DNA of 64,000 bases from the NCBI GenBank assembly GCA_032027085.1, contig JAVSMS010000001.1, positions 1,256,332 to 1,320,331 on the forward strand. The letters run 5' to 3'. Origin of the DNA: Pseudorhodoplanes sp. (GTDB taxonomy: Bacteria; Pseudomonadota; Alphaproteobacteria; Rhizobiales; Xanthobacteraceae). The translations under genes and the position numbers were made by a program. Of the stretch, positions 1-64,000 are shown one piece after another. Within the stretch, counting starts at the first letter, position 1. Every line of letters begins with the position of its first letter. The notes beneath the pieces are model-generated. The model did no database searches. It was not told the DNA's origin and saw only the letters and a list, made by a program, of their open reading frames with translations.

Positions 1-45
1 CATCGCTACCGCCGGAAGCCACAGGATGATCTCGACGGGATGCAT
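1..45 (-). CDS. hyfF: Hydrogenase-4 subunit F-like, N-terminus only
   Basis: Only the first 15 codons are inside the window. They start at the ATG whose A is the last base of the upstream hyfE stop codon (TGATG coupling). The visible peptide, MHPVEIILWLPAVAM, is the start of a hydrophobic helix. In hydrogenase-4 operons hyfF follows hyfE and encodes a NuoL/NuoM-like proton-channel subunit. The assignment rests on position and on this short hydrophobic start, so it is an inference. Confidence 0.55.
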   Translation of the reverse strand, partial: MHPVEIILWLPAVAM

Positions 46-716
46 CACGAGATATGCCTTCTCTCATGACGCAAACGATCAAGCGCGCTCAGATCGACCG
101 TGTCGAAGCGCTCGCGGATACGGAACACAAACACGCCGAACACGGAAAATGCGATCAGGATCGAGAACGCAACTGAAATCTCCACCACCAGCGGCATGCC
201 TTTGGCGCCGGTGGCGGCAAGGATGAGGCCGTTTTCCAGCGACATGAATCCGACAATCTGCGTCACCGCGTTCCGCCGCGTGATCATCATCAACAGCCCG
301 AGCAGGATAACGGCGAGCGCAAAGGCCAGGTCCTCGCGCGCCAGCGGACTCACTCCGACCTGCACCGGCATCACCAGCAAAATCGACAACGCGATCAGCC
401 CCAGCCCGGTCAACATGGTCGGACCTGCTCCGATCACCTGTTCGATTTCCCGATGGATACCGAGGCGGTGAACGATGCGGTTGAGGGCAGTGGGAATAAT
501 GAATCCCTTGGCGATCAGTGCAATCGCCGCGGTCACGACCAGATGCGTCGCTTCCTGCACATAAGACTGCCAGGCCACCGCGAGCGACAGCACGATCGCC
601 TGCGCGGCAAAGACGTTGAGGGTTGCCAGGATCCGGTCCTGATAGAGCAGCAGCAGGCTGAGCACCAGCATGCCGCCAGCGAGAAAATGCGCCACGTCGA
701 ATTGCAGCGAGGACAT
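45..716 (-). CDS. hyfE: Hydrogenase-4 component E-like membrane protein
   Basis: A 223-residue, very hydrophobic protein with about six or seven membrane segments. It matches the HyfE family in length and in its NuoK-like C-terminal part, where a stretch reading FMSLENGL carries the glutamate typical of NuoK/MrpC-type helices. The start ATG shares one base with the hyfC stop. HyfE sits in the membrane arm of formate hydrogenlyase-2-type and related complexes and probably takes part in proton translocation. It is the third gene of the minus-strand run hyfB-hyfC-hyfE-hyfF; hyfD is absent. Confidence 0.85.
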   Translation of the reverse strand: MSSLQFDVAHFLAGGMLVLSLLLLYQDRILATLNVFAAQAIVLSLAVAWQSYVQEATHLVVTAAIALIAKGFIIPTALNRIVHRLGIHREIEQVIGAGPTMLTGLGLIALSILLVMPVQVGVSPLAREDLAFALAVILLGLLMMITRRNAVTQIVGFMSLENGLILAATGAKGMPLVVEISVAFSILIAFSVFGVFVFRIRERFDTVDLSALDRLRHERRHIS

Positions 717-1666
717 CAGAACCCCTGTGAAACGAACAAGAGGAACACGGCGAGCGCCGCGGTGGCAAAAGCGCTGCCCAGAAAAACGGGGTAGCGGAAC
801 ACGCGCATCTTGGCGACCGAGGTCTCTCCGATCGGCAACAGGACGGCGAGGATCGCAATCTTGGCGACGTAACTCGCAACCCCGAATGCCATTGCGGCGA
901 AAGTCTTGTCGGTCGTCGCCATGCCGAACGGAATGAACAGGCAGACCAGGAGCGAGAAATAGAGCGTGAGCTTGAGTGCGGCGGCGGCCTCGATCATGGC
1001 CAGATGGCGGCCGGAATATTCGAGCACCATGGCTTCGTGCACCATAGTCAACTCGAGATGCGTCGCAGGATTGTCGATGGGAATGCGCGCATTCTCGGCA
1101 ATCGCGATAAAAACGAAGGCGAACGCCGCAAGGCCGAGCGACACGCGCAGGCCGACCGATCCGTGAATCATATGGTCGGCGATGGCGGAGAGTTGCGTCG
1201 TGCCGGCGATCAGCGCCACGGCAAATACCACGAGCAGCATGGCTGGCTCGGCAAGCGAGGCGATCAGCATTTCGCGCGAGGAGCCGATACCACCGAAGGC
1301 GGTGCCGACATCCATGCCGGCGAGTGCGAGCGCGAATCGGCCGGTGGCCAGGAGCGCGACAAGAGCGATGATATCGGCCGACCAGGAAAAGATGAGGCCG
1401 GTCGAGTAAGTCGGGATTAACGCGACCGCCACCCATGTCGTGGCAAAGAGCAGATAAGGCGTCACCCGATATATCCACGAAGCGTTGTGCGCGAGCACCG
1501 CTTCCTTGTGCATCAGTTTCCAGAGATCGCGGTAAGGCTGCAGGACCGGCGGCCCGACACGCCGCAACAAGCGCGCCTTCACCTTGCGGGTAATGCCGAG
1601 TATCAAGGGCGCGATCACCAGCACCAGAAACATTTGCAGGCCTTGCGCCGCGATCTCGACCATCAT
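716..1666 (-). CDS. hyfC: Hydrogenase-4 component C-like (NuoH-type) membrane subunit
   Basis: A 316-residue NuoH/HyfC-family protein, the membrane subunit that docks the hydrogenase or complex-I-like peripheral module to the proton-pumping arm. The family signature is visible as an acidic/proline stretch (ENARIPIDNPATHLELT), then HEA and EYSGRHLA, which form the loop facing the peripheral arm. About eight membrane helices are apparent. The start at 1666 gives a four-base ATGA overlap with the hyfB stop; an ATG two codons upstream is also possible. The catalytic subunits are not in the window, so the reaction of the complex cannot be read here. Confidence 0.88.
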   Translation of the reverse strand: MMVEIAAQGLQMFLVLVIAPLILGITRKVKARLLRRVGPPVLQPYRDLWKLMHKEAVLAHNASWIYRVTPYLLFATTWVAVALIPTYSTGLIFSWSADIIALVALLATGRFALALAGMDVGTAFGGIGSSREMLIASLAEPAMLLVVFAVALIAGTTQLSAIADHMIHGSVGLRVSLGLAAFAFVFIAIAENARIPIDNPATHLELTMVHEAMVLEYSGRHLAMIEAAAALKLTLYFSLLVCLFIPFGMATTDKTFAAMAFGVASYVAKIAILAVLLPIGETSVAKMRVFRYPVFLGSAFATAALAVFLLFVSQGF

Positions 1667-3672
1667 CGCCATGCCGCCACCAGGATCAAAAGCACGATCA
1701 GAGCCGCAAAGACCAGTGTCAGATAGCGACGTATGGTCAGGAATTGCAGGCGATTGAGTTTCTTCGAGACTGTGAGCACGGCCCTCCCGGCGGGCCCATA
1801 GGCAAACCGCCAAGCCGGATCGAATATCTTCACATAGAAAAGCCCCGCGCGCATGGCGCCCGGACGCGGCATGTCGACCCGTTCGCGCACGTCGAACACC
1901 ATCGTGCCGAAAACCCTGCGGATCGGCATCGAGAAGCTCGAGCCGGAATATTGCGTGGCCAGCGACGGATCGGGATAGCCGCAATCCCAGATCGCGCTGC
2001 GCCGGGTGGCGCGTGTCGCAAAGCGATGGATCACCATCGCGGTCAACATACCCGAAGAAATCAGGAACACGAGAATGATGATGCCGTTATAGGAGCTTCG
2101 GCTTGCTTCGATCGGAATGATCGACAGCCAGTTGATTGTGATCTGCTGTGGCATGCGACCGCCGACCAGACCGCCTACAACGGGCGCAAGGAGATCGATC
2201 AGCACACCGGGCAAAATTCCAGCCAGGAGACACATTGCCGCCAGAATGAACATCGCGGCGAGCGAAAACCGATCGGTTTCATGCGCATTCTGCGCGGCCG
2301 GCGTCCGCGCTCGCCCGAGAAAGGTGACGCCGAACGCCTTGACGAAACACGCGGCGGCCAGCGCAGCGGCCAGCGCCAGTAATGCCCCGACCGTCGGCAC
2401 CATAAATTTCAGTCCGAGTTGCGGAAGCTGCGGACTGACCAGAATGGCCTGGAAGGTCAGCCATTCCGAGACGAACCCGTTCAAGGGCGGCAAGGCCGAG
2501 ATCGCCGCACAGCCTGTGAGAAACGCGAAAGCCGTACGCGGCATGCGGTGAACAAGGCCGCCAAGGCGCTCCATGTCGCGTTCGCCGGTCGCATGCAGTA
2601 CCGCGCCGGCGCCAAAGAAAAGCAGGCTCTTGAACAATGAGTGGTTGAAGACATGCAGCAACGCCGCAGACATTGCCAATGCGGCCGGCACCGGCATATC
2701 ATTGGCACGAAAGGCGATGGTCAGTCCGAGGCCGATGAAAATGATGCCGACATTCTCGACCGTGCTGTAGGCCAGCAGGCGCTTGATGTCCTGTTGCATC
2801 AAGGCATAGAGCACGCCGAGCACGGCGGTGGTGGCGCCGATCGCGAGGATGATCAGGCTGGTCCACCAGACCGGTTCATCGATCAGATCGAAAGCGATGC
2901 GGATGAACCCGTAAATCGCCACTTTGGTCATCACCCCGCTCATCAGCGCGGAGACGTGACTGGGCGCCGCCGGATGCGCGAGCGGCAGCCAGACATGCAG
3001 CGGCACCAACCCGGCCTTCGAGCCAGCTCCGATCAGCGCAAGCAACAAGGCAGAGATCGCGACCGCCGACTGCGGAGGATGACTCCGCATGGTGTCAAAT
3101 GCATACCCGCCATCCGGCCCCGCCAGCAAACCAAAGGTCAGCAACAGGCACAGCGTGCCGGCGCTCGCCATGACGATGTAGATAAATCCTGCGCGGGCAT
3201 TGCCGGATTCCCGGTGATGCGCCAGCACCAGCGCCCAGGACGCCAGCGACATGAATTCCCAGCCGACCAGAAAGGTGAACGCGTCGTCGGCGAGAAGAAC
3301 AAGGTTCATTCCTCCCAGATAGGCGGGGAAATAAGGGAGGATACGCAGCGGCGACCGCTCGTGCCGGCCATAGCCGAGCCCATAAAGACTTGCGACCGCA
3401 CCGCCCAGATTGACAACCAGCAAGAAGAAGGCGGCAAGCGCATCTACCCGGAAATGCGCGCCGAGTAGCGGCAGACCCAAGGGCAAGGCCAGCGTCGCCA
3501 CTGATCCATCGCTCACAAGTGCGACAAACGCTGTAACAATCCCGACGGCGGCAATGACAAGGCTTGCGCCGTAGACAATGAGGGTGCCCGCAGGCCGACG
3601 GCCGATCGCAACGGCCAGCGCCGCGACCACCAGAAACCCGGCCACATTCAAGAGTCCTATGATGGCCGGCAT
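1663..3672 (-). CDS. hyfB: Hydrogenase-4 component B-like proton-channel subunit
   Basis: A 669-residue NuoL/NuoM/MrpA-type antiporter subunit, close to the usual HyfB length (about 670). Residues 75-420 carry the proton-translocating core. Visible are the helix-5 glutamate in LVGWEF (Glu139), Lys219 and His226 in the GAGSKAGLVPLHVWLP segment, and Lys250. A less conserved C-terminal region ends in one more membrane helix. It opens the operon and overlaps hyfC by four bases, implying stoichiometric synthesis. Similar hyfBCEF sets in Hyphomicrobiales are annotated either as group 4 NiFe hydrogenases or as hydrogenase-related complexes of unknown substrate. Confidence 0.9.
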   Translation of the reverse strand: MPAIIGLLNVAGFLVVAALAVAIGRRPAGTLIVYGASLVIAAVGIVTAFVALVSDGSVATLALPLGLPLLGAHFRVDALAAFFLLVVNLGGAVASLYGLGYGRHERSPLRILPYFPAYLGGMNLVLLADDAFTFLVGWEFMSLASWALVLAHHRESGNARAGFIYIVMASAGTLCLLLTFGLLAGPDGGYAFDTMRSHPPQSAVAISALLLALIGAGSKAGLVPLHVWLPLAHPAAPSHVSALMSGVMTKVAIYGFIRIAFDLIDEPVWWTSLIILAIGATTAVLGVLYALMQQDIKRLLAYSTVENVGIIFIGLGLTIAFRANDMPVPAALAMSAALLHVFNHSLFKSLLFFGAGAVLHATGERDMERLGGLVHRMPRTAFAFLTGCAAISALPPLNGFVSEWLTFQAILVSPQLPQLGLKFMVPTVGALLALAAALAAACFVKAFGVTFLGRARTPAAQNAHETDRFSLAAMFILAAMCLLAGILPGVLIDLLAPVVGGLVGGRMPQQITINWLSIIPIEASRSSYNGIIILVFLISSGMLTAMVIHRFATRATRRSAIWDCGYPDPSLATQYSGSSFSMPIRRVFGTMVFDVRERVDMPRPGAMRAGLFYVKIFDPAWRFAYGPAGRAVLTVSKKLNRLQFLTIRRYLTLVFAALIVLLILVAAWR

Positions 3673-4057
3673 TCCCCCGCCTCACACCCCAATCGCGGCC
3701 CGAGCCAAGGCTCGACATAGGAAGAATGAGCGGATCACGCCGCAATTTCAATGGGCAGCCGCGCAGGCGGCTGAACCGGCACATACTCCTGATTTTCTCG
3801 ACTTCAGGTCAGATGAATCAGCGTCATGGACTTGTGACAGAAAAATGGACCTATCTCCGCACTTCTATATTGAGAACAATCCTTTCTGCATTTGGCTGCA
3901 AAGTGAGCGCAATCTGACCCATTCTTCGGAGCCTCACATTTGAGGAAGCGCAGGCTGCACAAGCACGCGATCGATTTGTGATCAGGAACATCGACACGCT
4001 GACCCATGTCTCCGGAATGAAACGTAACCTATGTGTCCGGAACGGACCGAGTGGATA
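3673..4057. other. Intergenic region between hyfB and tRNA-Arg
   Basis: No protein gene is supported here; the open frames are low-quality extensions. The stretch near 3820-3930 is richer in A+T than its surroundings and could hold the hyfB promoter on the minus strand, but no clear -35/-10 pair was found. The end next to the tRNAs contains the 25-base-period direct repeat described separately. Confidence 0.5.
4002..4041. repeat. Short direct repeat beside tRNA-Arg
   Basis: Two imperfect copies of ACC(C/T)ATGT(C/G)TCCGGAA begin at 4002 and 4027, a period of 25 bases. The wording resembles the tandem sites seen near the ends of IS481-type elements in rhizobial genomes, recalled from general knowledge and not checked. 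No transposase gene accompanies them, so at most this is a relic. Confidence 0.4.
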
Positions 4058-4134
4058 TGGCGCGCCGGAAGGGATTCGAACCCCTGACCCCCAGATTCGA
4101 AGTCTGGTGCTCTATCCAGCTGAGCTACCGGCGC
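4058..4134 (-). tRNA. tRNA-Arg, anticodon TCG
   Basis: A 77-base cloverleaf on the minus strand with CCA encoded. The acceptor arms GCGCCGG and CCGGCGC pair and are followed by discriminator G and CCA. The D-arm reads TAGCTCAGCTGGATAGAGCA, the anticodon stem CCAGA/TCTGG encloses loop CTTCGAA, and the T-loop is GGTTCGAATCC. Anticodon TCG reads CGA (and by wobble CGG) arginine codons. It lies 19 bases downstream of the tRNA-Arg(ACG) gene and is probably co-transcribed with it. Confidence 0.97.
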
Positions 4135-4153
4135 GAAGACCCGGAAAGAAAAA

Positions 4154-4230
4154 TGGCGCGCCCGAAGAGATTCGAACTCCTGACCCCCAGATTCGTAGTC
4201 TGGTGCTCTATCCAGCTGAGCTACGGGCGC
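4154..4230 (-). tRNA. tRNA-Arg, anticodon ACG
   Basis: A 77-base cloverleaf on the minus strand with CCA encoded. The acceptor arm is GCGCCCG/CGGGCGC, and the anticodon stem CCAGA/TCTGG encloses CTACGAA, giving anticodon ACG (position 34 normally deaminated to inosine to read CGU, CGC and CGA). The D-arm and anticodon stem are identical to those of the neighbouring tRNA-Arg(TCG), so the pair looks like a tandem duplication followed by anticodon and acceptor divergence. Confidence 0.97.
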
Positions 4231-4288
4231 GTGTCGCGGGGGCCCTGACGCCCGCGCGCAACGGGGCGATAGCTATCGCCCAAGCCAC

Positions 4289-4807
4289 CTATTGGCAAGG
4301 GATTTTCCCCCGTATCGGCCCTGCCGCCGTCAGGGCGGCATTTTCCACATGCATGCGCCAGAGCAAAATCAGGCCGTTGGCCACGGTGAATAGCGCGGCA
4401 AAGGCCGGCAGGCCGAGCGCGAGCGGCACCACCGCGATTTCGGCGGCCACCACCGCATAGTTCGGGTGTTTCATGAAACGATAAGGTCCGCGGCCCACCA
4501 GGGGCGTGCCCGGCAGGACGATAATGCGTGTAGTCCAGCGCGCTCCAAGCGAGGCCAGACACCAGATTCGGGCCGCCTGCAGGACGATGAAGACGATCAG
4601 CCATGCACGATCGACATCCTGCAGGCGGCCAAAAATCCAGAGCCCGACGATCCACGCCAAGTGCAATGCGACGATCAGCGGGTAATGGGCGCGCCCGCAT
4701 TCAATGCCGCCGGCAGCCAGCAGCCGGATGGTGTTGCGGCGATCGATCAGCAATTCGCCGATGCGTTGACACGCAATGAACAGAACGAGCCAGCCGCCCT
4801 CACCCAT
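4289..4807 (-). CDS. Isoprenylcysteine carboxyl methyltransferase-family protein, partner of type III PKS
   Basis: A 172-residue membrane protein with about four hydrophobic helices and the ICMT-family SAM-binding signature RGPYRFMKHPNY at residues 106-117. Bacterial members next to a type III polyketide synthase (BpsB/SrsB-like) methylate phenolic or pyrone lipids rather than proteins. That role is inferred here from the neighbour. The ATG at 4807 overlaps the end of the PKS gene by eight bases (ATGGGTGA), showing translational coupling and supporting this start over longer open frames. Membrane location is expected. Confidence 0.8.
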   Translation of the reverse strand: MGEGGWLVLFIACQRIGELLIDRRNTIRLLAAGGIECGRAHYPLIVALHLAWIVGLWIFGRLQDVDRAWLIVFIVLQAARIWCLASLGARWTTRIIVLPGTPLVGRGPYRFMKHPNYAVVAAEIAVVPLALGLPAFAALFTVANGLILLWRMHVENAALTAAGPIRGKIPCQ

Positions 4808-5855
4808 GGCAAATCTCAAGCGACAGAAAGCTGGCTGTGAAACCGGGCCCCAACGCGGCCAGGATGGCATCGCCTGAAAATCCTGCGCCAAGAGTCTGGT
4901 CCAGCACGAACAGAACCGTCGGCGCCGACATGTTCCCGAACCGCCGCAGCACGTTGCGCTCGATGGAAAAGACCGCGGCATCGACGCCAAGCGCCTTCTC
5001 GATCGCGCGCAGGACTTTCATGCCGCCGGGATGGCAGATGAAGCGTGGCCTCTCTCGCGTCTCCAGCTTCTGTAAAAAGCACTTGACCGGACCAGCAAGT
5101 CGTTGCTCGACGAATTTCGGCAACGAGCGCGACAATACAACCCCGAAACCGATCGGATCGACCGACCACCCCATCACGTCGAGCGTTTTCGGCCAGGTGT
5201 GCTCGTTGCCCTCGCCGATCAGTGCCAAGGCGGAGGATTGCTTGCCGGCCTGCAACACGGCCGCTGCGGCGCCGTCGCCAAATAGCGCTGAGGAAATCAC
5301 ATCCGCTTTTGTCGTCCTGTCGCGCCGAAAGGCCAGCGTGCACAACTCGACGGCGATGACGAGCACGACCGCACCGGGCTCGCTTCGCGACAGGCGCGCA
5401 CCTATGGAAAGGCCTGACACGCCGCCCGCGCATCCCAGGCCGAAAACCGGAATGCGCGAAATGTCGGAGCGGAATCCGAGCTCATTCGCAACCCGCGCAT
5501 CAAGACTGGGCGTTGCGATGCCGGTCGAGGATATGGTGACGACGATATCGACGTCGCACGCAGAGAGCCGCGCCTGTGCGAGCGCCGCGCGCGCCGTCTT
5601 GACGAATAATGCGCCGGCGCCATCGAGATAGACGCCCGTGCGCTCGGGCCAGTCGTGATCGCGGTCAAACCAATCGAGCGGCGCCACCGAATAGCGCTCC
5701 TCGATGCCCGAATTTGAGAACACATCGATCAGTTGCGGAAATCGGGAGATGGTCGGCGCAAAAATGGCTCTCGCCATTCTCGTCGCCTCGGACTGGGCAA
5801 TCCTGTGAGGCGGCACGGCGCATGCCAGTCCAAGCAGCGACACCGGAATGTCCAT
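4800..5855 (-). CDS. Type III polyketide synthase (chalcone/stilbene synthase family)
   Basis: A 351-residue type III PKS of normal family length. The catalytic triad is visible: Cys142 in VFGLGCAGG, His275 in ICHPGG and Asn308 in RFGNMSAPTV. Such enzymes condense acyl-CoA starters with malonyl-CoA to give alkylresorcinols or alkylpyrones; the starter and product cannot be read from sequence. GGAAGG lies a few bases before the ATG. The methyltransferase-like gene follows with an eight-base overlap, the BpsA-BpsB arrangement. A hairpin (5868-5885) in the leader may affect expression. Confidence 0.9.
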   Translation of the reverse strand: MDIPVSLLGLACAVPPHRIAQSEATRMARAIFAPTISRFPQLIDVFSNSGIEERYSVAPLDWFDRDHDWPERTGVYLDGAGALFVKTARAALAQARLSACDVDIVVTISSTGIATPSLDARVANELGFRSDISRIPVFGLGCAGGVSGLSIGARLSRSEPGAVVLVIAVELCTLAFRRDRTTKADVISSALFGDGAAAAVLQAGKQSSALALIGEGNEHTWPKTLDVMGWSVDPIGFGVVLSRSLPKFVEQRLAGPVKCFLQKLETRERPRFICHPGGMKVLRAIEKALGVDAAVFSIERNVLRRFGNMSAPTVLFVLDQTLGAGFSGDAILAALGPGFTASFLSLEICHG

Positions 5856-5867
5856 GATCGGCCTTCC

Positions 5868-5885
5868 GCATGCCCCCCGGCATGC
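5868..5885. promoter_or_regulatory. Hairpin in the leader of the type III PKS gene
   Basis: A perfect seven-base stem (GCATGCC/GGCATGC) with a four-base loop lies 13 bases before the PKS start codon and 41 bases after the sensor-kinase stop. No run of T follows, so it is more likely a pause or mRNA-stability structure than a complete terminator. It separates the PKS pair from the upstream genes on the same strand. Confidence 0.4.
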
Positions 5886-5925
5886 GGGGTAAACCCCCTC
5901 TGATCAGGACTATTCCGAGGAACCC

Positions 5926-7389
5926 TCAGGCCCGCGCCCGTTCGGGCCGGTGCGCTTCCAGATCGACCGCCTGGTCGGGAATGGTGAACTGGAATGTGGC
6001 TCCGATCGTGCCTTCGATCAGCCGTATCTCGCCACCATGGGCGTGTACCAGTTCCGCGGCGATGGCAAGACCCAGGCCGGAGCCACCGGTTCGGGTGGAG
6101 CTCTGGAAAGCCTCGAACAAGTGTTCGCGCGCGCGCGACGGCAAGCCGGGTCCGGTATCGGACACCTCAATCACCACGACCGATCCCTCGCGCCGGCCGG
6201 TCATGCGTATCTGATCGCGGAAAGGATCGTTGGGGGCGCGGCTCTCCAATGCCTGCGCCGCGTTGCGCGTGAGATTCAGCAGCACGCGCAAAAGCTGATC
6301 GTGGTCGGCCTCGACCTTGACGCCACGCTCGATGGCGGTGATCCAGGCGATCCCGCTCTCATCCGTCAGGCCGAGCGTTTCCCGCACTTCCTCGACCAGG
6401 GTTTCGAGCTCGATCATCTTGCGGTCCGGCGGCGGCTCCTGCACGCGTCCATAGGACAATGTGGACTGGCAGAACGCGATCGCGCGCTCCAGGGCGCGCA
6501 CCAGCTTGGGCGCAAAGCGCTGCACGCGCGGATCAGGCAGGCTCGACAACTGGTCGGACACAAGCTGCGCGGAGGCAAGAAGATTGCGCAGATCGTGATT
6601 GATCTTGGAGACCGCCAACCCCAACGAAGCAAGCCGGTTCTTTTGATGCAGCATGGAGGCAAGGTCCCGCTGCATCACCGCCAGTTCCCGCTCCGTGGTG
6701 CCGATTTCATCTTCGCGCTTGGACGGAACCATCACACGCGAGAAGTCTTCCGGGTCGGCGCCGAACCAGATCATGTTGGCTGTGATCCGGCGCATCGGAC
6801 GCACGAACAGGACATGCAATGCGAGATAGACCAAAGCCGCTGTAATTGCGGATATGATGAGCGACAGAACCAGGATGTTCCAGGAGAAGCGCAGCATCGC
6901 GCGCTGCAACGGCGCGTTGTCGATCACGATCTCGACGAATTCACCACCGCGCGGCGCCGGGCCTTTTACGCGCAAGATATAGTGTTGCGGATCGGTCATG
7001 GCGTGAAAGGCGTTCACAATAGCGGAGATCCACGTCACGTCGCGCATGTCGAATTCGCGATGCACTTGCGCCGGCATGTCCGATACGGCGAGCAACCGGC
7101 GCTGCTGCTCTACCTTCATGGCAACGGCGCGCGCACCGACGCTGTTCAGGATCTGTCGCGCCAGGCTTTCCGGAACCATACCGCTTGGCGCGGCATCCAG
7201 CACCAAGGCCCCCGTATGTGCAGCCGCGAGCCTGTCATTGAGCCATGTCAGACGAAAATTGGCGACCGACGGCACATAGATGAGCACTTCCGCCATCATG
7301 ACGAAAAGAATCGTCAGGATGAGGAGCTTTCCTGAAAGCCCGAAACGCGGCTCGCGCGGAGGGCGAATGAATTTGCGTCGACGTGCCAT
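5926..7389 (-). CDS. Membrane-bound sensor histidine kinase
   Basis: A 487-residue kinase. One membrane helix lies near residues 20-40 and another near 170-195, enclosing a periplasmic sensor domain of about 130 residues. A HAMP-like linker (about 195-250) follows, then the phospho-acceptor box with His265 in KINHDLRNLL, N-box Asn376 (LNLTRNA), G1 box DTGPGL (411-416) and G2 box GGSGLGLAI (435-443). No response regulator gene is adjacent, so it acts with a partner elsewhere. It begins 22 bases after the oxidoreductase gene and may share its transcript. The signal sensed is unknown. Confidence 0.88.
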   Translation of the reverse strand: MARRRKFIRPPREPRFGLSGKLLILTILFVMMAEVLIYVPSVANFRLTWLNDRLAAAHTGALVLDAAPSGMVPESLARQILNSVGARAVAMKVEQQRRLLAVSDMPAQVHREFDMRDVTWISAIVNAFHAMTDPQHYILRVKGPAPRGGEFVEIVIDNAPLQRAMLRFSWNILVLSLIISAITAALVYLALHVLFVRPMRRITANMIWFGADPEDFSRVMVPSKREDEIGTTERELAVMQRDLASMLHQKNRLASLGLAVSKINHDLRNLLASAQLVSDQLSSLPDPRVQRFAPKLVRALERAIAFCQSTLSYGRVQEPPPDRKMIELETLVEEVRETLGLTDESGIAWITAIERGVKVEADHDQLLRVLLNLTRNAAQALESRAPNDPFRDQIRMTGRREGSVVVIEVSDTGPGLPSRAREHLFEAFQSSTRTGGSGLGLAIAAELVHAHGGEIRLIEGTIGATFQFTIPDQAVDLEAHRPERARA

Positions 7390-7411
7390 CGTTGTCCTGG
7401 ACGCGCGTGAA

Positions 7412-8833
7412 TCAACCGAACCGGCGCAACATGTCGATGATGCGGCGCAGTAGAGGGCTCGTCAAACCAGGCGTAAAAAAGTCAATGGCGGCGCGCTTTC
7501 CCGCCTCAGCCCGCGTCGGATAAGGTAATACCACACCAGTCATTGCGCGGATATCGAGGCCGCGATTGATCGCCAACGACCATATTGAAATGAGATCTCC
7601 AGCCTGCGCGCCGACGACGGTGGCGCCAAGTATTTTGCCGCGCTTTGTGGTCACTACTTTGACATGCCCTCGCGCATCGCGCTCGGTCTGGGCGCGATCA
7701 TTGTCATGAAATGGCCAGCGCAGAATGCGGATTGTGCCATGACGCTGTCGCGCATCCGCCTCGGTCAGTCCGACATGCGCGAGTTCCGGATCGGTGAAGG
7801 TCACCCGCGGCACAATATCGTTGTTGACGGCAATCGGCAGGCGAAACAGTGCATTCCGCACGACAAGGCCGGCGTGATAGTTGGCGACATGGGTGAATTG
7901 CGGGCCGCCCGCCGCATCGCCGATCGCATAAACCCGCATGTTGGTCGTGCGCAGTCTTTTGCTCACGAGGAGACCTGACGGATCGGTCCTGATACCGGCC
8001 TTGTCGAGACCAAGGCCGCTGAAGCTCGGTGTCCGGCCGGTCGCGATCAGAAGATGGCTGGCTTCGATGATGTCCTCGTCCGCTTCGAGCGTGATCTTCA
8101 CTCCTCTGCCGTCGATGCGGCCTGTATGCGCGATCTTCACGCCTGTTCGCAGGATGATCCCTTCGCGCCGCAACTGGTTGAGAACCGCCTGAGCGCATTC
8201 TGAATCTTCGGCCGCCAACGGCCTGGCTGCTTCCAGAACCGTCACCGCCGCGCCCAGCCTGCGAAAAGCTTGCGCGAGCTCAAGCCCAACAGGTCCCGCG
8301 CCGATGACGACGAGATGCATCGGACATTCCTTCAGGTCGAAGATCGTCTCGTTCGTCAGATACGGCGTCTTGTCGAGACCGGGAATGGAAGGAATACGGG
8401 GAACGGAACCAGTCGCGATGACGAAGCGGCGCGCTTTCACCAGCCGTTCTCCGGCAACGATGGTTTCTGCATCGACAAAGCGCGCCTCCTCCTGCAGCAC
8501 CTTGACCCCGAGACCGGTGAACCGCGCAGCCGAGTCATTGGGCGCAATCGCCGAGATCACGTCCTGAACGTGACGGTGTACCTTGTCAAAGGCGACGTCC
8601 ACCTGACTCGCATTGACGCCAAAGATCTTGCCATTTCTTGCTTCATGCGCGCGTCTTGCGGCCGCGATGAGCGCCTTGGATGGCACACATCCAACGTTCA
8701 GACAGTCGCCGCCCATTCTGCCTTTTTCGATCAACACCACGGGTACGCCGAAGGCGGCTGCCGCCGCGGCAACGGAAAGTCCGCCGGAGCCTCCGCCAAT
8801 CACGCAAATATCGGGAGTCAGGATGTCCGTCAT
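7412..8833 (-). CDS. FAD-dependent pyridine nucleotide-disulfide oxidoreductase (dihydrolipoamide/mercuric reductase family)
   Basis: A 473-residue flavoprotein with the FAD-binding GGGSGG (13-18), the redox-active disulfide motif CLNVGC (Cys44 and Cys49), an NAD(P)H Rossmann motif VIGAGPVG in the middle and a C-terminal dimerisation domain. The catalytic His-Glu motif of true dihydrolipoamide dehydrogenases (HPTxxE) reads YPTRAE, so the base is Tyr, as in mercuric reductases. The paired C-terminal cysteines of MerA are absent. Such proteins are commonly next to TVP38-family genes, as here (24 bases). Substrate unknown; cytoplasmic. Confidence 0.85.
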   Translation of the reverse strand: MTDILTPDICVIGGGSGGLSVAAAAAAFGVPVVLIEKGRMGGDCLNVGCVPSKALIAAARRAHEARNGKIFGVNASQVDVAFDKVHRHVQDVISAIAPNDSAARFTGLGVKVLQEEARFVDAETIVAGERLVKARRFVIATGSVPRIPSIPGLDKTPYLTNETIFDLKECPMHLVVIGAGPVGLELAQAFRRLGAAVTVLEAARPLAAEDSECAQAVLNQLRREGIILRTGVKIAHTGRIDGRGVKITLEADEDIIEASHLLIATGRTPSFSGLGLDKAGIRTDPSGLLVSKRLRTTNMRVYAIGDAAGGPQFTHVANYHAGLVVRNALFRLPIAVNNDIVPRVTFTDPELAHVGLTEADARQRHGTIRILRWPFHDNDRAQTERDARGHVKVVTTKRGKILGATVVGAQAGDLISIWSLAINRGLDIRAMTGVVLPYPTRAEAGKRAAIDFFTPGLTSPLLRRIIDMLRRFG

Positions 8834-8857
8834 CCGCGTCTCATCGCAACGGCTGGA

Positions 8858-9724
8858 TCATGACCGCTGCTTGCGAGCCTGCATCCGCTTCACCGCGACC
8901 GGAACCAGCGCGACAAGCCCGAGGGCAACAAGCGCGGCAACAAGTTGCGGCGTCAGGGTGGCGACGAGATCGATGTCAGTCCTGCAATCGGTCCGGCCCG
9001 CCGCTTCACAGAGTCGAAAGACCTCCGTCTGCGCCTGAACCGCATCGTCGAAACCGGCGCCGACAAAAGCGAAGGCGAATGTCGCAGGAATGATCCCGAG
9101 CAAGGTGGCCGCGAAGAAAGGCCTGAGCTTCACGCCGACAAGAGCGGGGGCCAGATTGACCAGAAAAAACGGAAAGACCGGAACCAGCCGCAGAAACAGG
9201 AGATAACTGAAGGCATCTTCACGGAACCCGGCAGCCAGACTGGTCAGGCGCGGTCCGGCGCGGCGCATCAGGAATTCTCCGAATGCGCTACGCGCGATCA
9301 GGAACAGGCAGGTGGCGCCGATGGTAGCGCCAAGGATCGCGACAACCCCTCCGATCAGGCCGCCGAACAGCACGCCGCCGGTGGTGCTGAGGATGGCACC
9401 GCAGGGAAGCGACAGAGTGACCGCCGCAACGTAAAGTGCCAGATAAGCCAGGAGCGCCAGAAACAGATGGCGATCGACCAAGGCGGACAAGGCCGTGTGG
9501 TGGCGGACAAGGGTTTCCAGCGACAGGGCGTGATGCCACCCCATCGCGTAGACAGCCGCCGCGAGGGTGAAGATGACTGCCAGCGGGACAAAACGGCGCA
9601 GGCCATAGGCGGATGGGCCCGCCGTCCCGGATGGAACGACAGCTTTCCGACCCCGCGCGCTTCTGCTGGTCGCCGCCTCTGGCAATGAACCATTCCTGTG
9701 CGAAAGTCGCAGCGATCTATACAC
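8858..9724 (-). CDS. TVP38/TMEM64 family membrane protein (DedA-like superfamily)
   Basis: A 288-residue protein with a basic N-terminal tail and about six membrane helices from residue 45 on. The SNARE-associated/VTT signature is visible as a glycine-rich run GGVLFGGLIGG followed by GATIGATCLFL, and FLRLVPVFPFF with the conserved arginine. VTT proteins include lipid scramblases and small-molecule transporters; the role of this subgroup is unknown. The open frame starts with GTG at 9724, and no better in-frame start was found. It is the first gene of a minus-strand run that continues into the FAD oxidoreductase. Confidence 0.82.
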   Translation of the reverse strand: MYRSLRLSHRNGSLPEAATSRSARGRKAVVPSGTAGPSAYGLRRFVPLAVIFTLAAAVYAMGWHHALSLETLVRHHTALSALVDRHLFLALLAYLALYVAAVTLSLPCGAILSTTGGVLFGGLIGGVVAILGATIGATCLFLIARSAFGEFLMRRAGPRLTSLAAGFREDAFSYLLFLRLVPVFPFFLVNLAPALVGVKLRPFFAATLLGIIPATFAFAFVGAGFDDAVQAQTEVFRLCEAAGRTDCRTDIDLVATLTPQLVAALVALGLVALVPVAVKRMQARKQRS

Positions 9725-9832
9725 GACCGGGCAAGCGGGCTCATGTCACTGTTTTTTGAGGCCAAAAGTGATCCCGCCCTGTGCCAAGGCGGCGTTCCGC
9801 CCCATTAACCAGGGCTAAAGGCGGCCTTTGCA

Positions 9833-9862
9833 TTGACGGAAGCGGGCCGCCTCCCTTATAAG
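9833..9862 (+). promoter_or_regulatory. Promoter of the rpmH-rnpA-yidC operon
   Basis: TTGACG (9833-9838) and TATAAG (9857-9862) are separated by 18 bases and lie about 110 bases before rpmH. The strong match suits a highly expressed ribosomal protein gene and implies an untranslated leader of roughly 100 bases. Confidence 0.65.
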
Positions 9863-9969
9863 CCGCGGGAATTTGACGTCGGCGGCCCTGCGACGCGCAG
9901 GCGAGGCCAGCCCGGCGGCGGCATCCAACAACATCCGGCATTGCGCCGCGATCAGCGGAGATCAGACCC

Positions 9970-10104
9970 GTGAAACGGACCTATCAACCGAGCAAGCTCG
10001 TGCGCAAGCGCCGTCACGGTTTCCGCGCCCGCATGGCCACCAAAGGCGGCCGTAGGGTCGTGGCAGCTCGCCGCGCGCGCGGCCGCAAGCGCCTCAGCGC
10101 CTGA
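9970..10104 (+). CDS. rpmH: 50S ribosomal protein L34
   Basis: A 44-residue, strongly basic protein starting at GTG and beginning [20 protein letters not shown]. The KRTYQPS, RRHGF and [12 protein letters not shown] landmarks of L34 are all present and the length is standard. It is a structural protein of the large ribosomal subunit. It heads the conserved bacterial gene order rpmH-rnpA-yidC, 30 bases before rnpA, under the promoter at 9833-9862. Confidence 0.98.
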
Positions 10105-10134
10105 TAGGGCGGGCTGCATGTCGGCCCTGCTGCG

Positions 10135-10524
10135 ATGGAGCGTTTGAGGCAACGGGCGGATTTTCTGGCCGCTGCGACCGGCATCAAGGTTCCGGCGCCG
10201 GCCTTTGTTCTGCAAGCCCGCAAACGTCAGGATCAGGGCCCCATCCGCATCGGCTTCACGATATCCAAGAAAGTCGGCAATGCCGTCGAGCGCAATCGCG
10301 TCCGGCGGCGCCTGCGCGAAGCTGTCAGACTGAGTGGTGGCGGTCGCTTTCAGCCAGGGCATGATTATGTTCTGGTCGGCCGGCGGTCAGCCTTGGAGCT
10401 GCCCTTCGAGCGGATCAGGCAGGATCTGGAGCAAGCGGTCGCCCGCGCCCATTCCCCGAATTCGACAGCACGCAAGCCTGCCGTAGACAGGCGCCACAGA
10501 CCCACGACCGAGAACACGCGATGA
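10135..10524 (+). CDS. rnpA: Ribonuclease P protein component
   Basis: A 129-residue basic protein, the protein cofactor of RNase P that processes tRNA 5' ends. The family signature is seen as IGFTISKKVGNAVERNRVRRRLREAVR (about residues 39-65), the RNR motif contacting the RNA subunit. The start MERLRQRADFLAA is typical of alphaproteobacterial RnpA. Its last four bases overlap the yidC start (ATGA), so no yidD gene intervenes. The RNA subunit gene is not in this window. Confidence 0.96.
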   Translation: MERLRQRADFLAAATGIKVPAPAFVLQARKRQDQGPIRIGFTISKKVGNAVERNRVRRRLREAVRLSGGGRFQPGHDYVLVGRRSALELPFERIRQDLEQAVARAHSPNSTARKPAVDRRHRPTTENTR

Positions 10525-12353
10525 ACGACCAGAAGAACATGTTTATTGCCATCGGGCTGTCCGCCCTGGTCCTGATCGTGTGGCAATATTTTGTCGGCAT
10601 GCCGCAGATGGAGAAGCAGCGGCAGGAAGCGCAGCTCAAGCCGCAGCAAACCCAGCAGCAGACGACGCAGACGCCAGGCGCACCCGGTGCGCCGGCGCAA
10701 CCCGGCGGCACACCGCAGGTTCAGGTGCCGGGTCAGCCGTCGGCCATTCCCGGTCAGGCCGCAACCCGCGAAGCCGTGCTGGCAGCATCTCCCCGCGTCG
10801 CCATTGAGACCGCCGACCTCAGAGGCTCGATCTCGCTGAAAGGCGCTCGCCTCGACGATATCGCGTTGATCAAGTTCCGCGAGACCGTTGACCCGAAATC
10901 GCCGCCGATCGTGCTGCTGGCGCCGTCGGGCTCGCCCCATCCCTTCTATTCCGAGTTCGGCTGGGTCGCCGGCAGCGGCGCCAAGGTGAAATTGCCGAAC
11001 GCCGACACAGTCTGGACCCAACAGGGCGCAGGCCCGCTCACGGTCAGCAAGCCGGTCACCCTGACTTACGACAACGGCGAAGGTCTCGAATTCCGCCGCG
11101 TCATTTCCGTGGACGACAAATATCTGTTCACCATCGAGGACGGTGTCACCAACAAGACCGATGCGCCGATTTCCCTATTTCCCTATGCGCTGATCTCGCG
11201 CCACGGCACGCCGAAGACGCTCGGCTACTACATTCTCCATGAAGGCCTGATCGGCGTGATGGGCGAACAGGGCCTAAAGGAGGTCACCTATTCCGACATC
11301 GAAAAGGCGAAGGAACAGACCTTCAAGGTCACCAATGCCTGGTTCGGAATTACCGACAAATACTGGGCGGCGACACTGCTGCCGGAAACGACGGCCAGCC
11401 TGCAGGCGCGCTTCTCGTCGGGGCAGATCGGCTCGCTGCGCACATATCAAACCGACTATCTGCTGGACCAGGTCACCGTTGCGCCTGGCGGCACTGGCAC
11501 CGCGAAAGGCCGCCTCTTCGCCGGCGCCAAGGAAGTGAATGTGGTCGACGGCTATGACAGAGCGCTCAATCTCAACCGCTTTGAATTGCTCATCGACTGG
11601 GGCTGGTTCTACTTCATCACCAAGCCGCTGTTCTCGGTGATCGATTGGCTGTTCCGCTGGCTCGGCAATTTCGGTCTCGCCATCCTGGCCGTGACCGTGA
11701 TCATCAAGGCCGTCTTTTTCCCGCTCGCCAACAAGTCCTACGCCTCGATGGCGAAGATGAAGGCGGTGCAACCGGAAATGATGCAGATCCGCGAGCGCTA
11801 TGGCGACGACAAGGTCAAGCAGCAGCAGGCACTGATGGAGCTGTACAAGAAGGAGAAGATCAATCCGCTCGCCGGCTGTCTTCCCATTGTGGTGCAGATC
11901 CCGGTCTTCTTCGCCCTCTACAAGGTGCTCTTCGTCACCATCGAGATGCGGCACGCGCCCTTCTTCGGCTGGATTCAGGATCTCGCAGCGCCCGACCCGA
12001 CCACGATCTTCAATCTGTTCGGCTTGATCCCGTGGAATCCCGCCGTCGTCCCCGTGCTTGGACCTTTCCTGATGCTCGGCATCTGGCCCATCATCATGGG
12101 CATCACGATGTGGTTCCAGATGAAGCTCAACCCGTCGCCTCCGGACCCGACGCAGAAGATGATCTTCGACTGGATGCCGCTGATCTTCACCTTCATGCTG
12201 GCGAGCTTCCCGGCCGGTCTTGTCATTTACTGGGCCTGGAACAACACGCTCTCGGTCGCGCAGCAATCGATCATCATGCACAAGCATGGCGCCAAGATCG
12301 AATTGTGGGACAACATCAAAGAGCTGTTCGGAAAGAAAAAGCCCCAGAGTTAG
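10521..12353 (+). CDS. yidC: Membrane protein insertase YidC
   Basis: A 610-residue YidC/Oxa1-family insertase of Gram-negative type. It has an N-terminal membrane helix (about 7-25), a Gln/Pro-rich linker, a periplasmic beta-sandwich domain (to about residue 350) and the conserved C-terminal five-helix core with NPLAGCLPIVVQIPVFFALY and the final FPAGLVIYWAWNN stretch. It inserts and folds inner-membrane proteins alone or with SecYEG. The ATGA overlap with rnpA shows translational coupling. A GNRA-looped hairpin follows the stop codon. Confidence 0.97.
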   Translation: MNDQKNMFIAIGLSALVLIVWQYFVGMPQMEKQRQEAQLKPQQTQQQTTQTPGAPGAPAQPGGTPQVQVPGQPSAIPGQAATREAVLAASPRVAIETADLRGSISLKGARLDDIALIKFRETVDPKSPPIVLLAPSGSPHPFYSEFGWVAGSGAKVKLPNADTVWTQQGAGPLTVSKPVTLTYDNGEGLEFRRVISVDDKYLFTIEDGVTNKTDAPISLFPYALISRHGTPKTLGYYILHEGLIGVMGEQGLKEVTYSDIEKAKEQTFKVTNAWFGITDKYWAATLLPETTASLQARFSSGQIGSLRTYQTDYLLDQVTVAPGGTGTAKGRLFAGAKEVNVVDGYDRALNLNRFELLIDWGWFYFITKPLFSVIDWLFRWLGNFGLAILAVTVIIKAVFFPLANKSYASMAKMKAVQPEMMQIRERYGDDKVKQQQALMELYKKEKINPLAGCLPIVVQIPVFFALYKVLFVTIEMRHAPFFGWIQDLAAPDPTTIFNLFGLIPWNPAVVPVLGPFLMLGIWPIIMGITMWFQMKLNPSPPDPTQKMIFDWMPLIFTFMLASFPAGLVIYWAWNNTLSVAQQSIIMHKHGAKIELWDNIKELFGKKKPQS

Positions 12354-12363
12354 AATGTTGCTG

Positions 12364-12393
12364 AAATCGCCCGCGCAAGCGGGCGATTTCATT
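12364..12393 (+). terminator. Hairpin downstream of yidC, also a REP-type singlet
   Basis: An 11-base perfect stem (AAATCGCCCGC/GCGGGCGATTT) closed by a GCAA tetraloop begins 11 bases after the yidC stop codon and runs into TTTCATTT. The stem core is the same sequence as the left arm of the bipartite repeats elsewhere in the window (for example 20035), so a repeat unit appears to serve as transcript end or 3' stabiliser. Confidence 0.6.
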
Positions 12394-12429
12394 TGCAGCG
12401 CCTGTTGTGCCATACACGCTGGCCCGCCG

Positions 12430-13104
12430 ATGATGACGGCTGCCCCGGCCCCGATCCCGATGGAAAAACAGTTCACTCACGGAGAAATGGAGGCCGGCCG
12501 CGCACTGTTCGGGGCTGACTGGCAATTCGCCTGGGCGGCGAGTTCGCTGGAAACGCTGCCGAAGATGCAAGGCGTGGAGATCGCCTTTGCGGGGCGTTCC
12601 AATGTCGGCAAGTCGAGCCTGATCAACGCCCTGACGAACCGCAAGACGCTGGCGCGTACCTCGCATACCCCCGGCCGCACGCAGGAAATCATCTTCTTCG
12701 AGGGCAACTCCGACCTGCGCATCGCGGACATGCCAGGCTATGGCTATGCCGAGGCGCCGAAGGCGAAGGTGAAAGCCTGGACCGAATTGATCCATGCCTA
12801 TCTGCGCGGTCGCGCCAATCTCGCGCGTGTCTATGTGCTGATCGATTCCCGGCATGGGCTGAAGAGCGCCGATATCGAAATGCTCGATCTGCTCGGTCAA
12901 GCCGCGGTCAGCCATCAGATCGTGCTGACCAAATGCGATCAACCGAAGGCCTCCGAGCTGGAAGAACGCATCGCCGAGATCGAGGCGGCGACCAAGAAAC
13001 GCGCGGCTTTGTTTCCCGGCATTCTCACCACATCCTCGCGCGAAGGAGCCGGCATTCCCGAACTGCGCGCGGCCATCGCGCGGCTGATCAAGGAGCGAGG
13101 ATAA
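12430..13104 (+). CDS. engB: Ribosome biogenesis GTP-binding protein EngB/YsxC
   Basis: A 224-residue small GTPase of the YihA/YsxC/EngB family, needed for assembly of the large ribosomal subunit. The motifs appear in order: P-loop GRSNVGKS (55-62), TPGRTQ, DMPG, TKCD and TSS. No convincing ribosome-binding site distinguishes the ATG at 12430 from those at 12433 or 12460, so the first ten residues are uncertain. Its stop is immediately followed by the DUF423 start codon, so the two are coupled. Confidence 0.93.
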   Translation: MMTAAPAPIPMEKQFTHGEMEAGRALFGADWQFAWAASSLETLPKMQGVEIAFAGRSNVGKSSLINALTNRKTLARTSHTPGRTQEIIFFEGNSDLRIADMPGYGYAEAPKAKVKAWTELIHAYLRGRANLARVYVLIDSRHGLKSADIEMLDLLGQAAVSHQIVLTKCDQPKASELEERIAEIEAATKKRAALFPGILTTSSREGAGIPELRAAIARLIKERG

Positions 13105-13470
13105 ATGTCTTTGCAGATACTCATCGCGCTCGCCAGCCTGATGGGCGCTGCCGGCATCGCGCTCGCTGCCGCGGGCGCCCACGCCAAACCTGGCACCGGG
13201 CTCGACAGCGCCAGCCAGATGCTGCTGGTTCATTCCCCCGCCATTATCGCCGCCTGCGCCGCCATCGCGCAGGGGCTGCTGTCGCGGCCGCTTGCCCTCG
13301 CCGCGCTCATTGCCATGATCTGCGGCGCGGCTCTTTTTGCCGGCGACCTCATCATGCGCGCCTATCTTGGCCACCGCCTGTTTCCGATGGCAGCGCCGAC
13401 CGGCGGTGCCATCCTCATCGGCGCATGGATTCTGCTGGCGATTTCCGCGTTCGCCGCCCTGAAGTCCTGA
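13105..13470 (+). CDS. DUF423 family small membrane protein
   Basis: A 121-residue protein with four hydrophobic segments. It matches the DUF423 pattern: an N-terminal helix with Gly/Ala-rich AAGIALAAAGAHA, the central LLVHSPAIIAAC and the FPMAAPTGGAILIGAW stretch. The biochemical role of the family is unknown; an inner-membrane position is expected. The ATG directly abuts the engB stop codon (TAAATG), and argB starts 69 bases later on the same strand. Confidence 0.82.
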   Translation: MSLQILIALASLMGAAGIALAAAGAHAKPGTGLDSASQMLLVHSPAIIAACAAIAQGLLSRPLALAALIAMICGAALFAGDLIMRAYLGHRLFPMAAPTGGAILIGAWILLAISAFAALKS

Positions 13471-13539
13471 ACGCCTGCCCCTTCCGCATCCGGAACCATC
13501 CCGCTAAAAGGTCCGCCGAACCGGCAAGGACTCCCCAGC

Positions 13540-14385
13540 ATGACCACCAGCCCGCAAGAACAGGCCCGCATCCTCTCCGAAGCGCTGCCGCATATGCAGC
13601 GCTATGACGAGGAGACCGTGGTGATCAAATATGGCGGGCACGCCATGGGCGAGGAGGATACCGCGAGGATGTTCGCGCGCGACATCGTTCTGCTCGAGCA
13701 GACCGCGATCAACCCCGTGGTGGTGCATGGCGGCGGTCCGCAGATTGCCTCCATGCTGAAGCGGCTCGGCATCGAATCGAAATTTTCGGGCGGCCTGCGC
13801 GTCACTGACGAGGCCACCATCGAGGTGGTCGAGATGGTGCTGGCCGGTTCGATCAACAAGCAGATCGTCAGTCATATCAACCAGGCGGGCGGCAAGGCGG
13901 TGGGCATGTCCGGCAAGGACGGCAACATGGTGATCGCCAAGAAAATCGGTGCCGATCTCGGCTTTGTCGGCGAGCCAGATAAGATCGACGTCACCGTGCT
14001 CAACCAGATCCTCGGACGCGAGCTCATTCCGGTGTTGGCGCCGACCGCGTCGGGCCCGAACGGCGAGACCTTCAACGTCAACGCTGACACCTTCGCCGGT
14101 TACATTGCCGGCGCGCTCAAAGCGAAGCGCCTGCTTCTTCTTACCGACGTGCCCGGGGTGCTCGACAAGTCGAAGAAGCTGATCGAGGACATGTCGGTCA
14201 ACGACGTGCGCAAGCTGATCGCCGATGGCACGATCTCAGGCGGGATGATCCCGAAAGTGGAAACCTGCATCACCGCGCTGGAACAGGGCGTCGAAGGCGT
14301 GGTCATTCTCGACGGCAAGGTGCCGCATGCGGTGCTGCTCGAATTGTTCACGGACCACGGCGCGGGAACGTTGATCCACAAGTAG
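13540..14385 (+). CDS. argB: Acetylglutamate kinase
   Basis: A 281-residue amino-acid-kinase-fold enzyme that phosphorylates N-acetyl-L-glutamate with ATP, the second step of arginine synthesis. Visible are Lys30 with YGGHAMG (31-37), the substrate loop GGGPQI (64-69), the NVNAD segment and the C-terminal GGMIPKVE motif. The N-terminal extension before the kinase core is the helix used for hexamer formation in arginine-inhibited enzymes, so feedback control by arginine is likely. A GCCCC-TCCTC-GGGGC hairpin lies just after the stop, without a T run. Confidence 0.96.
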
Positions 14386-14623
14386 GTTCGCCCCTCCTCG
14401 GGGCTTGAGAGCGGGCGGGGGCCAACGGGTCCCGCAGGCGAGCTCCATAACGGGCCGAGCGAGCGGCCCGCTGCACCCTGTCAGCGGCGGTGAGGCGAAG
14501 CGGCCTCCCCCTCTTGAAACGCCAAAATCTTTTGCCAAATTTTTTTGCCGCCGGGCGGTGTGCGGTGCCCGGCGCGGACCGGCAGGGTGCCGGTTCGCAT
14601 CTGCGAAGAAAGGAGGACAATCC
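14386..14623. other. Intergenic region between argB and the DUF-less gene at 14624
   Basis: Apart from the GC hairpin just after argB this stretch has no gene. Around 14510-14555 there is an A+T-rich patch with a run of seven T (14539-14546), unusual for its surroundings. It could belong to a termination region for argB or a promoter region for the next gene, but no clear -10/-35 pair is visible. Confidence 0.4.
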
Positions 14624-15019
14624 ATGAACCGCGGCCATGACGAGCGTAAGGGCCGTAATCGCGACGCCGCATTCGACCTTGATGTCTTGTTGCACCCCGC
14701 CAGGGCCTATTCGCAGCCCGACGATGTGGTCCGCGATCCGGACCTCACCCTTTATGAAAAGCGCGCCATTCTGTCGTCCTGGGCGCCCGACGCCTGCGCC
14801 GTCGAAGCCGCGCCTGGCCTGCGCGAAATTCCCGGCAATGGCGGGGTCGTTTCCTTTGACGAGGTGATGGACGCGTTGCCCTCTCTCGACGACGAATTCC
14901 ATTCGCGCACGCGCGGCGTTGTGCGTCCGAAGCGGCGGCCGATTACCGAACGTCTGGCGGCACGCTGGCGCAGCCGTTCCGGCGACGGCGGCCTCGGATC
15001 GCCGCAGCCGGCGCGTTGA
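14624..15019 (+). CDS. Conserved-looking hypothetical protein, 131 aa
   Basis: A 131-residue soluble, charged protein with no recognised domain. It begins MNRGHDERKGRNRDAAFDLD, has a compact middle (HPARAYSQPDDVVRDPDLTL, then YEKRAILSSWAPDACAVE) and ends in an Arg-rich tail. A near-consensus ribosome-binding site, AAAGGAGG, sits seven bases before the ATG and fixes the start. The YEKRAILSSWASDACAV-type motif is common in small rhizobial proteins annotated only as hypothetical. A 33-residue membrane peptide gene follows 12 bases later and probably shares the transcript. Confidence 0.75.
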   Translation: MNRGHDERKGRNRDAAFDLDVLLHPARAYSQPDDVVRDPDLTLYEKRAILSSWAPDACAVEAAPGLREIPGNGGVVSFDEVMDALPSLDDEFHSRTRGVVRPKRRPITERLAARWRSRSGDGGLGSPQPAR

Positions 15020-15031
15020 CGAGAGGCAGCC

Positions 15032-15133
15032 ATGGAGCCAAAAATTCTAGCGATGATCCTGCTTGTCGGCGCGATCGAAGCAATGGCTTTTATTGCTGCG
15101 ATAAAGGGCCGGCGCGAGCATGCTGATACATAA
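15032..15133 (+). CDS. Small single-helix membrane peptide, 33 aa
   Basis: A short frame starting with ATG at 15032, preceded by GAGAGG, and ending with TAA at 15133. It encodes MEPKILAMILLVGAIEAMAF and then IAAIKGRREHADT. One hydrophobic helix (residues 5-25) is followed by a basic cytoplasmic-type tail, a common layout for small regulatory membrane proteins. It lies 12 bases after the 131-residue gene. No homolog is recognised; support comes from the ribosome-binding site, spacing and amphipathic pattern. Confidence 0.55.
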   Translation: MEPKILAMILLVGAIEAMAFIAAIKGRREHADT

Positions 15134-15144
15134 GTGAGCTTTTT

Positions 15145-15261
15145 CCTCTCCCGTTTACGGAGAGGATGGCAAGCACCCGTAGGGGGTAAGCCGGGTGAGG
15201 CGCATTGCACGACCCCTCACCCGGCTTAGATCACCGATGTCTCGCTGCGCAGCGGGAGAGG
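15145..15261. repeat. Long imperfect palindrome (intergenic repeat, CTCTCCCG family)
   Basis: The element starts with CCTCTCCCGTTTACGG and ends with the inverted CGCAGCGGGAGAGG. Inside it, AAGCCGGGTGAGG and CCTCACCCGGCTTAG form a second long inverted pair around a short loop. Elements with this wording are scattered in many Hyphomicrobiales genomes (recalled, not checked). It lies after the small-peptide gene and may end transcription in both directions. Confidence 0.65.
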
Positions 15262-15347
15262 TGAATCACTACCGATTCATTTTTCAAACAGCCAACGCTC
15301 CGCCGCCCGTATTGTTTGAGGCGCCGGGATCGCCTTATTCCCTTTGT

Positions 15348-15788
15348 CCCTCTCTCAATGAAAGAGGGGGATGGTGCGCCGAGTGACGCAACCAAGTCCG
15401 TGTAAAGACGACCTCCTCTCGAAGGCCGCCGCGTCTCTCGACGCACCATCGCGGCGTCTTCACTGCAACGCCGGGCCGCGCTTTGTCCGGAGCCGCACTG
15501 TGCGGACGGATCAGCCAGCTCCTGGCAGAGGCCCATCAGTGGCCTCGGGCGGAGCCCCGACGTGGCCCGAGTGCCGGTTTGCGAGACCGGCCCGCGGGCG
15601 CCGCACCGGCCGAGGCCCGGAATTACCGGGCGCCGTCCAGGAAGGCCGCGCGGCGCATCTCCGCCGCGCTCCGTCCTTCGTCCCGCCTGCACGACGCCTC
15701 GCGACAAGCGCCCCAAGCGAAGCCGGAATCCGGCTTCGCCCTCTCAAGCTGCCGAACTCGCAAACATGCGAGTTCGGATGGACGAGGT
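15348..15788 (-). ncRNA. Candidate structured non-coding RNA, about 440 nt
   Basis: On the minus strand a TTGACA-17-TATAAG promoter (15795-15823) reads into a stretch packed with perfect hairpins and lacking a credible gene. In transcript order these include an 11-base stem with a 4-base loop (15752-15777), a 10-base stem with a 3-base loop (15717-15739), an 8-base stem with a 6-base loop (15648-15669), a 6-base stem (15615-15631) and a long-range pairing of 15370-15378 with 15442-15450. A final 9-base stem lies at 15348-15368. No T run follows the last stem, so the 3' end is approximate. It lacks the landmarks of RNase P RNA, tmRNA and SRP RNA. Identity unknown. Confidence 0.6.
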
Positions 15789-15794
15789 GATGTG

Positions 15795-15823
15795 CTTATA
15801 GTCCTATCTAGGAATATTGTCAA
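15795..15823 (-). promoter_or_regulatory. Consensus sigma-70 promoter for the candidate ncRNA
   Basis: Read on the minus strand: TTGACA at 15823-15818, a 17-base spacer, and TATAAG at 15800-15795. Transcription would start near 15788 and run directly into the hairpin-rich element. It is the closest match to the housekeeping consensus noticed anywhere in the window. Confidence 0.75.
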
Positions 15824-15926
15824 GAGGCAATCGAGCGCTTTTCGACACTCCTGTGGTGACGCGATCGCGCGCTGCTGGATCATGGAGAACAGGGATTGTG
15901 CGGGTGGTGGCGTGCCGAGTTTATTC

Positions 15927-15960
15927 GTCATGGCCGGCCCTGTTGTTCCGGCCGTGATGG
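15927..15960. repeat. Short palindrome GTCATGGCCGG / CCGGCCGTGAT
   Basis: A ten-base stem with one wobble (TCATGGCCGG/CCGGCCGTGA) around a ten-base loop. It resembles half of the GTCATG...CATGAC repeat at 56356 and lies between the ncRNA promoter and the terminator of the amidase-like gene. Confidence 0.5.
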
Positions 15961-15964
15961 TTCA

Positions 15965-16010
15965 TCAAAAATCCAGAGCCGCAGACACGATATCAATCGC
16001 GCTGCGGCTC
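15965..16010 (-). terminator. Rho-independent terminator of the amidase-like gene
   Basis: Read on the minus strand, a nine-base stem GAGCCGCAG/CTGCGGCTC encloses a 17-base loop and is followed by TGGATTTTTG. It lies about 80 bases after the stop codon of the gene at 16090-16755 and should stop its transcript before it reaches the ncRNA promoter. Confidence 0.7.
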
Positions 16011-16089
16011 CGGTGATCAATTCTGACTGATACAAACGCTACGCACCATCACGCCAGACGACGCAACTTCACGCAACGCATACGCAACG

Positions 16090-16755
16090 TCAGTTCGGCA
16101 TCACATAGGCGTACACGCGGCCGCGCGGATAGGTCGCTTCCGCGACGCGGCGATTGTGATTGCCGGAGATGATGATCGGATTGCCCGATTCATCGACGCC
16201 GGAGACGATGCCGACATGGCCGCCGCGCTTGCCGCGCGACATAACCGCGATGGCGCCGACCTGCGGGCCGGAAATGCGGCGGCCGTAGGAAGCGAAAGAG
16301 CTCGCCATGTCGGAGCCGGTGCCGTTACGCCCGGAACGTTCCAGAACCATGTTCATGAAACGCGCGCACCACAGTGCGCTCTTGCCGGTCGGATTGGTGC
16401 CGATATAGCGGCGCGCTTCGCTGACAAGTCCGCTGCCGCCGAAGCTGCCGAAGGAGCCGACGCCGGTGGTGGCGGCAGCGTAGGAATTGCGCGCGGCGCG
16501 CGCGGCCCGCCGCGACGCAGTGCGCGAAGCACGTGATGCGGGCACCGCCGCGACATTGCCGGGCGTGGCATAAAGCTGGCGGGCCTCACCGGCGAGAGCC
16601 GTTGCCGCCGGTGCCTGCATGACCTGCTGCACCTGATGACGCACGATTTTCTTCTTGTAGCGGCGCGCTTCCGCCGGAGCCGAGAAAAGCACGGCTCCAC
16701 AAAGTCCAAACGTACATGCCGCCCAAATGGCGGTCTTTTTCGAGTTGAGATTCAT
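16090..16755 (-). CDS. Secreted TIGR02594/CHAP-like putative peptidoglycan amidase
   Basis: A 221-residue protein with a signal peptide (residues 1-30, ending SAPAEA) and an Arg/Ala-rich linker (30-110). The C-terminal domain shows the NlpC/P60-CHAP fold residues: Cys130 in SALWCARF, His180 in GGHVGIVSG and Asn199 in SGNHNRR. These match the TIGR02594 family of cysteine peptidase-like proteins, which are thought to cleave peptidoglycan cross-links. The start at 16755 was chosen because the signal peptide begins there; the frame extends further upstream without sense. A good terminator follows. Confidence 0.8.
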   Translation of the reverse strand: MNLNSKKTAIWAACTFGLCGAVLFSAPAEARRYKKKIVRHQVQQVMQAPAATALAGEARQLYATPGNVAAVPASRASRTASRRAARAARNSYAAATTGVGSFGSFGGSGLVSEARRYIGTNPTGKSALWCARFMNMVLERSGRNGTGSDMASSFASYGRRISGPQVGAIAVMSRGKRGGHVGIVSGVDESGNPIIISGNHNRRVAEATYPRGRVYAYVMPN

Positions 16756-16834
16756 CAAATCGTCCCGTGTTGTTGTCCCTCGCTCGCGCGGACCCAGACG
16801 CCCCCACCGGGCTGCACGCGAGAACGCCACTGAG

Positions 16835-16843
16835 TTATCCACA
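16835..16843 (+). other. Single perfect DnaA-box sequence
   Basis: TTATCCACA matches the DnaA-box consensus exactly and lies about 90 bases upstream of the amidase-like gene. There is no cluster of such boxes, so it is not an origin. It may be chance or a DnaA-regulated site. Confidence 0.3.
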
Positions 16844-17024
16844 GGGGCGTCGGATGGCGCGATGACGACGGAACCGGGCGAGAATGCGACGGGAATCCGG
16901 CAAGCGATTCAATTTGCAGTAATGTTTCGCAACACTTGTGATCGCGAACGATTGTTGCGCGTCAACCGCCGGTATGCGCATGATGCAAGCAGATCATGCG
17001 TGAATAACGAATATTTATAATGGG

Positions 17025-17690
17025 TTAACGGCCGCGTGACAGCCGGAATACCGCCTGTTCGCCGAACAGATTCCAGAACCACCACGGCGCATTGATGCGC
17101 AGGCGCGAGCCCCAGGCATTGAGCGCGACCGCGGTCTCGATCTCAGCACCGATCTCCTCGCAGAGCTGGCGGAAATCGCGGATGGTGCAGAAGTGGATAT
17201 TTGGCGTGTCGTACCAGGTGTCCGGCAAATTGTCGGTGCGCGGCATGCGGCCGAGGAAGAGAAGCTTCAGCCGGATCTTCCAGTGGCCGAAATTCGGGAA
17301 TGACACGACGGCGTAATGGCCGATGCGCAACATGTGCTCCAGCACCTGGCGCGGCTGCCAGGTCGCCTGCAGCGTCTGTGACAGGATCACATAGTCAAAC
17401 GCGTCGTCCGGATAATCGGCGAGATCGGTATCGGCGTCGCCTTGGATCACGGCGAGGCCTTTGGCGACGCACTGGTTCACGCCCTCTCGCGAAATCTCGA
17501 TGCCGCGGCCGTCGATATCCTTTGTCTCGGTGAGAATCCGCAGCAGCTCGCCGTCGCCGCAGCCGACATCGAGCACGCGCGCGCCATGCTCGACCATGTC
17601 GGCGACCACCAGAAGGTCGACGCGCGCAGAACCGGGCGTGCGATTGGCATGGGCGTCGCGCTGCTGCGGCGGGCGGGCAAGCATGGTCAT
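17025..17690 (-). CDS. metW: Methionine biosynthesis protein MetW
   Basis: A 221-residue class I SAM-methyltransferase-fold protein. The SAM-binding motif [10 protein letters not shown] is at residues 41-50, and the MetW hallmarks follow: [33 protein letters not shown] and [15 protein letters not shown]. MetW is required with MetX for O-acetylhomoserine formation in many alpha- and betaproteobacteria, although no methyl transfer has been firmly assigned. Its ATG overlaps the metX stop by four bases, so the two are translated as a coupled pair. Confidence 0.95.
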
Positions 17691-18940
17691 GATTTCACCG
17701 GCAATCCGCGCGCATGCGCGGCGCCGTCGAGAAAGCCGCGCACGATGGCGAACAATTCCGGCTCATCGAGCAGGAAGGCGTCATGCCCCTTGTCGGTGAC
17801 GATCTCGGCGAAGGAGACACGCGCATTCGAGGCGTTCAGCGCATGCACGATGGCGCGAGATTCGGACGTGGGGAACAGCCAGTCGGACGTGAAGGAGACG
17901 ACGCAGATGCGCGTCTGCGTGTCCTTGAACGCGTTGGCAAGCACACCGTCATAATCGGCGGCGAGATCGAAATAGTCCATCGCCCGCGTCAGATAGAGAT
18001 AGGAATTGGCGTCGAAGCGCTCGACAAAGGAAATGCCCTGATGGCGCAGATAGCTCTCGACCTCGAAATCGGCGTCGAAGGAGAAGGTCGGGTTCTCGCG
18101 GTCCTGGAACTTGCGTCCGAATTTGCGATGCAAGGCAGCGTCCGACAGATAGGTGATGTGCGCGCCCATGCGCGCCACTGCAAGCCCGCGGCGCGGATTG
18201 GTGTTCTCGACGAGATAGCGGCCGCCGCGCCATTCCGGATCGGCCATGATCGCCTGACGGCCGACCTCGTGGAACGCAATGTTCTGCGCCGAATGCCGGG
18301 TGGCGCAGGCGATCGGCAACGCCGTGAAGACACGTTCCGGATAGCTCGCCGCCCATTGCAGCACCTGCATGCCGCCCATCGAGCCGCCGGCGATGGCGAA
18401 CAAGGTGCCGATGCCGAGATGATCGAGCAGCATCGCTTGTGCGCGGACCATGTCGCGGATGGTGATGACGGGAAAATCGAGCCCCCAGGGCTTTCCGGTT
18501 TTCGGATTGATGGACGCGGGTCCGGTGCTGCCCATGCAGGCGCCGATGACATTGGCGCAGACGACGAAATAGCGCTCGGTATCGATGGGACGCCCCGGGC
18601 CCACCATGGTCTCCCACCAGCCATTCTTCCGGGTCACCGGGTGAACGCTGGCGACATGCTGGTCGCCGGTCAGCGCATGGCAGATCAGCACGGCATTGCT
18701 GCGCGCGGAGTTGAGCGTGCCGTAGGTCTTGTAAGCAATCTGAAAGGGCGACAGCGCCACCCCGGCATCCAGCCTCAGCGGCTTGTCCGGACCGAAGCGG
18801 ACAATCTCGGAGTCGCGCGGATGATCGGCCTCGCGCGTCCCCGCGGCGTCCTTTGCCACGTTCAGATGTGCCTCAACCATACCGTAAAACCCGGACTCCC
18901 CGGTCCGGGCCGGGGCTGTCTTAGGTAGGCCCCCGGTCAT
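17687..18940 (-). CDS. metX: Homoserine O-acetyltransferase
   Basis: A 417-residue alpha/beta hydrolase-fold acyltransferase that makes O-acetyl-L-homoserine from homoserine and acetyl-CoA, the first committed step to methionine. The nucleophile Ser187 lies in AGGSMGGMQ, the catalytic Asp in FTSDWLFP and the His in [19 protein letters not shown] is the usual MetX loop. ATG at 18940 is preferred over an in-frame TTG three codons upstream; the first 20 residues are poorly conserved and MVEAHL at 18880 is an alternative. It is followed by metW with an ATGA overlap. Confidence 0.94.
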
Positions 18941-19012
18941 TTCTGTCAATGTTTTCTTTGATTTGGCGGCCTGCCCACTCTATCAAGGCTGCGCCCAGTG
19001 AATTTGAACCTT

Positions 19013-19146
19013 ATCCTGAGGAGGCGGCCAACGGGTCCGCGCAAAGCGCGGCCCGATGGTAAATTCCGCCGTCTCGAAGGATGAAGCCAATGCAGGGCGC
19101 CCCATTCTTCGAGACGCATCGCCTCGCGATGCTCCTCAGGATGAGG
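19013..19146. repeat. Long imperfect palindrome (CCTGAGGAGG family)
   Basis: The element opens with ATCCTGAGGAGGCGGCC and closes with GCTCCTCAGGATGAGG. Its middle contains the inverted pair CGTCTCGAAGGATGAAG and CATTCTTCGAGACGCAT. This is a recognisable intergenic repeat wording of Bradyrhizobiaceae-type genomes. It fills the divergent gap between metX and the chorismate mutase gene and ends 14 bases before the latter's start codon. Confidence 0.65.
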
Positions 19147-19160
19147 CGTTGGAAGCAGAG

Positions 19161-20027
19161 ATGTCCGAGAATACCAAAGCTCCATCCCTTGCCGCTCTGC
19201 GCGCCGAAATCGACCGCATCGACGAAAGCATGCACAGGCTGCTGATCGAGCGCAGCCAGATCATCGAGAACCTCATCAAGGTGAAGGGCACGCAGGAATC
19301 CGGCTCCGCCTTTCGGCCGGCGCGCGAAGCCGCGATGATGCGGCGGCTGGTGCAGCGGCATCAAGGCATCCTGCCGCTCGATACCGTCGAGAGCATCTGG
19401 CGCGTGATCATCGCCACCTTCACGCATGTGCAGGCGCCGTATGCGGTGCATGCCGACATTACAGCGGGCGAGCCCGCCATGCGCGACAGCGCGCGCTTTC
19501 ATTTCGGATTCACGGTGCCGCTCAAGGAACATGCCGGCGCCGGTGGCGTGGTCGCCGCGGTGACGACATCAAAGGGCGACCTCGGGCTGGTGCCGGCAAC
19601 GGAAATCGCCGGCGCGGGGGCCTGGTGGACGGCTTTGGAGGCGGAGGCGGCGCCCAAGATCATCGCCCGGCTGCCCTTCGTCGAGCGGCCCGACCACCCG
19701 GCCTCGCTGCCGGTCTTCGCGATTTCTCGATCCGCGCCGGACGCGGTGGCGACCGACGTGCAGGTCTACAGCGTGCGGGTGTCGGGCTGGAGCGCCAAAG
19801 CAGCAAAGGTGCTGGCCGGCCTCGCCGAGGCCGTCGCAGTGCCGGACGGCGCCTACGACGGGGCGGCCCTGCTGATTTCGGTGCCGCAGAACCGGAATCT
19901 CAGCGATATCACCGATGCCCTTATCGGGGCCGGGGTGTCGATCCGCTCGACGGCCCTCGTCGGCAGCCACGCAAGTCGCTATACGGTCACCGGCGGCGGG
20001 CAGCCGGAACCGGCGGCGCGCCCCTAA
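19161..20027 (+). CDS. Chorismate mutase (AroQ type) with C-terminal extension
   Basis: A 288-residue protein. Residues 8-95 form an AroQ chorismate mutase domain (LAALRAEIDRIDESMHRLLIERSQ, then VKGTQ, FRPAREAAMMRRLV), which converts chorismate to prephenate. The remaining 190 residues contain no prephenate dehydratase TRF motif. They are typical of long alphaproteobacterial chorismate mutases and end in a segment resembling a small regulatory domain (VPQNRNLSDITDALI). The gene leads the aromatic amino acid set with hisC and tyrC on the same strand, feeding prephenate to TyrC. Confidence 0.85.
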   Translation: MSENTKAPSLAALRAEIDRIDESMHRLLIERSQIIENLIKVKGTQESGSAFRPAREAAMMRRLVQRHQGILPLDTVESIWRVIIATFTHVQAPYAVHADITAGEPAMRDSARFHFGFTVPLKEHAGAGGVVAAVTTSKGDLGLVPATEIAGAGAWWTALEAEAAPKIIARLPFVERPDHPASLPVFAISRSAPDAVATDVQVYSVRVSGWSAKAAKVLAGLAEAVAVPDGAYDGAALLISVPQNRNLSDITDALIGAGVSIRSTALVGSHASRYTVTGGGQPEPAARP

Positions 20028-20034
20028 CAGATGG

Positions 20035-20143
20035 GTCATCGCCCGCGCAAGCGGGCGATCCAGTAACCCCCTGACGGCCTTGGCGCATTGCCTCAGCCTG
20101 AAACACGGTGATTACTGGATGCCCCGCTTTTGCGGGGCATGAC
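20035..20143. repeat. Bipartite palindromic repeat (REPIN-like), chorismate mutase-hisC gap
   Basis: The left arm GTCATCGCCCGCGCAAGCGG and the right arm GCCCCGCTTTTGCGGGGCAT are each hairpins. GATCCAGTAA and TTACTGGATG pair across the 55-base centre, so the whole 109-base element folds into one long structure bounded by GTCAT and ATGAC. Related copies lie at 22386, 30435, 34792 and 62841. Confidence 0.75.
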
Positions 20144-20164
20144 GGAACAATGAGGATTGTTGCA

Positions 20165-21268
20165 ATGACTGCCCCCTTGCGTCCGCAGCCGCGTCCCGGC
20201 GTGCTCGATATCGCGGCCTATGTGCCGGGAAAGAGCAGCGCGCCCGGCGTCGCCAAGGTGTTCAAGCTCTCCTCGAACGAGAGCCCACTTGGTCCGAGTC
20301 CGAAGGCAATCGAGGCCTACCGGCATTGCGCGGAGCATCTTGAGGATTATCCGGACGGCGCGGCAACCGAGCTGCGTGAGGCGATCGGCCGAACCTATGG
20401 CCTCGATCCGGACCGCATCATCTGCGGCGCGGGATCGGACGATCTGCTGAATCTTCTGGCGCGCGCCTATCTCGCCGACGGGGATGAGGCGATCCACACC
20501 ACGCACGGCTTTCTCATGTACCCGATCGCAGCTTTGGGCGCCGGCGCCAAGCCCGTGGTCGCGGCGGAAAAGAATTACACTGCGGACGTCGACGCCATCA
20601 TCAAGGCTGTGACGCCGAGAACCAAGATCGTGTTCCTCGCCAACCCGAACAATCCGACCGGCACTTACGTTCCGTTCGACGAGGTGAAGCGTCTGCACCG
20701 CGCGCTGCCGCCGCATGTGCTGCTGGTGCTCGACGCAGCCTATGCGGAATATGTGACCAAGAATGACTACGAATCCGGCATCGAACTGGTGGCGACATCC
20801 GAGAATGTCGTGATGTGCCGGACGTTCTCAAAGATCCACGGGCTCGCGGCGTTGCGCGTCGGCTGGATCTATGGGCCGGCGCATATCATCGACGCGCTCA
20901 ACCGTATCCGCGGACCGTTCAACGTCAACGCGCCGGCGATCGCCGCCGGGGTGGCGGCGCTCGCCGACACCGCGCATCTGGAGAAATCGCGCGCACACAA
21001 CGAGAAGTGGCTGCCCTGGCTGACCGAGGAGATTTCAAAACTCGGACTCACGGTCACGCCCAGCGTCGCCAATTTCATTCTCATCCACTTCCCGGACACG
21101 CCGGGCAAGACGGCGGCGGAGGCCGACAAGGTGCTCACGTCGAAAGGCTGCGTGCTGCGCGCGGTGAAGGCCTATCACCTGCCGAACGCGTTGCGCATGA
21201 GCGTCGGCACCGAGGAGGCGAACCGGCTGGTGGTGAATACACTGGCCGAGTTCATAGGGAAGGCATGA
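20165..21268 (+). CDS. hisC: Histidinol-phosphate aminotransferase (or aromatic aminotransferase HisC type)
   Basis: A 367-residue class I/II PLP aminotransferase. It transfers the amino group from glutamate to imidazole-acetol phosphate in histidine synthesis; relatives also transaminate aromatic keto acids. The PLP lysine is Lys223 in [27 protein letters not shown] (160-169) and LDAAYAEY (189-196) are also present. Its position between chorismate mutase and prephenate dehydrogenase suggests aromatic transamination as well. Start MTAPLRPQ at 20165 is preferred; an ATG five codons upstream is possible. Confidence 0.9.
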
Positions 21269-21285
21269 GCACCACTGACAAACCT

Positions 21286-21402
21286 CGTGTCCCGGGTGCA
21301 GTGCAGCGTGTAACGCTGCGCTGCAGACCCGGGACCGATTTCAACTCTCATGGGTCCCGGCTCTGCGGCACAACGCTTGCGTTGCGCCGCGTCCGGGACA
21401 CG
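21286..21402. repeat. Double palindrome of the GTCCCGGG family in the hisC-tyrC gap
   Basis: Two neighbouring hairpins. The first is GTCCCGGGTGCAGTGCAGCG with its inverted copy CGCTGCGCTGCAGACCCGGG. The second is GGTCCCGGCTCTGCGGC with its inverted GCCGCGTCCGGGAC. The element occupies almost the entire 142-base gap between hisC and tyrC, so it would lie within any shared transcript. Confidence 0.65.
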
Positions 21403-21410
21403 ATGCCGAG

Positions 21411-22379
21411 ATGACTACCCCTCCCCTCATTTCGAAACTCGCCCTGATCGGCGCCGGGCTGATCGGCGGATCGATTGCGCGTGCGGCGCGCGCATCGGGC
21501 GCAGCAAAAACCATCGTCGCCACCGCGCGCTCTCCGGAGACGCGGCGGCGGGTGATGGAGCTTGGCTTTGCCGATCAGGTGACGGACACAAATGCCGAAG
21601 CGGTGAAGGACGCTGACCTTGTCATCGTCTCGATCCCGGTCGGGGCATCGGGCGCGGTGGCGAAGGAGATCGGTCCGCACCTGAAGACAGGCGCGATCCT
21701 TTCGGACGTCGGTTCGGTCAAGGGCTCGGTGGTGCGCGACATGGCGCCCTTCGTGCCGGAGGGCGTGCATTTCATCCCCGCGCATCCGGTCGCCGGCACG
21801 GAAAATTCCGGCCCCGATTCGGGCTTCGCGGAATTGTTCGTCAATCGCTGGTGCATCCTCACGCCGGTGCACGGCACTGAAGACGCCGCGACCGAAAAGC
21901 TGAAAGCGTTCTGGGAAAAGCTCGGCGCCAAGGTCGCCACCATGACGCCGGAGCATCACGATCTGGTGCTGGCGATCACCAGCCATCTGCCGCATCTGAT
22001 CGCCTACACCATCGTCGGCACCGCCAACGAACTCGGCGAGGTGACGGAATCCGAAGTGCTGAATTACTCCGCCGGCGGCTTCCGCGATTTCACCCGCATC
22101 GCCGCCTCCGATCCGACCATGTGGCGCGACGTGTTCCTGCACAACAAGGAGGCCGTCTTGGAAATGCTCGGCACCTTCAACGAGGATCTCGCCAAGCTCA
22201 CGCGCGCAATCCGGCGCGGCGACGGCGAAGCCCTGTTCGAGCATTTCAGCCGCACCCGTGCGATCCGGCGCGGCATCATCACCATCGGACAGGATTCGGC
22301 CGCGCCGGATTTCGGCCGCAAGCACGCGCCGCTGCCGGGCGCGCCGATTGCGCGGCCCTATGCGATGGATGGGGATTGA
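21411..22379 (+). CDS. tyrC: Prephenate/arogenate dehydrogenase
   Basis: A 322-residue TyrA-family oxidoreductase that decarboxylates prephenate (or arogenate) with NAD(P)+ on the route to tyrosine. The Rossmann motif GAGLIGG spans residues 14-20. Further landmarks are LSDVGSVKGSV, PAHPVAGTENSGPDSG and the helical C-terminal domain with the ITSHLPHLIAYTIV segment. No ACT or chorismate mutase domain is fused; that activity is supplied by the gene at 19161. The choice between prephenate and arogenate cannot be settled from sequence. Confidence 0.9.
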   Translation: MTTPPLISKLALIGAGLIGGSIARAARASGAAKTIVATARSPETRRRVMELGFADQVTDTNAEAVKDADLVIVSIPVGASGAVAKEIGPHLKTGAILSDVGSVKGSVVRDMAPFVPEGVHFIPAHPVAGTENSGPDSGFAELFVNRWCILTPVHGTEDAATEKLKAFWEKLGAKVATMTPEHHDLVLAITSHLPHLIAYTIVGTANELGEVTESEVLNYSAGGFRDFTRIAASDPTMWRDVFLHNKEAVLEMLGTFNEDLAKLTRAIRRGDGEALFEHFSRTRAIRRGIITIGQDSAAPDFGRKHAPLPGAPIARPYAMDGD

Positions 22380-22385
22380 TTTTTG

Positions 22386-22469
22386 GTCGTCTTCGCCTGC
22401 GAAAGCGGGGGATCCGTAAATACAAGGCCTTCGGTGACTCCTGGATGCCCCGCTTGCGCGGGGCATGAC
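22386..22469. repeat. Bipartite palindromic repeat (REPIN-like), tyrC 3' side
   Basis: Arms GTCGTCTTCGCCTGCGAAAGCGGG and GCCCCGCTTGCGCGGGGCATGAC flank a 40-base centre, with GATCCGT and ACTCCTGGATG as degenerate inner pairs. The left arm is less perfect than in the copy at 20035. It lies between the convergent tyrC and DUF2125 genes, ending eight bases before the DUF2125 stop. Confidence 0.65.
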
Positions 22470-22477
22470 CACCCTGC

Positions 22478-23629
22478 CTAAAACAACGGCCCCACCTTCC
22501 CGAGCCGAATCGGGCCAAGCTGAATCTCACCGTCGACGACGCGCAGCGGCAGTCGCACAGCCTTGCGGCCTTCTAGTTCCGCCGGTTGTCCCAGCAATGC
22601 CGCGCCGGCGGCAACGCCAAGCCCCGCACGCTGACGTGCAAGCCCGCCGAGTCCGGGAATCATGCGATCCAGCGAATTGAAGGCAGAATCGAGTTTCTGC
22701 GCCGCAGCACTGTCGGCCCGCACCAGTTGGTCGGCATTGAGCGCCGGCAGGAGCTTGTCGAGACCCGCCACCGTCACCTGTAACTCGCCGTTCAATTGTC
22801 CGGCCGGATTCAGCGTGAGTGTTCCCGCCGCAACAGCAAGCGCCTCGCCCTGGCGGATGCGCGCGGCGCGCACTTCGATACGGCCGTTCCCCTGCTGGAT
22901 TTCGCGGAAACGCTGTACCCAGGGTTTCGGATCGAAATTCTGCAAACCGACAAGCTGGGTGTCGATGTCGGCGTCGAAAGGTTGCTCGGCGAGCGGATGC
23001 AGGCTCGGCGCCACGGCGCCGACGAGATTGAGCGCAAGATCGATCACCGGCTTGTCGCGCACGGTGCCGCCGGCAAGACGCCCGTGCAGTTCGGCGTGCT
23101 TTGCGGTGAATGTCCGTTCTGGCGCGGCGCCATCATGCCGGTCCAGCACGGGATCATCGAACACAATCGAGACGCGCTCGGGTTGCCGCGGCGTCCCGCG
23201 TATCGACGCACGTCCAAGCGACCAGTTGGCAGCGAGCTTCGCCGGCTGGCCGGGATCGGCCACCGAGAGCGGACCGTCGAATTCGGCGATCAGATGATTC
23301 GGCTGATAGATCTGCAGAGCCACCAGAAGATCGGCGGCGCGCAGGGCGACCGGCGGCCGGGTCGAGCCAAATTCAGCCTGCGGATTGGTGCAGCGGACTT
23401 CGATGCGGAACGGGAAGCCACCGACGCTCTCCTGCGCGCAGCCATACACGCGGCCGGACTTTGCCTCACGCTGGCGCCAGTCGATGATGATGTCCTGCGC
23501 CTTGTCGGCGGCGTAGAACCAGAACGCGCTCCAGCCACCCGCCAGAATGATCAGGATGAGCACGGGCACCAACAGCGGCCAGGATCGGCGCCGGGCCGGC
23601 TCGGGATAATCCATCCTGTATGAATCCAT
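22478..23629 (-). CDS. DUF2125 family membrane-anchored protein
   Basis: A 383-residue protein with a single N-terminal membrane anchor (about 17-40) and a long periplasmic beta-rich domain. Family traits are the GCAQESVGGFPFRIEVRC segment with two cysteines (probably disulfide-bonded) and repeated Leu/Asp-rich strands. DUF2125 is an alphaproteobacterial periplasmic family whose role is not established; its lengthy beta-structure recalls envelope lipid-transport proteins (inference). The gene is convergent with tyrC across a repeat and divergent from the ChaC-like gene. Confidence 0.82.
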   Translation of the reverse strand: MDSYRMDYPEPARRRSWPLLVPVLILIILAGGWSAFWFYAADKAQDIIIDWRQREAKSGRVYGCAQESVGGFPFRIEVRCTNPQAEFGSTRPPVALRAADLLVALQIYQPNHLIAEFDGPLSVADPGQPAKLAANWSLGRASIRGTPRQPERVSIVFDDPVLDRHDGAAPERTFTAKHAELHGRLAGGTVRDKPVIDLALNLVGAVAPSLHPLAEQPFDADIDTQLVGLQNFDPKPWVQRFREIQQGNGRIEVRAARIRQGEALAVAAGTLTLNPAGQLNGELQVTVAGLDKLLPALNADQLVRADSAAAQKLDSAFNSLDRMIPGLGGLARQRAGLGVAAGAALLGQPAELEGRKAVRLPLRVVDGEIQLGPIRLGKVGPLF

Positions 23630-23782
23630 GCGGCGGTTCCGGTGGTAGGTATTGCTGTGAGGGCCCCAAATGCGGCGTTTCGATGAACAGGCCCCGGCTG
23701 GCAGGATATCGTTTGGATTGCGAGCGCCGCCACCTCCTGTTACCCGAAGCGGGACGCCTTTTGCGGACTATTTTTCCCACCC

Positions 23783-24400
23783 ATGAATCTTGCCATCGAC
23801 GAAATTCCGGAAGACTTGTGGGTGTTCGGATACGGCTCGCTGATGTGGCGGCCGGGCTTTCCCTTTGCCGAGAAAGTACCGGCGCGAATGACCGGGCTGC
23901 ATCGATCTCTCTGCGTCTATTCCTTCGTCCACCGCGGCACGCCGGAACATCCCGGGCTGGTGCTGGGCCTCGATCGCGGCGGCGCCTGCCGCGGCATCGC
24001 TTTTCGCGTCACTATGGCAGATCGCAGCAAGACTCTTCGCTATCTCCGGGAACGCGAGCAGGTCACCTCGGTCTATGTGGAGACACTGCGCGGCGTCTGG
24101 CTCACGACTCAGCCGGAGCGACGGGTGCAAGCCCTGACCTATGTCGTCGACCGCGGACACCCGCAATATGCCGGGCGGCTGTCACTCGACGAACGGCTGC
24201 ATCATATCCGGCAGGGACACGGACAATCCGGCGCCAATCGTGACTATGTGCTGTCCACGGTGCAGACACTTGAGTCGATGGGGTGCCGCGACACCGAGCT
24301 CCATAAGCTGGCCGAGCGGCTGAAAGGCGGCCATGACGGCCACGCGGCGGTCGGTGCTCACGCGGCTCTTGTCACGCCTGCGCGTTCAAGCTCCCGCTGA
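23783..24400 (+). CDS. ChaC-like gamma-glutamylcyclotransferase
   Basis: A 205-residue protein with the gamma-glutamylcyclotransferase signature FGYGSLMW at residues 15-22, a SLCVYSFVHRGTPEHPGLVLGL segment and YLREREQ supplying the expected acidic catalytic residue. ChaC-type enzymes degrade glutathione to 5-oxoproline and Cys-Gly in the cytoplasm. Its 3' end overlaps the convergent plsC gene by 43 bases, so the last 14 residues are coded opposite plsC codons. Confidence 0.87.
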   Translation: MNLAIDEIPEDLWVFGYGSLMWRPGFPFAEKVPARMTGLHRSLCVYSFVHRGTPEHPGLVLGLDRGGACRGIAFRVTMADRSKTLRYLREREQVTSVYVETLRGVWLTTQPERRVQALTYVVDRGHPQYAGRLSLDERLHHIRQGHGQSGANRDYVLSTVQTLESMGCRDTELHKLAERLKGGHDGHAAVGAHAALVTPARSSSR

Positions 24401-25107
24401 CCTTCCGCGACGAGACGCGCCGTCGCGCCTTCAATGCTGTCCTGCAGCCGCCTCACAAAATCCTGCTTGTCGAGCCCGGGCACAATCGGCTCGAGGATTT
24501 CGACGCGGATCGTCCCCGGGTAGCGCATGAATGAGCGCCGCGGCCAGAACAGTCCGGAATTCAGCGCAACCGGTACGCAGGCAATAGCGAGCTCGGCATA
24601 GAGATGCGCAACGCCGAACTTGTATTTCGGTTCGGCGCCGGGCGCGCGCCGCGTACCCTCCGGGAAGATGATGATCTGGCGGCCGCGGGCGGCTTCGTTT
24701 TTCGCGTTCTCGGTCATCCACGTGAGCGCCTGCGAACCGGCGCCGCGATCGACCGGAATCATTTCGGCCTTGCGCGCGCACCAGCCGAAAAACGGAATCC
24801 ACATCAGCTCGCGCTTGAGCACATATGCGGGGTCGTCGAACACCGTCATCAGCGCAAAGGTTTCCCACAGGGACTGATGCTTGGAGCCGACAAGAACCGC
24901 GCCGTGCGGAATACGCCCGGCACCGACAATTTCCATGCGGATGTTGCAGATCACGCGTAGCAGCCAGAAATTGACGTGACTCCAGTTCTTCACCAGCCAG
25001 ATCAGCGCGTGCCGCGGCATCAGCAGGGTCGGCAGCGCCACGATGAGATAGATGAACAGCACCAGATAGAAGGCGAGATTGAACAGAAAGGAACGAAGAG
25101 CGATCAC
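24358..25107 (-). CDS. plsC: 1-acyl-sn-glycerol-3-phosphate acyltransferase (PlsC family)
   Basis: A 249-residue acyltransferase with an N-terminal membrane region (about 5-50). The catalytic motif reads KHQSLWE (His77, Glu82), so the usual HX4D is HX4E in this protein. FPEGTR (148-153) is the phosphate-binding motif. It acylates lysophosphatidic acid to phosphatidic acid at the inner membrane. The start is GTG at 25107. It follows ydcF by 21 bases on the same strand and probably shares a transcript with ftsE-ftsX-ydcF. Confidence 0.86.
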   Translation of the reverse strand: MIALRSFLFNLAFYLVLFIYLIVALPTLLMPRHALIWLVKNWSHVNFWLLRVICNIRMEIVGAGRIPHGAVLVGSKHQSLWETFALMTVFDDPAYVLKRELMWIPFFGWCARKAEMIPVDRGAGSQALTWMTENAKNEAARGRQIIIFPEGTRRAPGAEPKYKFGVAHLYAELAIACVPVALNSGLFWPRRSFMRYPGTIRVEILEPIVPGLDKQDFVRRLQDSIEGATARLVAEGQRELERAGVTRAA

Positions 25108-25128
25108 GGGGCAATTCCGAAGGGGCGG

Positions 25129-25776
25129 TCAGGCAATCTGGAACGGCAGCCACATGCGGCCGAGGGCGACGGTATACTTCACATATTCCCAAAAGAGGAG
25201 CCGCAAGGTCGGCCCATTCGACCAGCTTGCGCGCAATTGCTCGCCCACCACCGGAAAGGCGATCAGCACGATGTCGGGCAGTTGATGCCTGAGCTCGGCC
25301 ATCGCCCGCGGCATGTGATAATTCGATGTCACCACGATGATCGATTTGAAGCCGCGCTCATTCACCCAGCGCCGGGTTTCGGTGGCATTGCCGATGGTGT
25401 TCAGCGCCGAGCGGTCGAGATCGACGCAGCAGGCGAAAATCTTGCCGTAGCCCGGTTTGAGCCGCTTGATCTCGCGCTCGCTGGTGAGGCGGTGCACGCC
25501 GGTGATCAGCAATCGCTTGCCGCGCCCATTGGCCAGCAGTTCGACCGCATCCTCGATGCGCGAGGCGCCCCCGGTCAGCACCACGATGCCGTCGGCATTG
25601 CGCCGAAGAGCCACCTCCTCGGTCGGCACATTGAGCAGGAAAACGCCGAAGCCGGCGGCGAAGAGTCCAATCAGGCCGGCGACGACCAGCGCCAGCAGCT
25701 TCAGCAGCCGCATCATGCGGCTGCCGCGGGGACCATGCCCCGTGTCCGGGTTAACCTGAGACTCTGCGGCGCCCAT
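25129..25776 (-). CDS. YdcF family (DUF218) membrane-anchored protein
   Basis: A 215-residue protein with one membrane helix (about 22-48) and a DUF218/YdcF domain. VVLTGGASRIEDAVELL, LLITGVH, DRSALNTIGNATETRRW and VVTSNYHMPRAM match the SAM-binding-like fold of this family, which includes ElyC and SanA envelope proteins. Its biochemical activity is unknown. ATG at 25776 was chosen; the frame extends to a TTG six codons upstream, and MMRLLK (25716) is another possible start. It lies between ftsX and plsC. Confidence 0.8.
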   Translation of the reverse strand: MGAAESQVNPDTGHGPRGSRMMRLLKLLALVVAGLIGLFAAGFGVFLLNVPTEEVALRRNADGIVVLTGGASRIEDAVELLANGRGKRLLITGVHRLTSEREIKRLKPGYGKIFACCVDLDRSALNTIGNATETRRWVNERGFKSIIVVTSNYHMPRAMAELRHQLPDIVLIAFPVVGEQLRASWSNGPTLRLLFWEYVKYTVALGRMWLPFQIA

Positions 25777-25828
25777 TTCCTCAATCCCTGCCAATCATGG
25801 CATGCGCCAGCGGAGGCATCGCGTGTCC

Positions 25829-26785
25829 TCAAAATCCGTCCAGCGTCTGAAACACCGTGCGCCGGGACGTCAGCGCGGCGATCACAGCAATCAGCGCGAT
25901 CTGCAAGAGAATGGCAATATAACCATTCAGGCCAATCGAAAAGCTGCCGAACAGGGCTTCGAACTGGTCAGCCCAGGGGGTGCCCGCGAACCAGCTCGCG
26001 CCCGAACCAAGGATGAGAAACAAGAGGATCGCGGCGCCGCCGCCGATCAGCCCGCCCTTGAGGCCAAGAAACAGAAAATGCCGCTGAAACTGGCCGACGA
26101 TGAAGCGGTCGCGGGCGCCGATCAGATGCAGCACTTCCACGATCGAGCGATTGGCAGCCATGGCGCCGCGGGTGGCAAAGGTCACCGACAGCACGGTGGC
26201 GGCGAACATCAGCACCAGAATGACGATGCCGGCGATGACGGCGCTGTTGGCCATGGCGCGCATGCGGTCGACCCAGGAACGGTGATCGTCCAGCGTCGCG
26301 CCCTGCACCTGTTCGGCGAGACGCCGGCGCAGCGCAGAAAGATCGGCGCCCGCCCCGGGGTCGACCTTGACCACGATCAGGCGCGGCACCGGCAGCTCGT
26401 CGATGGCGAGATTGCGGCCGAGCCAGGGCTCGAGCAGCTTGGCGGACTCCTCGCGGCTATAGACCCGAACCTCGGAGATTCCCGGAAAGGCGCGCACGAT
26501 ATCGGCGGCGCGTCTCACTTCCGCCTCGGCATCGCGGCCGGCGATCGTGCGAATTTGCACCGTGACTTCGCGCGCCACATCCGACTGCCAGTCGCTCGCG
26601 GTCGTGCGCACCAGCATGACCGCGCCGGTGGTGAGGGAGGCGAGGAATGTCATGATCGCCACGACCGCGACCAGGGCGCGGCCGCTGATGGAATCCTTCG
26701 GCACGATCGGGCTTTCGACCTGCAGCAGGGCACCGCGCGGCAGATGCTGCGGCGGACCGGTCGGAGCCTGGCGGGGATCGCTCAT
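25829..26785 (-). CDS. ftsX: Cell division protein FtsX
   Basis: A 318-residue FtsX-type ABC transporter membrane subunit. The first membrane helix is near residues 38-60. A periplasmic domain (about 60-165) follows, then three helices, including the NRSIVEVLHLIGARDRFI loop typical of FtsX. With FtsE it controls peptidoglycan hydrolases at the division site. ATG at 26785 lies seven bases after the ftsE stop and gives a normal length; a longer frame overlapping ftsE is not favoured. Confidence 0.9.
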   Translation of the reverse strand: MSDPRQAPTGPPQHLPRGALLQVESPIVPKDSISGRALVAVVAIMTFLASLTTGAVMLVRTTASDWQSDVAREVTVQIRTIAGRDAEAEVRRAADIVRAFPGISEVRVYSREESAKLLEPWLGRNLAIDELPVPRLIVVKVDPGAGADLSALRRRLAEQVQGATLDDHRSWVDRMRAMANSAVIAGIVILVLMFAATVLSVTFATRGAMAANRSIVEVLHLIGARDRFIVGQFQRHFLFLGLKGGLIGGGAAILLFLILGSGASWFAGTPWADQFEALFGSFSIGLNGYIAILLQIALIAVIAALTSRRTVFQTLDGF

Positions 26786-26792
26786 GTCACGC

Positions 26793-27452
26793 TCAATCGT
26801 AAAGATGCAGGCGGCCCTCGTGCAGCACGAGACGGCGCGCATCGTATTGATCCATCAGGGCGATGTCGTGGGTTGCGATCACCACCGCGGTGCCGGTCTT
26901 GTTCAGTTCGACAAACAGCCGCAGCAAACGCTGGCCGAGATTGGGATCGACATTGCCGGTCGGCTCGTCTGCGAGCAGCAGTTCGGGTCGGGCGATAACC
27001 GCGCGAGCGATCGCCGCGCGCTGCTTCTCTCCGCCCGAGAGAACCGGCGGCAGCGCCCACATGCGCTCGCCGAGCCCCACCCATTGCAGCAATTCGATCA
27101 CCTCGGACCGGTAGCTCGCCTCATCCCGGCCCATGACCCGGAAAGGCAGCGCCACATTCTCATAGGTGGTCATGTGGTCGAGCAGGCGGAAATCCTGGAA
27201 GACAATGCCGATGCGCCGCCGCAGGGCGGCGAGATCGTCGCTGTCGAGGCTTGCGATATCGCAATTGAACAGGGTCATCAGGCCGCGGGTGGGCCGGATC
27301 GACATGTAAAGCAGCTTGAGCAGGGAGGTCTTGCCGGCGCCGGAGGGGCCGGTCAGGAACTGGAATGAATGCGGTTCAATGCGGAAAGTGAGGTCGCGCA
27401 GCACCTCCGGGCCCAGGCCGTATCGCAATCCCACATTCTCGAACCGGACCAC
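26793..27452 (-). CDS. ftsE: Cell division ATP-binding protein FtsE
   Basis: A 219-residue ABC ATPase with Walker A GPSGAGKT (35-42), signature LSGGEKQR (138-145) and Walker B LLLADEP (158-164). The FtsE pattern VFQDFRLLDHMTTYENVALP is clear. It couples ATP hydrolysis to FtsX-mediated activation of cell-wall hydrolases during division. The start is GTG at 27452, where MVRFENVGLRYG-type N-termini begin. It leads the minus-strand run ftsE-ftsX-ydcF-plsC and is divergent from the zinc-ribbon gene. Confidence 0.94.
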   Translation of the reverse strand: MVRFENVGLRYGLGPEVLRDLTFRIEPHSFQFLTGPSGAGKTSLLKLLYMSIRPTRGLMTLFNCDIASLDSDDLAALRRRIGIVFQDFRLLDHMTTYENVALPFRVMGRDEASYRSEVIELLQWVGLGERMWALPPVLSGGEKQRAAIARAVIARPELLLADEPTGNVDPNLGQRLLRLFVELNKTGTAVVIATHDIALMDQYDARRLVLHEGRLHLYD

Positions 27453-27658
27453 GCCCCGCTCCGATGGTCTGCACGCCGGCCAGCCTGCGTGGCGGCCGGC
27501 TCCCCACTGATTCGGCCTTTTTCGCCGATCTCTGTGACTTTTACAGGATTGGTCCCAACCCGCCAGCGCCGGCCAAATGCGACATTTCCGGCCGTCATGG
27601 TTTCCGATGCTTTAACGGTCGCCTGCTAGGCTGCCCGCCGGATCACAGTGGCGTAGTG

Positions 27659-28597
27659 ATGATGTTGATCGTCTGTCCCCAATGTGCTGCGTCCTACCAG
27701 GTCGCACCCAGCTCGCTCGGCCTGGACGGCCGTTCGGTTCGTTGCGCCAATTGCCACACGATCTGGTTTGCGACACCGGTGGAAGCCGTGCTGGAAGGGA
27801 CGGCGGATGTTTCCGTCCCCTTGCCGGACAGCGCGAGCGGCGCGACCGACCACATGGTCACCGATGAGTCCATTTCCTCCGCCCCTGTTGAGCCGCATGA
27901 CCGCCTGCCGCTTGGTGACGACATTGCGGTCGCGGATGGTGCCCGCGACGGCGATATCTCTGCCGACATCGCCACCCTTCCAGACGAACCCGCGTCGGCC
28001 GTGCTCGGCCATTCTCCCTCCATCGTTCCGCCGATCGAGGATGCCAGCGCGCTGCAATATTCCACCCCACCGCCCGGCGAAGACATCGAAAGCCTCGCCG
28101 CGCGCCGTGAGGCGGAGCGGCAAAAGCGCCAAATCTGGCGCAGGCTGAAGCCGGGGGTTCCGAGCCTCGCTACGGTGATCGTGATTCTCGGCGGCGTGTT
28201 TGTGGTTCTGCTCGCGGCGCGCGACCAGATCGTCGGATTCGCGCCGCAGACCGCATCTTTCTATGCCTCGATCGGCATGCCGGTGAATCTGCGCGGATTG
28301 GATTTCGAAAATATCCGTGTCATCCGCGACACCCAGGACGGTATTCCGGTGCTGGTCGTGGAAGGCACGATCGTCGCCTCCGGCAAGGGAATCGTCGAAG
28401 TGCCGCGGCTGCGCTTCGCCATTCACGATCAGACCGGCAAGGAAATCTATACCTGGACCATGATGCCGAGCCGCACCTTGGTGGCATCGGGCGAAACCCT
28501 ACCGTTTCGCTCGCGGCTTGCCTCACCTCCGGCGGAAGGCCGGGACGTGAGTATACGTTTCTTTAATCGGCGGGATGCGATGTCCGGCTTCCGGTGA
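27659..28597 (+). CDS. MJ0042-type zinc-ribbon, membrane-anchored protein (DUF3426-like)
   Basis: A 312-residue protein. An N-terminal zinc ribbon has Cys6, Cys9, Cys29 and Cys32 (CPQC...CANC). An acidic, low-complexity linker (50-145) follows, then a basic stretch, one membrane helix (169-188) and a C-terminal domain of about 120 residues. Proteins of this layout in alphaproteobacteria are widely conserved next to ftsEX but have no assigned role. The ATG at 27659 is followed by a second ATG. Its last four bases precede the cpdR-like gene closely, so the two probably share a message. Confidence 0.82.
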   Translation: MMLIVCPQCAASYQVAPSSLGLDGRSVRCANCHTIWFATPVEAVLEGTADVSVPLPDSASGATDHMVTDESISSAPVEPHDRLPLGDDIAVADGARDGDISADIATLPDEPASAVLGHSPSIVPPIEDASALQYSTPPPGEDIESLAARREAERQKRQIWRRLKPGVPSLATVIVILGGVFVVLLAARDQIVGFAPQTASFYASIGMPVNLRGLDFENIRVIRDTQDGIPVLVVEGTIVASGKGIVEVPRLRFAIHDQTGKEIYTWTMMPSRTLVASGETLPFRSRLASPPAEGRDVSIRFFNRRDAMSGFR

Positions 28598-28605
28598 GGA
28601 CTCGC

Positions 28606-28983
28606 ATGGCTCGCATTCTTCTTGCAGAAGACGAAGATTCGCTGCGTGCACTGGTTGCGCGCGCACTGAAACAGGCCGGGCATGACGTCATCGCGCAGAG
28701 CGACGGGGCGGCCGCGCTGGATTGCCTGGTGCGCGAGAACGGCAAATTCGATCTGCTCCTCACCGACATCCGCATGCCGATTATGGACGGCATCGCACTG
28801 GCATTGACCGCGAGCCGCGACTATCCGCGTCTCACCATCCTGCTGATGACCGGCTATGCCGACCAGCGCGAACGCGCGCATGGCCTCAGCCTCCTGATCC
28901 ACGACGTGATCACCAAGCCTTTCACGCTCACCGCCATTTGCGGTGCGGTGAGCGAGGCGCTGGCCGAGCGCAAGGTGCATTGA
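28606..28983 (+). CDS. cpdR: CpdR-like single-domain response regulator
   Basis: A 125-residue stand-alone receiver domain. Acidic pocket residues Glu8-Asp9, phospho-acceptor Asp54 in LLLTDIRMP and the conserved Lys in TKPF are present; no output domain follows. The N-terminus MARILLAEDEDSLRA closely matches CpdR, which in alphaproteobacteria is dephosphorylated to direct ClpXP to cell-cycle proteins such as CtrA. Start MARIL is preferred over a frame beginning four codons earlier inside the upstream gene. CpdR identity is probable rather than proven; paralogs exist. Confidence 0.78.
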   Translation: MARILLAEDEDSLRALVARALKQAGHDVIAQSDGAAALDCLVRENGKFDLLLTDIRMPIMDGIALALTASRDYPRLTILLMTGYADQRERAHGLSLLIHDVITKPFTLTAICGAVSEALAERKVH

Positions 28984-29002
28984 CGGCACCGCTGTGCCGG
29001 CT

Positions 29003-29887
29003 TCACACGATCGCTGCGCCGCCCAGAGCGGAAAGTTTGTCTGGATTTCGCATGATGTAGATGCCGGCCGCGCGCCCCTCCTCGTCATAAGCGAACGAGA
29101 CGGATGCGATGGTCGCACCGTCCTTGCGCACGATAACACCCCGGGTGCCGTTGATATCAGTCACCACCCATTCATAGCCATTCCAGTTCGCGTGCAGGAC
29201 CTGCGTGATGAAGCCGAGCACGCTGGTCTTGCCGCGCAGCACTTCCAGCGTCGCCGGCACCTTGCCGCCGCCGTCCGCCGCCAATTCGATCTCGTCCGAC
29301 AGGAGCGCGGCGAATTGTTGGGTATGCCCGCTGACGATGGCCGCTTCGAAAGCCGCCAGCAACTCGTTTTGGCGTTCCGGCGGCGTGACATGCCGCACCT
29401 TGGTCTGATCGATGTTGGCGCGGGCGCGCGATACCAGCTTGCGGCAGGCCGACTCCTGCATGTCCAGGGCTTTTGCAATGTCCGGATAGGCAACGTCGAA
29501 AATCTCGTGCAGCAAATATGCGGCGCGCTCTTTCGGCGTCAGCCTTTCCAGCAGCAACAGAAAGGCCGTGGTAAGAGAGGAGGTCAGCGACAATTTTTCC
29601 TCCGACATCTCCTCGGTCACCGTATGCACGGGCTCCGGCAGCCACGGCCCGACATAGTCGACACGCGTACGATGCGCGGCGCGTAACAGATCGATGCAGC
29701 GGCGGGTGCAGGCGGTGGTTAGCCAGGCTGCCGGACTCTCGATTTCGTCCTTGTCGGCCATCTGCCACTTGATGAAGGTGTCCTGCACCGCATCCTCGGC
29801 GTCGGCGCGCGAGCCAAGGATGCGGTAGGCCAGTCCCAGCAGCATGGGGCGATTGTTCTCGAAAATCAGAACGCCTTGGTCAGACAT
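29003..29887 (-). CDS. ECF41-type RNA polymerase sigma factor with C-terminal SnoaL-like domain
   Basis: A 294-residue ECF sigma factor: sigma-2 (about 8-75), sigma-4 (about 105-160) and a C-terminal SnoaL-like extension (170-290). All three marks of group ECF41 are visible: WLPEP in the linker (82-86), DGGGK (205-209) and NPDKL (281-285). In this group the fused domain, not a separate anti-sigma factor, controls activity. The gene lies one base after a carboxymuconolactone-decarboxylase-family gene, the usual ECF41 partner and target, and is co-transcribed with it. The signal is unknown. Confidence 0.9.
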   Translation of the reverse strand: MSDQGVLIFENNRPMLLGLAYRILGSRADAEDAVQDTFIKWQMADKDEIESPAAWLTTACTRRCIDLLRAAHRTRVDYVGPWLPEPVHTVTEEMSEEKLSLTSSLTTAFLLLLERLTPKERAAYLLHEIFDVAYPDIAKALDMQESACRKLVSRARANIDQTKVRHVTPPERQNELLAAFEAAIVSGHTQQFAALLSDEIELAADGGGKVPATLEVLRGKTSVLGFITQVLHANWNGYEWVVTDINGTRGVIVRKDGATIASVSFAYDEEGRAAGIYIMRNPDKLSALGGAAIV

Positions 29888-29888
29888 G

Positions 29889-30323
29889 TCAGTGCCTCGA
29901 CACTCCAAGTCTGTTCCACATATTGATCATTGCGGCGATCGTGGTCAGCAGCCCGATTTCCTTATCGGTGAAGTGATGGCGCAGCTGCGCCCGCAAGGCC
30001 GCATAATCGGTTTTGCGATCGAGATAGGTGAGCGCTTCCGTCCAGGCCAGCGCAGCGCGCTCGCGCTCGCTGAAATCCGACACATGCTCCCACACGACGA
30101 CCCGGTCGAGCCGATCATTGGTCTCACCGTCTTCGCGTGCCTCTCGTGTATGCATCTTCACACAATGCGCACATTCGTTGATCTGCGAGGCGCGCAGCAG
30201 AACCAGATGGTAGATTGTCCGGTCGAAGCCGTGGACGTCGATCGTCTTGTGAACATTCTGCAAGGCCTGCAAAACGTCCGGGATTTCCTGCTCGTAGCGG
30301 ACGGCAAGGGTCCTGTCACTCAT
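29889..30323 (-). CDS. Carboxymuconolactone decarboxylase/AhpD-family protein, ECF41 partner
   Basis: A 144-residue AhpD-like protein with the redox motif ECAHC and its histidine (Cys51, Cys54, His58) in the family pattern EXXCXXCXXXH. AhpD-like proteins are disulfide reductases or peroxidases; the substrate here is unknown. ATG at 30323 was chosen; the longer frame upstream lacks family similarity. The stop is one base from the start of the ECF41 sigma gene. This conserved pair suggests that the sigma factor transcribes its own operon. Confidence 0.86.
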   Translation of the reverse strand: MSDRTLAVRYEQEIPDVLQALQNVHKTIDVHGFDRTIYHLVLLRASQINECAHCVKMHTREAREDGETNDRLDRVVVWEHVSDFSERERAALAWTEALTYLDRKTDYAALRAQLRHHFTDKEIGLLTTIAAMINMWNRLGVSRH

Positions 30324-30434
30324 CGTCTTTCTCCATCGTGAGGCGGTTATGCCCTGATGACGAAGGAGCGGACGAGTTTGTGACGTGGGCCGCGAAAAAT
30401 CTTTGCGGGCCCGCGAGTGTCGGTGACCGTTCAT

Positions 30435-30512
30435 GTCGTCCCCGCGCAAGCGGGTACCCATAGCCACATTGCTATCGGGGTGTTTATGGGTCCCCACTTG
30501 CGGGGGGACGAC
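30435..30512. repeat. Bipartite palindromic repeat (REPIN-like), GTCGTCCCC variant
   Basis: Outer arms GTCGTCCCCGC and GCGGGGGGACGAC pair, as do inner TACCCATA and TTTATGGGTC, around the 30-base centre. The 78-base element lies between the DUF4175 stop (12 bases away) and the carboxymuconolactone decarboxylase gene. Confidence 0.65.
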
Positions 30513-30523
30513 CTAGAAGAGCC

Positions 30524-33067
30524 TCAGAAGTCTCGTAGCAGGCGCTCGATATAATCGAGTTCAAGCTGCGGGCGCGCCGGATCGGAGAAGCGGCGGCGTA
30601 GCTCTTCCAGGATACGGCGGGCGCGCTGCACGTCGATCTCGCCCGGCACTTTGACGGTGACGTCGTCGTTATAGCCGCGGGTCTGCCGTCCTAGCGGGTC
30701 AGTCTCCTGTGCCGCCCGATTCTGCTGGCGGCCGCCGGGCTGGCCGGGTCCGGGCCCCATGCCCTGTTGCTGCTGCATGGACTGCGCCATCCCCTGCGCG
30801 CCGCGACGCAAGGCTTCAAGCGCACGCCCCTGTGCGTCGACCGCGCTGTCGGCCTGGCCATCGCCGAGCGAGCCTTCGGCATCTCCCATCGCCTCGCCGG
30901 CGCGGCCAAGCTGCTGCATGCCGCCGTCGCCCTGCTCGCCCTGATCATTGGGCTGCTGCTGGCCGAGTCCGCGCTGGCGCAATTGCTCGAGCAGCTTCTG
31001 CAGCTGCTCGCGCAGGGCCTGCTGATTCTGCCGCAATTCGCCGAAATTCTGCTGGCCTTGCTGACCCTGCTGGCCGCGCTGGCGCTCGCGCCGCTGATCC
31101 TGTCCCTGGCGGAAGGTGCGGTCGCGCAATTGTTGCTGCTCGCGGATCATGTTGCCGAGCTCGTCGAGCGCCGACATCATGTCGTCGCCGTCATCGCCGT
31201 CCTGCTGCTGACCCGGGCGGGCCGTCTGCAGGTTTTCCAGCATCGACTGCAACTGCTCGAGCAGGCGCCGCGCCGCATCCTTGGCGCCGGAGCGCGCCAG
31301 ATCCTCGAGGCGGTCTATCATGTTCTTGAGATCCTGCGGCCGCAGGCTGCGGGCATTGGGATCCGCCTGCCGCGACAGCCGCTGCGGATTCCTGCGCATT
31401 TCTTCCGCCAGCGCCTGAAGGAACTTGTCGAGCGCCGCGCGCAGATCGTCGGTCAGCTTCTTGATCTCTTCATCGCTGGCGCCGCGTTCCAGCGCCTCGC
31501 GCAGGGCTTCCTGGGCGTTGCGCAACGCAGCCTCGGCGTCGGACACATTGCCGTCCTCAAGCGTCACCGCCATGTCCCAGAGCCGCGCCACCACGTCGCG
31601 CAAGGCGTCGTCGCTGCGGGCGCGGGTGAGCTGCCAGTAGATTGAGCGCAGGCCGAGATAGACGCCGCTTTCGATCTTGAACACTTCCGGCGCAATGGCG
31701 AGCGCGTCGAGCGCCATCAGTACCCGCGATTTGGATTCGGCATCGAGCGCCAGAATGCGCCGCTGCTCGATCAGCGCGCGCGCCATAGGCTTGGTGAAGA
31801 TGCGCTGCGGCAACTGCAATTCGATCGCCTCGGAACGCCCTTCATTGCCGCCTTCGTCGCGTGCGATCAGAGTCATCGTGACATCGGCGCCGGCCCAGGG
31901 ATGATCGGACACGTTCCTTGTCGTCTGGCCCGCGCCTGCACGCGTGCGCGCCTGCGGCAGGGCCAGCGGAAAATCCGGAGCGCCGTAAAGGGCGCGCGGA
32001 CGGCGCCCCTGCGGGTCAGCCGCCTGCTTGAGGGCGAAAGACGCGTGCGCTTCGACCACGCCGTAATCGTCTTCCATCTTGTAATTGAGAAGTAGCGAAC
32101 CGCGCAGTTGCGGCTCCGGATCCTTGGTCAGCGCGATGGCAGGCGCATGATCAGGAATCGCGGTGAACGACCAGACCACGTCACGGCCGAGACCGCGCAG
32201 CACGACTTCACCCTGATCCTGAATCACGAAACGATGTTCTTCCGCATCCGCCGCCGCGGGCGCCGCCGATGCGGCAGGAGCGGCGCTTGTCTCGGTCTCT
32301 TCCTTCGGCGCGTTGAGCCCGCCTTTGGCGACGATGTCGAGCTTAGCAACGCCGGTCGAGCGAATGACCAACACCGAGCCCGCCGGCACCGCAATCGGCG
32401 CAGATGCGCGCGCGGTTTCGCCAGGCCGGAGGCCGGGCAGGATGACGGGCGGCCGTGCCGTATATGCCGGCGGTGTCACCCATGCATCGACGCGGTAATT
32501 CGCCGGGGCGACGACGCCGTGCCAGTCGAACGCCATCGCCACGCGGCGATTGCGGTCGCCGCCCGCCGCGAAAAAGCTCGCGACCACGAGGATGAGAACC
32601 AGCGCGCGCAAAGCGTAAGGATCGCGCGTGACAAGACGCGGCGACGGCCAGCCGGCCTTGAGATTGCGGGCCGCGCTGAGCGCGCGTTCAAGATGTACAC
32701 GCCACAAGGCCTGCGAAACCGGATCATCCTGTGCCATGGACAGCCGGTCGGCCACTGCCGTCGCGGGGCGGTGTGCTCGCCCGCTGACGCGGTCGAGCCG
32801 ACGCAACCCCTCGAAGATGCCCGGCATGCGCACATGCACAAAGGGCCATGCGGCCGCGAGCAGCAGGACCGCAAACAGCGCCATGCCGATGGCGCGGCCC
32901 ATAGGCGGCAGCCACAGCCAGAGACCGATCCAGGACAAGGCCAGGAAAAGTCCGAGAACCGTGAGCACCGCCGCAAGTGGCGGCCAGACCCGTTCCCACA
33001 GGATCGATCTGCGGGCCCGGACGATGGCCCGTTCCAGCCGGGAAGTCCCGCTCCGTGGATCGGACAT
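30524..33067 (-). CDS. DUF4175/TIGR02302 family large membrane protein
   Basis: An 847-residue protein with two N-terminal membrane helices (about 30-75), a third near 155-175, a beta-rich region to about 450, and a long helical C-terminal half with a Gln/Arg/Gly-rich low-complexity segment (about 640-790). The TIGR02302 family is restricted mainly to Hyphomicrobiales, commonly next to lysA and argH as here; its role is unknown, and a periplasmic or cell-envelope task is inferred. ATG at 33067 is preferred over an in-frame GTG at 33094. Confidence 0.85.
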   Translation of the reverse strand: MSDPRSGTSRLERAIVRARRSILWERVWPPLAAVLTVLGLFLALSWIGLWLWLPPMGRAIGMALFAVLLLAAAWPFVHVRMPGIFEGLRRLDRVSGRAHRPATAVADRLSMAQDDPVSQALWRVHLERALSAARNLKAGWPSPRLVTRDPYALRALVLILVVASFFAAGGDRNRRVAMAFDWHGVVAPANYRVDAWVTPPAYTARPPVILPGLRPGETARASAPIAVPAGSVLVIRSTGVAKLDIVAKGGLNAPKEETETSAAPAASAAPAAADAEEHRFVIQDQGEVVLRGLGRDVVWSFTAIPDHAPAIALTKDPEPQLRGSLLLNYKMEDDYGVVEAHASFALKQAADPQGRRPRALYGAPDFPLALPQARTRAGAGQTTRNVSDHPWAGADVTMTLIARDEGGNEGRSEAIELQLPQRIFTKPMARALIEQRRILALDAESKSRVLMALDALAIAPEVFKIESGVYLGLRSIYWQLTRARSDDALRDVVARLWDMAVTLEDGNVSDAEAALRNAQEALREALERGASDEEIKKLTDDLRAALDKFLQALAEEMRRNPQRLSRQADPNARSLRPQDLKNMIDRLEDLARSGAKDAARRLLEQLQSMLENLQTARPGQQQDGDDGDDMMSALDELGNMIREQQQLRDRTFRQGQDQRRERQRGQQGQQGQQNFGELRQNQQALREQLQKLLEQLRQRGLGQQQPNDQGEQGDGGMQQLGRAGEAMGDAEGSLGDGQADSAVDAQGRALEALRRGAQGMAQSMQQQQGMGPGPGQPGGRQQNRAAQETDPLGRQTRGYNDDVTVKVPGEIDVQRARRILEELRRRFSDPARPQLELDYIERLLRDF

Positions 33068-33216
33068 TTCAGGCCCTTGCGGCGTCTGGGTCACCTCGGT
33101 CTCCGGGCTGACGACATCAAATAGCTTACCATGGCCCCTGATTCACAACACCGGCGCACGGGATTGTGAAGCAAGGCGCAGGCCAGCCATGACCGAAACA
33201 TGGGTCTTGCGTGCGA

Positions 33217-34482
33217 TCAGAGCCAGTCCGGCAGCCGATCGAGCGCAATCAATGCGTCGACTTCGAGGCGGGGGCGGATGAGCGCCCATTTATCGCCTTT
33301 CACCAGCACCTCGGGCACGAGCGGCCGGGTATTGTAGGTGCCGGCCTGCACTGCGCCATAGGCGCCCGCCGACATGACGGCAAGCAGGTCGCCCGGCTTT
33401 GGTTCCGCCAGTTCGCGATTGAGCGCGAGATAATCACCGGTTTCGCACACCGGACCCACCACGTCCGCGCGCAGCATCTTCTGCGACTTTGAGGCTTCCG
33501 ACACCGGCCAGATCTCATGATGCGCTTCATAGAGCGTCGGGCGCACGAGATCATTCATCGCCGCGTCGACGATCACGAAATGTTTCGCTTCGCCATGCTT
33601 CAGATACAGGACGCGGGTGACCAGGATGCCGGCGTTGCCGACCAGCAAACGCCCCGGCTCGAAGATCAGCCTGCAATTCAGATCGCGCGTCGCGCGCTTG
33701 ACGATGTCGGCATAGTCGGCCGGAAGCGGCGGCGCCTTCTCAGAATTGTTATAGGGGATCCCCAGGCCGCCGCCGAGATCGACATGTTCGATCTCGTGCC
33801 CGTCGGTGCGCAATTGCTTCACGAAATCCGACAGCAACGCGAAGGCGTTTGCGAACGGCGTCAGATCAGTGATCTGGCTGCCGATATGCATGTCGACACC
33901 GTGCACACGCACGCCCTGCAGCTTCGCCGCATGCGCATAGACCTCGCGCGCGCGGCTGATCGGAATTCCGAACTTGTTCTCGGATTTTCCGGTCGCGATC
34001 TTGGCATGCGTCTTTGCATCGATGTCGGGATTAACCCGCACGGAGATGTCCATGCGTCTGCCTTTCGATGCGGCGATTTCCGACAGCAAATCCAGTTCCG
34101 GCTCGGATTCGACATTGACGCAGAGAATGTCTTCGTCCACCGCGAGCGCGAGCTCATGCGCGGCCTTGCCGATGCCGGAGAACATGATCTTCTTCGCCGG
34201 AATGCCGGCGGCGCGCGCGCGCTTCAATTCGCCGGCAGAGACAACATCGGCGCCGGCGCCGAGCCTGGCAAATGTCCCGATCACCGCCTGATTGGAATTC
34301 GCCTTGACCGCGTAACAGACCAGCGCCGGAACATCTGCGAAAGCCTCGGCGAAGACGCGGTAATGCCGCTCGAGCGTGGCGGAGGAATAGCAGTAAAACG
34401 GGGTTCCAACCTCCTCCGCGAGCGCGACGAGATTGACCGCCTCGGCATGCAGAACGCCGTCGCGATAGGCGAAGTGATGCAT
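33217..34482 (-). CDS. lysA: Diaminopimelate decarboxylase
   Basis: A 421-residue fold-III PLP decarboxylase that converts meso-diaminopimelate to L-lysine. The PLP lysine is Lys60 in CYAVKANSN. HIGSQI, GGGLGIPY (phosphate-binding glycines), EPGRLLVG and the C-terminal catalytic Cys motif GPVCETGD are all present. The ATG lies seven bases after the stop of the small lipoprotein gene lptM, an arrangement seen in many proteobacteria. Cytoplasmic. Confidence 0.96.
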   Translation of the reverse strand: MHHFAYRDGVLHAEAVNLVALAEEVGTPFYCYSSATLERHYRVFAEAFADVPALVCYAVKANSNQAVIGTFARLGAGADVVSAGELKRARAAGIPAKKIMFSGIGKAAHELALAVDEDILCVNVESEPELDLLSEIAASKGRRMDISVRVNPDIDAKTHAKIATGKSENKFGIPISRAREVYAHAAKLQGVRVHGVDMHIGSQITDLTPFANAFALLSDFVKQLRTDGHEIEHVDLGGGLGIPYNNSEKAPPLPADYADIVKRATRDLNCRLIFEPGRLLVGNAGILVTRVLYLKHGEAKHFVIVDAAMNDLVRPTLYEAHHEIWPVSEASKSQKMLRADVVGPVCETGDYLALNRELAEPKPGDLLAVMSAGAYGAVQAGTYNTRPLVPEVLVKGDKWALIRPRLEVDALIALDRLPDWL

Positions 34483-34489
34483 CGCGGTC

Positions 34490-34744
34490 TCAGTTGAGCA
34501 GGACGTCGAGGGGAATGCGCTTGTCTTCGCCTCTGACCCGGGGAAGTCCGGTCGAACTGCCGCGATCGATCAGATTGCCGCTTTGCGAGCTCTGTGTTTG
34601 CTGCGCGCCGCCTGTCGTCTGGTCGACGGCGCCGCCGGGCGGCGCGTCCAGCGGACCTTTGCGCCCGCAACCGCCAGCAACCAAGGCCGCGGCCAGCGCG
34701 CCCACCAAAACAATGCGGGAAAACAAACGGTTAGTGCGGATCAC
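34490..34744 (-). CDS. lptM: LptM-type small lipoprotein (YifL-like)
   Basis: An 84-residue lipoprotein with a hydrophobic signal (11-24) and lipobox LVAGGC giving acylated Cys26, followed by the family hallmark GRKGPLDAPP. LptM/YifL proteins help mature the LPS-transport complex LptDE at the outer membrane. The open frame starts at GTG. It sits immediately upstream of lysA on the same strand, the standard location for this family. Confidence 0.88.
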   Translation of the reverse strand: MIRTNRLFSRIVLVGALAAALVAGGCGRKGPLDAPPGGAVDQTTGGAQQTQSSQSGNLIDRGSSTGLPRVRGEDKRIPLDVLLN

Positions 34745-34791
34745 AAATAGCTCCTCAGCGAGGCGGGGACCATAGCAGAACCTCTCACTTT

Positions 34792-34932
34792 GTCATCGCC
34801 CGCGAAATGCGGGAGATCCAGTACACAACGAGATACCGTGGTTACTGGATGCCCATCTCCCCCCGCTAAAGCTTCGGAGGCCAAGCTCCATGCCCTTCGA
34901 AGCCTTGGCGAAGACGGGTCACGGGGCATGAC
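34792..34932. repeat. Bipartite palindromic repeat (REPIN-like) with an enlarged right half
   Basis: The left arm GTCATCGCCCGCGAAATGCG is followed by GATCCAGTACA, and GGTTACTGGATGCCCATC pairs with it across the centre. Before the terminal GGGGCATGAC there are about 60 extra bases containing a separate inverted pair, GCTTCGGAGGCCAAG / CTTCGAAGCCTTGGCGAAG, so the right half appears expanded or invaded. It lies between argH and lptM. Confidence 0.65.
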
Positions 34933-34936
34933 AAGC

Positions 34937-36328
34937 TCACTTTGAGTCTTTCTCCAGCCGTTTCAGCCACTTTTTCGCCTGTGCCCGTACATTCTTCGGC
35001 GCTGTTCCGCCGAAGCTGGTCCGGCTTTTCACTGAACGGTCGACCGACAGCACCGAATACACTTCTGCGGTGATGCGCGGCTCGACCGCATGCATCGCGG
35101 CGAGCGGCAGACGATGCAGGGGCATGCCCGAATTCGCAGCCTCGGCGACGAGCCGGCCGGTGACGTGATGCGCATCGCGGAACGGGATTTTCAGCGTGCG
35201 CACCAACCAGTCGGCCAGATCGGTGGCGGTGGCATAGCCCTCGCCTGCCGCCTTCTTCATGCGCGGCACGTCCGGCACGATGTCGCGCACCATGCCGGTC
35301 ATGGCGGCGATGCAGAGCGAGAGCGCGGCGAAGGCTTCCATCGCGCCCTCCTTGTCTTCCTGCATGTCCTTCTGATAGGCGAGCGGCAGGCCCTTCATCA
35401 CGATGACCAGCGCGTTCAGCGCGCCGGCGATGCGTCCGACCTTGGCGCGCACGAGCTCCGCCGCATCGGGATTGCGCTTCTGCGGCATGATTGAGGAGCC
35501 GGTGGTGAACTTGTCCGACAGGCTCATCAGGCCGGTGAGCGGCGAGGTCCAGATCACGATCTCTTCCGCGAGCCGCGACAAATGCACGGCACAAATCGTC
35601 GAAGCTGCGAGCGTCTCCAGCACAAAGTCGCGGTCGGAAACGGCATCGAGCGAATTCGCAGTCGGGCGGTCGAACCCGAGCGCCTTCGCCGTCATGTCGC
35701 GATCGAGCGGAAAGGATGTACCGGCGAGCGCGGCGGAGCCGAGCGGCAGTTCGTTCAGCCGCTTGCGCGCGTCGGCGAAGCGGCCGCGGTCGCGCGCGAC
35801 CATCTCGACATAGGCGAGCAAGTGATGGCCGAAGGTCACCGGCTGCGCGGTCTGCAGGTGGGTGAGGCCCGGCATCACTGTGCCGGCATGTTCTTCCGCC
35901 TTTTCGGCCAGCGCCTTCTGAAAATCCACCAGCGACTGATCGATCGTATCAATGGTGTCGCGCACCCAGAGCTTGAAATCGGTGGCGACCTGGTCGTTGC
36001 GCGAGCGCGCGGTGTGCAGCCGCCCGGCCGCCGGCCCGATCAGCGCCGCCAGCCGGCTTTCGACATTCATGTGAATGTCTTCCAGCGCCCGCTCGAACTT
36101 GAACTTGCCGGCTTCGATCTCGGCGAGGATGGTGTCCAGCCCCTGCGCGATTTTGGCGCCGTCCTCTGCCGTAATAATGCCTTGCTGCACCAGCATGGCC
36201 GCGTGGGCCTTGCTTGCGGCGATGTCCTGGCGGTAGAGGTGCCGGTCGACGTCGATCGATGCGTTGATCGCCTCCATGATCGCGTCAGGGCTCGACGCGA
36301 AGCGCCCGCCCCACATCTTGTTGCTCAT
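34937..36328 (-). CDS. argH: Argininosuccinate lyase
   Basis: A 463-residue enzyme of the aspartase/fumarase superfamily that splits argininosuccinate into arginine and fumarate, the last step of arginine synthesis. The signature loop [12 protein letters not shown], the start [24 protein letters not shown] and [16 protein letters not shown] are all present. Length is standard. It diverges from tlpA with only 24 bases between the two start codons. A REPIN-like element follows its stop. Confidence 0.97.
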
Positions 36329-36352
36329 TTCTCCACCGAAGGTTGACCGGCC

Positions 36353-37021
36353 ATGACCCCCTCCTCCTACGATGCAGCCCGCAGCTTTGCGAAAAAGCGG
36401 CTGGCAGTGATGGCGGTGGGCGGCGTGGCCGGCGTCGCGTTTGGGCTTTTGGCGGTATACGGGATTGCCACCCTGACTCGCAATGCGGCGACCGATCCGG
36501 GCTGCCGCCCGGCGGCGGAGATGGCTGACAGGCTGAAACCCCTGATCAAGGGCGAAATTGCCGCCCTTGCCCCGGCGACCACCCCGGTCCGCGTAAGCGA
36601 CCTTGCCTTCAGGGATGCCGGCGGCAAGGAGCGCAAATTGTCGGAATGGAATGACCGCCTGGTGCTGCTCAATCTCTGGGCCACCTGGTGCGTGCCCTGC
36701 CGCAAGGAAATGCCGGCACTCGACGCCCTCCAGCAGAAGCTGGGCGGGCCTGCCTTTGAGGTGGTCGCCGTCAATATCGATACCCGCGACGCCGACAAGC
36801 CGAAGGCGTGGCTGAAGGAGGTCGGCATCAGCGGCCTCACCTATTATGCCGACCCGACTGCCAAGATTTTCCAGGACCTGAAAGCGATGGGCAGAGCCTT
36901 CGGCATGCCGACGACGCTGCTGGTCGACGGCAAGGGTTGCGAAGTCGCGACACTCGCCGGACCCGCCGAATGGGCGAGCGAGGATGCGGTGAGGTTTATA
37001 GAAGCGGCATTGAAGAAATAG
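36353..37021 (+). CDS. tlpA: Membrane-anchored thioredoxin-like protein TlpA
   Basis: A 222-residue protein with one N-terminal anchor (about 17-40) and a periplasmic thioredoxin domain carrying the redox motif WCVPC (Cys113, Cys116) and the cis-proline GMPTTLL. An extra Cys51 lies outside the core. In Bradyrhizobium TlpA reduces proteins and copper-binding cysteines needed for cytochrome oxidase assembly; family, length and argH proximity all agree here. The 24-base gap to argH leaves no room for separate complete promoters. Confidence 0.92.
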
Positions 37022-37172
37022 TTCCTGGCGCGCGCGTCAACAGCCCGCTCCGAATGGACTGGCGACTGACGTCAGCCGGCCACCAGCGGGTGGGCAAGGG
37101 ACGAAGAGTTTCAAGGATGAGGAGCGCGTATCTCCGGTCGGGAATCGCGCTCTCTGTCGCCGAGGTGAATTG

Positions 37173-37364
37173 TCAGGCTGAAATATCCAAATTCCCGCCG
37201 ACGCCCGCCGGCAGCGCCGCTTTTGTCGCGGCCAGTGTCTCTTCCAGCACCTGCACAATCGACGCCGCGGCTTGCGCATTCATCTTCAGCATCTCGGCGC
37301 CGAGCGCGATCTGCGTTTGCGTCGCGCTGGCGGATGCAAAGGACGTTGCAATTGCGGTGTTCAT
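37173..37364 (-). CDS. YjfB-like putative motility protein
   Basis: A 63-residue Ala-rich protein beginning MNTAIATSFASASATQTQIA with an amphipathic helical middle and ending in GNLDISA. It fits the YjfB family (annotated as putative motility protein), whose members are about 60 residues and carry this N- and C-terminal pattern. The function has not been shown. It lies 27 bases downstream of another small helical protein gene on the same strand. Confidence 0.72.
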   Translation of the reverse strand: MNTAIATSFASASATQTQIALGAEMLKMNAQAAASIVQVLEETLAATKAALPAGVGGNLDISA

Positions 37365-37391
37365 GCTGACCTGAATTTCCTTGCGGTCCGG

Positions 37392-37673
37392 CTAGATCAG
37401 TTCATCCCACTTGGCTTCCGCCTGCTGCTTTTCCAGCGCCTCGGCCTTGGCCTTCGCGGCGGCGGCATTGCGATCAATCGCGGCCTGCACCGCTAGCGCG
37501 CCGGATTGCTGAATATGGTTCTGCGCGGCCGCGCTGAATCCAGCGCTCGCAGCCTGCATGGATTCAAGACGTTCCTTGCTGCGCTGCTGCTTCTCTTTCC
37601 ACTGCATGGTCTGCTCCCATGCCGTCGGCATGCGGATCCAGCCCATGCGTCTGATTTGAATCGATCCAGCCAT
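37392..37673 (-). CDS. Hypothetical small helical protein, 93 aa
   Basis: A 93-residue, Gln/Ala/Lys-rich protein predicted to be almost entirely alpha-helical, with a coiled-coil-like central region (KEKQQRSKERLESMQAASAG). No domain is recognised. Shared strand, small size and a 27-base gap link it to the YjfB-like gene downstream, and the two probably form one message. Its ATG at 37673 comes after a region without clear promoter motifs. Confidence 0.55.
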   Translation of the reverse strand: MAGSIQIRRMGWIRMPTAWEQTMQWKEKQQRSKERLESMQAASAGFSAAAQNHIQQSGALAVQAAIDRNAAAAKAKAEALEKQQAEAKWDELI

Positions 37674-37847
37674 GGATTCGCTCCGTGGCCAACTATAGCG
37701 GCGGGTGCGTTAGCAAAAACTTACCTGTGTCTTAACGGCTCAACGCAACGTTACCCGCGCACCGTCGCCGGAAGGCGCGCCGTCAAATGGTCACGGCGAT
37801 CGCCGACACTCCACCCTCACATTTTTTTTGGGCGCCGCTTTTCCGGC

Positions 37848-37875
37848 TTGACCCTCAGGCCCAACCCTCTATACT
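37848..37875 (+). promoter_or_regulatory. Promoter of the ArsR-led operon (leaderless)
   Basis: TTGACC (37848-37853) and TATACT (37870-37875) are separated by 16 bases. The -10 box ends only seven bases before the ATG of the arsR-type gene (37883), so transcription would start at or next to the start codon and the mRNA would be leaderless. Confidence 0.6.
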
Positions 37876-37876
37876 T

Positions 37877-37888
37877 AACCATATGGTT
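37877..37888. promoter_or_regulatory. ArsR operator palindrome over the start codon
   Basis: AACCATATGGTT is a perfect 12-base palindrome lying between the -10 box and the second codon of the arsR-type gene. Dimeric winged-helix repressors bind such sites; the position would block transcription initiation, so autoregulation is inferred. Confidence 0.6.
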
Positions 37889-38302
37889 TACTATTCAGAT
37901 CAGCCGCTCGACCGCACCTTCAGCGCCCTCTCCGACCCGACCCGGCGCGCGATCCTGACGCGTTTGAGCGAACAAGAAACGATGTCGGTCAGCCAATTGG
38001 CCGAACCGTTCACGATGTCTCTGCCAGCGATCATGAAGCATCTCGACGTGCTGTCGGATGCCGGCCTGATCACCCGCACCAAGACCGGCCGCACCGTCGC
38101 GTGCCAACTGAATGCGGGGCCGATGGAGGAAGCCATGCACTGGCTCGCCCATTACCAGCGCTTCTGGACCTCGGCCCTCGACCGCCTTGCCGCGTTTGTG
38201 GAGGAAGATTCATGCTCGCCAAGCCCAGCGTCACCCTCGCCCGCCGTATCAAGGCGCCGCCGGCAAAAGTCTTCGCCGCGTGGACGGACGCGGAAAAGCT
38301 GA
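37883..38302 (+). CDS. ArsR-family winged-helix transcriptional regulator
   Basis: A 139-residue repressor-type protein. Residues 8-95 form the ArsR winged helix (DRTFSALSDPTRRAILTRLSE, then VSQLAEPFTMSLPAIMKHLDVL). No metal-binding CxC motif is seen, so it belongs to the non-metal ArsR group that usually precedes SRPBCC genes. The C-terminal 30 residues are Ser/Pro/Arg-rich and are encoded entirely over the start of the next gene (91-base overlap in another frame). It begins the ten-gene accessory operon. Confidence 0.86.
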   Translation: MVYYSDQPLDRTFSALSDPTRRAILTRLSEQETMSVSQLAEPFTMSLPAIMKHLDVLSDAGLITRTKTGRTVACQLNAGPMEEAMHWLAHYQRFWTSALDRLAAFVEEDSCSPSPASPSPAVSRRRRQKSSPRGRTRKS

Positions 38303-38646
38303 TCAAGTGGTTCGGCCCGCATCAGACGATCGACGGTTCGGTGAAGGCCGATCTCGATGTGCGTGAAGGCGGCCGCTATCAGATCAGCTTCACGACCGAC
38401 GACGGCGAATACCATCAGGTCGGCGGCGTCTATCGCGAGGTGGTGCCGGATCAGCGGCTGCAATTCACCTGGGCATGGCACACCATGACCGAGCGCGAGT
38501 CGCTCGTCACCGTGACGGTCAAACCTGACGGCGACGGCACGCTGCTGACGCTGCTGCACGAACAATTCTTCGATCAGGCCGCCGCCGACGGACACAAGCG
38601 CGGCTGGACAGGCACGCTCGACAAGCTCGAACAGTTTTTTGTCTGA
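38212..38646 (+). CDS. SRPBCC (AHSA1-like) domain protein
   Basis: A 144-residue START/Bet v1-fold protein: the N-terminal strand VTLARRIKAPPAKVFAAWTD, WFGP, GGRYQISFTTDDGEYHQVGGVY and the C-terminal helix GWTGTLDKLEQFF. AHSA1-type domains bind hydrophobic ligands; no enzyme activity is assigned. The start is inside the arsR gene (91-base overlap), which couples expression to the regulator. Pairing of ArsR with AHSA1 is a very common bacterial arrangement of unknown purpose. Confidence 0.85.
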   Translation: MLAKPSVTLARRIKAPPAKVFAAWTDAEKLIKWFGPHQTIDGSVKADLDVREGGRYQISFTTDDGEYHQVGGVYREVVPDQRLQFTWAWHTMTERESLVTVTVKPDGDGTLLTLLHEQFFDQAAADGHKRGWTGTLDKLEQFFV

Positions 38647-38663
38647 GGTGGGAGGGACACGTG

Positions 38664-39293
38664 ATGAAGCTCTATTATTTCGACACCCTCAATCCACGGA
38701 AAGCCTGCACCGTCGCGCGCTATCTAAATTCGCCGGTCGAGTTCGTCCATGTCAATCTCGGCAAGGGCGAGCACAAGAGTCCGCAATATCTCGCGGTCAA
38801 TCCCAACGGCAAGGTGCCGGCGCTGGAAGACGGCGATCTCAAGCTGTGGGAAGCCAATGCGATCATGTGCCATCTTGCCGGCGCGTCAGATTCCGATTTG
38901 TGGCCCAAGGAGACGGAGCGGCAGGTCGAAGTGATGCGCTGGCTGAGCTGGAACAGCGAGCATTTCACCCATCATGCCAGCGCGCTCTACTTTGAATATC
39001 TCATCAAGCCGCGTTTCGGGCTGGGCACGATTGATCGTGCCGCCGTGATCGAGGCCTCGGGATGGGTGACGAAATTCGGTGCCGTACTCGACGATCATCT
39101 GAACGGCCCCAAATTCCTGCTCGGCGACGCGCTCACGATCGCCGACTTCGCGGTCGCGATCACGCTGCCCTATGCGAAGGAGGCGCATATTCCGCTTGAT
39201 GGCTTCCCGCATATCCAACGCTGGCATGATCGGCTGAACGAATTGCCGGCCTGGCGCGAGCCGTTTCCCACAACGGAAGCCGTCGCCGCCTGA
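38664..39293 (+). CDS. Glutathione S-transferase family protein
   Basis: A 209-residue protein with an N-terminal thioredoxin-like domain (LYYFDTLNPRKACTVARYL; the VNPNGKVPALEDGD turn with the cis-Pro and glutathione-binding residues) and an all-helical C-terminal domain with the FLLGDALTIADFAVA motif. GGGAGGG precedes the ATG at 38664, which is chosen over an in-frame GTG one codon earlier. Substrate unknown; probably conjugates or reduces an electrophile in the cytoplasm. Confidence 0.86.
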   Translation: MKLYYFDTLNPRKACTVARYLNSPVEFVHVNLGKGEHKSPQYLAVNPNGKVPALEDGDLKLWEANAIMCHLAGASDSDLWPKETERQVEVMRWLSWNSEHFTHHASALYFEYLIKPRFGLGTIDRAAVIEASGWVTKFGAVLDDHLNGPKFLLGDALTIADFAVAITLPYAKEAHIPLDGFPHIQRWHDRLNELPAWREPFPTTEAVAA

Positions 39294-39320
39294 CCGCGTG
39301 CCGGATCAAGGAACAGAGTC

Positions 39321-39701
39321 ATGACATCGCACGGCCAATTCCACTGGAATGAACTGATGAGCCGCGACGTCGAACGCGACAAGCGGTTCTATCACGACAC
39401 AGTCGGCTGGACTTTCGAGGCCATGCCGATGAGCGACGGGCGCACCTACTGGGTTGCCAACATGGGCGGCAGGCCAGTGGCGGGCATTTTCCCCCTCGAC
39501 ACGCCCGAATTCGAGGACGTTCAACCGGGCTGGATGCCGTATCTCGCCGTGGACGATGTCGATGCGCGTGCCGCGAAAGCAGTGAGTGCAGGCGCGCAAT
39601 TTATGCGGCCGATTTTCGATGTGCCGCAATTCGGCCGCATCACCATCCTGCGCGAGCCCGGCGGAGCCGGGATCGGATGGATGACGCCGGTTCCGATGTG
39701 A
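39321..39701 (+). CDS. VOC (glyoxalase-like) family protein
   Basis: A 126-residue vicinal-oxygen-chelate protein with two beta-alpha-beta modules: FHWNELMSRDVERDKRFYHDTVGW and PYLAVDDVDARAAKAVSAGAQ. The repeat ends with the strand ITILREPGGAGIGWMTPV. VOC proteins use a divalent metal for isomerase, dioxygenase or resistance reactions; the substrate is unknown. It lies 27 bases after the glutathione transferase gene. Confidence 0.82.
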   Translation: MTSHGQFHWNELMSRDVERDKRFYHDTVGWTFEAMPMSDGRTYWVANMGGRPVAGIFPLDTPEFEDVQPGWMPYLAVDDVDARAAKAVSAGAQFMRPIFDVPQFGRITILREPGGAGIGWMTPVPM

Positions 39702-39743
39702 TCACGCCGGCGATCGAAACACCGCAGAGCAAGGGAGACGACC

Positions 39744-40508
39744 ATGCAGACGCACAAGATCGTTTCACGCCACGACTGGCTCACCGCCCGCAAGGCGCTG
39801 CTGGCGAAGGAAAAGGAGATGACGCATCTGCGCGACCGCATCAGCGAAGAGCGCCGCGCCCTGCCCTGGGTCAGGGTCGAGAAGACCTATGTGTTCGACA
39901 CGCCAAAGGGCAAGAAGACGCTGGCCGACCTTTTCGAAGGCCGCAGCCAACTCATCGTCAAGCATTTCATGCTGGCGCCGGGACAGATCGAAGGCTGCGT
40001 CGGCTGCTCATTCGAAATGGATCACGTCGAGGCGGCGCTGCAACATCTGGAACACCACGATGTGAAGTTCGTGTCGATTGCGCGCGCACCGCTGAACGAG
40101 ATCGAGGCGTTCAAGGCCCGCATGGGCTGGCGCTTCGACTGGGTGTCGTCCTTCGGCAGCGACTTCAACTACGATTTCGATGTCTCGTTCACGCCCGACC
40201 AGATCGAGAAGGGCGATGCTTTCTACAACTACAAGAAGGGCCCACTGCCGCTGGAGGACCTGTCCGGCTTCAGCGTATTCTACAAGAACGACAGAGGCGA
40301 GATGTTCCACACTTATTCCGCCTTCGGGCGCGGCGCGGAGGAAGTGCTCGGGACCTACATGCTGCTTGATCTGACACCGAAAGGCCGCAACGAGACTGGC
40401 CCGAACCATAATCTCACCGACTGGGTGCGCCACCACGACCGCTATGGCACTGACGGCCATGTGAGCGAGATCGGTCGTTGGGTGCCCCCAGCGGCCTGTT
40501 GCGGATAA
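39744..40508 (+). CDS. DUF899 family thioredoxin-fold protein
   Basis: A 254-residue protein that matches DUF899: the N-terminal helix VSRHDWLTARKALLAKEKE, LPWVRVEKTYVFDTP, FMLAPGQIEGCVGCSFEMDH with the CxxC pair Cys85/Cys88, and the C-terminal YHTYSAFGRG-like strand (FHTYSAFGRGAEEVLGTY). The family has a thioredoxin-like fold and no proven reaction. GGGAGACGACC precedes the ATG. Central gene of the accessory operon. Confidence 0.85.
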   Translation: MQTHKIVSRHDWLTARKALLAKEKEMTHLRDRISEERRALPWVRVEKTYVFDTPKGKKTLADLFEGRSQLIVKHFMLAPGQIEGCVGCSFEMDHVEAALQHLEHHDVKFVSIARAPLNEIEAFKARMGWRFDWVSSFGSDFNYDFDVSFTPDQIEKGDAFYNYKKGPLPLEDLSGFSVFYKNDRGEMFHTYSAFGRGAEEVLGTYMLLDLTPKGRNETGPNHNLTDWVRHHDRYGTDGHVSEIGRWVPPAACCG

Positions 40509-40550
40509 CCCGGTCCGCAAATCTGCAAACGGCGACAGAAGGAGGACAGC

Positions 40551-41063
40551 ATGCCGATCAACTCGCGGAAGATCACGCCCTGCCTGTGGTTCGACAACCA
40601 GGCCGAGGACGCCGCCAAATTCTACGTGTCGATCTTCAAGAATTCGAAGATCAAGCGCGTCAGCCGCTACAGCAAGGCCGGCCACGACATCCACAAACGG
40701 CCGGCCGGCTCAGCGATGACGGTCGAATTCGAACTCGACGGGCAGTCCTTCACCGCGCTCAATGGCGGTCCGATCTTCACATTCGACGAGGCGATCTCCT
40801 TCCAGATCCCCTGCGAGACGCAGGAGGAGATCGACTATTACTGGAGCCGGCTGACCGCGGATGGCGGCTCGGAAGGCCCCTGCGGCTGGGTGAAGGACAA
40901 GTTCGGCCTCTCCTGGCAGGTGGTGCCGACGGCGCTCGCCGACATGCTGATGGACCACAATTCCGAAAAGACCGAACGCGTCACCGCCGCGTTCCTACAG
41001 ATGAAGAAATTCGACATCGCCAAGCTCAAACGCGTCTACGCGGGCGAAGCGGCCGCGGCGTGA
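40551..41063 (+). CDS. VOC family protein, PhnB/3-demethylubiquinone-methyltransferase-like
   Basis: A 170-residue protein with the PhnB-like signature: KITPCLWFDNQAEDAAKFYVSIF at the N-terminus, SFTALNGGPIFTF in the middle and the LSWQVVPTAL strand with a C-terminal helix. Such proteins have the VOC fold but no methyltransferase domain; older annotations are misleading. GGAGGA lies six bases before the ATG. It is 42 bases downstream of the DUF899 gene. Confidence 0.84.
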   Translation: MPINSRKITPCLWFDNQAEDAAKFYVSIFKNSKIKRVSRYSKAGHDIHKRPAGSAMTVEFELDGQSFTALNGGPIFTFDEAISFQIPCETQEEIDYYWSRLTADGGSEGPCGWVKDKFGLSWQVVPTALADMLMDHNSEKTERVTAAFLQMKKFDIAKLKRVYAGEAAAA

Positions 41064-41114
41064 TTGACCGCCATTCAACACGAGAACGCAACACGCTTGG
41101 AAAAGGAACATCTC

Positions 41115-41534
41115 ATGCCTATCCAACCCTATCTCTTCTTTGACGGCCGCTGCGAAGAGGCGCTCGATTTCTACAAGCGCGCGCTCGGCGCAGAAGTCAC
41201 GATGCTGATGCGTTTCAAGGACAGCCCGGAACCGCCATCGGCCGACTGCGTGCAGCCGGGCAATCTGGACAAGGTGATGCATGCGAGCCTCAAGATCGGC
41301 GATTCGGAAATCATGGCGTCGGACGGCAATTGCCAGGGCAAGGCGTCCTTCCAGGGGTTTGGGCTGTCGCTCCCCGCCAAGGATGAGGCACAGGCGGAAA
41401 AATTCTTCACCGCCCTGTCCGATGGCGGTCAGGTGCAGCAGCCGCTGACCAAGACTTTCTTTTCGCCGCGCTTCGGCATGGTCGCCGACCGTTTCGGCAT
41501 CACCTGGATGGTGATTGTCCCGCAGCCGATGTGA
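41115..41534 (+). CDS. VOC family protein, PhnB type
   Basis: A 139-residue VOC protein: IQPYLFFDGRCEEALDFYKRALGAEV, then MHASLKIGDSEIMASDG and the closing FGITWMVIVPQPM. It is the third VOC member in this operon and is more similar in design to PhnB-type proteins than to the one at 39321. AAAAGGAAC precedes the ATG at 41115; the frame upstream of it has no family similarity. Substrate unknown. Confidence 0.84.
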   Translation: MPIQPYLFFDGRCEEALDFYKRALGAEVTMLMRFKDSPEPPSADCVQPGNLDKVMHASLKIGDSEIMASDGNCQGKASFQGFGLSLPAKDEAQAEKFFTALSDGGQVQQPLTKTFFSPRFGMVADRFGITWMVIVPQPM

Positions 41535-41559
41535 CAACCAGAAAGCTGGAGAATTTCAC

Positions 41560-41919
41560 ATGCCTTATATCGACGGATTTGTCGTTCCCGTTCCGAAGAA
41601 GAATATCGCCGCCTATCGCAGCATGGCGCGGCGCGCCGGCAAGATCTGGCGCGAGTACGGCGCGCTCGAGTTCATGGAATGTGTCGCCGACGACGTCAAG
41701 AAAGGCAAATGGACATCGTTCCCACGCAGCGTGAAGCTGAAACCAAATGAGACCGTGGTCTTTTCCTACATCGTCTACAAGTCACGCAAATCGCGCGACA
41801 AGGTTCTTGCCAAGGTGATGAAGGACCCGCGGCTGGCGAAGGACATGGTGCCCGGCGCCATGCCCTTCGACGGCAAGCGCATGATTTATGGCGGGTTCAA
41901 GTCGCTCGTCGAACTCTGA
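41560..41919 (+). CDS. DUF1428 domain protein
   Basis: A 119-residue protein matching DUF1428 (a dimeric alpha/beta-barrel-like family): MPYIDGFVVPVPKKNIAAYR, WREYGALEFMECVADDV, VVFSYIVYKSRKSRDKV and MPFDGKRMIYGGF. Function unknown; the ferredoxin-like fold resembles ABM monooxygenases. AGCTGGAG precedes the ATG at 41560. It lies 25 bases after the VOC gene in the operon. Confidence 0.85.
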   Translation: MPYIDGFVVPVPKKNIAAYRSMARRAGKIWREYGALEFMECVADDVKKGKWTSFPRSVKLKPNETVVFSYIVYKSRKSRDKVLAKVMKDPRLAKDMVPGAMPFDGKRMIYGGFKSLVEL

Positions 41920-42057
41920 AGCGTTGATGCTCGATAGGTCGGGTTGAGCTCTGGCCGGCATGAATGCCGCATGGACGCAGAGTTCGAACTGCTGGCCGCA
42001 CGCGTGACGCAAGCCGAACCACTCACTCATTCGCCAATTTTCTCATAGGAGACGATC

Positions 42058-42603
42058 ATGCTGACAACGATTCTTCTCGCTATTGCGGCCGTCATCGCCG
42101 CCATCCTGATCTTTGCGAGCACCAAGCCGAACAGCTTCCGGATCAGCCGCTCGGCTACGATCAACGCGAGACCGGAAAGCATCTTCCCGCTGGTGAACGA
42201 GCTGCGCGCGCACCGCGCGTGGTCGCCATTCGATCAAGATGCGGGGATGAGGCGAAGCTATAGCGGGCCCGAGTCCGGCAAGGGTGCGATGATGCAGTTC
42301 GACGGCGGCAACAAGACCGGCGTGGGCAGCATTTCCATCACGGACGTGGTCGCGCCGTCCAAAATCCTGATGAACCTGATCATGACCAAGCCGATGAAAT
42401 GCAACAACACCGTCGAATTCACCTTCGAGCCGAAAGACGGCGCGACGCAAGTGACCTGGGCAATGTACGGCCCGCAACCTTATATCGGCAAACTCATGAA
42501 CGTGTTTATCGACTGCAACAAGATGTGTGAGCGGCAGTTCGATGCGGGCCTCGCCAAGCTGAAGGCCATTGCCGAAGGTGACCGCATCAGGCCGGCCGCT
42601 TAA
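42058..42603 (+). CDS. SRPBCC (polyketide cyclase-like) protein with N-terminal membrane anchor
   Basis: A 181-residue protein. The first 21 residues form a single hydrophobic helix (LTTILLAIAAVIAAILIFAS). The rest is a START-like domain: FRISRSATINARPESIFPLVNEL, WSPFDQDAGMRRSYSGPE and VEFTFEPKDGATQVTWAMYG. It probably binds a hydrophobic ligand at the membrane. TAGGAG precedes the ATG. A 138-base gap with no gene separates it from the DUF1428 gene, so a second promoter is possible. Confidence 0.83.
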   Translation: MLTTILLAIAAVIAAILIFASTKPNSFRISRSATINARPESIFPLVNELRAHRAWSPFDQDAGMRRSYSGPESGKGAMMQFDGGNKTGVGSISITDVVAPSKILMNLIMTKPMKCNNTVEFTFEPKDGATQVTWAMYGPQPYIGKLMNVFIDCNKMCERQFDAGLAKLKAIAEGDRIRPAA

Positions 42604-42630
42604 CAGACATGCCAAGAAGGGACCCAGGTC

Positions 42631-43113
42631 ATGGACATCAAACCGCAGAAGGAACATGCGTGGCTGCAAAACCTGGTCGGCGAATGGACCTCCGAAATGG
42701 AGTGCGTCATGGGGCCGGATCAGCCGCCGATAAAAAGCAAAGGCGTCGAAAGCGTTCGCTCGATCGGCGGACTCTGGACCATGGGCGAAGGCAGCGGCGA
42801 AATGCCGGACGGCAGCAAGATGATCAGCATGATGACGCTGGGATACGACCCGCAAAAGCAGCGCTTTGTCGGCACCTTCATCGCGTCAATGATGACACAC
42901 ATGTGGGTCTACGAGGGAGCGCTTGACGTCGCCGGCAAGATGCTGACGCTTGACACCGAAGGACCAGGCATGTCCGGCGATGGCAAGATGATGAAATACA
43001 AGGACATCATCACCTTCGTCGGCGACGATCACCGCACGCTCACCTCGCGCGTGCAAGGTGACGACGGCCAATGGACGGAATTCATGACCGCGCATTACCG
43101 GCGCAAAAAATGA
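42631..43113 (+). CDS. DUF1579 domain protein
   Basis: A 160-residue protein with the DUF1579 pattern: EHAWLQNLVGEWTSEMECVM, the GLWTMGEGSGEMPDG turn, MTLGYDPQKQRFVGTFIASM and the C-terminal FMTAHYRRK. It is predicted as a beta-barrel-like lipocalin-type fold; function unknown. It is the last gene of the plus-strand operon and is followed by the convergent SDR gene. Confidence 0.84.
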   Translation: MDIKPQKEHAWLQNLVGEWTSEMECVMGPDQPPIKSKGVESVRSIGGLWTMGEGSGEMPDGSKMISMMTLGYDPQKQRFVGTFIASMMTHMWVYEGALDVAGKMLTLDTEGPGMSGDGKMMKYKDIITFVGDDHRTLTSRVQGDDGQWTEFMTAHYRRKK

Positions 43114-43213
43114 TCGCGCCATTTCAGTCGGCCAATGCTGCCCCTGGCCGACCGAGCAAAGGCCGTGGCGAGATTTCGCCACGGCCTTCTTGCATCCAAT
43201 CAGACGCCTTCGA

Positions 43214-43999
43214 TTATCCATTCCTCCGCTGTCCGCGCAGCGTCGGAAGGCCGATGCCGGTCGCCTCGAAGCCGCCATCGACGGCGATCATCTGCCCGGT
43301 GACATAGCTCGCGTGCTCGCCGCACAGGAAGAAGATCACTTCGGCCAGTTCCTGCTCAAGCCCGTAGCGATTGAGCGGAATGGTGTCGTGATAATCGGCG
43401 CGGATCTCCGGCGTGTGCACCGCCTTCGCCATCGCGGTGTCGACCGGGCCTGGCGCCACCGCATTGACGCGAATGCCGAGGGCGGCCAGTTCGACCGCCT
43501 GCTGTTTGGTCAGATGTGCCAGGGCCGCCTTGCTGGTGCCGTAGGCGACGCGCAGCGTCGAGGCGCGCAACGAGGAGATCGAGGTGATATTGACGATAGC
43601 GCCGCCGGTCTCGCGCATGAGCGGCACTGCGGCCTGCGTGCACAGAAAAGGGCCAGTGAGATTGACCGCCAGCGTGCGCGACCAGTCCTCCAGCGTCGTC
43701 TCCAGCAGCGGTCGAAAGATCGCGATGCCGGCGTTGTTGACGAGTGCGTCGAGCCGGCCGAAGCGTTCGCCGACCCGCGCAACCGATGTTGCAACGCCAT
43801 TGGCATCGGCGACGTCGCAATGCAGGGGCAGCGTCATTTCCGGCGCGGCCAGCGCCGCATAGGTTTTCGACAGCGTCTCGTTATCGATGTCGAGCAGCGC
43901 CACGCGCCAGCCCTCGGAAAGAAACTTCTTGGCCGTCGTCAGCCCAATGCCCCGCGCGGCGCCAGTGACGAGCGCAACCTTTCCCGTTTTCCTGGTCAT
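43214..43999 (-). CDS. Short-chain dehydrogenase/reductase
   Basis: A 261-residue classical SDR: the NAD(P) motif TGAARGIG (12-19), NNAG (88-91), the active-site Ser in NITSISSLRAS and the YGTSK pair Tyr/Lys. VDGGFEATGIG closes the protein. Asp36 and Asp38 (LLDID) after the second strand favour NAD over NADP. Substrate unknown. It is convergent with the DUF1579 gene and follows the HxlR gene on the same strand by 41 bases. Confidence 0.88.
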   Translation of the reverse strand: MTRKTGKVALVTGAARGIGLTTAKKFLSEGWRVALLDIDNETLSKTYAALAAPEMTLPLHCDVADANGVATSVARVGERFGRLDALVNNAGIAIFRPLLETTLEDWSRTLAVNLTGPFLCTQAAVPLMRETGGAIVNITSISSLRASTLRVAYGTSKAALAHLTKQQAVELAALGIRVNAVAPGPVDTAMAKAVHTPEIRADYHDTIPLNRYGLEQELAEVIFFLCGEHASYVTGQMIAVDGGFEATGIGLPTLRGQRRNG

Positions 44000-44040
44000 T
44001 CTTCTTCCCCGTCCGGTTGTTCGCGGTCGCTACAGTGCGG

Positions 44041-44550
44041 TTACCTGCCGCGCGCGACAACCTCTTCATACGCTTTCCTCAGCCGTTCGAACACCGACGG
44101 CCCGCGTGGCTTTGGCTTCAGCCGCGCGCCGGCCCCGAGATGCATTTCGCGCAATTCGTCCATGAACTCCGCCCACAGCTTGGGCCCGCCCTCCCTCAGC
44201 AGATGCGCGCGGATGGCGAGGTCGTCGGTAACCGGAAGATATTTCACGCCCCACGCCGCCATCTGCGCCAGCACCGGCAAGAGTTCGATGCCCTTTTCGG
44301 TAAGACTGTAGATCGCTTTCTGCTTGTGGGTCGGATCGTCCGTCTTGATGAGGATGCCCTGCTCCAGGAGCATCTTCAGGCGGTCGGCGAGGATGTTGGA
44401 GGCGATGCCCTCCTCCGACCGTGTCAGCAATTCACGGAAATGGCGCCGGTTGCCGAAGATGATGTCGCGGATGATGAGGAGGCTCCATTTGTCACCCAGA
44501 ATCTCCAGGGTGAGATTGATCGGGCAGCCGGAGCGGTGGATGTCGTTCAT
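44041..44550 (-). CDS. HxlR-family transcriptional regulator
   Basis: A 169-residue winged-helix regulator: the conserved N-terminal Cys9 (SGCPI), LEILGDKWSLLIIRDI, and the recognition region FRELLTRSEEGIASNILADRL. Residues 115-169 are a longer C-terminal tail than usual. HxlR proteins often sense redox or aldehyde stress through the cysteine. ATG at 44550 has a G-rich ribosome-binding site; an in-frame start 11 codons upstream exists. It diverges from the RibD-like gene across a palindrome at 44597-44612. Confidence 0.86.
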   Translation of the reverse strand: MNDIHRSGCPINLTLEILGDKWSLLIIRDIIFGNRRHFRELLTRSEEGIASNILADRLKMLLEQGILIKTDDPTHKQKAIYSLTEKGIELLPVLAQMAAWGVKYLPVTDDLAIRAHLLREGGPKLWAEFMDELREMHLGAGARLKPKPRGPSVFERLRKAYEEVVARGR

Positions 44551-44569
44551 TGAAGCCCCCAAAAACCGC

Positions 44570-44598
44570 TTGCATTCTGCCATCAGCGATCCTAAGAT
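44570..44598 (+). promoter_or_regulatory. Putative promoter of the RibD-like gene
   Basis: TTGCAT (44570-44575), 17 bases, then TAAGAT (44593-44598) on the plus strand, ending 40 bases before the ATG at 44638. The -10 end overlaps the HxlR operator candidate. Confidence 0.45.
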
Positions 44599-44612
44599 GC
44601 AACTGGTTGCAT
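44597..44612. promoter_or_regulatory. HxlR operator candidate in the divergent promoter region
   Basis: ATGCAA-CTGG-TTGCAT, a perfect six-base inverted repeat around four bases, lies midway between the HxlR gene and the RibD-like gene and overlaps the putative -10 box. Its place and symmetry fit an operator controlling both genes. Confidence 0.6.
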
Positions 44613-44637
44613 ATCTAAATCAGCTGGTGAACCCGCC

Positions 44638-45279
44638 ATGCCCAAGCTTCGCGTCCACGCCTTCACCATATCGCTCGACGGCTATGGCGCCGGCCCCGAC
44701 CAGAGCCTCGACAACCCGCTCGGCATCGGCGGAGAGGAGCTGCACGAATGGATGTTGGCTACCCGCACGTTCCGGACCATGTTCGGACAGGACGGCGGCG
44801 CAACGGATGTTGATGATGATTTTGCCAAGCGTAGCTTTGAGAATATCGGAGCCTGGATCATGGGCCGCAACATGTTCGCGCCGAGCCGCGGAGACTGGCC
44901 GGACGATAACTGGAAGGGCTGGTGGGGCGACAATCCGCCTTACCACTGCCCTGTATTCGTCCTCACCAATCATCCGCGCGCTTCGATCATCATGGAGGGC
45001 GGAACGACCTTCCATTTTGTGACCGACGGCATCGACGCTGCGCTGGAACGCGCGACTGACGCGGCAGGCGCAAAAGACGTCCGCGTTGGCGGTGGCACGT
45101 CCACGATCCGGCAATACCTGCAGGCAGGACTTGTCGACGAAATGCATTTTGCCATTTCGCCGGTCCTGCTCGGCACCGGCGAGCATCTTCTTGCCGGGTT
45201 CGATCTTCCGAAGCTCGGCTATCGGCGCAGCGAACACGTCACCACGCCGAAGGCCATGCATATCGTTCTCACCAAGTAG
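44638..45279 (+). CDS. RibD C-terminal/dihydrofolate reductase-like protein
   Basis: A 213-residue protein with the DHFR-like RibD_C fold: LRVHAFTISLDGYGAGPDQSLD, IMGRNMFAP, VFVLTNHPR, VRVGGGTSTIRQYLQAGLVDEMHF and ISPVLLGTGEHLL. It is probably an NADPH-dependent reductase, but the substrate is not known and it is not part of a riboflavin operon. It is divergent from the HxlR regulator and followed after 11 bases by a glutathione transferase gene. Confidence 0.86.
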   Translation: MPKLRVHAFTISLDGYGAGPDQSLDNPLGIGGEELHEWMLATRTFRTMFGQDGGATDVDDDFAKRSFENIGAWIMGRNMFAPSRGDWPDDNWKGWWGDNPPYHCPVFVLTNHPRASIIMEGGTTFHFVTDGIDAALERATDAAGAKDVRVGGGTSTIRQYLQAGLVDEMHFAISPVLLGTGEHLLAGFDLPKLGYRRSEHVTTPKAMHIVLTK

Positions 45280-45290
45280 GGAAGCCTAGC

Positions 45291-45938
45291 ATGTCCCTCA
45301 CGCTCTATTTCCATCCTCTGTCATCATTCTGCATGAAGGTGCTGATTGCGCTCTACGAGAACGACACGCCGTTCACGCCGCATGTCGTCGATCTAATGGA
45401 CCAGACCGCGGCGGCGAACCTCAAGAAGATGTGGCCGATCGGAAAATTTCCGGTCATGCGCGACGACGCGAGGAACCAGACAATCCCGGAGACCAGCATC
45501 ATCATCGAATATCTCGATCAGCATTTTCCCGGTCAGACCCGCTTCATTCCAGCCGACAGAACCCTCGCCTTGCAGAGCCGACTGCAGGATCGTTTTTACG
45601 ATCTCTACGTGCAACTGCCGATGCAGGGGATCGTCGGCGATCGGCTGCGCCCGGCGGAGAAGAAGGATCCTTTCGGCGTCACGCAAGCGAAGGAGCGCCT
45701 TGCCGGCGTGTACGAGATGATCGAGCGCGACATGGCGCAGAAAACCTGGGCTATCGGTGACGACTTCACCATTGCCGATTGCGCCGCAGCGCCGGCGTTG
45801 TTCTACGCCAACAAGGTGCTGCCGTTGGAAGGCCACAAGAATGTTGTGGCCTATCTTGAGCGGCTGACACAGCGTCCGTCTTATGCACGAGCGCTGAAGG
45901 AAGCCGAGCCGTATTTCAGGTTTTTTCCGAAGGAATAG
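45291..45938 (+). CDS. Glutathione S-transferase family protein
   Basis: A 215-residue protein: the N-terminal thioredoxin-like domain LTLYFHPLSSFCMKVLIALYEN, with Cys13 at the position used for glutathione chemistry in beta-type enzymes, WPIGKFPVMRDD, ETSIIIEYLD (the Glu-Ser type glutathione contact here reads ETS), and the helical domain with WAIGDDFTIADCAAAP. It shares 11 bases of spacing with the RibD-like gene and is expected on the same transcript under HxlR control. Confidence 0.87.
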   Translation: MSLTLYFHPLSSFCMKVLIALYENDTPFTPHVVDLMDQTAAANLKKMWPIGKFPVMRDDARNQTIPETSIIIEYLDQHFPGQTRFIPADRTLALQSRLQDRFYDLYVQLPMQGIVGDRLRPAEKKDPFGVTQAKERLAGVYEMIERDMAQKTWAIGDDFTIADCAAAPALFYANKVLPLEGHKNVVAYLERLTQRPSYARALKEAEPYFRFFPKE

Positions 45939-46012
45939 ATTGCAGAAACGGTCGGGCGGTTTGGCGCAGCGTACCCGCCGATAGAGCGGCTATGGATATA
46001 GCACTCGGGTGG

Positions 46013-46894
46013 CTACCGCGTCGGGATCGGCTTTTCGCCGCGATAATCGTAGAAGCCGCGCTGCGTCTTGCGGCCGAGCCAACCGGCCTCGACATATTTC
46101 ACCAGCAGCGGGCACGGGCGATATTTCGAATCCGCCAACCCCTCGTGCAGCACCTGCATCACCGAGAGGCAAGTGTCGAGACCGATGAAGTCGGCGAGCT
46201 CGAGCGGCCCCATCGGATGATGCGCCCCGAGCTTCATCGCGGTGTCGATCGCCTCCACCGTGCCGACGCCTTCATACAACGTGTAGATCGCCTCGTTGAT
46301 CATCGGCAGCAGGATGCGGTTGACGATGAAGGCCGGGAAATCCTCCGACACCGCAATGGTCTTATGCAGCGCAGTGACAAAGGCCTTGCTGGCCTCGAAG
46401 GTCTGGTCGGCGGTGGCGATGCCGCGGATCAGCTCAACCAGTTCCATGCGCGGCACCGGATTCATGAAGTGAATGCCGATGAAACGTTCCGGCCGGTCGG
46501 TCGCGGAGGCGAGCCGCGTGATCGAGATCGACGACGTATTGCTGGCGAGAATGGCGTCCGGCTTCAGCGACGGACAGAGATCGGCGAAAATCTTGCGCTT
46601 GATCTCTTCCTTTTCAATCGCGGACTCGATCACGAGATCGCAATCGCCGAGATCATCGAGCTTCTCCGCGCTGACGATGCGTTTCAACACGGCCTGCCGC
46701 TGATCCTCGGTGAGAGTCTGCTTGGAGACCTGGCGCGCCAGATTGCCATTGACGGTCGCCAGCGCCTGCTTGATGCGCTCCGGCGAGACGTCGTTCAGCT
46801 TCACGTCAAGGTTGGCGAGCGCGCAGACCTGGGCGATCCCGCTGCCCATCTGCCCTGCCCCGATCACGCCGATCTTACGAATGGGTTGCGCCAT
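46013..46894 (-). CDS. 3-hydroxybutyryl-CoA dehydrogenase
   Basis: A 293-residue 3-hydroxyacyl-CoA dehydrogenase. The NAD motif GAGQMGSG is at residues 12-19, the catalytic His lies in GIHFMNPVPRMELVE, and the C-terminal domain shows HHPMGPLELADFIGLD. The short single-domain form (about 290 residues) acts on acetoacetyl-CoA/3-hydroxybutyryl-CoA, here probably in butyrate or PHB metabolism feeding crotonyl-CoA into the ethylmalonyl-CoA pathway coded further along. It lies 141 bases downstream of etfA on the same strand. Confidence 0.91.
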   Translation of the reverse strand: MAQPIRKIGVIGAGQMGSGIAQVCALANLDVKLNDVSPERIKQALATVNGNLARQVSKQTLTEDQRQAVLKRIVSAEKLDDLGDCDLVIESAIEKEEIKRKIFADLCPSLKPDAILASNTSSISITRLASATDRPERFIGIHFMNPVPRMELVELIRGIATADQTFEASKAFVTALHKTIAVSEDFPAFIVNRILLPMINEAIYTLYEGVGTVEAIDTAMKLGAHHPMGPLELADFIGLDTCLSVMQVLHEGLADSKYRPCPLLVKYVEAGWLGRKTQRGFYDYRGEKPIPTR

Positions 46895-47035
46895 GTTGTT
46901 CCGTCCAAAAGCCGCCCGCTATTTCCCGCCCAAATCTCCAGCCGACGCTTTTTACGCCGATCTTTCGGGACTTGCCACTGCGGGCCTTGCCTTCATGTGA
47001 CTTGCTATCGCAAGCCGGTCACCCGTTCCTTAAGA

Positions 47036-47980
47036 TCACCCTTTCAGCTTGGCCAGCTCGGCATCGAGCTCGGGCAGCACCTGATAGAGATCGGCCACGA
47101 GGCCGTAATCGGCCACCTGGAAGATCGGCGCTTCCTCGTCCTTGTTGATCGCCACGATGACCTTGGAATCCTTCATGCCCGCCAGATGCTGAATGGCACC
47201 TGAAATGCCGACCGCGATATAGAGCTCGGGTGCGACTACCTTGCCGGTCTGGCCGACCTGCCAGTCATTCGGGGCATAGCCGGCATCAACCGCCGCGCGC
47301 GAGGCGCCCATGGCAGCGCCGAGCTTGTCGGCCACCGGCTCGATATATTTGGTGAAATTTTCCCGGTTCTGCATGGCGCGGCCGCCGGAGATGATGATCC
47401 GGGCGGAGGTAAGTTCGGGGCGGTCGGATTTCGACAGCTCTTCGCCGACAAAGCTCGACAGGCCGGGATCGGCCGCTGCGGCGACGGTCTCGATCGGCGC
47501 TGAGCCGCCTGCACCGGTCGCCTGGAAGGTCGAGGTTCGCACCGTGATGACCTTCTTGTTGTCGGTCGACTTCACGGTCTGGATGGCGTTGCCGGCATAG
47601 ATCGGCCGCTCAAACGTGTCGGGCGAAATCACTTTCGTGATGTCGGAAATCTGCATCACATCGAGCAGCGCCGCGACCCGCGGCATCACATTCTTGCCGG
47701 TCGTGGTCGCGGGGGCGACCAGCGCATCGTATTGATCCGCCAGCGAGACGATCAGCGCCGCGGTCGGCTCGGCGAGACGGTGTTCGAGGCTGTCGCTTTC
47801 AGCCAGCAACACCTTAGCGACACCGTCGAGCTTTGCCGCTTCCTCGGCAACGGCGCGACAGCCCTTGCCTGCGACCAGCACATGCACCTCGCCGCCGAGC
47901 GCCTTCGCGGCCGTCAGCGCCTTGTGCGTGGAATCCTTCAACGTCTTGTTGTCGTGTTTGGCGAGAAGCAAAGTTGTCAT
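47036..47980 (-). CDS. etfA: Electron transfer flavoprotein subunit alpha
   Basis: A 314-residue EtfA. The C-terminal FAD-binding domain shows the family landmarks GRAMQNRENF, SRAAVDAGYAPNDWQVGQTGKVVAPELYIAVGISGAIQHLAGM and NKDEEAPIFQVADYGLVADL. With EtfB it carries electrons from acyl-CoA dehydrogenases, such as the methylsuccinyl-CoA dehydrogenase coded at 51529, to ETF:ubiquinone oxidoreductase. ATG at 47980 shares a base with the etfB stop (TGATG), which is why it is preferred over a GTG one codon earlier. Confidence 0.96.
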   Translation of the reverse strand: MTTLLLAKHDNKTLKDSTHKALTAAKALGGEVHVLVAGKGCRAVAEEAAKLDGVAKVLLAESDSLEHRLAEPTAALIVSLADQYDALVAPATTTGKNVMPRVAALLDVMQISDITKVISPDTFERPIYAGNAIQTVKSTDNKKVITVRTSTFQATGAGGSAPIETVAAAADPGLSSFVGEELSKSDRPELTSARIIISGGRAMQNRENFTKYIEPVADKLGAAMGASRAAVDAGYAPNDWQVGQTGKVVAPELYIAVGISGAIQHLAGMKDSKVIVAINKDEEAPIFQVADYGLVADLYQVLPELDAELAKLKG

Positions 47981-48729
47981 CACAGAACCCCCGCCTCGTT
48001 CTTCAGCTTCTCGACAAGTTCGGCGACTGAACCGACCTTCACGCCGGCCTTGCGGCCGCCGGGCTCTGTCGTCTTCACGACTTCGAGCCGCGGCTTGATG
48101 TCGACGCCATAGGTCTCCGGCGTTTTCTCGTCGATCGGCTTCTTCTTCGCCTTCATGATGTTGGGCAGGCTCGCGTAGCGCGGCTCATTCAGCCGCAGAT
48201 CCGTCGTGACAATGGCGGGGCCTTTCAGCTTCACCGTCTGCAGGCCGCCATCGACCTCGCGGGTCACCGAGATGTCGCCGCCATCGATCACGATCTTGGA
48301 GGCGAAGGTGCCCTGCGGCCAGCCAAGCAGGGCGGCCAACATCTGTCCGGTCTGGTTGCAATCATCGTCGATCGCCTGCTTGCCCATAATGACCAGCCCC
48401 GGCTTTTCCTCATCGACAATGGCTTTGAGGATTTTCGCGACCGCCAGCGGCTCGACCATGGTGTCGGTCTTCACCAGGATGCCGCGGTCGGCGCCCATGG
48501 CGAGCCCGGTGCGGATGGTCTCGGCGGCCTGCGCCGGGCCGATCGAGACGCATACGATTTCGGTGGCCTTGCCGGCTTCCTTCAGCCGGATCGCCTCCTC
48601 GACGGCGATCTCGTCGAAGGGATTCATCGACATTTTGACGTTGGCCAGTTCGACGCCGGAACCGTCGGATTTGACGCGGACCTTCACATTGAAATCGATT
48701 ACCCGCTTGACGGGCACGAGGACTTTCAT
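47980..48729 (-). CDS. etfB: Electron transfer flavoprotein subunit beta
   Basis: A 249-residue EtfB, partner of Etf[44 protein letters not shown], the AMP-binding [30 protein letters not shown] region and the C-terminal [13 protein letters not shown] recognition loop. Standard length. It is the first gene of the etfB-etfA run and is preceded by AGGATGACCC and a possible promoter at 48770-48791. Confidence 0.96.
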
Positions 48730-48762
48730 GGGTCATCCTTCGCAGGTGCGAAATCGGGGCTA

Positions 48763-48791
48763 CCTAAAGGGAGGATTACGCGGATTGTCAA
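48763..48791 (-). promoter_or_regulatory. Putative etfB promoter
   Basis: On the minus strand TTGACA (48791-48786) is followed after 17 bases by the weak -10 candidate TTTAGG (about 48768-48763), some 34 bases before the etfB start codon. The -35 is perfect and the -10 poor. Confidence 0.35.
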
Positions 48792-48832
48792 CGCGGGGAG
48801 TTGACTATTGCCAAGTCCGGCCTGCCACAGGC

Positions 48833-49414
48833 CTAGCGGTTTTCGCCCGGGACCCAGAGCACGTCCCCGGCCCCTTTGTCGTTGGCGTGCCGGCCGGCCA
48901 CGAACAGAAAATCGGAAAGCCGGTTCACATATTGCAGGGCTTGCGGGGTGATGCTCTCGCCGGGCTGGTCGCGCAGTTGCACCATCAGCCGCTCGGCCCG
49001 CCGGCAGACGGTGCGGGCGAGATGCAGGTAGGCCGCGGCCGGCGAGCCGCCCGGCAAGATGAAGGAGCGGAGTGGGGCGAGGTCCTCATTGAGTTGGTCG
49101 ATCTCCCGCTCCAGCCATGACACCTGCGCATCGGTGACATTCAGCTTGGCGCCGCCCGGCCCCTTGCCCTGATCTCCCACCACGCAGAGGTCGGCCTCGA
49201 CATCGAACAGGTCGTTCTGGATGCGCGACAGCATGGCATCGAGCGCCGGGTCAGCCTGGGTGTGGAGCCGCACCAGCCCGACCACTGCGTTCACTTCGTC
49301 GAGTGTGCCATAGGCCGCGACGCGCAGATCGTATTTCTTGCGTCGCTCGCCGGTACCGAGCGACGTCGTGCCGTCGTCGCCAGTGCGCGTATAGATGCGG
49401 TTGAGCACAACCAT
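48833..49414 (-). CDS. Cob(I)alamin adenosyltransferase, PduO type
   Basis: A 193-residue four-helix-bundle enzyme that adds the adenosyl group of ATP to cob(I)alamin, giving coenzyme B12. The ATP motif RIYTRTGDDGTTSLGTGERRKK is near the N-terminus and RLSDFLFVAGRHAN at the C-terminus. Its product is the cofactor of ethylmalonyl-CoA mutase coded at 58225 and of methylmalonyl-CoA mutase. The start ATG immediately follows the stop of the HIG1-like gene, so the two are coupled. Confidence 0.94.
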   Translation of the reverse strand: MVVLNRIYTRTGDDGTTSLGTGERRKKYDLRVAAYGTLDEVNAVVGLVRLHTQADPALDAMLSRIQNDLFDVEADLCVVGDQGKGPGGAKLNVTDAQVSWLEREIDQLNEDLAPLRSFILPGGSPAAAYLHLARTVCRRAERLMVQLRDQPGESITPQALQYVNRLSDFLFVAGRHANDKGAGDVLWVPGENR

Positions 49415-49606
49415 CTATTTCCCCATCAGCCAGATCGTGAGCATGATGATGACAAGGGCGACGAATTGCAGCAAGACACGCAAGCGCATGAGCCTCTGCG
49501 AGGTCTCTGGTGGTCCGCCGCGCATCATGTTGGCCAGGCCAAACAGCAGGACGATCGCGACCGCCGCAATGGCGACGGGGACGAGGTAGTAGAAGAAAGT
49601 CGTCAT
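49415..49606 (-). CDS. HIG1-domain small twin-transmembrane protein
   Basis: A 63-residue protein with two hydrophobic helices (about 5-26 and 42-62) joined by the HIG1-type loop RGGPPETSQRLMRLRVLLQ. HIG1 proteins assist respiratory complexes such as cytochrome oxidase; that role is not shown for this bacterial group. The stop codon abuts the start of the cobalamin adenosyltransferase gene. It diverges from the PLP-enzyme gene at 49655. Confidence 0.78.
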   Translation of the reverse strand: MTTFFYYLVPVAIAAVAIVLLFGLANMMRGGPPETSQRLMRLRVLLQFVALVIIMLTIWLMGK

Positions 49607-49654
49607 GATTCCTCATAGCATCGACCGCGGCGCCAAACCAACAGAGAGCCTGAA

Positions 49655-50809
49655 ATGACGGACGATAAACAGAAACGGCTCAAAGCCCGGACCTTGGCGG
49701 CGCAGGCGCTGGGAGCCGACGACCCAACGACCAAAGCAGTTGTTCCGCCCTTGCACGTGTCCACGACCTATATCCGCGATCCCGACAATCAATACCGCAC
49801 GGGCTACATGTATGGCCGGCCCGACAATGCCACCATACGGCAGGCAGAAGCCGTGATCGCAGCGCTGGAGCAAGCGCCGCAGGCGATGCTGTCCGGCTCC
49901 GGCATGGCGGCGGCGACATCGGTCATTCTTGCGCTTGAGAAGCCGTCACATATCGTCGCCTCGCAGATCATGTACTGGGCGTTCCGCCACTGGCTGACCG
50001 AGGCCTCGCGCTTCGGGCATAGGATCGAATTCGTCGACACCTCGGATATCAATGCCGTGCGTGCCGCGGTCAGACCCGGGGAAACCGCTCTCGTCTATGT
50101 CGAGACACCCGGCAATCCGCTCTGGACCATCACCGATATCGCCGCGGTCGCCGACGTCGCGCACAAGGCCGGGGCCAGGCTCTGCGTCGACTCGACCGTG
50201 GCGACGCCAATCTTCACGCGGCCGATCTCGCTCGGTGCCGATGTCGTCATGCATTCCGCCACCAAATATCTAAACGGACATTCCGACGTCATCGCCGGGG
50301 CATTGGCGACCGCACGCGAGGATGAGTTCTGGAGGCGCATTCAGAACGTGCGGGCGCAGCACGGCGCAATTCTCGGGCCGTTCGAAGCGTGGCTGCTGTT
50401 GCGTGGGTTGCGCACGCTCGATATGCGCGTGCGCACACAAACCGAAAGCGCGGCACTGCTGGCGAGCTGGCTCATGCGGCATCCGGCGGTATCGCATGTG
50501 CTTTATCCGGGCCTGCAACATCATCCGGGCCACGCCGTCGCCGCCAAGCAAATGCATGGCGGCTATGGTGCGATGCTGTCCATCCGCGTCGCCACCGGCG
50601 AGCAGGCAGCCATCAGCACCGCCGCGCGCGTCGAGGTGTGGAAGCGCGCGACCTCGCTCGGCGGCGTCGAGAGCCTGATCGAGCATCGCGCCTCGGTGGA
50701 GGGGCCGAACACGCCCTGCCCACCCGACCTGCTGCGGCTCTCCGTCGGCCTGGAAGATCCGGAAGACCTTTACGCCGATCTCGACCGCGCGCTGCACGCG
50801 TCTAACTGA
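49655..50809 (+). CDS. Trans-sulfuration family PLP enzyme (cystathionine beta-lyase/gamma-synthase type)
   Basis: A 384-residue Cys/Met metabolism PLP enzyme. The PLP lysine is Lys204 in HSATKYLNGHSDVIAG; further landmarks are YGRPDNATI with the Tyr/Arg phosphate contacts, SGMAAATSVILAL, YVETPGNPLW and the C-terminal TSLGGVESLIEHRAS and LLRLSVGLED motifs. Members catalyse cystathionine lyase or synthase reactions; sequence alone does not decide which. GAGAGCC precedes the ATG. Confidence 0.88.
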   Translation: MTDDKQKRLKARTLAAQALGADDPTTKAVVPPLHVSTTYIRDPDNQYRTGYMYGRPDNATIRQAEAVIAALEQAPQAMLSGSGMAAATSVILALEKPSHIVASQIMYWAFRHWLTEASRFGHRIEFVDTSDINAVRAAVRPGETALVYVETPGNPLWTITDIAAVADVAHKAGARLCVDSTVATPIFTRPISLGADVVMHSATKYLNGHSDVIAGALATAREDEFWRRIQNVRAQHGAILGPFEAWLLLRGLRTLDMRVRTQTESAALLASWLMRHPAVSHVLYPGLQHHPGHAVAAKQMHGGYGAMLSIRVATGEQAAISTAARVEVWKRATSLGGVESLIEHRASVEGPNTPCPPDLLRLSVGLEDPEDLYADLDRALHASN

Positions 50810-50827
50810 GAGGCGTTCGGTTCGGTG

Positions 50828-51283
50828 CTAAGCCGGCAGCCCGACCAGATGCCTTTCGATCTCATGCACCGGCTTTTTCACGAGGTCTTTTGACACCTCA
50901 TTGCGAATGGCCCGCTTCACCTGCGGTGAATAGGCTTGCCGGAGGATGCCGAGCGCCTTGGGCGGCGCCACGATCAAAAAACACGATGCGTCCCCAGCGC
51001 CAATCGCCGCATCCAGCCGCCCGGCGAGATCTGCAAGGAAGGCGCGCTCCGCCTGCTCGTGCCAGTCGGTCTGCTCCATCGCCGAGCGCGCACTGCCGAC
51101 CGACTGAACCGACCGGCCGGGTGCATCGGTTCCTTGCTCCTGCGTGCGGGGATTTTGCTGTTCGAAAACTTCGCGGGTCTGCAGATTTGGAAATTTTTCG
51201 TCGCCTGCATTCTCAAGAATAAGGGCCTTAGTCCCGTCGCAGACAATAATCCAGTCGCCCTGCTCAACCCTCAGCTTCTGCAT
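50828..51283 (-). CDS. Host attachment protein family (PF10116-like)
   Basis: A 151-residue protein: the N-terminal WIIVCDGTKALILENAGD, REVFEQQNPRTQEQGTDAPGR, and FLADLAGRLDAAIGAGDASCFLIVAPPKALGILR match a family named for a plant-attachment phenotype in Agrobacterium. The fold resembles release-factor eRF1 domain 2-like proteins, and the direct activity is unknown. ATG at 51283 follows GAGGTTTTC and gives the family length; the longer frame upstream runs through repeat DNA. It is convergent with the PLP-enzyme gene. Confidence 0.82.
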   Translation of the reverse strand: MQKLRVEQGDWIIVCDGTKALILENAGDEKFPNLQTREVFEQQNPRTQEQGTDAPGRSVQSVGSARSAMEQTDWHEQAERAFLADLAGRLDAAIGAGDASCFLIVAPPKALGILRQAYSPQVKRAIRNEVSKDLVKKPVHEIERHLVGLPA

Positions 51284-51412
51284 GAAAACCTCCTCGCAAT
51301 GAGCATCGAATAACAAAAGGAAATGGCCGCTCGCGCCTTGCGCCAGATCAACGCACGAGGTCGTGATCGGTTGCCCTGGTTGCGGCAGATCGCCCAGGCA
51401 ATGATGAGGTAC

Positions 51413-51564
51413 GAAGCCGGCGGGCGATGACTCTCTCGCGTTTGTCATTGCCGGGGCGGTCAATCAATTCATTCCGTCGAGAAGCCGGCGGCGATGACTT
51501 CCTTGCGTTTGTCATCGCCGGGCGCCCATCAATTTGTTCCGTCGAGAAGCCGGCGGGCGATGAC
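51413..51564. repeat. Tandem repeat duplicating the 3' end of mcd
   Basis: Units beginning GAAGCCGGCGG(G)CGATGAC start at 51413, 51481 and 51546, with periods of 68 and 65 bases. The last unit is the terminal coding part of mcd (VIARRLLDG read on the minus strand), and the TTTGTCAT(T/C)GCCGGG and ATTCCGTCGA/TGTTCCGTCGA parts recur between them. It looks like a local tandem duplication downstream of the gene. Confidence 0.75.
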
Positions 51565-53205
51565 CTGCGCCTGGATTTCGGCCGCGCCCTCAAAGATGTT
51601 CAGGATGCGCGCGTCGCACAAAATCCGCGAGGCGGGGAATTCCAGCGCGAAGCCGTTGCCGCCATGAATTTGCACGGCATTGTCGGCGGCCGCCCAGGCG
51701 ACCCGCGCCGCCAAGAGCTTCGCCATCCCGGCCTCAAGGTCACAACGCCGGCCGGAATCCTTTTCGCGCGCGGCAAAATAGGTGAGCTGGCGCGCAATGG
51801 TGACCTCCACCGCCATCATCGCGAGCTTGTCGGCGACGCGCGGGAATTCGATGATCGGGCGGGCGAATTGCGACCGCTGCTGTGCGTAAGCGAGCGCCTG
51901 GTCCATTGCCGCCTGCGCGACTCCGACCGCCCGCGCCGCGGTCTGGATGCGCGCGGATTCGAATGTCTGCATCAACTGCTTGAAGCCCGCGCCCTCGATG
52001 CCGCCGAGCAGGTTTTCCGCCTTCACCTCGAAGCCGTCAAAGGCGATCTCGTATTCCTTCATGCCGCGATAGCCGAGCACTTCGATCTCGGTGCCGGACA
52101 TGCCGGGCGCCGGGAACGGATTCTCGTCGGTGCCACGCGGCTTCTCCGCCAGCAACATCGACAGACCGCGATAGCCGGCCTCCTTCGGGTCCGTGCGCAC
52201 CAGCAGCGTCATCAGGTCGGCGCGCACCGGATGGGTGATCCAGGTCTTGTTGCCATAGACCTTGTAGACATTGCCCTCGCGCACGGCACGCGTCTTCAGC
52301 GACGCGAGGTCGGAACCGGTATTGGGCTCGGTGAAGACGGCGGTCGGGAGAATTTCGCCGGACGCGATCTTCGGCAGCCACTTGCGCTTCTGGTCTTCGG
52401 TGCCGCTGCCGAGAATGAGTTCGGCTGCGATTTCCGAGCGAGTGCCGAGCGAGCCGACGCCAATATAGCCGCGCGACAATTCCTCGGAGACGACGCACAT
52501 CGATTCCTTGCCAAGACTGAGGCCGCCGTAGTTTTCGGAAATGGTCAGGCCGAACACGCCGAGCTCGGACATGTGCGAAATGACGTCGAGCGGGATGTAG
52601 CGATTGTTCAGATGCCACTCTTGCGCGTGCGGGATCACTTCGCTCAGCGCAAATTTCCGCATTTCCTCGCGGATCGATTCCAATGTTTCATCGAGACCGC
52701 TCTGGCCGAACGTGGCCCCATGATGATCGCGCAGAAGTGCGACCAGCCGCGCGCGCCGCTCGGCATTGTTGCCGCCGGCAATGAGGGCTTCGACATCCGG
52801 TGTCAGTCGTGCGGCGACATCTGAGGCCGACAATCCGAGATCGGACAGCCGCACGATCTCCCCCTGGCTCATCGGAATGCCGCCGACGATCTGCGCCAGA
52901 TATTCGCCGAAGCCGATAGTGATGATGAGATCCTCAACCTCGCCAAATTGTCCGGCCGCCTGCATGCGCTCGGCATAGGAGGCGAGTTGGCGCAAGGCTT
53001 CGACATAGGTCGCGAGCCAGGCCAGGCCATGCGTGGCGCGCTGCTCGCGATCGAAAACCTGGCCGGCCGGCCCGCCTTCGCTCATGACGCGCTTGCGCAC
53101 GCTGATGGTGGCGTCGGCAAGCAAGGCCTCGGCTACGCTCACGGCCGCTCTCGCCTGCAAAGCGAATTGATCACTGGTGTCATTGCGGGTGGATGCGAGC
53201 GGCAT
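51529..53205 (-). CDS. mcd: (2S)-methylsuccinyl-CoA dehydrogenase
   Basis: A 558-residue acyl-CoA dehydrogenase with an N-terminal extension of about 150 residues before the usual core, the mark of Mcd in the ethylmalonyl-CoA pathway. Visible are LTISENYGG, EPNTGSDLASLKTRA (FAD loop), MSGTEIEVLGYRGMKEYEI, YAQQRSQFARPI and the C-terminal AVQIHGGNGFALEFPASRILCDARILNIFEGAAEIQ. It oxidises methylsuccinyl-CoA to mesaconyl-CoA and passes electrons to ETF, coded at 47036-48729. ATG at 53205 gives normal length. Confidence 0.93.
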   Translation of the reverse strand: MPLASTRNDTSDQFALQARAAVSVAEALLADATISVRKRVMSEGGPAGQVFDREQRATHGLAWLATYVEALRQLASYAERMQAAGQFGEVEDLIITIGFGEYLAQIVGGIPMSQGEIVRLSDLGLSASDVAARLTPDVEALIAGGNNAERRARLVALLRDHHGATFGQSGLDETLESIREEMRKFALSEVIPHAQEWHLNNRYIPLDVISHMSELGVFGLTISENYGGLSLGKESMCVVSEELSRGYIGVGSLGTRSEIAAELILGSGTEDQKRKWLPKIASGEILPTAVFTEPNTGSDLASLKTRAVREGNVYKVYGNKTWITHPVRADLMTLLVRTDPKEAGYRGLSMLLAEKPRGTDENPFPAPGMSGTEIEVLGYRGMKEYEIAFDGFEVKAENLLGGIEGAGFKQLMQTFESARIQTAARAVGVAQAAMDQALAYAQQRSQFARPIIEFPRVADKLAMMAVEVTIARQLTYFAAREKDSGRRCDLEAGMAKLLAARVAWAAADNAVQIHGGNGFALEFPASRILCDARILNIFEGAAEIQAQVIARRLLDGTN

Positions 53206-53254
53206 GAACGACCTCTGTGGCGTGTAGGAAGCAAGGAGCCGCACAGTAATGGTG

Positions 53255-53272
53255 CGTTGCACAAAAGCAACG
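53255..53272. promoter_or_regulatory. Inverted repeat in the mcd upstream region
   Basis: CGTTGC-ACAAAA-GCAACG, a perfect six-base inverted repeat with a six-base centre, lies 50 bases upstream of the mcd start codon and about 85 bases before the divergent chemoreceptor gene. It is suited to a dimeric regulator; none is coded nearby. Confidence 0.45.
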
Positions 53273-53357
53273 GTCTTTGCAGGAGCTCGCGTAGTTACTG
53301 GATTCTTTACCTTTTTCAGCTTTTTTAGATCGGATCGCCAACCCCCCAGGCCGTTTT

Positions 53358-55391
53358 ATGAGCGCCCCGCCTGTGAGCAGCCCCCGCGCCGGATCGCAGC
53401 GCCTGTCCCTTGGGCGGTTGGTGTCATCCTTTTCAGTCCGCAATCGCATCATTGCCATTGCCCTGATTCCCGTCGCAGGCTTTATCGCCAATGGCTTTTT
53501 CTTCGCTGGCGGCGAAAGGGATGTCGAGGCGGCGTTCGACCGTTTCAAGATGGCCGCCGCCATCGCCGATGCCAGCCGCGATTTCAAGGAAGACATCGGC
53601 CGCATGCGCATCAGCGCCCGCGATTTCGCAGCGCGTCCGGGCAACGAATCCATCATTGAATTCGAAAATGCCCAGGGCAGCGCACTGCGCAATCTGCATG
53701 CCATCGAGGTTTCGGTTGACGATGAACAGCGCAAGCGGCTGTCGCCGCTCCGCGAAACGCTGAACCAAGTCGGGCAGAATTTCCAGCGCGTGATCGAAGG
53801 TCAGCGCCATCTGGGATTCACAGACGACGAAGGCCTGCGGCGCAAGATTCGCGAAGCCGGCAACGCCGTCGAGCGCATCATCAGCGAGAAGATGCCTTGG
53901 CTCGGCGAGGCCGACGCCCGCAAACTGATGGTCTCGCTCTTGATCATGCGGCGTTATGAGGCCGAACAGAGGCTGCGCATCAGCGGTTTCGCGCACACCA
54001 TGTTCTTCGAGGAGTACAAGAATTTCATCCAGACATTTGCCGGCATTGATGGCACACCGGCGATGCGCTCGGAGCTCGAAAACCAGGTCAAGAGCTACAC
54101 CGAAACCTTTGCCGAGTGGGCGGCGAGCTCCGACAAGGTCTGGCCCTATCTCACGTTGATCGATCTCGACACCAAGCAGATGATGCCGGCGGCGGATGAC
54201 ATCATTCTTTCCGCGACTAACGGAGCGAGCCGGGCGTCCGCCGAACTGATATCTTCGCAGAAGCACACCCGGCTGACCATGATTTCCGTCGGCGTGGCTG
54301 CCGTGCTGATCGGCCTTGCCTTTAGTTGGCTTATCGGCCGCAGCATAACCGGACCTCTTGCGGTCCTTGCCGGCGCGATGAAGCGGCTGGCCGCCGGAGA
54401 TACATCGGCGAAAATTCCCGCAACCCGCGCGCGTGACGAAATCGGCGACATGGCGCGAACCGTGATCGTGTTCCGGGATACCATGATCGAACGCGAGCGT
54501 CTGACGGCCGCCCAAGTCGAGCAAAGCCGCGCGCGTGAACAGCGCGCCGAAACAATATCTGCGACCATTACAGAATTCGAACGCTCAGTCGACGAAGTGC
54601 TGGCCAAGGTCCGCAATGCAGCGGAGCGGCTTGAGATCTCCGCCGGCAACCTGAACAACGCCGCAGATTCGGTCTCCGGCGAAGCGCAGCACGCTGAAAA
54701 TCGGGTACGTGCCGCCTCCAGCAACGTGACCGCAGCGGCAAGTTCAGTCGAAGAACTGGCTGCCTCGATCGGCGAGATTTCCAGCCAGGCACATAAATCG
54801 ACCGAAGTGGCGAGTCGGGCGGTCGAGGAAGCGCGCCGCACCACGACAACCATGGGCGAACTCGCCAATGCTGCAACCCGCATCGGCGAAGTCATCAGCC
54901 TCATTCAAGCCATCGCCGGACAAACCAACCTCCTGGCGCTCAACGCCACGATCGAGGCCGCGCGCGCCGGGGAGGCGGGACGCGGATTTGCCGTTGTCGC
55001 CTCGGAGGTGAAATCGCTGGCCGGCCAAACTGCGCGCGCGACAGAGGACATTGCCGGCCAGATCGGTTCGATCCAATCCGCCGCCGCTGATGCCGCGCAG
55101 GCGATCAATCAGGTTAATGCCATCATCGAGGAGATGTCGGCGATTGCCTCAAGTGTCGCCGTCACCGTCGAGGAGCAGAATTCCGCCGTCTCCACTATCG
55201 CGGAGGGCGTGAACAGCGCGTCCGGCGAAGCTCGCACCGGCGCCGAGGCGATGAGCCGCGTCGCAAGCGCCGTGGTTGATGCACGCGGCACCGCCTCCGA
55301 CGTGAAAGCGCTGGCCGATGCATTGGCGATCGAGGCGGAGGGACTGGAGCGTCAGGTGCGGCATTTCCTGACGCAAGTGCAGGCGGCATAG
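53358..55391 (+). CDS. Methyl-accepting chemotaxis protein
   Basis: A 677-residue transmembrane chemoreceptor: first helix (about 30-50), a long periplasmic helical-bundle domain (about 50-305) of the kind called HBM or four-helix sensor, second helix (about 310-330), HAMP (to about 385) and a cytoplasmic signalling domain. The tip [20 protein letters not shown] near residue 510 is the CheA/CheW contact. The C-terminus [10 protein letters not shown] has no CheR/CheB-docking pentapeptide. The ligand is unknown. It stands alone between mcd and the BrkB gene. Confidence 0.9.
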
Positions 55392-55459
55392 CGCGGACTC
55401 CTGGCGAGGCATTGCGCGGCTGTAGATTTCGCCTCCCCTTGATTTTTCGCGTTCGCTAT

Positions 55460-56353
55460 ATGATGTGGCCTCGACGGAGATCGTGGGCCTTGTCGATTCT
55501 GAAGAAAATCTGGCGAGTCGGACTCGACGCCTTTTGGCAATTCAATGCCGACGACGGCTGGGCGATCGCCAGCCATATCGCGCTGTCATCCTTGATGGCG
55601 CTGTTCCCCTTTTTCCTCGTCTTGACGGCGCTGGCGGGCATTATCGGCTCGCAGAATCTGGCCGATGAGGCAGCCAATCTGCTGCTGGAGGCCTGGCCGG
55701 AGGAGGTCGCCGGCCCCGTGTCGCGAGAAATCCATAATGTGCTCAGCAACGCGCAGGGACAGGTGCTGACGGTCGGCGCCTTGCTTGCGTTGTATTTTGC
55801 CTCGAGCGGTATCGAAAGCCTCCGCATCGGCCTCAATCGCGCCTATACCGTGGTCGAGACGCGCTCTGTTTGGCTGCTGCGACTGGAATCGATCGGCTAT
55901 GTCATTCTCGCTGCGGGGGGTATGCTGGCACTGTCGTTCCTGGTGCTGCTGGCGCCGCTCATTTGGGCGACTGCGGTCCGCAAATTTCCGAAGCTGGAAC
56001 CGTTCGGCGACGTGGTGACCTTCGTGCGGCTGTCCACGGCGACGGTGCTGCTCATCGTCCCGCTGGTCGTGGTGCACAAATGGCTGCCGGCCGGCCGCCG
56101 CACCTTCGGCCAGATCCTGCCAGGCATTCTTGCGACGCTCGTGCTGTGGCTCTTGGCCGGCATTCTGTTCGGCCGCTATCTCGCCGAATTCGCCTTCACC
56201 TATTCGGTCTATTATGCCGGCCTCGCCTCGCCGATGATCGCACTCGTGTTTCTCTATTTCACCGCCTCGATCTTCATCTATGGCGGCGAACTGAATGCGG
56301 TGATCGTGAAGCTGCGCGAGCCGAAGGAGCCGGAGACGGTAGGCCGAAAGTAA
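55460..56353 (+). CDS. YihY/virulence factor BrkB family membrane protein
   Basis: A 297-residue protein with six membrane helices. The family pattern ADDGWAIASHIALSSLMALFPFFLVLTALAG, the SGIESLRIGLNRAY segment and the KWLPAGRRTFGQILPG loop with a final LYFTASIFIYGGELNAV are visible. The family was once called ribonuclease BN by mistake; it has no established activity and is probably a transporter-like membrane protein. ATG at 55460 (double ATG) is chosen; the frame begins 16 codons earlier. Confidence 0.85.
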   Translation: MMWPRRRSWALSILKKIWRVGLDAFWQFNADDGWAIASHIALSSLMALFPFFLVLTALAGIIGSQNLADEAANLLLEAWPEEVAGPVSREIHNVLSNAQGQVLTVGALLALYFASSGIESLRIGLNRAYTVVETRSVWLLRLESIGYVILAAGGMLALSFLVLLAPLIWATAVRKFPKLEPFGDVVTFVRLSTATVLLIVPLVVVHKWLPAGRRTFGQILPGILATLVLWLLAGILFGRYLAEFAFTYSVYYAGLASPMIALVFLYFTASIFIYGGELNAVIVKLREPKEPETVGRK

Positions 56354-56355
56354 AT

Positions 56356-56445
56356 GTCATGACCGGGCTTGTCCCGGCCATCCAGGTCTTGATTGCACGA
56401 CAGGGCCTGGAAGACATGAATCCCGGGCACAAGACCGGGCATGAC
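56356..56445. repeat. Palindromic repeat GTCATGACCGGG family
   Basis: Outer arms GTCATGACCGGGCTTGTCCC and GGGCACAAGACCGGGCATGAC pair, with inner CCAGGTCTT/AGGGCCTGGAAGAC as a second inverted pair. The 90-base element follows the BrkB stop and lies before the ccr stop, at a convergent junction. It shares the GTCAT...ATGAC ends with the other bipartite elements but not the arm sequence. Confidence 0.65.
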
Positions 56446-56476
56446 GATGGAAAGGTGCACGGCGAAAACCTTCGCC

Positions 56477-57745
56477 CTATCCGCCCGCCGCTTCCACCAC
56501 ATCCTCGAAGCTGCGCAGTCCAACGCGCGGCGCATTCACCAGCACCGCCATGTTTCCCGGTGCATGCTGGTTCTTCCACATCTTCTGGTGCGCCAACGGG
56601 ATCTGGTCCCAGCCGAAGACCTCGCTCATGCAGGGATCAATGCGGCGGTCGAGCACGAACTGGTTGGCGGCGCTGGCCTGCTTCAGATGCGCGAAATGCG
56701 AACCCTGGATGCGCTTCTGCCGCATCCAGACATAGCGCGCGTCGAAGGTGATATTGTAGCCCGAGGTGCCGGCGCAGAAGACCACCATGCCGCCGCGCTT
56801 CACCACGAGACATGAGACCGGAAACGTCTGCTCGCCCGGATGCTCAAACACGATGTCGACATCGCGCTTGCCGGTGACGTCCCAGATTGCCTTGCCGAAC
56901 TTGCGCGCCTCCTTCACCCAGGCGTCGTATTCCGGCGTGTTCACCTTGGGCATCTGGCCCCAGCAATTGAAATCCTTGCGGTTGATCACGCCCTTGGCAC
57001 CGAGGCCCATGACGTAATCGCGCTTGCTCTCATCTGAAATGATGCCGATTGCGTTGGCGCCCGAGGCGGCGCAAAGCTGCACGCCGAAAACGCCGAGCCC
57101 GCCCGAAGCGCCCCAGACCAGTACGTGATCACCCGGCTTGAGCGTGTGCGGCGCGTGTCCGAACAGCATGCGGTAGGCGGTCGCGAGCGTGAGTGTGTAG
57201 CAGGCCGCTTCTTCCCAGGTGAGGTGCTTTGGCTTGGGCATCAATTGCCGGGACTGCACGCGGCAAAATTGCGCGAACGAGCCGTCCGGCGTCTCGTACC
57301 CCCAGATGCGCTGCGAGGGCGACAGCATCGGGTCGCCGCCGTTGCATTCCTCGTCATCGCCGTCGTCCTGATTGCAATGCACGATGACTTCGTCGCCAAC
57401 CTTCCAGCGCTTCACCTTGGCGCCAACCGCCCAGACCACGCCGGAGGCGTCCGAGCCCGCGACATGAAACGGGTTCTTGTGCACATCGAGCGGCGAGATC
57501 GGCACGCCGAGGCCGGCCCAGACACCGTTGTAATTCACCCCGCCTGCCATCACGAAGACCAGCACCTCATCCTCGCCGATCGGCCAGGTCGGCACCACCT
57601 CGACCTGCATGGAGGATTCGGGCGGACCGTGCCGCTCCTTGCGGATCGCCCAGGCATGCATGTTGTCGGGGACGTGACCGAGCGGCGGGATTTCGCCGAC
57701 TTGGTAGAGCGATTTCAGCGCTTTCAGCTTCGGTAAGGCGGACAT
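56477..57745 (-). CDS. ccr: Crotonyl-CoA carboxylase/reductase
   Basis: A 422-residue medium-chain reductase that converts crotonyl-CoA, NADPH and CO2 to (2S)-ethylmalonyl-CoA, the key step of the ethylmalonyl-CoA pathway. Ccr landmarks: VGEIPPLGHVPDNMHAWAIR, VNYNGVWAGLG (CO2-site Asn), GSDASGVVWAVG, HCNQDDGDDEECNGGDPMLSPSQRIWGYET and VWGASGGLGVFGVQL (NADPH Rossmann motif). The His in SHFAHLKQA corresponds to the CO2-binding His. ATG at 57745 gives the usual length. It is divergent from the GlsB-type gene. Confidence 0.95.
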   Translation of the reverse strand: MSALPKLKALKSLYQVGEIPPLGHVPDNMHAWAIRKERHGPPESSMQVEVVPTWPIGEDEVLVFVMAGGVNYNGVWAGLGVPISPLDVHKNPFHVAGSDASGVVWAVGAKVKRWKVGDEVIVHCNQDDGDDEECNGGDPMLSPSQRIWGYETPDGSFAQFCRVQSRQLMPKPKHLTWEEAACYTLTLATAYRMLFGHAPHTLKPGDHVLVWGASGGLGVFGVQLCAASGANAIGIISDESKRDYVMGLGAKGVINRKDFNCWGQMPKVNTPEYDAWVKEARKFGKAIWDVTGKRDVDIVFEHPGEQTFPVSCLVVKRGGMVVFCAGTSGYNITFDARYVWMRQKRIQGSHFAHLKQASAANQFVLDRRIDPCMSEVFGWDQIPLAHQKMWKNQHAPGNMAVLVNAPRVGLRSFEDVVEAAGG

Positions 57746-57949
57746 GTCCGTGCTCCGGCGGGTACGGAATTTCGCCGGAAGTCTGCCGCAGAAAATGCTG
57801 CGCCGCAACGGGCGGTGGCGAAAAATAAGCTCATCATCTTGGGCGACACTGGCTTTTGTACCCAGATCGGCTATGGTTCCCGCGCTGCAATGCAATAAGC
57901 CGCGGGGGCCGGGCTTAGGCATGCTCCCGCATATCATGGGGAGAACGTC

Positions 57950-58198
57950 ATGTTAGGGGATCTGATCGTCTGGCTGATCGTCGGTGGCGTTGCCGGCTGG
58001 CTCGCCGGCCTGATTGTCAAAGGCTACGGCTTCGGAATTATCGGCAACATCGTCGTCGGCATTGTCGGCGCGCTGATCGCCGGCTGGCTGCTGCCGCGCC
58101 TCGGCATCATAATCGGCGGGGGCATCATCGCCTCCGTCATCAATGCGGTGATCGGCGCGGTCATTCTTCTTGTGATTATCGGGTTGATTAAACGCTGA
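57950..58198 (+). CDS. GlsB/YeaQ/YmgE family stress-response membrane protein
   Basis: An 82-residue, glycine-rich membrane protein with three short helices: LIVWLIVGGVAGWLAGLIVKG, FGIIGNIVVGIVGALIAGWLLPRLG and a third segment with VINAVIGAVILLVIIGLIKR. The GNIVVGIVGA motif is the hallmark of this family (also called transglycosylase-associated protein), usually induced by general stress. GGGGAGAACGTC precedes the ATG. The following ecm gene starts 26 bases later on the same strand. Confidence 0.86.
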   Translation: MLGDLIVWLIVGGVAGWLAGLIVKGYGFGIIGNIVVGIVGALIAGWLLPRLGIIIGGGIIASVINAVIGAVILLVIIGLIKR

Positions 58199-58224
58199 TT
58201 GCTACAGGTCTGGGTCGGAGAGGA

Positions 58225-60210
58225 ATGAACGACACGCCCAAACGCGACAAACCCTGGATTTTCCGCACCTATGCCGGACACTCGACGGCCGAAAAGTCGA
58301 ACGCGCTGTACCGGCAAAATCTGCTGAAGGGCCAGACGGGCCTGTCGGTCGCCTTCGATCTGCCGACCCAGACCGGTTACGATTCCGATCATCCGCTGGC
58401 CGCCGGCGAAGTCGGCAAGGTCGGCGTGCCGATTTCCCATCTCGGCGATATGCGGGCGCTCCTGAAGGAGATTCCGCTCGGCGAGATGAATACGTCAATG
58501 ACGATCAACGCGACCGCGGCGTGGCTGCTCTCGCTCTATATTGCCGTCGCCGACGAGAACGGCGTGCCGCGCGCAAAACTCACCGGCACCACGCAGAACG
58601 ACATCATCAAGGAATATCTTTCGCGCGGCACCTACGTGTTTCCGCCGGCGCCGTCCATGCGGCTGATCAAGGACGTGATCCTGTTCACGACCTCCGAGAT
58701 GCCGAAATGGAATCCCATGAATGTCTGCTCCTACCATCTGCAGGAAGCCGGCGCGACGCCGGTGCAGGAATTAAGCTATGCGCTCGCCACCGCCATCGCC
58801 GTGCTCGACACGGTGAAGGCCTCGGGCGAGGTGCAGGGCAAAGCCTTCGGCGAAGTGGTGGGCCGCATCTCGTTTTTCGTGAATGCCGGCATGCGCATCA
58901 TCACCGAAATCTGCAAGATGCGCGCCTTCTGTGAATTGTGGGACGAGATCACGGCGGAACGCTACGGCATCACCGATCCCAAGCAGCGGCTGTTCCGTTA
59001 CGGCGTGCAGGTGAATTCGCTCGGCCTCACCGAGCCGCAGCCGGAGAACAACGTCTACCGCATCCTGCTCGAAATGCTGGCGGTGACACTGTCGAAAAGG
59101 GCGCGCGCCCGCGCGGTGCAATTGCCGGCCTGGAACGAAGCGCTCGGCCTGCCGCGGCCGTTCGACCAGCAATGGTCGCTGCGCGCGCAGCAGATCCTCG
59201 CCTATGAAACCGATCTTCTCGAATATGGCGACATTCTCGACGGATCGACCGAAGTCCAAAGAAAAGTCGATCAGCTCAAGCGTGAAGCCAGGGAAGAGCT
59301 CGCCCGCATCGAGAAACTTGGCGGCGCGGTGGCAGCGGTCGAGATGGGCTACATGAAGAGCCAGCTCGTGGAGAGCAACACGGCGCGGCTGGAGGCCATC
59401 GAGCGCGGCGAGCTCATTGTCGTCGGCGTCAACAAATTCACCGAAACCGAGCCTTCCCCACTCACCGGCGGCATCGACGCTATTCTCACCGTGCCGCACG
59501 AGGTGGAGAAAGAGCAGATCGAACGTCTGAACGCCTGGCGCGCCGCGCGCGACCAGAAAGCGGTCGACGCAGCACTGAAGGAGCTGCGCGCGGCGGCGAG
59601 AAGCCGCGCCAACATCATGCCGCCCTCCATCGCCTGCGCGAAGGCCGGCGTCACCACCGGCGAATGGGGTGCGGTCTTCCGCGAAATCTATGGCGAATAC
59701 CGCGCGCCGACCGGCGTGCCGAAAGCCGCGCGCCAGGTGGGCGGCGAAAGGCTCGATCCCGTGCGCGCCGAGGTCGAGCGGGTCTCGCACAAGCTCGGCC
59801 GGCGGGTGAAATTCCTGGTCGGCAAGCCCGGTCTGGACGGCCATTCCAACGGCGCCGAGCAGATCGCAGTGCGTGCGCGCGACGCCGGCATGGACGTGGT
59901 CTATGGCGGCATCCGCTTCACGCCGGCCGAGATCGTCAAGACCGCAATCGACGAGAATGTGGACGTGATCGGCCTATCGATCCTTTCCGGCAGTCACGTG
60001 CCATTGGTGCGCGACGTGGTCACGCGGATGAAGGAAGCCGGCATTGCCGAGGTGCCGGTCGTGGTTGGCGGCATCATCCCTCCGGAAGACGAACGCACAC
60101 TGAAATCTGCCGGTGTCGCCGCGGTCTATACGCCGAAGGATTTCGACATCAACCGCGTGATGGCGGACGTCGTGCGCATCGTCGATGGCGCGACCCGGAA
60201 TGTGGCGTGA
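58225..60210 (+). CDS. ecm: Ethylmalonyl-CoA mutase
   Basis: A 661-residue B12-dependent acyl-CoA mutase that interconverts (2R)-ethylmalonyl-CoA and (2S)-methylsuccinyl-CoA. The N-terminal substrate domain shows the TYAGHSTAEKSNALYRQNLL start, FDLPTQTGYDSD and MNTSMTINATAAWLLSLY. The C-terminal cobalamin domain has the DxHxxG motif Asp538-Gly-His540-Ser-Asn-Gly543 within KPGLDGHSNGAEQ, followed by IGLSILSGSH. The length is typical of Ecm/MeaA rather than of methylmalonyl-CoA mutase. GGAGAGGA precedes the ATG. Together with ccr and mcd it supplies consecutive steps. Confidence 0.93.
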   Translation: MNDTPKRDKPWIFRTYAGHSTAEKSNALYRQNLLKGQTGLSVAFDLPTQTGYDSDHPLAAGEVGKVGVPISHLGDMRALLKEIPLGEMNTSMTINATAAWLLSLYIAVADENGVPRAKLTGTTQNDIIKEYLSRGTYVFPPAPSMRLIKDVILFTTSEMPKWNPMNVCSYHLQEAGATPVQELSYALATAIAVLDTVKASGEVQGKAFGEVVGRISFFVNAGMRIITEICKMRAFCELWDEITAERYGITDPKQRLFRYGVQVNSLGLTEPQPENNVYRILLEMLAVTLSKRARARAVQLPAWNEALGLPRPFDQQWSLRAQQILAYETDLLEYGDILDGSTEVQRKVDQLKREAREELARIEKLGGAVAAVEMGYMKSQLVESNTARLEAIERGELIVVGVNKFTETEPSPLTGGIDAILTVPHEVEKEQIERLNAWRAARDQKAVDAALKELRAAARSRANIMPPSIACAKAGVTTGEWGAVFREIYGEYRAPTGVPKAARQVGGERLDPVRAEVERVSHKLGRRVKFLVGKPGLDGHSNGAEQIAVRARDAGMDVVYGGIRFTPAEIVKTAIDENVDVIGLSILSGSHVPLVRDVVTRMKEAGIAEVPVVVGGIIPPEDERTLKSAGVAAVYTPKDFDINRVMADVVRIVDGATRNVA

Positions 60211-60674
60211 TGCTGCGGCTTTGCGTGATGACAGCCGTTGCTCTGCTTTCAACGCAGGTTATGGCAGCCGAATATCCCGAGCAGATCCAAAGCGCGCTCG
60301 AAAGGCTGCAGAAGGTCTGCGTCGGCATCGGCGGCAAGCCCGGCTCGCTCGACAGCGCCGTGGTCTCGCGCGACGTGAACGGTGACAGCCAGTCCGATTT
60401 CGTCATCGATCTGGGCAACGTCCCCTGCGAGGGCCGGCCGCAGGCCTATTGTGTCAACGGCTTCTGCGCGCTCGAGGTCTATACTTGGCGGGCGGAGAAC
60501 GACTGGAGGCTGCTGCTGGTCGCGACGGTGTCCGACTGGCGCACCGGACGCGTCAGCAACCGGCCGGCCCTCATCCTCACCCAGAGCGGCTCATTTTGCC
60601 GCATGCCGAAACAGAAGTTCTGCACGGTGACCTACACCTTCGCCGACGGAAAGATGTATGGCTCGATGAAATGA
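60210..60674 (+). CDS. Hypothetical periplasmic protein coupled to ecm
   Basis: A 154-residue protein with a signal peptide (1-19, LSTQVMA) and a mature part with six cysteines (in VCV, PCE, YCV, FCAL, FCR and FCT), suggesting disulfide bonds. The segment DVNGDSQSD has the spacing of a calcium-binding DxNxDxxxD loop. No family is recognised. Its ATG shares the last A of the ecm stop (TGATG), so it is translated with ecm. Whether that linkage is functional is unknown. Confidence 0.7.
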   Translation: MLRLCVMTAVALLSTQVMAAEYPEQIQSALERLQKVCVGIGGKPGSLDSAVVSRDVNGDSQSDFVIDLGNVPCEGRPQAYCVNGFCALEVYTWRAENDWRLLLVATVSDWRTGRVSNRPALILTQSGSFCRMPKQKFCTVTYTFADGKMYGSMK

Positions 60675-60675
60675 C

Positions 60676-61908
60676 TCAGGATGTATGTCGTCCGGTCAGC
60701 GATGCGAGCGCGGTTTCCAGACTCTGCGGCGAGACAGGCTTGATCAGATAGGCATCCATCCCGGCTTCACGCGCGGCGGCCTCGTCCGCTGCCGCGCCGC
60801 GTGCTGACAGGCCTATGACCGGCGTTCTGCTTTTGGCGTCGGCTCTCGCGCGGATACGGCGTGTGGTTTCGACGCCGTCCATACCCGACAAGGTGACATC
60901 CATCAATACAACATCAAAGGCGCGACGCTCGAGCGCAGCCAGGGCGGCCTCGCCCGAGGCGGCAAACTGGACGTGATGGCCCAGGCCGGCGATGATGGTG
61001 GAGACCACCACACGGCCATAAGGATTGTCTTCGACGCAGAGGATGTTGAGTTCGCGTGCCTGAGCCGTGTTTCTTTTTGCCGTCGCCGAAATGCTCTTGT
61101 CGGGCGTTGCACCCTGCATGCGTTCGGCCACCACGCTGAGCCGGAAGGTCGAGCCTTCCGCCAGCCTGCTTGTCACCGTGAGATCGCCGCCCATCGCTTT
61201 CGCCAGCCGCTTCACCAGCGTCAGCCCGAGCCCGGTGCCGCCATAGCGGCGCGACACTTCCGCACTGGCCTGTGAAAACGGGCGGAACAACTTTCTGATC
61301 TCGCTGTCGCGCAAACCAATGCCGCTGTCGGTGACGGCGAAGTCGAGCTTCACACGGTTGCGCGTCGCGGGCTGCGACCTGACCGCGAGCGTGACTGCAC
61401 CCTGCGCGGTGAATTTCACGGCATTGTCGACGAGATTTTCCAGCGCGGCGCGCAACCGCACCGGATCGCCGACGACATTCGCCGGCAGATCGGGATCGAC
61501 GATGATCTCCGCCTTGAGCCCGATGGCTTGCGCGCGGGCGATCAACGCCGCGCCGACCGCCTCGGTGAGCTGGCGCGGCGAGAATACATCACGGCGCAGG
61601 ACAAGGTCCGCCGCTTGCGCCTTGACCGCGTCGGTCACGACCGTCGTCAATTGCTCGAGATGCTCGGCCGCGCTCTTGATGCTCAGCGCCCAGCCGCGCT
61701 CGCGTTCGCCGATGTCGCTCGCCGCCAGCAATTCGGCGAGCGCCAGAATGCCGGTCAGGGGCGTACGGATGTCGTGCGCCAGCGCAGCGAGCGCCATCTC
61801 GACGGCGGACTCAGACTTGCGTGGCGGCGACTTGCGCGCCTTTGCGGCGGGCGCTGGTTTGCCAGACAGCCGCTTTACAACTGGCTTTTTTGTTCTGGAG
61901 CGCGCCAT
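60676..61908 (-). CDS. Hybrid sensor histidine kinase/response regulator (cytoplasmic)
   Basis: A 410-residue hybrid kinase without membrane segments. A basic, Lys/Pro-rich N-terminus is followed by the phospho-acceptor box with His45 (LAHDIRTPLTG), an ATPase domain with N-box NLVDNAVKF, G1 DSGIGL and G2 GGTGLGLTL, and a C-terminal receiver domain with Asp337 in VVLMDVTLSG. There is no input sensor domain, so it may be driven by protein partners. ATG at 61908 is preferred over one seven codons earlier. It is convergent with the ecm-linked gene by one base. Confidence 0.88.
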   Translation of the reverse strand: MARSRTKKPVVKRLSGKPAPAAKARKSPPRKSESAVEMALAALAHDIRTPLTGILALAELLAASDIGERERGWALSIKSAAEHLEQLTTVVTDAVKAQAADLVLRRDVFSPRQLTEAVGAALIARAQAIGLKAEIIVDPDLPANVVGDPVRLRAALENLVDNAVKFTAQGAVTLAVRSQPATRNRVKLDFAVTDSGIGLRDSEIRKLFRPFSQASAEVSRRYGGTGLGLTLVKRLAKAMGGDLTVTSRLAEGSTFRLSVVAERMQGATPDKSISATAKRNTAQARELNILCVEDNPYGRVVVSTIIAGLGHHVQFAASGEAALAALERRAFDVVLMDVTLSGMDGVETTRRIRARADAKSRTPVIGLSARGAAADEAAAREAGMDAYLIKPVSPQSLETALASLTGRHTS

Positions 61909-61960
61909 GATTCCCCACTGCCACACCATGGCACGGCGCCGATGACGATACCAACGCAGC

Positions 61961-62827
61961 CTAGAAAAGCCCCACCATCCGGCGAATTTCGGCGGGTTTT
62001 ACGCCGTCTGCCCGCAGCTCGCGCAGGGCAGTGGATTGGGTCGATTTCGACAGCTTGCGGCCGTCCGCATCCAGGATCAGGCGGTGATGACGATAGGCCG
62101 GTACCGGCAAACCCAGCAGATGCTGCAACAGGCGGTGCACACTGGTGGCCCAGAACAGGTCCTGCCCGCGCACGACATGGGTGATGCCCTGCAGGACATC
62201 ATCGATGACAACCGCCAGATGATAGCTGGTCGGGACGTCCTTGCGCCCAAGCACCACGTCGCCCCAGGCCTGCGGCTGCGCCATCACCACGCCAGGCTCG
62301 CCCGCGGGTCCAGCGCCAGTTTCCTGCCAGGACAGCAAGCCGGCTTTTCCCAATGCGGCCGTCATATCGAGACGCATGGCATAGGGATCGCCGGCCGCCA
62401 TCCGGCGACTGCGTTCTTCCGCGCTCAGGGAAAGCGCATGACCGGGATAGAGCGGCACGCCGTCAGGATCGCGGGCCGCGCGGTCGCCCAGCGCCGCCAC
62501 CATGCGCGCAATCTCGCCGCGGCTTTCGAAGCTCGGATAGAGCAGGCCCATGTCATTCAATCGATCGAGCGCCGCGCGATATGCATCGAAATGCTCGGAT
62601 TGCCGTCGCACCGGTCTTTCCCAGTCCAGGCCAAGCCAGGCGAGATCCTCATAAATTTCGGATTCGTATTCGGACCGGCAGCGGGTGGCATCGATGTCCT
62701 CGATGCGCAGCAGAAAACGACCGCCCGCCGCGCGCGCCATATCGAAATTCAGCAGCGCCGACAGCGCATGGCCGAGATGCAGATAGCCGTTCGGGCTTGG
62801 GGCGAAGCGGAAAACGGGTGGCGGCAT
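61961..62827 (-). CDS. gluQ: Glutamyl-queuosine tRNA(Asp) synthetase
   Basis: A 288-residue truncated glutamyl-tRNA synthetase-like enzyme without an anticodon-binding domain. It has the class I motifs HLGH (in FAPSPNGYLHLGHALSAL) and KLSKS. The GluQRS group attaches glutamate to the queuosine base of tRNA(Asp). RIEDIDATRCRSEYE and the IDDVLQGITHVVRGQDL strand are typical. ATG at 62827 is chosen; an in-frame ATG six codons upstream lies close to the repeat at 62841. Confidence 0.92.
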   Translation of the reverse strand: MPPPVFRFAPSPNGYLHLGHALSALLNFDMARAAGGRFLLRIEDIDATRCRSEYESEIYEDLAWLGLDWERPVRRQSEHFDAYRAALDRLNDMGLLYPSFESRGEIARMVAALGDRAARDPDGVPLYPGHALSLSAEERSRRMAAGDPYAMRLDMTAALGKAGLLSWQETGAGPAGEPGVVMAQPQAWGDVVLGRKDVPTSYHLAVVIDDVLQGITHVVRGQDLFWATSVHRLLQHLLGLPVPAYRHHRLILDADGRKLSKSTQSTALRELRADGVKPAEIRRMVGLF

Positions 62828-62840
62828 GTGGGTTTCTTGT

Positions 62841-62938
62841 GTCATTGCCCGCGAAAGCGGGCAATCCAGTAAACGCCGACATTGCGATAGATCGCAAACC
62901 CTGAAATTACTCGATGCTCCGCTTTCGCGAAGTATGAC
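62841..62938. repeat. Bipartite palindromic repeat (REPIN-like) between gluQ and alkA
   Basis: The left arm GTCATTGCCCGCGAAAGCGG with GCAATCCAGTAA and the right arm AATTACTCGATGCTCCGC with TTTCGCGAAGTATGAC form the long fold. The right arm has decayed. The element fills nearly all of the 121-base divergent gap between gluQ and alkA, so both promoters must lie in or overlap it. Confidence 0.7.
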
Positions 62939-62948
62939 AAATAGCGTG

Positions 62949-63644
62949 ATGCCTCAATTCCTCCACACCGACGCCGATCTGGCCAAGGCGCTCCGCAAAC
63001 TGGTGAAAGCCGATCCGCGGCTCGCATCCATCCTGGCCGAAACCGGCACGCCCGCCCTGCGCCGCCGCGATGCAGGCTTTCGCGGCCTTGCCGCCATTGT
63101 TTGCGGGCAGCAACTTTCGACGGCCAGCGCCGCCGCGATCTGGGGACGGCTGTCGGCGGCGTTCGATCCGTTTCATCACGACTCGCTACGGCGCGCCCGC
63201 GCGACACGGCTTGCGCGCCTCGGCCTCTCGGCGCCGAAGATCAAATCGATCAAGACGATTGCAAGCGAAATCGCCAAAGGGCGCCTCGATCTCGACACGA
63301 TTGCGCAGAGCGACGCCGACACCGCGCATCAGGCGCTGATCGCAGTGCACGGCATCGGACCTTGGACCGCCGACATCTATCTTCTGTTCTGCCTTGGTCA
63401 CGCCGATGCCTGGCCGGCCGGCGATCTCGCCTTGCAGGAAGCGACGCGCATCGCATTCGATTTGAAGAAGCGGCCGACCGCGAAAGAACTGACTGTTCTT
63501 GCCGAAAGCTGGCGGCCATGGCGCGGGGTCGCGGCGCATCTGCTCTGGAAATATTACGCGGTGGCAAAGAAGCGCGAAGGCGCCCCATTGCCGCAAGCTG
63601 CAAACAGGAAATCGAATGGCAAAGCTGGACGGCCCGCGGCTTGA
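62949..63644 (+). CDS. DNA-3-methyladenine glycosylase II (AlkA-type)
   Basis: A 231-residue HhH-GPD superfamily glycosylase that removes alkylated bases. The helix-hairpin-helix GIGPWTADIYLLFCLGHAD and the following catalytic Asp in WPAGDLALQEA are present, with IVCGQQLSTASAAAIWGRL in the first helices. It lacks the N-terminal domain of E. coli AlkA, as do short bacterial homologs. Start MPQFL at 62949 is preferred; an ATG at 62934 arises in the repeat end. Its stop overlaps the esterase gene by 29 bases. Confidence 0.88.
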   Translation: MPQFLHTDADLAKALRKLVKADPRLASILAETGTPALRRRDAGFRGLAAIVCGQQLSTASAAAIWGRLSAAFDPFHHDSLRRARATRLARLGLSAPKIKSIKTIASEIAKGRLDLDTIAQSDADTAHQALIAVHGIGPWTADIYLLFCLGHADAWPAGDLALQEATRIAFDLKKRPTAKELTVLAESWRPWRGVAAHLLWKYYAVAKKREGAPLPQAANRKSNGKAGRPAA

Positions 63645-64000
63645 CCCGCGCAGCGGCAAAGCAAAACGTCTTGTCGTTTTCCTGCACGGCTATGGCGCCG
63701 ACGGCAACGACCTCATTGATATCGGTCAGGCCTGGCAAGACCTCCTGCCTGACACCGCCTTCGTCTCGCCGCATGCGCCCGAACCGTGCGGGCAAGCGCC
63801 GGTCGGCCGGCAATGGTTCGAACTGACCTTTCGCAATCCCGATGAACGCTGGACCGGCGTCAACAAGGCGGCGCCGATGCTGAACGCATTTCTGGATGAG
63901 GAACTTGCGCGCTATCGCCTGCCGCCTGCGGCGCTGGCGCTGGTCGGGTTCAGTCAAGGCACGATGATGTCGCTGCATGTCGGGCTGCGCCGCGCAGCGC
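63616..64000 (+). CDS. Phospholipase/carboxylesterase family hydrolase, N-terminal part
   Basis: The window ends inside this gene; 128 codons are visible. It is an alpha/beta hydrolase of the YpfH/LYPLA-like group: the oxyanion strand LVVFLHGYGADGNDLIDIGQ (19-38), the SPHAPEPC loop, a QWFELTFRNPDERWTG segment and the nucleophile Ser113 in GFSQG. It overlaps the alkA 3' end by 29 bases in another frame and so is translationally linked to it. Substrate unknown. Confidence 0.86.
   Translation, partial: MAKLDGPRLDPRSGKAKRLVVFLHGYGADGNDLIDIGQAWQDLLPDTAFVSPHAPEPCGQAPVGRQWFELTFRNPDERWTGVNKAAPMLNAFLDEELARYRLPPAALALVGFSQGTMMSLHVGLRRAA

Follow-up and report, generated by a model that had tools for sequence, protein, structure and literature searches.

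The window analysed here is a 64-kb stretch of a Pseudorhodoplanes genome. An element at about 15274-15823, on the minus strand, lies between a 204-aa ORF (14405-15019, plus strand) and a 250-aa ORF (16090-16842, minus strand); this copy is called c1 below. The original prediction of a structured RNA gene at this locus is real, and the element is larger than reported. The reported end is too short, since the conserved unit extends to about 15304 in all ten copies of the own genome and to about 15274 in some. The predicted promoter is located as claimed on the minus strand, with TTGACA (15818-15823), 17 nt and TATAAG (15795-15800), and the spacer of this region (15795-15823, assigned from the sequence and from promoter scores over 60 copies) carries TTCCTA..TAGGA. 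A promoter scan demanding T at the last -10 position leaves out TTGACA-17-TATAAG. From the promoter spacing, the transcript would be expected to start near 15788. The 461-nt strand has a fold of -266.9 kcal/mol, compared to -220.6 ± 5.3 for 100 shuffles (z -8.7, 0/100 as good).

All features of the element are on the minus strand. The 5' domain begins with the 5' strand of P1 (CCTCGTCC, 15780-15787), whose 3' strand lies at 15678-15686. P1 encloses P2, a hairpin of the form GGCGC-loop-GCGTC (15692-15712), and both were placed by the 5'-domain alignment and the sequence. The P2 loop holds the palindromic hexamer TCGCGA (15699-15704), which is proposed as a kissing-loop dimer contact. The start of P2 and the 5' strand of a proposed long-range helix share 15708-15716, where TTGGGG is a weak member of the GRGGG class of strands defined by a CCCTC partner test. 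Between P1 and P2 is an inserted REP-like hairpin pair (15717-15779) that is outside the core RNA and occurs only in c1 and c2 (2/10 copies). The 11- and 10-pair hairpins of the original prediction are present (15752-15777 and 15717-15739), but they belong to this insertion and are missing from 8/10 full-length copies. The P3 hairpin with its GGAGA loop (15644-15672) has compensatory differences between own copies, by eye, and is not seen in many copies from other genera.

Downstream of P3, core helices 1-2 (15608-15634) are defined by covariation, and core helices 3-8 (15451-15607), in which helix 6 pairs 15556-15563 with 15468-15475 and helix 3 is the closing helix, by model R1 and alignment A3 (see below). 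Helix D (GATGGTGCG...CGCACCATC, 15370-15450; sequence and copy comparison) is the nine-base pairing noticed originally, and the pairing of 15370-15378 with 15442-15450 is exact. The CCCTC strand, the putative long-range partner, lies at 15348-15370 together with a local hairpin E as alternative pairing (partner test and copies). A candidate 3' H-type pseudoknot with the A-rich linker TCAAACAATA follows at 15306-15335, and its stems change in step between copies, by eye. The variable 3' tail (15274-15305, ...GGCTGTTTGAAAAATGAATC) is common to c1-c4 and c8 of the ten own copies, and tail ends in other genomes are similar. Adjoining the element, window positions 15140-15270 contain CTCTCCC...GGGAGAG inverted repeats with CTCACCCGG, another type of intergenic repeat.

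The locus had been described as free of any credible protein gene. Some ORFs do overlap it, but their open stretches are no longer than in shuffled sequence in the four copies tested (76, 155, 82 and 174 of 300 shuffles had open stretches as long). An antisense frame with 77-142 stop-free codons in the ten copies is ordinary for this composition and was rejected as a protein gene. A protein-like codon pattern, named beforehand as evidence against an RNA, does not appear, as mismatches are even over the three codon positions in six copy pairs. An Rfam 15 scan gave no match over the element at the gathering cut-off, and the best sub-threshold match was P17 (10.1 bits vs 45, E 4.4); over the whole window only two tRNAs reach the cut-off. 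Twenty homologous loci were likewise without an Rfam match, and with the scan of the element this rules out a known RNA family. RNase P RNA, tmRNA and SRP RNA, whose landmarks had been reported missing, have no family model match over the element. Cargo of a phage or plasmid was also rejected because searches of plasmids and phages gave no match, and viral contigs held no exact match to the motif used, which contains TCATGA only. The open-licence literature yielded no recognised description of this RNA.

The own genome carries at least 14 dispersed copies, of which 10 are near full-length and 4 belong to a second subfamily. The ten include the window copy, and the others are 78-97% identical to it over the aligned part. 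Model R1 (196 positions) was built from these ten copies and, for that reason, sees near relatives only; it has 14 matches in the own genome, the weakest with E 0.005. The second-subfamily copies, at 567, 2554, 3018 and 3380 kb, were found with model R2 and have the same anatomy on reading. In the own-copy alignment the unit starts at the promoter and ends at about CAAACAATACGGGCG; five copies have a tail that finishes with GAAAAATGAATC or a like sequence. The unit is 423-434 nt long in the eight copies that lack the insert. The 68-nt insert matches only the c1 and c2 sites in the own genome, besides one short match to its own palindrome. L025, a locus from another genus, also has a REP-like insert (about 1390-1470 of L025), placed just where the window copy has it in the 5' domain; the first hairpin is the same as in the window and the second is different. 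Hairpin pairs like the insert are found free in other loci. By its sequence, the insert is a REP-like hairpin pair.

Covariation is already present among the ten own copies. Alignment A3 adds 60 foreign loci from 16 genomes, giving 67 distinct sequences; these loci were chosen from the listed R1 matches, mostly the best-scoring ones, and were fetched before the loop was examined. Covariation extends to each of the eight helices in the 196-position core. Standard pairs make up 97.8% of cells, compared to 82.1% in shuffles, and 34/44 pairs are changed on both sides, compared to 21. Double-changed cells number 383 (97 in shuffles), and sliding the 3' partners by 1-3 columns leaves 32-45% paired. 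An alignment fitted to a model favours the structure, yet does not create the double changes; relatedness can inflate such counts. The compensatory base changes on which the original prediction had staked its RNA are therefore present in 34/44 pairs, and together with the lack of an Rfam match they support a gene for a structured RNA that belongs to no known family and would be transcribed from its own promoter. In the 5' domain, 4/5 pairs of P1 are changed on both sides, and P2 has one of five pairs changed on both sides, two on one side and two invariant. The number of double-changed pairs in P1 and P2 together does not exceed that of shuffles (5 vs 4.3, reached by 218/500), though the double-changed cells (85 vs 26) and the score do. 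An alternative hairpin over the P2 bases also covaries, with 87% of cells paired. Since this hairpin competes for the same bases, the P2 loop may not always be exposed, and P2 may represent one of the states of a switch.

A sigma-70-type promoter is retained in most copies despite unrelated flanking DNA, as judged by consensus scores upstream of the 5' domain. A score of at least 9/12 is found in 44/60 copies and 6.4% of shuffles, and a score of at least 10/12 in 37/60 copies and 0.8% of shuffles; in 42 of the 44 the aligned 5' domain begins 4-8 nt after the match. In c2 the spacer is largely different, yet this copy retains TTGACA and a TATA-type -10 with 17 nt between them. The element looks built for transcription. 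TTCCTA is present in many spacers, in some of them forming a dyad with TAGGA (e.g. window 15795-15823, L098, L133 and L135), and CCTATC often follows the -10. It is possible that these motifs form the binding site of one common regulator. A different upstream region, GTTACGCACGC or CTTATCCCCGC and then a CTTAT-like stretch, was seen by eye in 12/60 copies. This type, also written AAAAAGTTACGCACGC or CTTATCCCCGC with the CTTAT-like stretch next, replaces the sigma-70-type promoter at L117, L119, L120, L124, L125, L137, L143-L145, L148, L149, L153, L277 and L305, and in genomes G012, G111 and G025 it occurs alongside sigma-70-type copies.

The GRGGG strand before P2 pairs with CCCTC after helix D. 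The mean run score is 6.44, compared to 6.03 ± 0.09 for re-dealt strands (0/300 reach it), in the 53/70 copies that could be used; in the others, which include c1 and c2, one of the two strands could not be placed. Telling cases are CAAAGGG/CCCTTTG and GTGAGGGACG/CGTCCCTCAC. In many copies the CCCTC strand can form the local hairpin E, by eye. Another candidate contact, between the loop stretch TGAGGCGTC and the 3' GGCGCCTCA, was dropped as it fails in Tardiphaga-type copies (by eye). The 3' end likely folds into an H-type pseudoknot with an A-rich linker in those copies where it can be recognised. A generic pseudoknot scan reaches its threshold in 51/70 copies and proves nothing alone, because 15/70 shuffled copies also pass; the A-rich linker is present in 28/70 of the best scan matches, counted by eye. 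In copies from different genera the 3' end carries GGCTGTTTGAAA and then TTGAATC or a like sequence, also in copies with no visible pseudoknot (e.g. window 15274-15290, L131, L132 and L157).

The apical loop of P2 contains a 6-nt palindrome in 70/70 copies, with eight different sequences and no exception so far. These 70 copies were found by the core model alone. Among the 60 that aligned to R2 the palindromes are TCATGA (34), TCGCGA (9), TCCGGA (8), TCTAGA (5), ACCGGT (2), CTCGAG (1) and CTTAAG (1), and among the ten missed by R2, whose stems were assigned by eye, they are CTGCAG (4), ACCGGT (4), TCCGGA (1) and TCATGA (1). The P2 loop of L128 is 17 nt long. Shuffled loops contain a palindrome in 6/60 on average and 16 at most, and control loops, taken from further hairpins of these RNAs, have 0/70, 1/70, 3/21 and 0/1; two of the three palindromes in the 3/21 set, TCATGA and TCGCGA, may stem from P2 loops that were misplaced. 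An earlier automatic choice of P2 by stem strength mostly took other hairpins, and its palindrome count of 27/70 is not the one used here. Of 39 further loci found with R2 (L276-L314), all 31 checked hold one of the eight palindromes; these belong to subfamily II of the own genome or to other genomes, loops of this kind are favoured by R2, and only the eight known palindromes were sought. The 80 listed loci of a pattern scan were fetched with a TCATGA-containing motif and are left out of the count.

In one genome, 13 copies have six loop types between them. The loop type changes at least 24 times on a rough 69-tip tree, compared to an average of 32 with shuffled labels (minimum 29 in 200); tree error and gene conversion can inflate the count of changes. 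Adjacent nucleotides of the loop covary and cannot pair within one chain, and so the palindrome is read as a kissing-loop homodimer contact, suggesting that the RNA molecules pair with each other. The same covarying-palindrome argument for self-contact has been made for OLE and GOLLD (PMC12286853). The paralogues could even be self-recognising RNA particles, with the P2 palindrome as an address that permits assembly with the own kind only and that changes by paired substitutions, an idea we hold tentatively and at somewhat below even odds.

The family had been suspected to be multi-copy and lineage-specific, and in addition to the many copies of the own genome it is found in parts of the order Hyphomicrobiales, often in several copies. 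R1 has matches in 67/149 genomes of the same family, covering 30/47 genera, with 1 to at least 17 matches per genome, 17 being the number scored. Counting the own genome, R2 has matches in 15/347 genomes of the order, which represent six families and 10/130 genera, with up to 16 per genome; in a class-wide sample of 241 it detected only the window's own genome. These genome searches are lossy over 40 genomes (few candidates scored per genome, strict filters), and their copy numbers and absences are lower bounds. The pattern scan of named genomes found at least 120 stretches, and among the 80 listed all names are in or compatible with Hyphomicrobiales. Carriers among the matches listed are Tardiphaga, Rhodopseudomonas, Pseudorhodoplanes, Pseudolabrys, Afipia, Microvirga, Enterovirga, Bauldia, Methyloceanibacter, Rhizobium sp. 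MAGs and other MAGs; the nearest named relative among them is a Pseudorhodoplanes MAG. The suggested link to Bradyrhizobiaceae holds for Tardiphaga, Rhodopseudomonas and an Afipia MAG, but 13 listed genomes of the large-genome genus g25 have no R2 match.

Both flanks of the window copy recur at L097, a locus in another species, with 83.5% and 80.1% identity. The RNAs of L097 and c1 are 66% alike, whereas within genomes c1 and c2 are 98% alike and L097 and L098 90%. Both flanks are also common to L099 and L106, and to L150 and L152. Since positions are shared yet sequences are genome-specific, it appears that loci persist and that copies are largely homogenised within a genome by gene conversion. 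This conversion is incomplete, because L099 and L103, which belong to two other genomes, cluster with c1-c5. In L112 the left flank is that of c3 and the right flank that of c2, and the flanks of c4 have their best matches on separate contigs in G092, where paralogous genes are a possibility. Empty-site comparison at two loci (c8 and c4) was clean at neither; in G071, a relative of the window's genus, c8 is absent along with neighbouring DNA. Copies c2, c3 and c4 (883, 3965 and 4608 kb of the own genome) and L112 seem to lie at joints of recombined flanking DNA. rRNA operons can lie at recombination joints, and the copies of this family likewise seem to mark rearrangement joints.

We give a probability of about 0.7 to a new family of independently transcribed, self-associating ornate RNAs encoded by multiple genes per genome. 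The copies, the conserved promoter, the covarying helices and the palindrome rule can be read off the sequences; transcription, dimerisation and a role in trans as a scaffold or RNP are what we infer beyond them. The locus would be the gene for a large structured RNA, about 430 nt without the insert and about 490 nt here, driven by its own sigma-70-type promoter and kept in many separate copies that gene conversion would homogenise. The RNA is predicted to fold into a 5' domain (P1 and P2), a multi-branched core, the long hairpin D, a long-range helix between the 5' and 3' parts and probably a 3' pseudoknot. Two molecules would join via the palindromic P2 loop, as in the HIV-1 dimer initiation loop or in OLE and GOLLD RNA, and dimers of their own would be expected for paralogues with other palindromes. 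Either the dimer or a higher assembly may serve in trans as an RNA scaffold or RNP at high dosage.

The main rival is a selfish, non-autonomous dispersed element (MITE- or REP-like) that by chance contains a promoter and foldable DNA, and in which a transposase or recombinase would recognise the hairpins and palindrome as DNA. The many copies, which sit in both orientations in mostly unrelated flanks, suit this explanation, as do near-identical copies such as c9 and c10 (98.9%) and copies that are absent at orthologous sites (c8 in G071) or placed at rearrangement joints. The exceptions among the flanks of the ten own copies are about 210-270 nt common to c3 and c10 upstream and short pieces of 34-61 nt in a few pairs. 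Against mobility, the ten copies have no shared terminal inverted repeat or convincing target duplication, the best matches being chance-like, 5-7 nt long and each different, and several copies are at positions shared between species. Neighbouring genes were compared by clustering 758 ORFs from 150 loci, some overlapping, and reading the 25 widest clusters, with names assigned by eye. This revealed no partner gene, as the widest cluster (ABC-type ATPases) reaches 8/150 loci and no neighbour is common to more; other clusters are orthologous neighbourhoods or common gene families, by eye. A transposase-like ORF cluster, which would favour the selfish element, is near 3/150 loci (by eye). Compensatory changes over 67 distinct sequences, the -35 and spacing kept in c2 around a largely different spacer, and the negative plasmid, phage and viral-contig searches also speak against such an element, and we regard it as unlikely, at about one chance in five. 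A trans-acting regulatory RNA, a sponge for mRNA or protein with the conserved GAGGCGTC beside the palindrome as working part and not the dimer, is slightly less likely still: GAGGCG in P2 is strongly conserved and Bradyrhizobium sRNAs are described in 2-4 imperfect copies, some with predicted promoters (PMC5082802), but the adjacent hexamer that changes only between palindromes is left unexplained, and the element is much larger than those RNAs as judged by their size markers.

The ornate self-associating RNA can also be set against known systems. The Br-REP1/Br-REP2 repeats and BjsR sRNAs of Bradyrhizobium are likewise repeated or multi-copy sequences between genes that form RNA in related bacteria (PMC5082802). 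The Northern blot legend for BjsR gives size markers of 60-160 nt (PMC5082802), and by these markers the element is set apart from BjsR. With 3 mismatches or fewer allowed, the Br-REP1 and Br-REP2 consensus sequences have no match in the window. REP and BIME elements have a short palindromic unit of about 100 bp or less, whereas the unit here is 423-434 nt, and the insert alone is REP-like. The lack of terminal inverted repeats and target-site duplication in the ten own copies also differs from a MITE or insertion-sequence derivative. The HIV-1 dimer initiation site has a short stem and a loop of about nine nt with a six-nt palindrome. P2 resembles it in this layout, with no sequence kinship claimed, and here the gene is bacterial.

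OLE, GOLLD and ROOL are large, highly structured, homo-oligomeric bacterial RNAs, and the new family shares with this type extensive covarying secondary structure and a covarying palindrome in a hairpin loop. Parallels are OLE L9.3 and GOLLD L21a, reported as symmetric kissing loops with covarying palindromes (PMC12286853). In contrast to OLE, GOLLD and ROOL, the new family has no Rfam or phage match, has many gene copies per genome with concerted evolution, and uses eight loop palindromes, up to six per genome. It may thus behave like the ornate self-assembling RNAs, while being a member of none of these families.

To our knowledge, bacterial RNAs of this size and complexity are few, and natural homomeric RNA complexes are fewer. 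This one has apparently escaped classification in an order with well-studied bacteria, with at least 17 copies in one genome. Its self-pairing signature spans more palindromes than the OLE and GOLLD cases described in PMC12286853. Because many natural variants carry different loop palindromes, self-assembly and its specificity are directly testable. The family also supplies the chromosome with rRNA-like repeats, and may shape its rearrangements.
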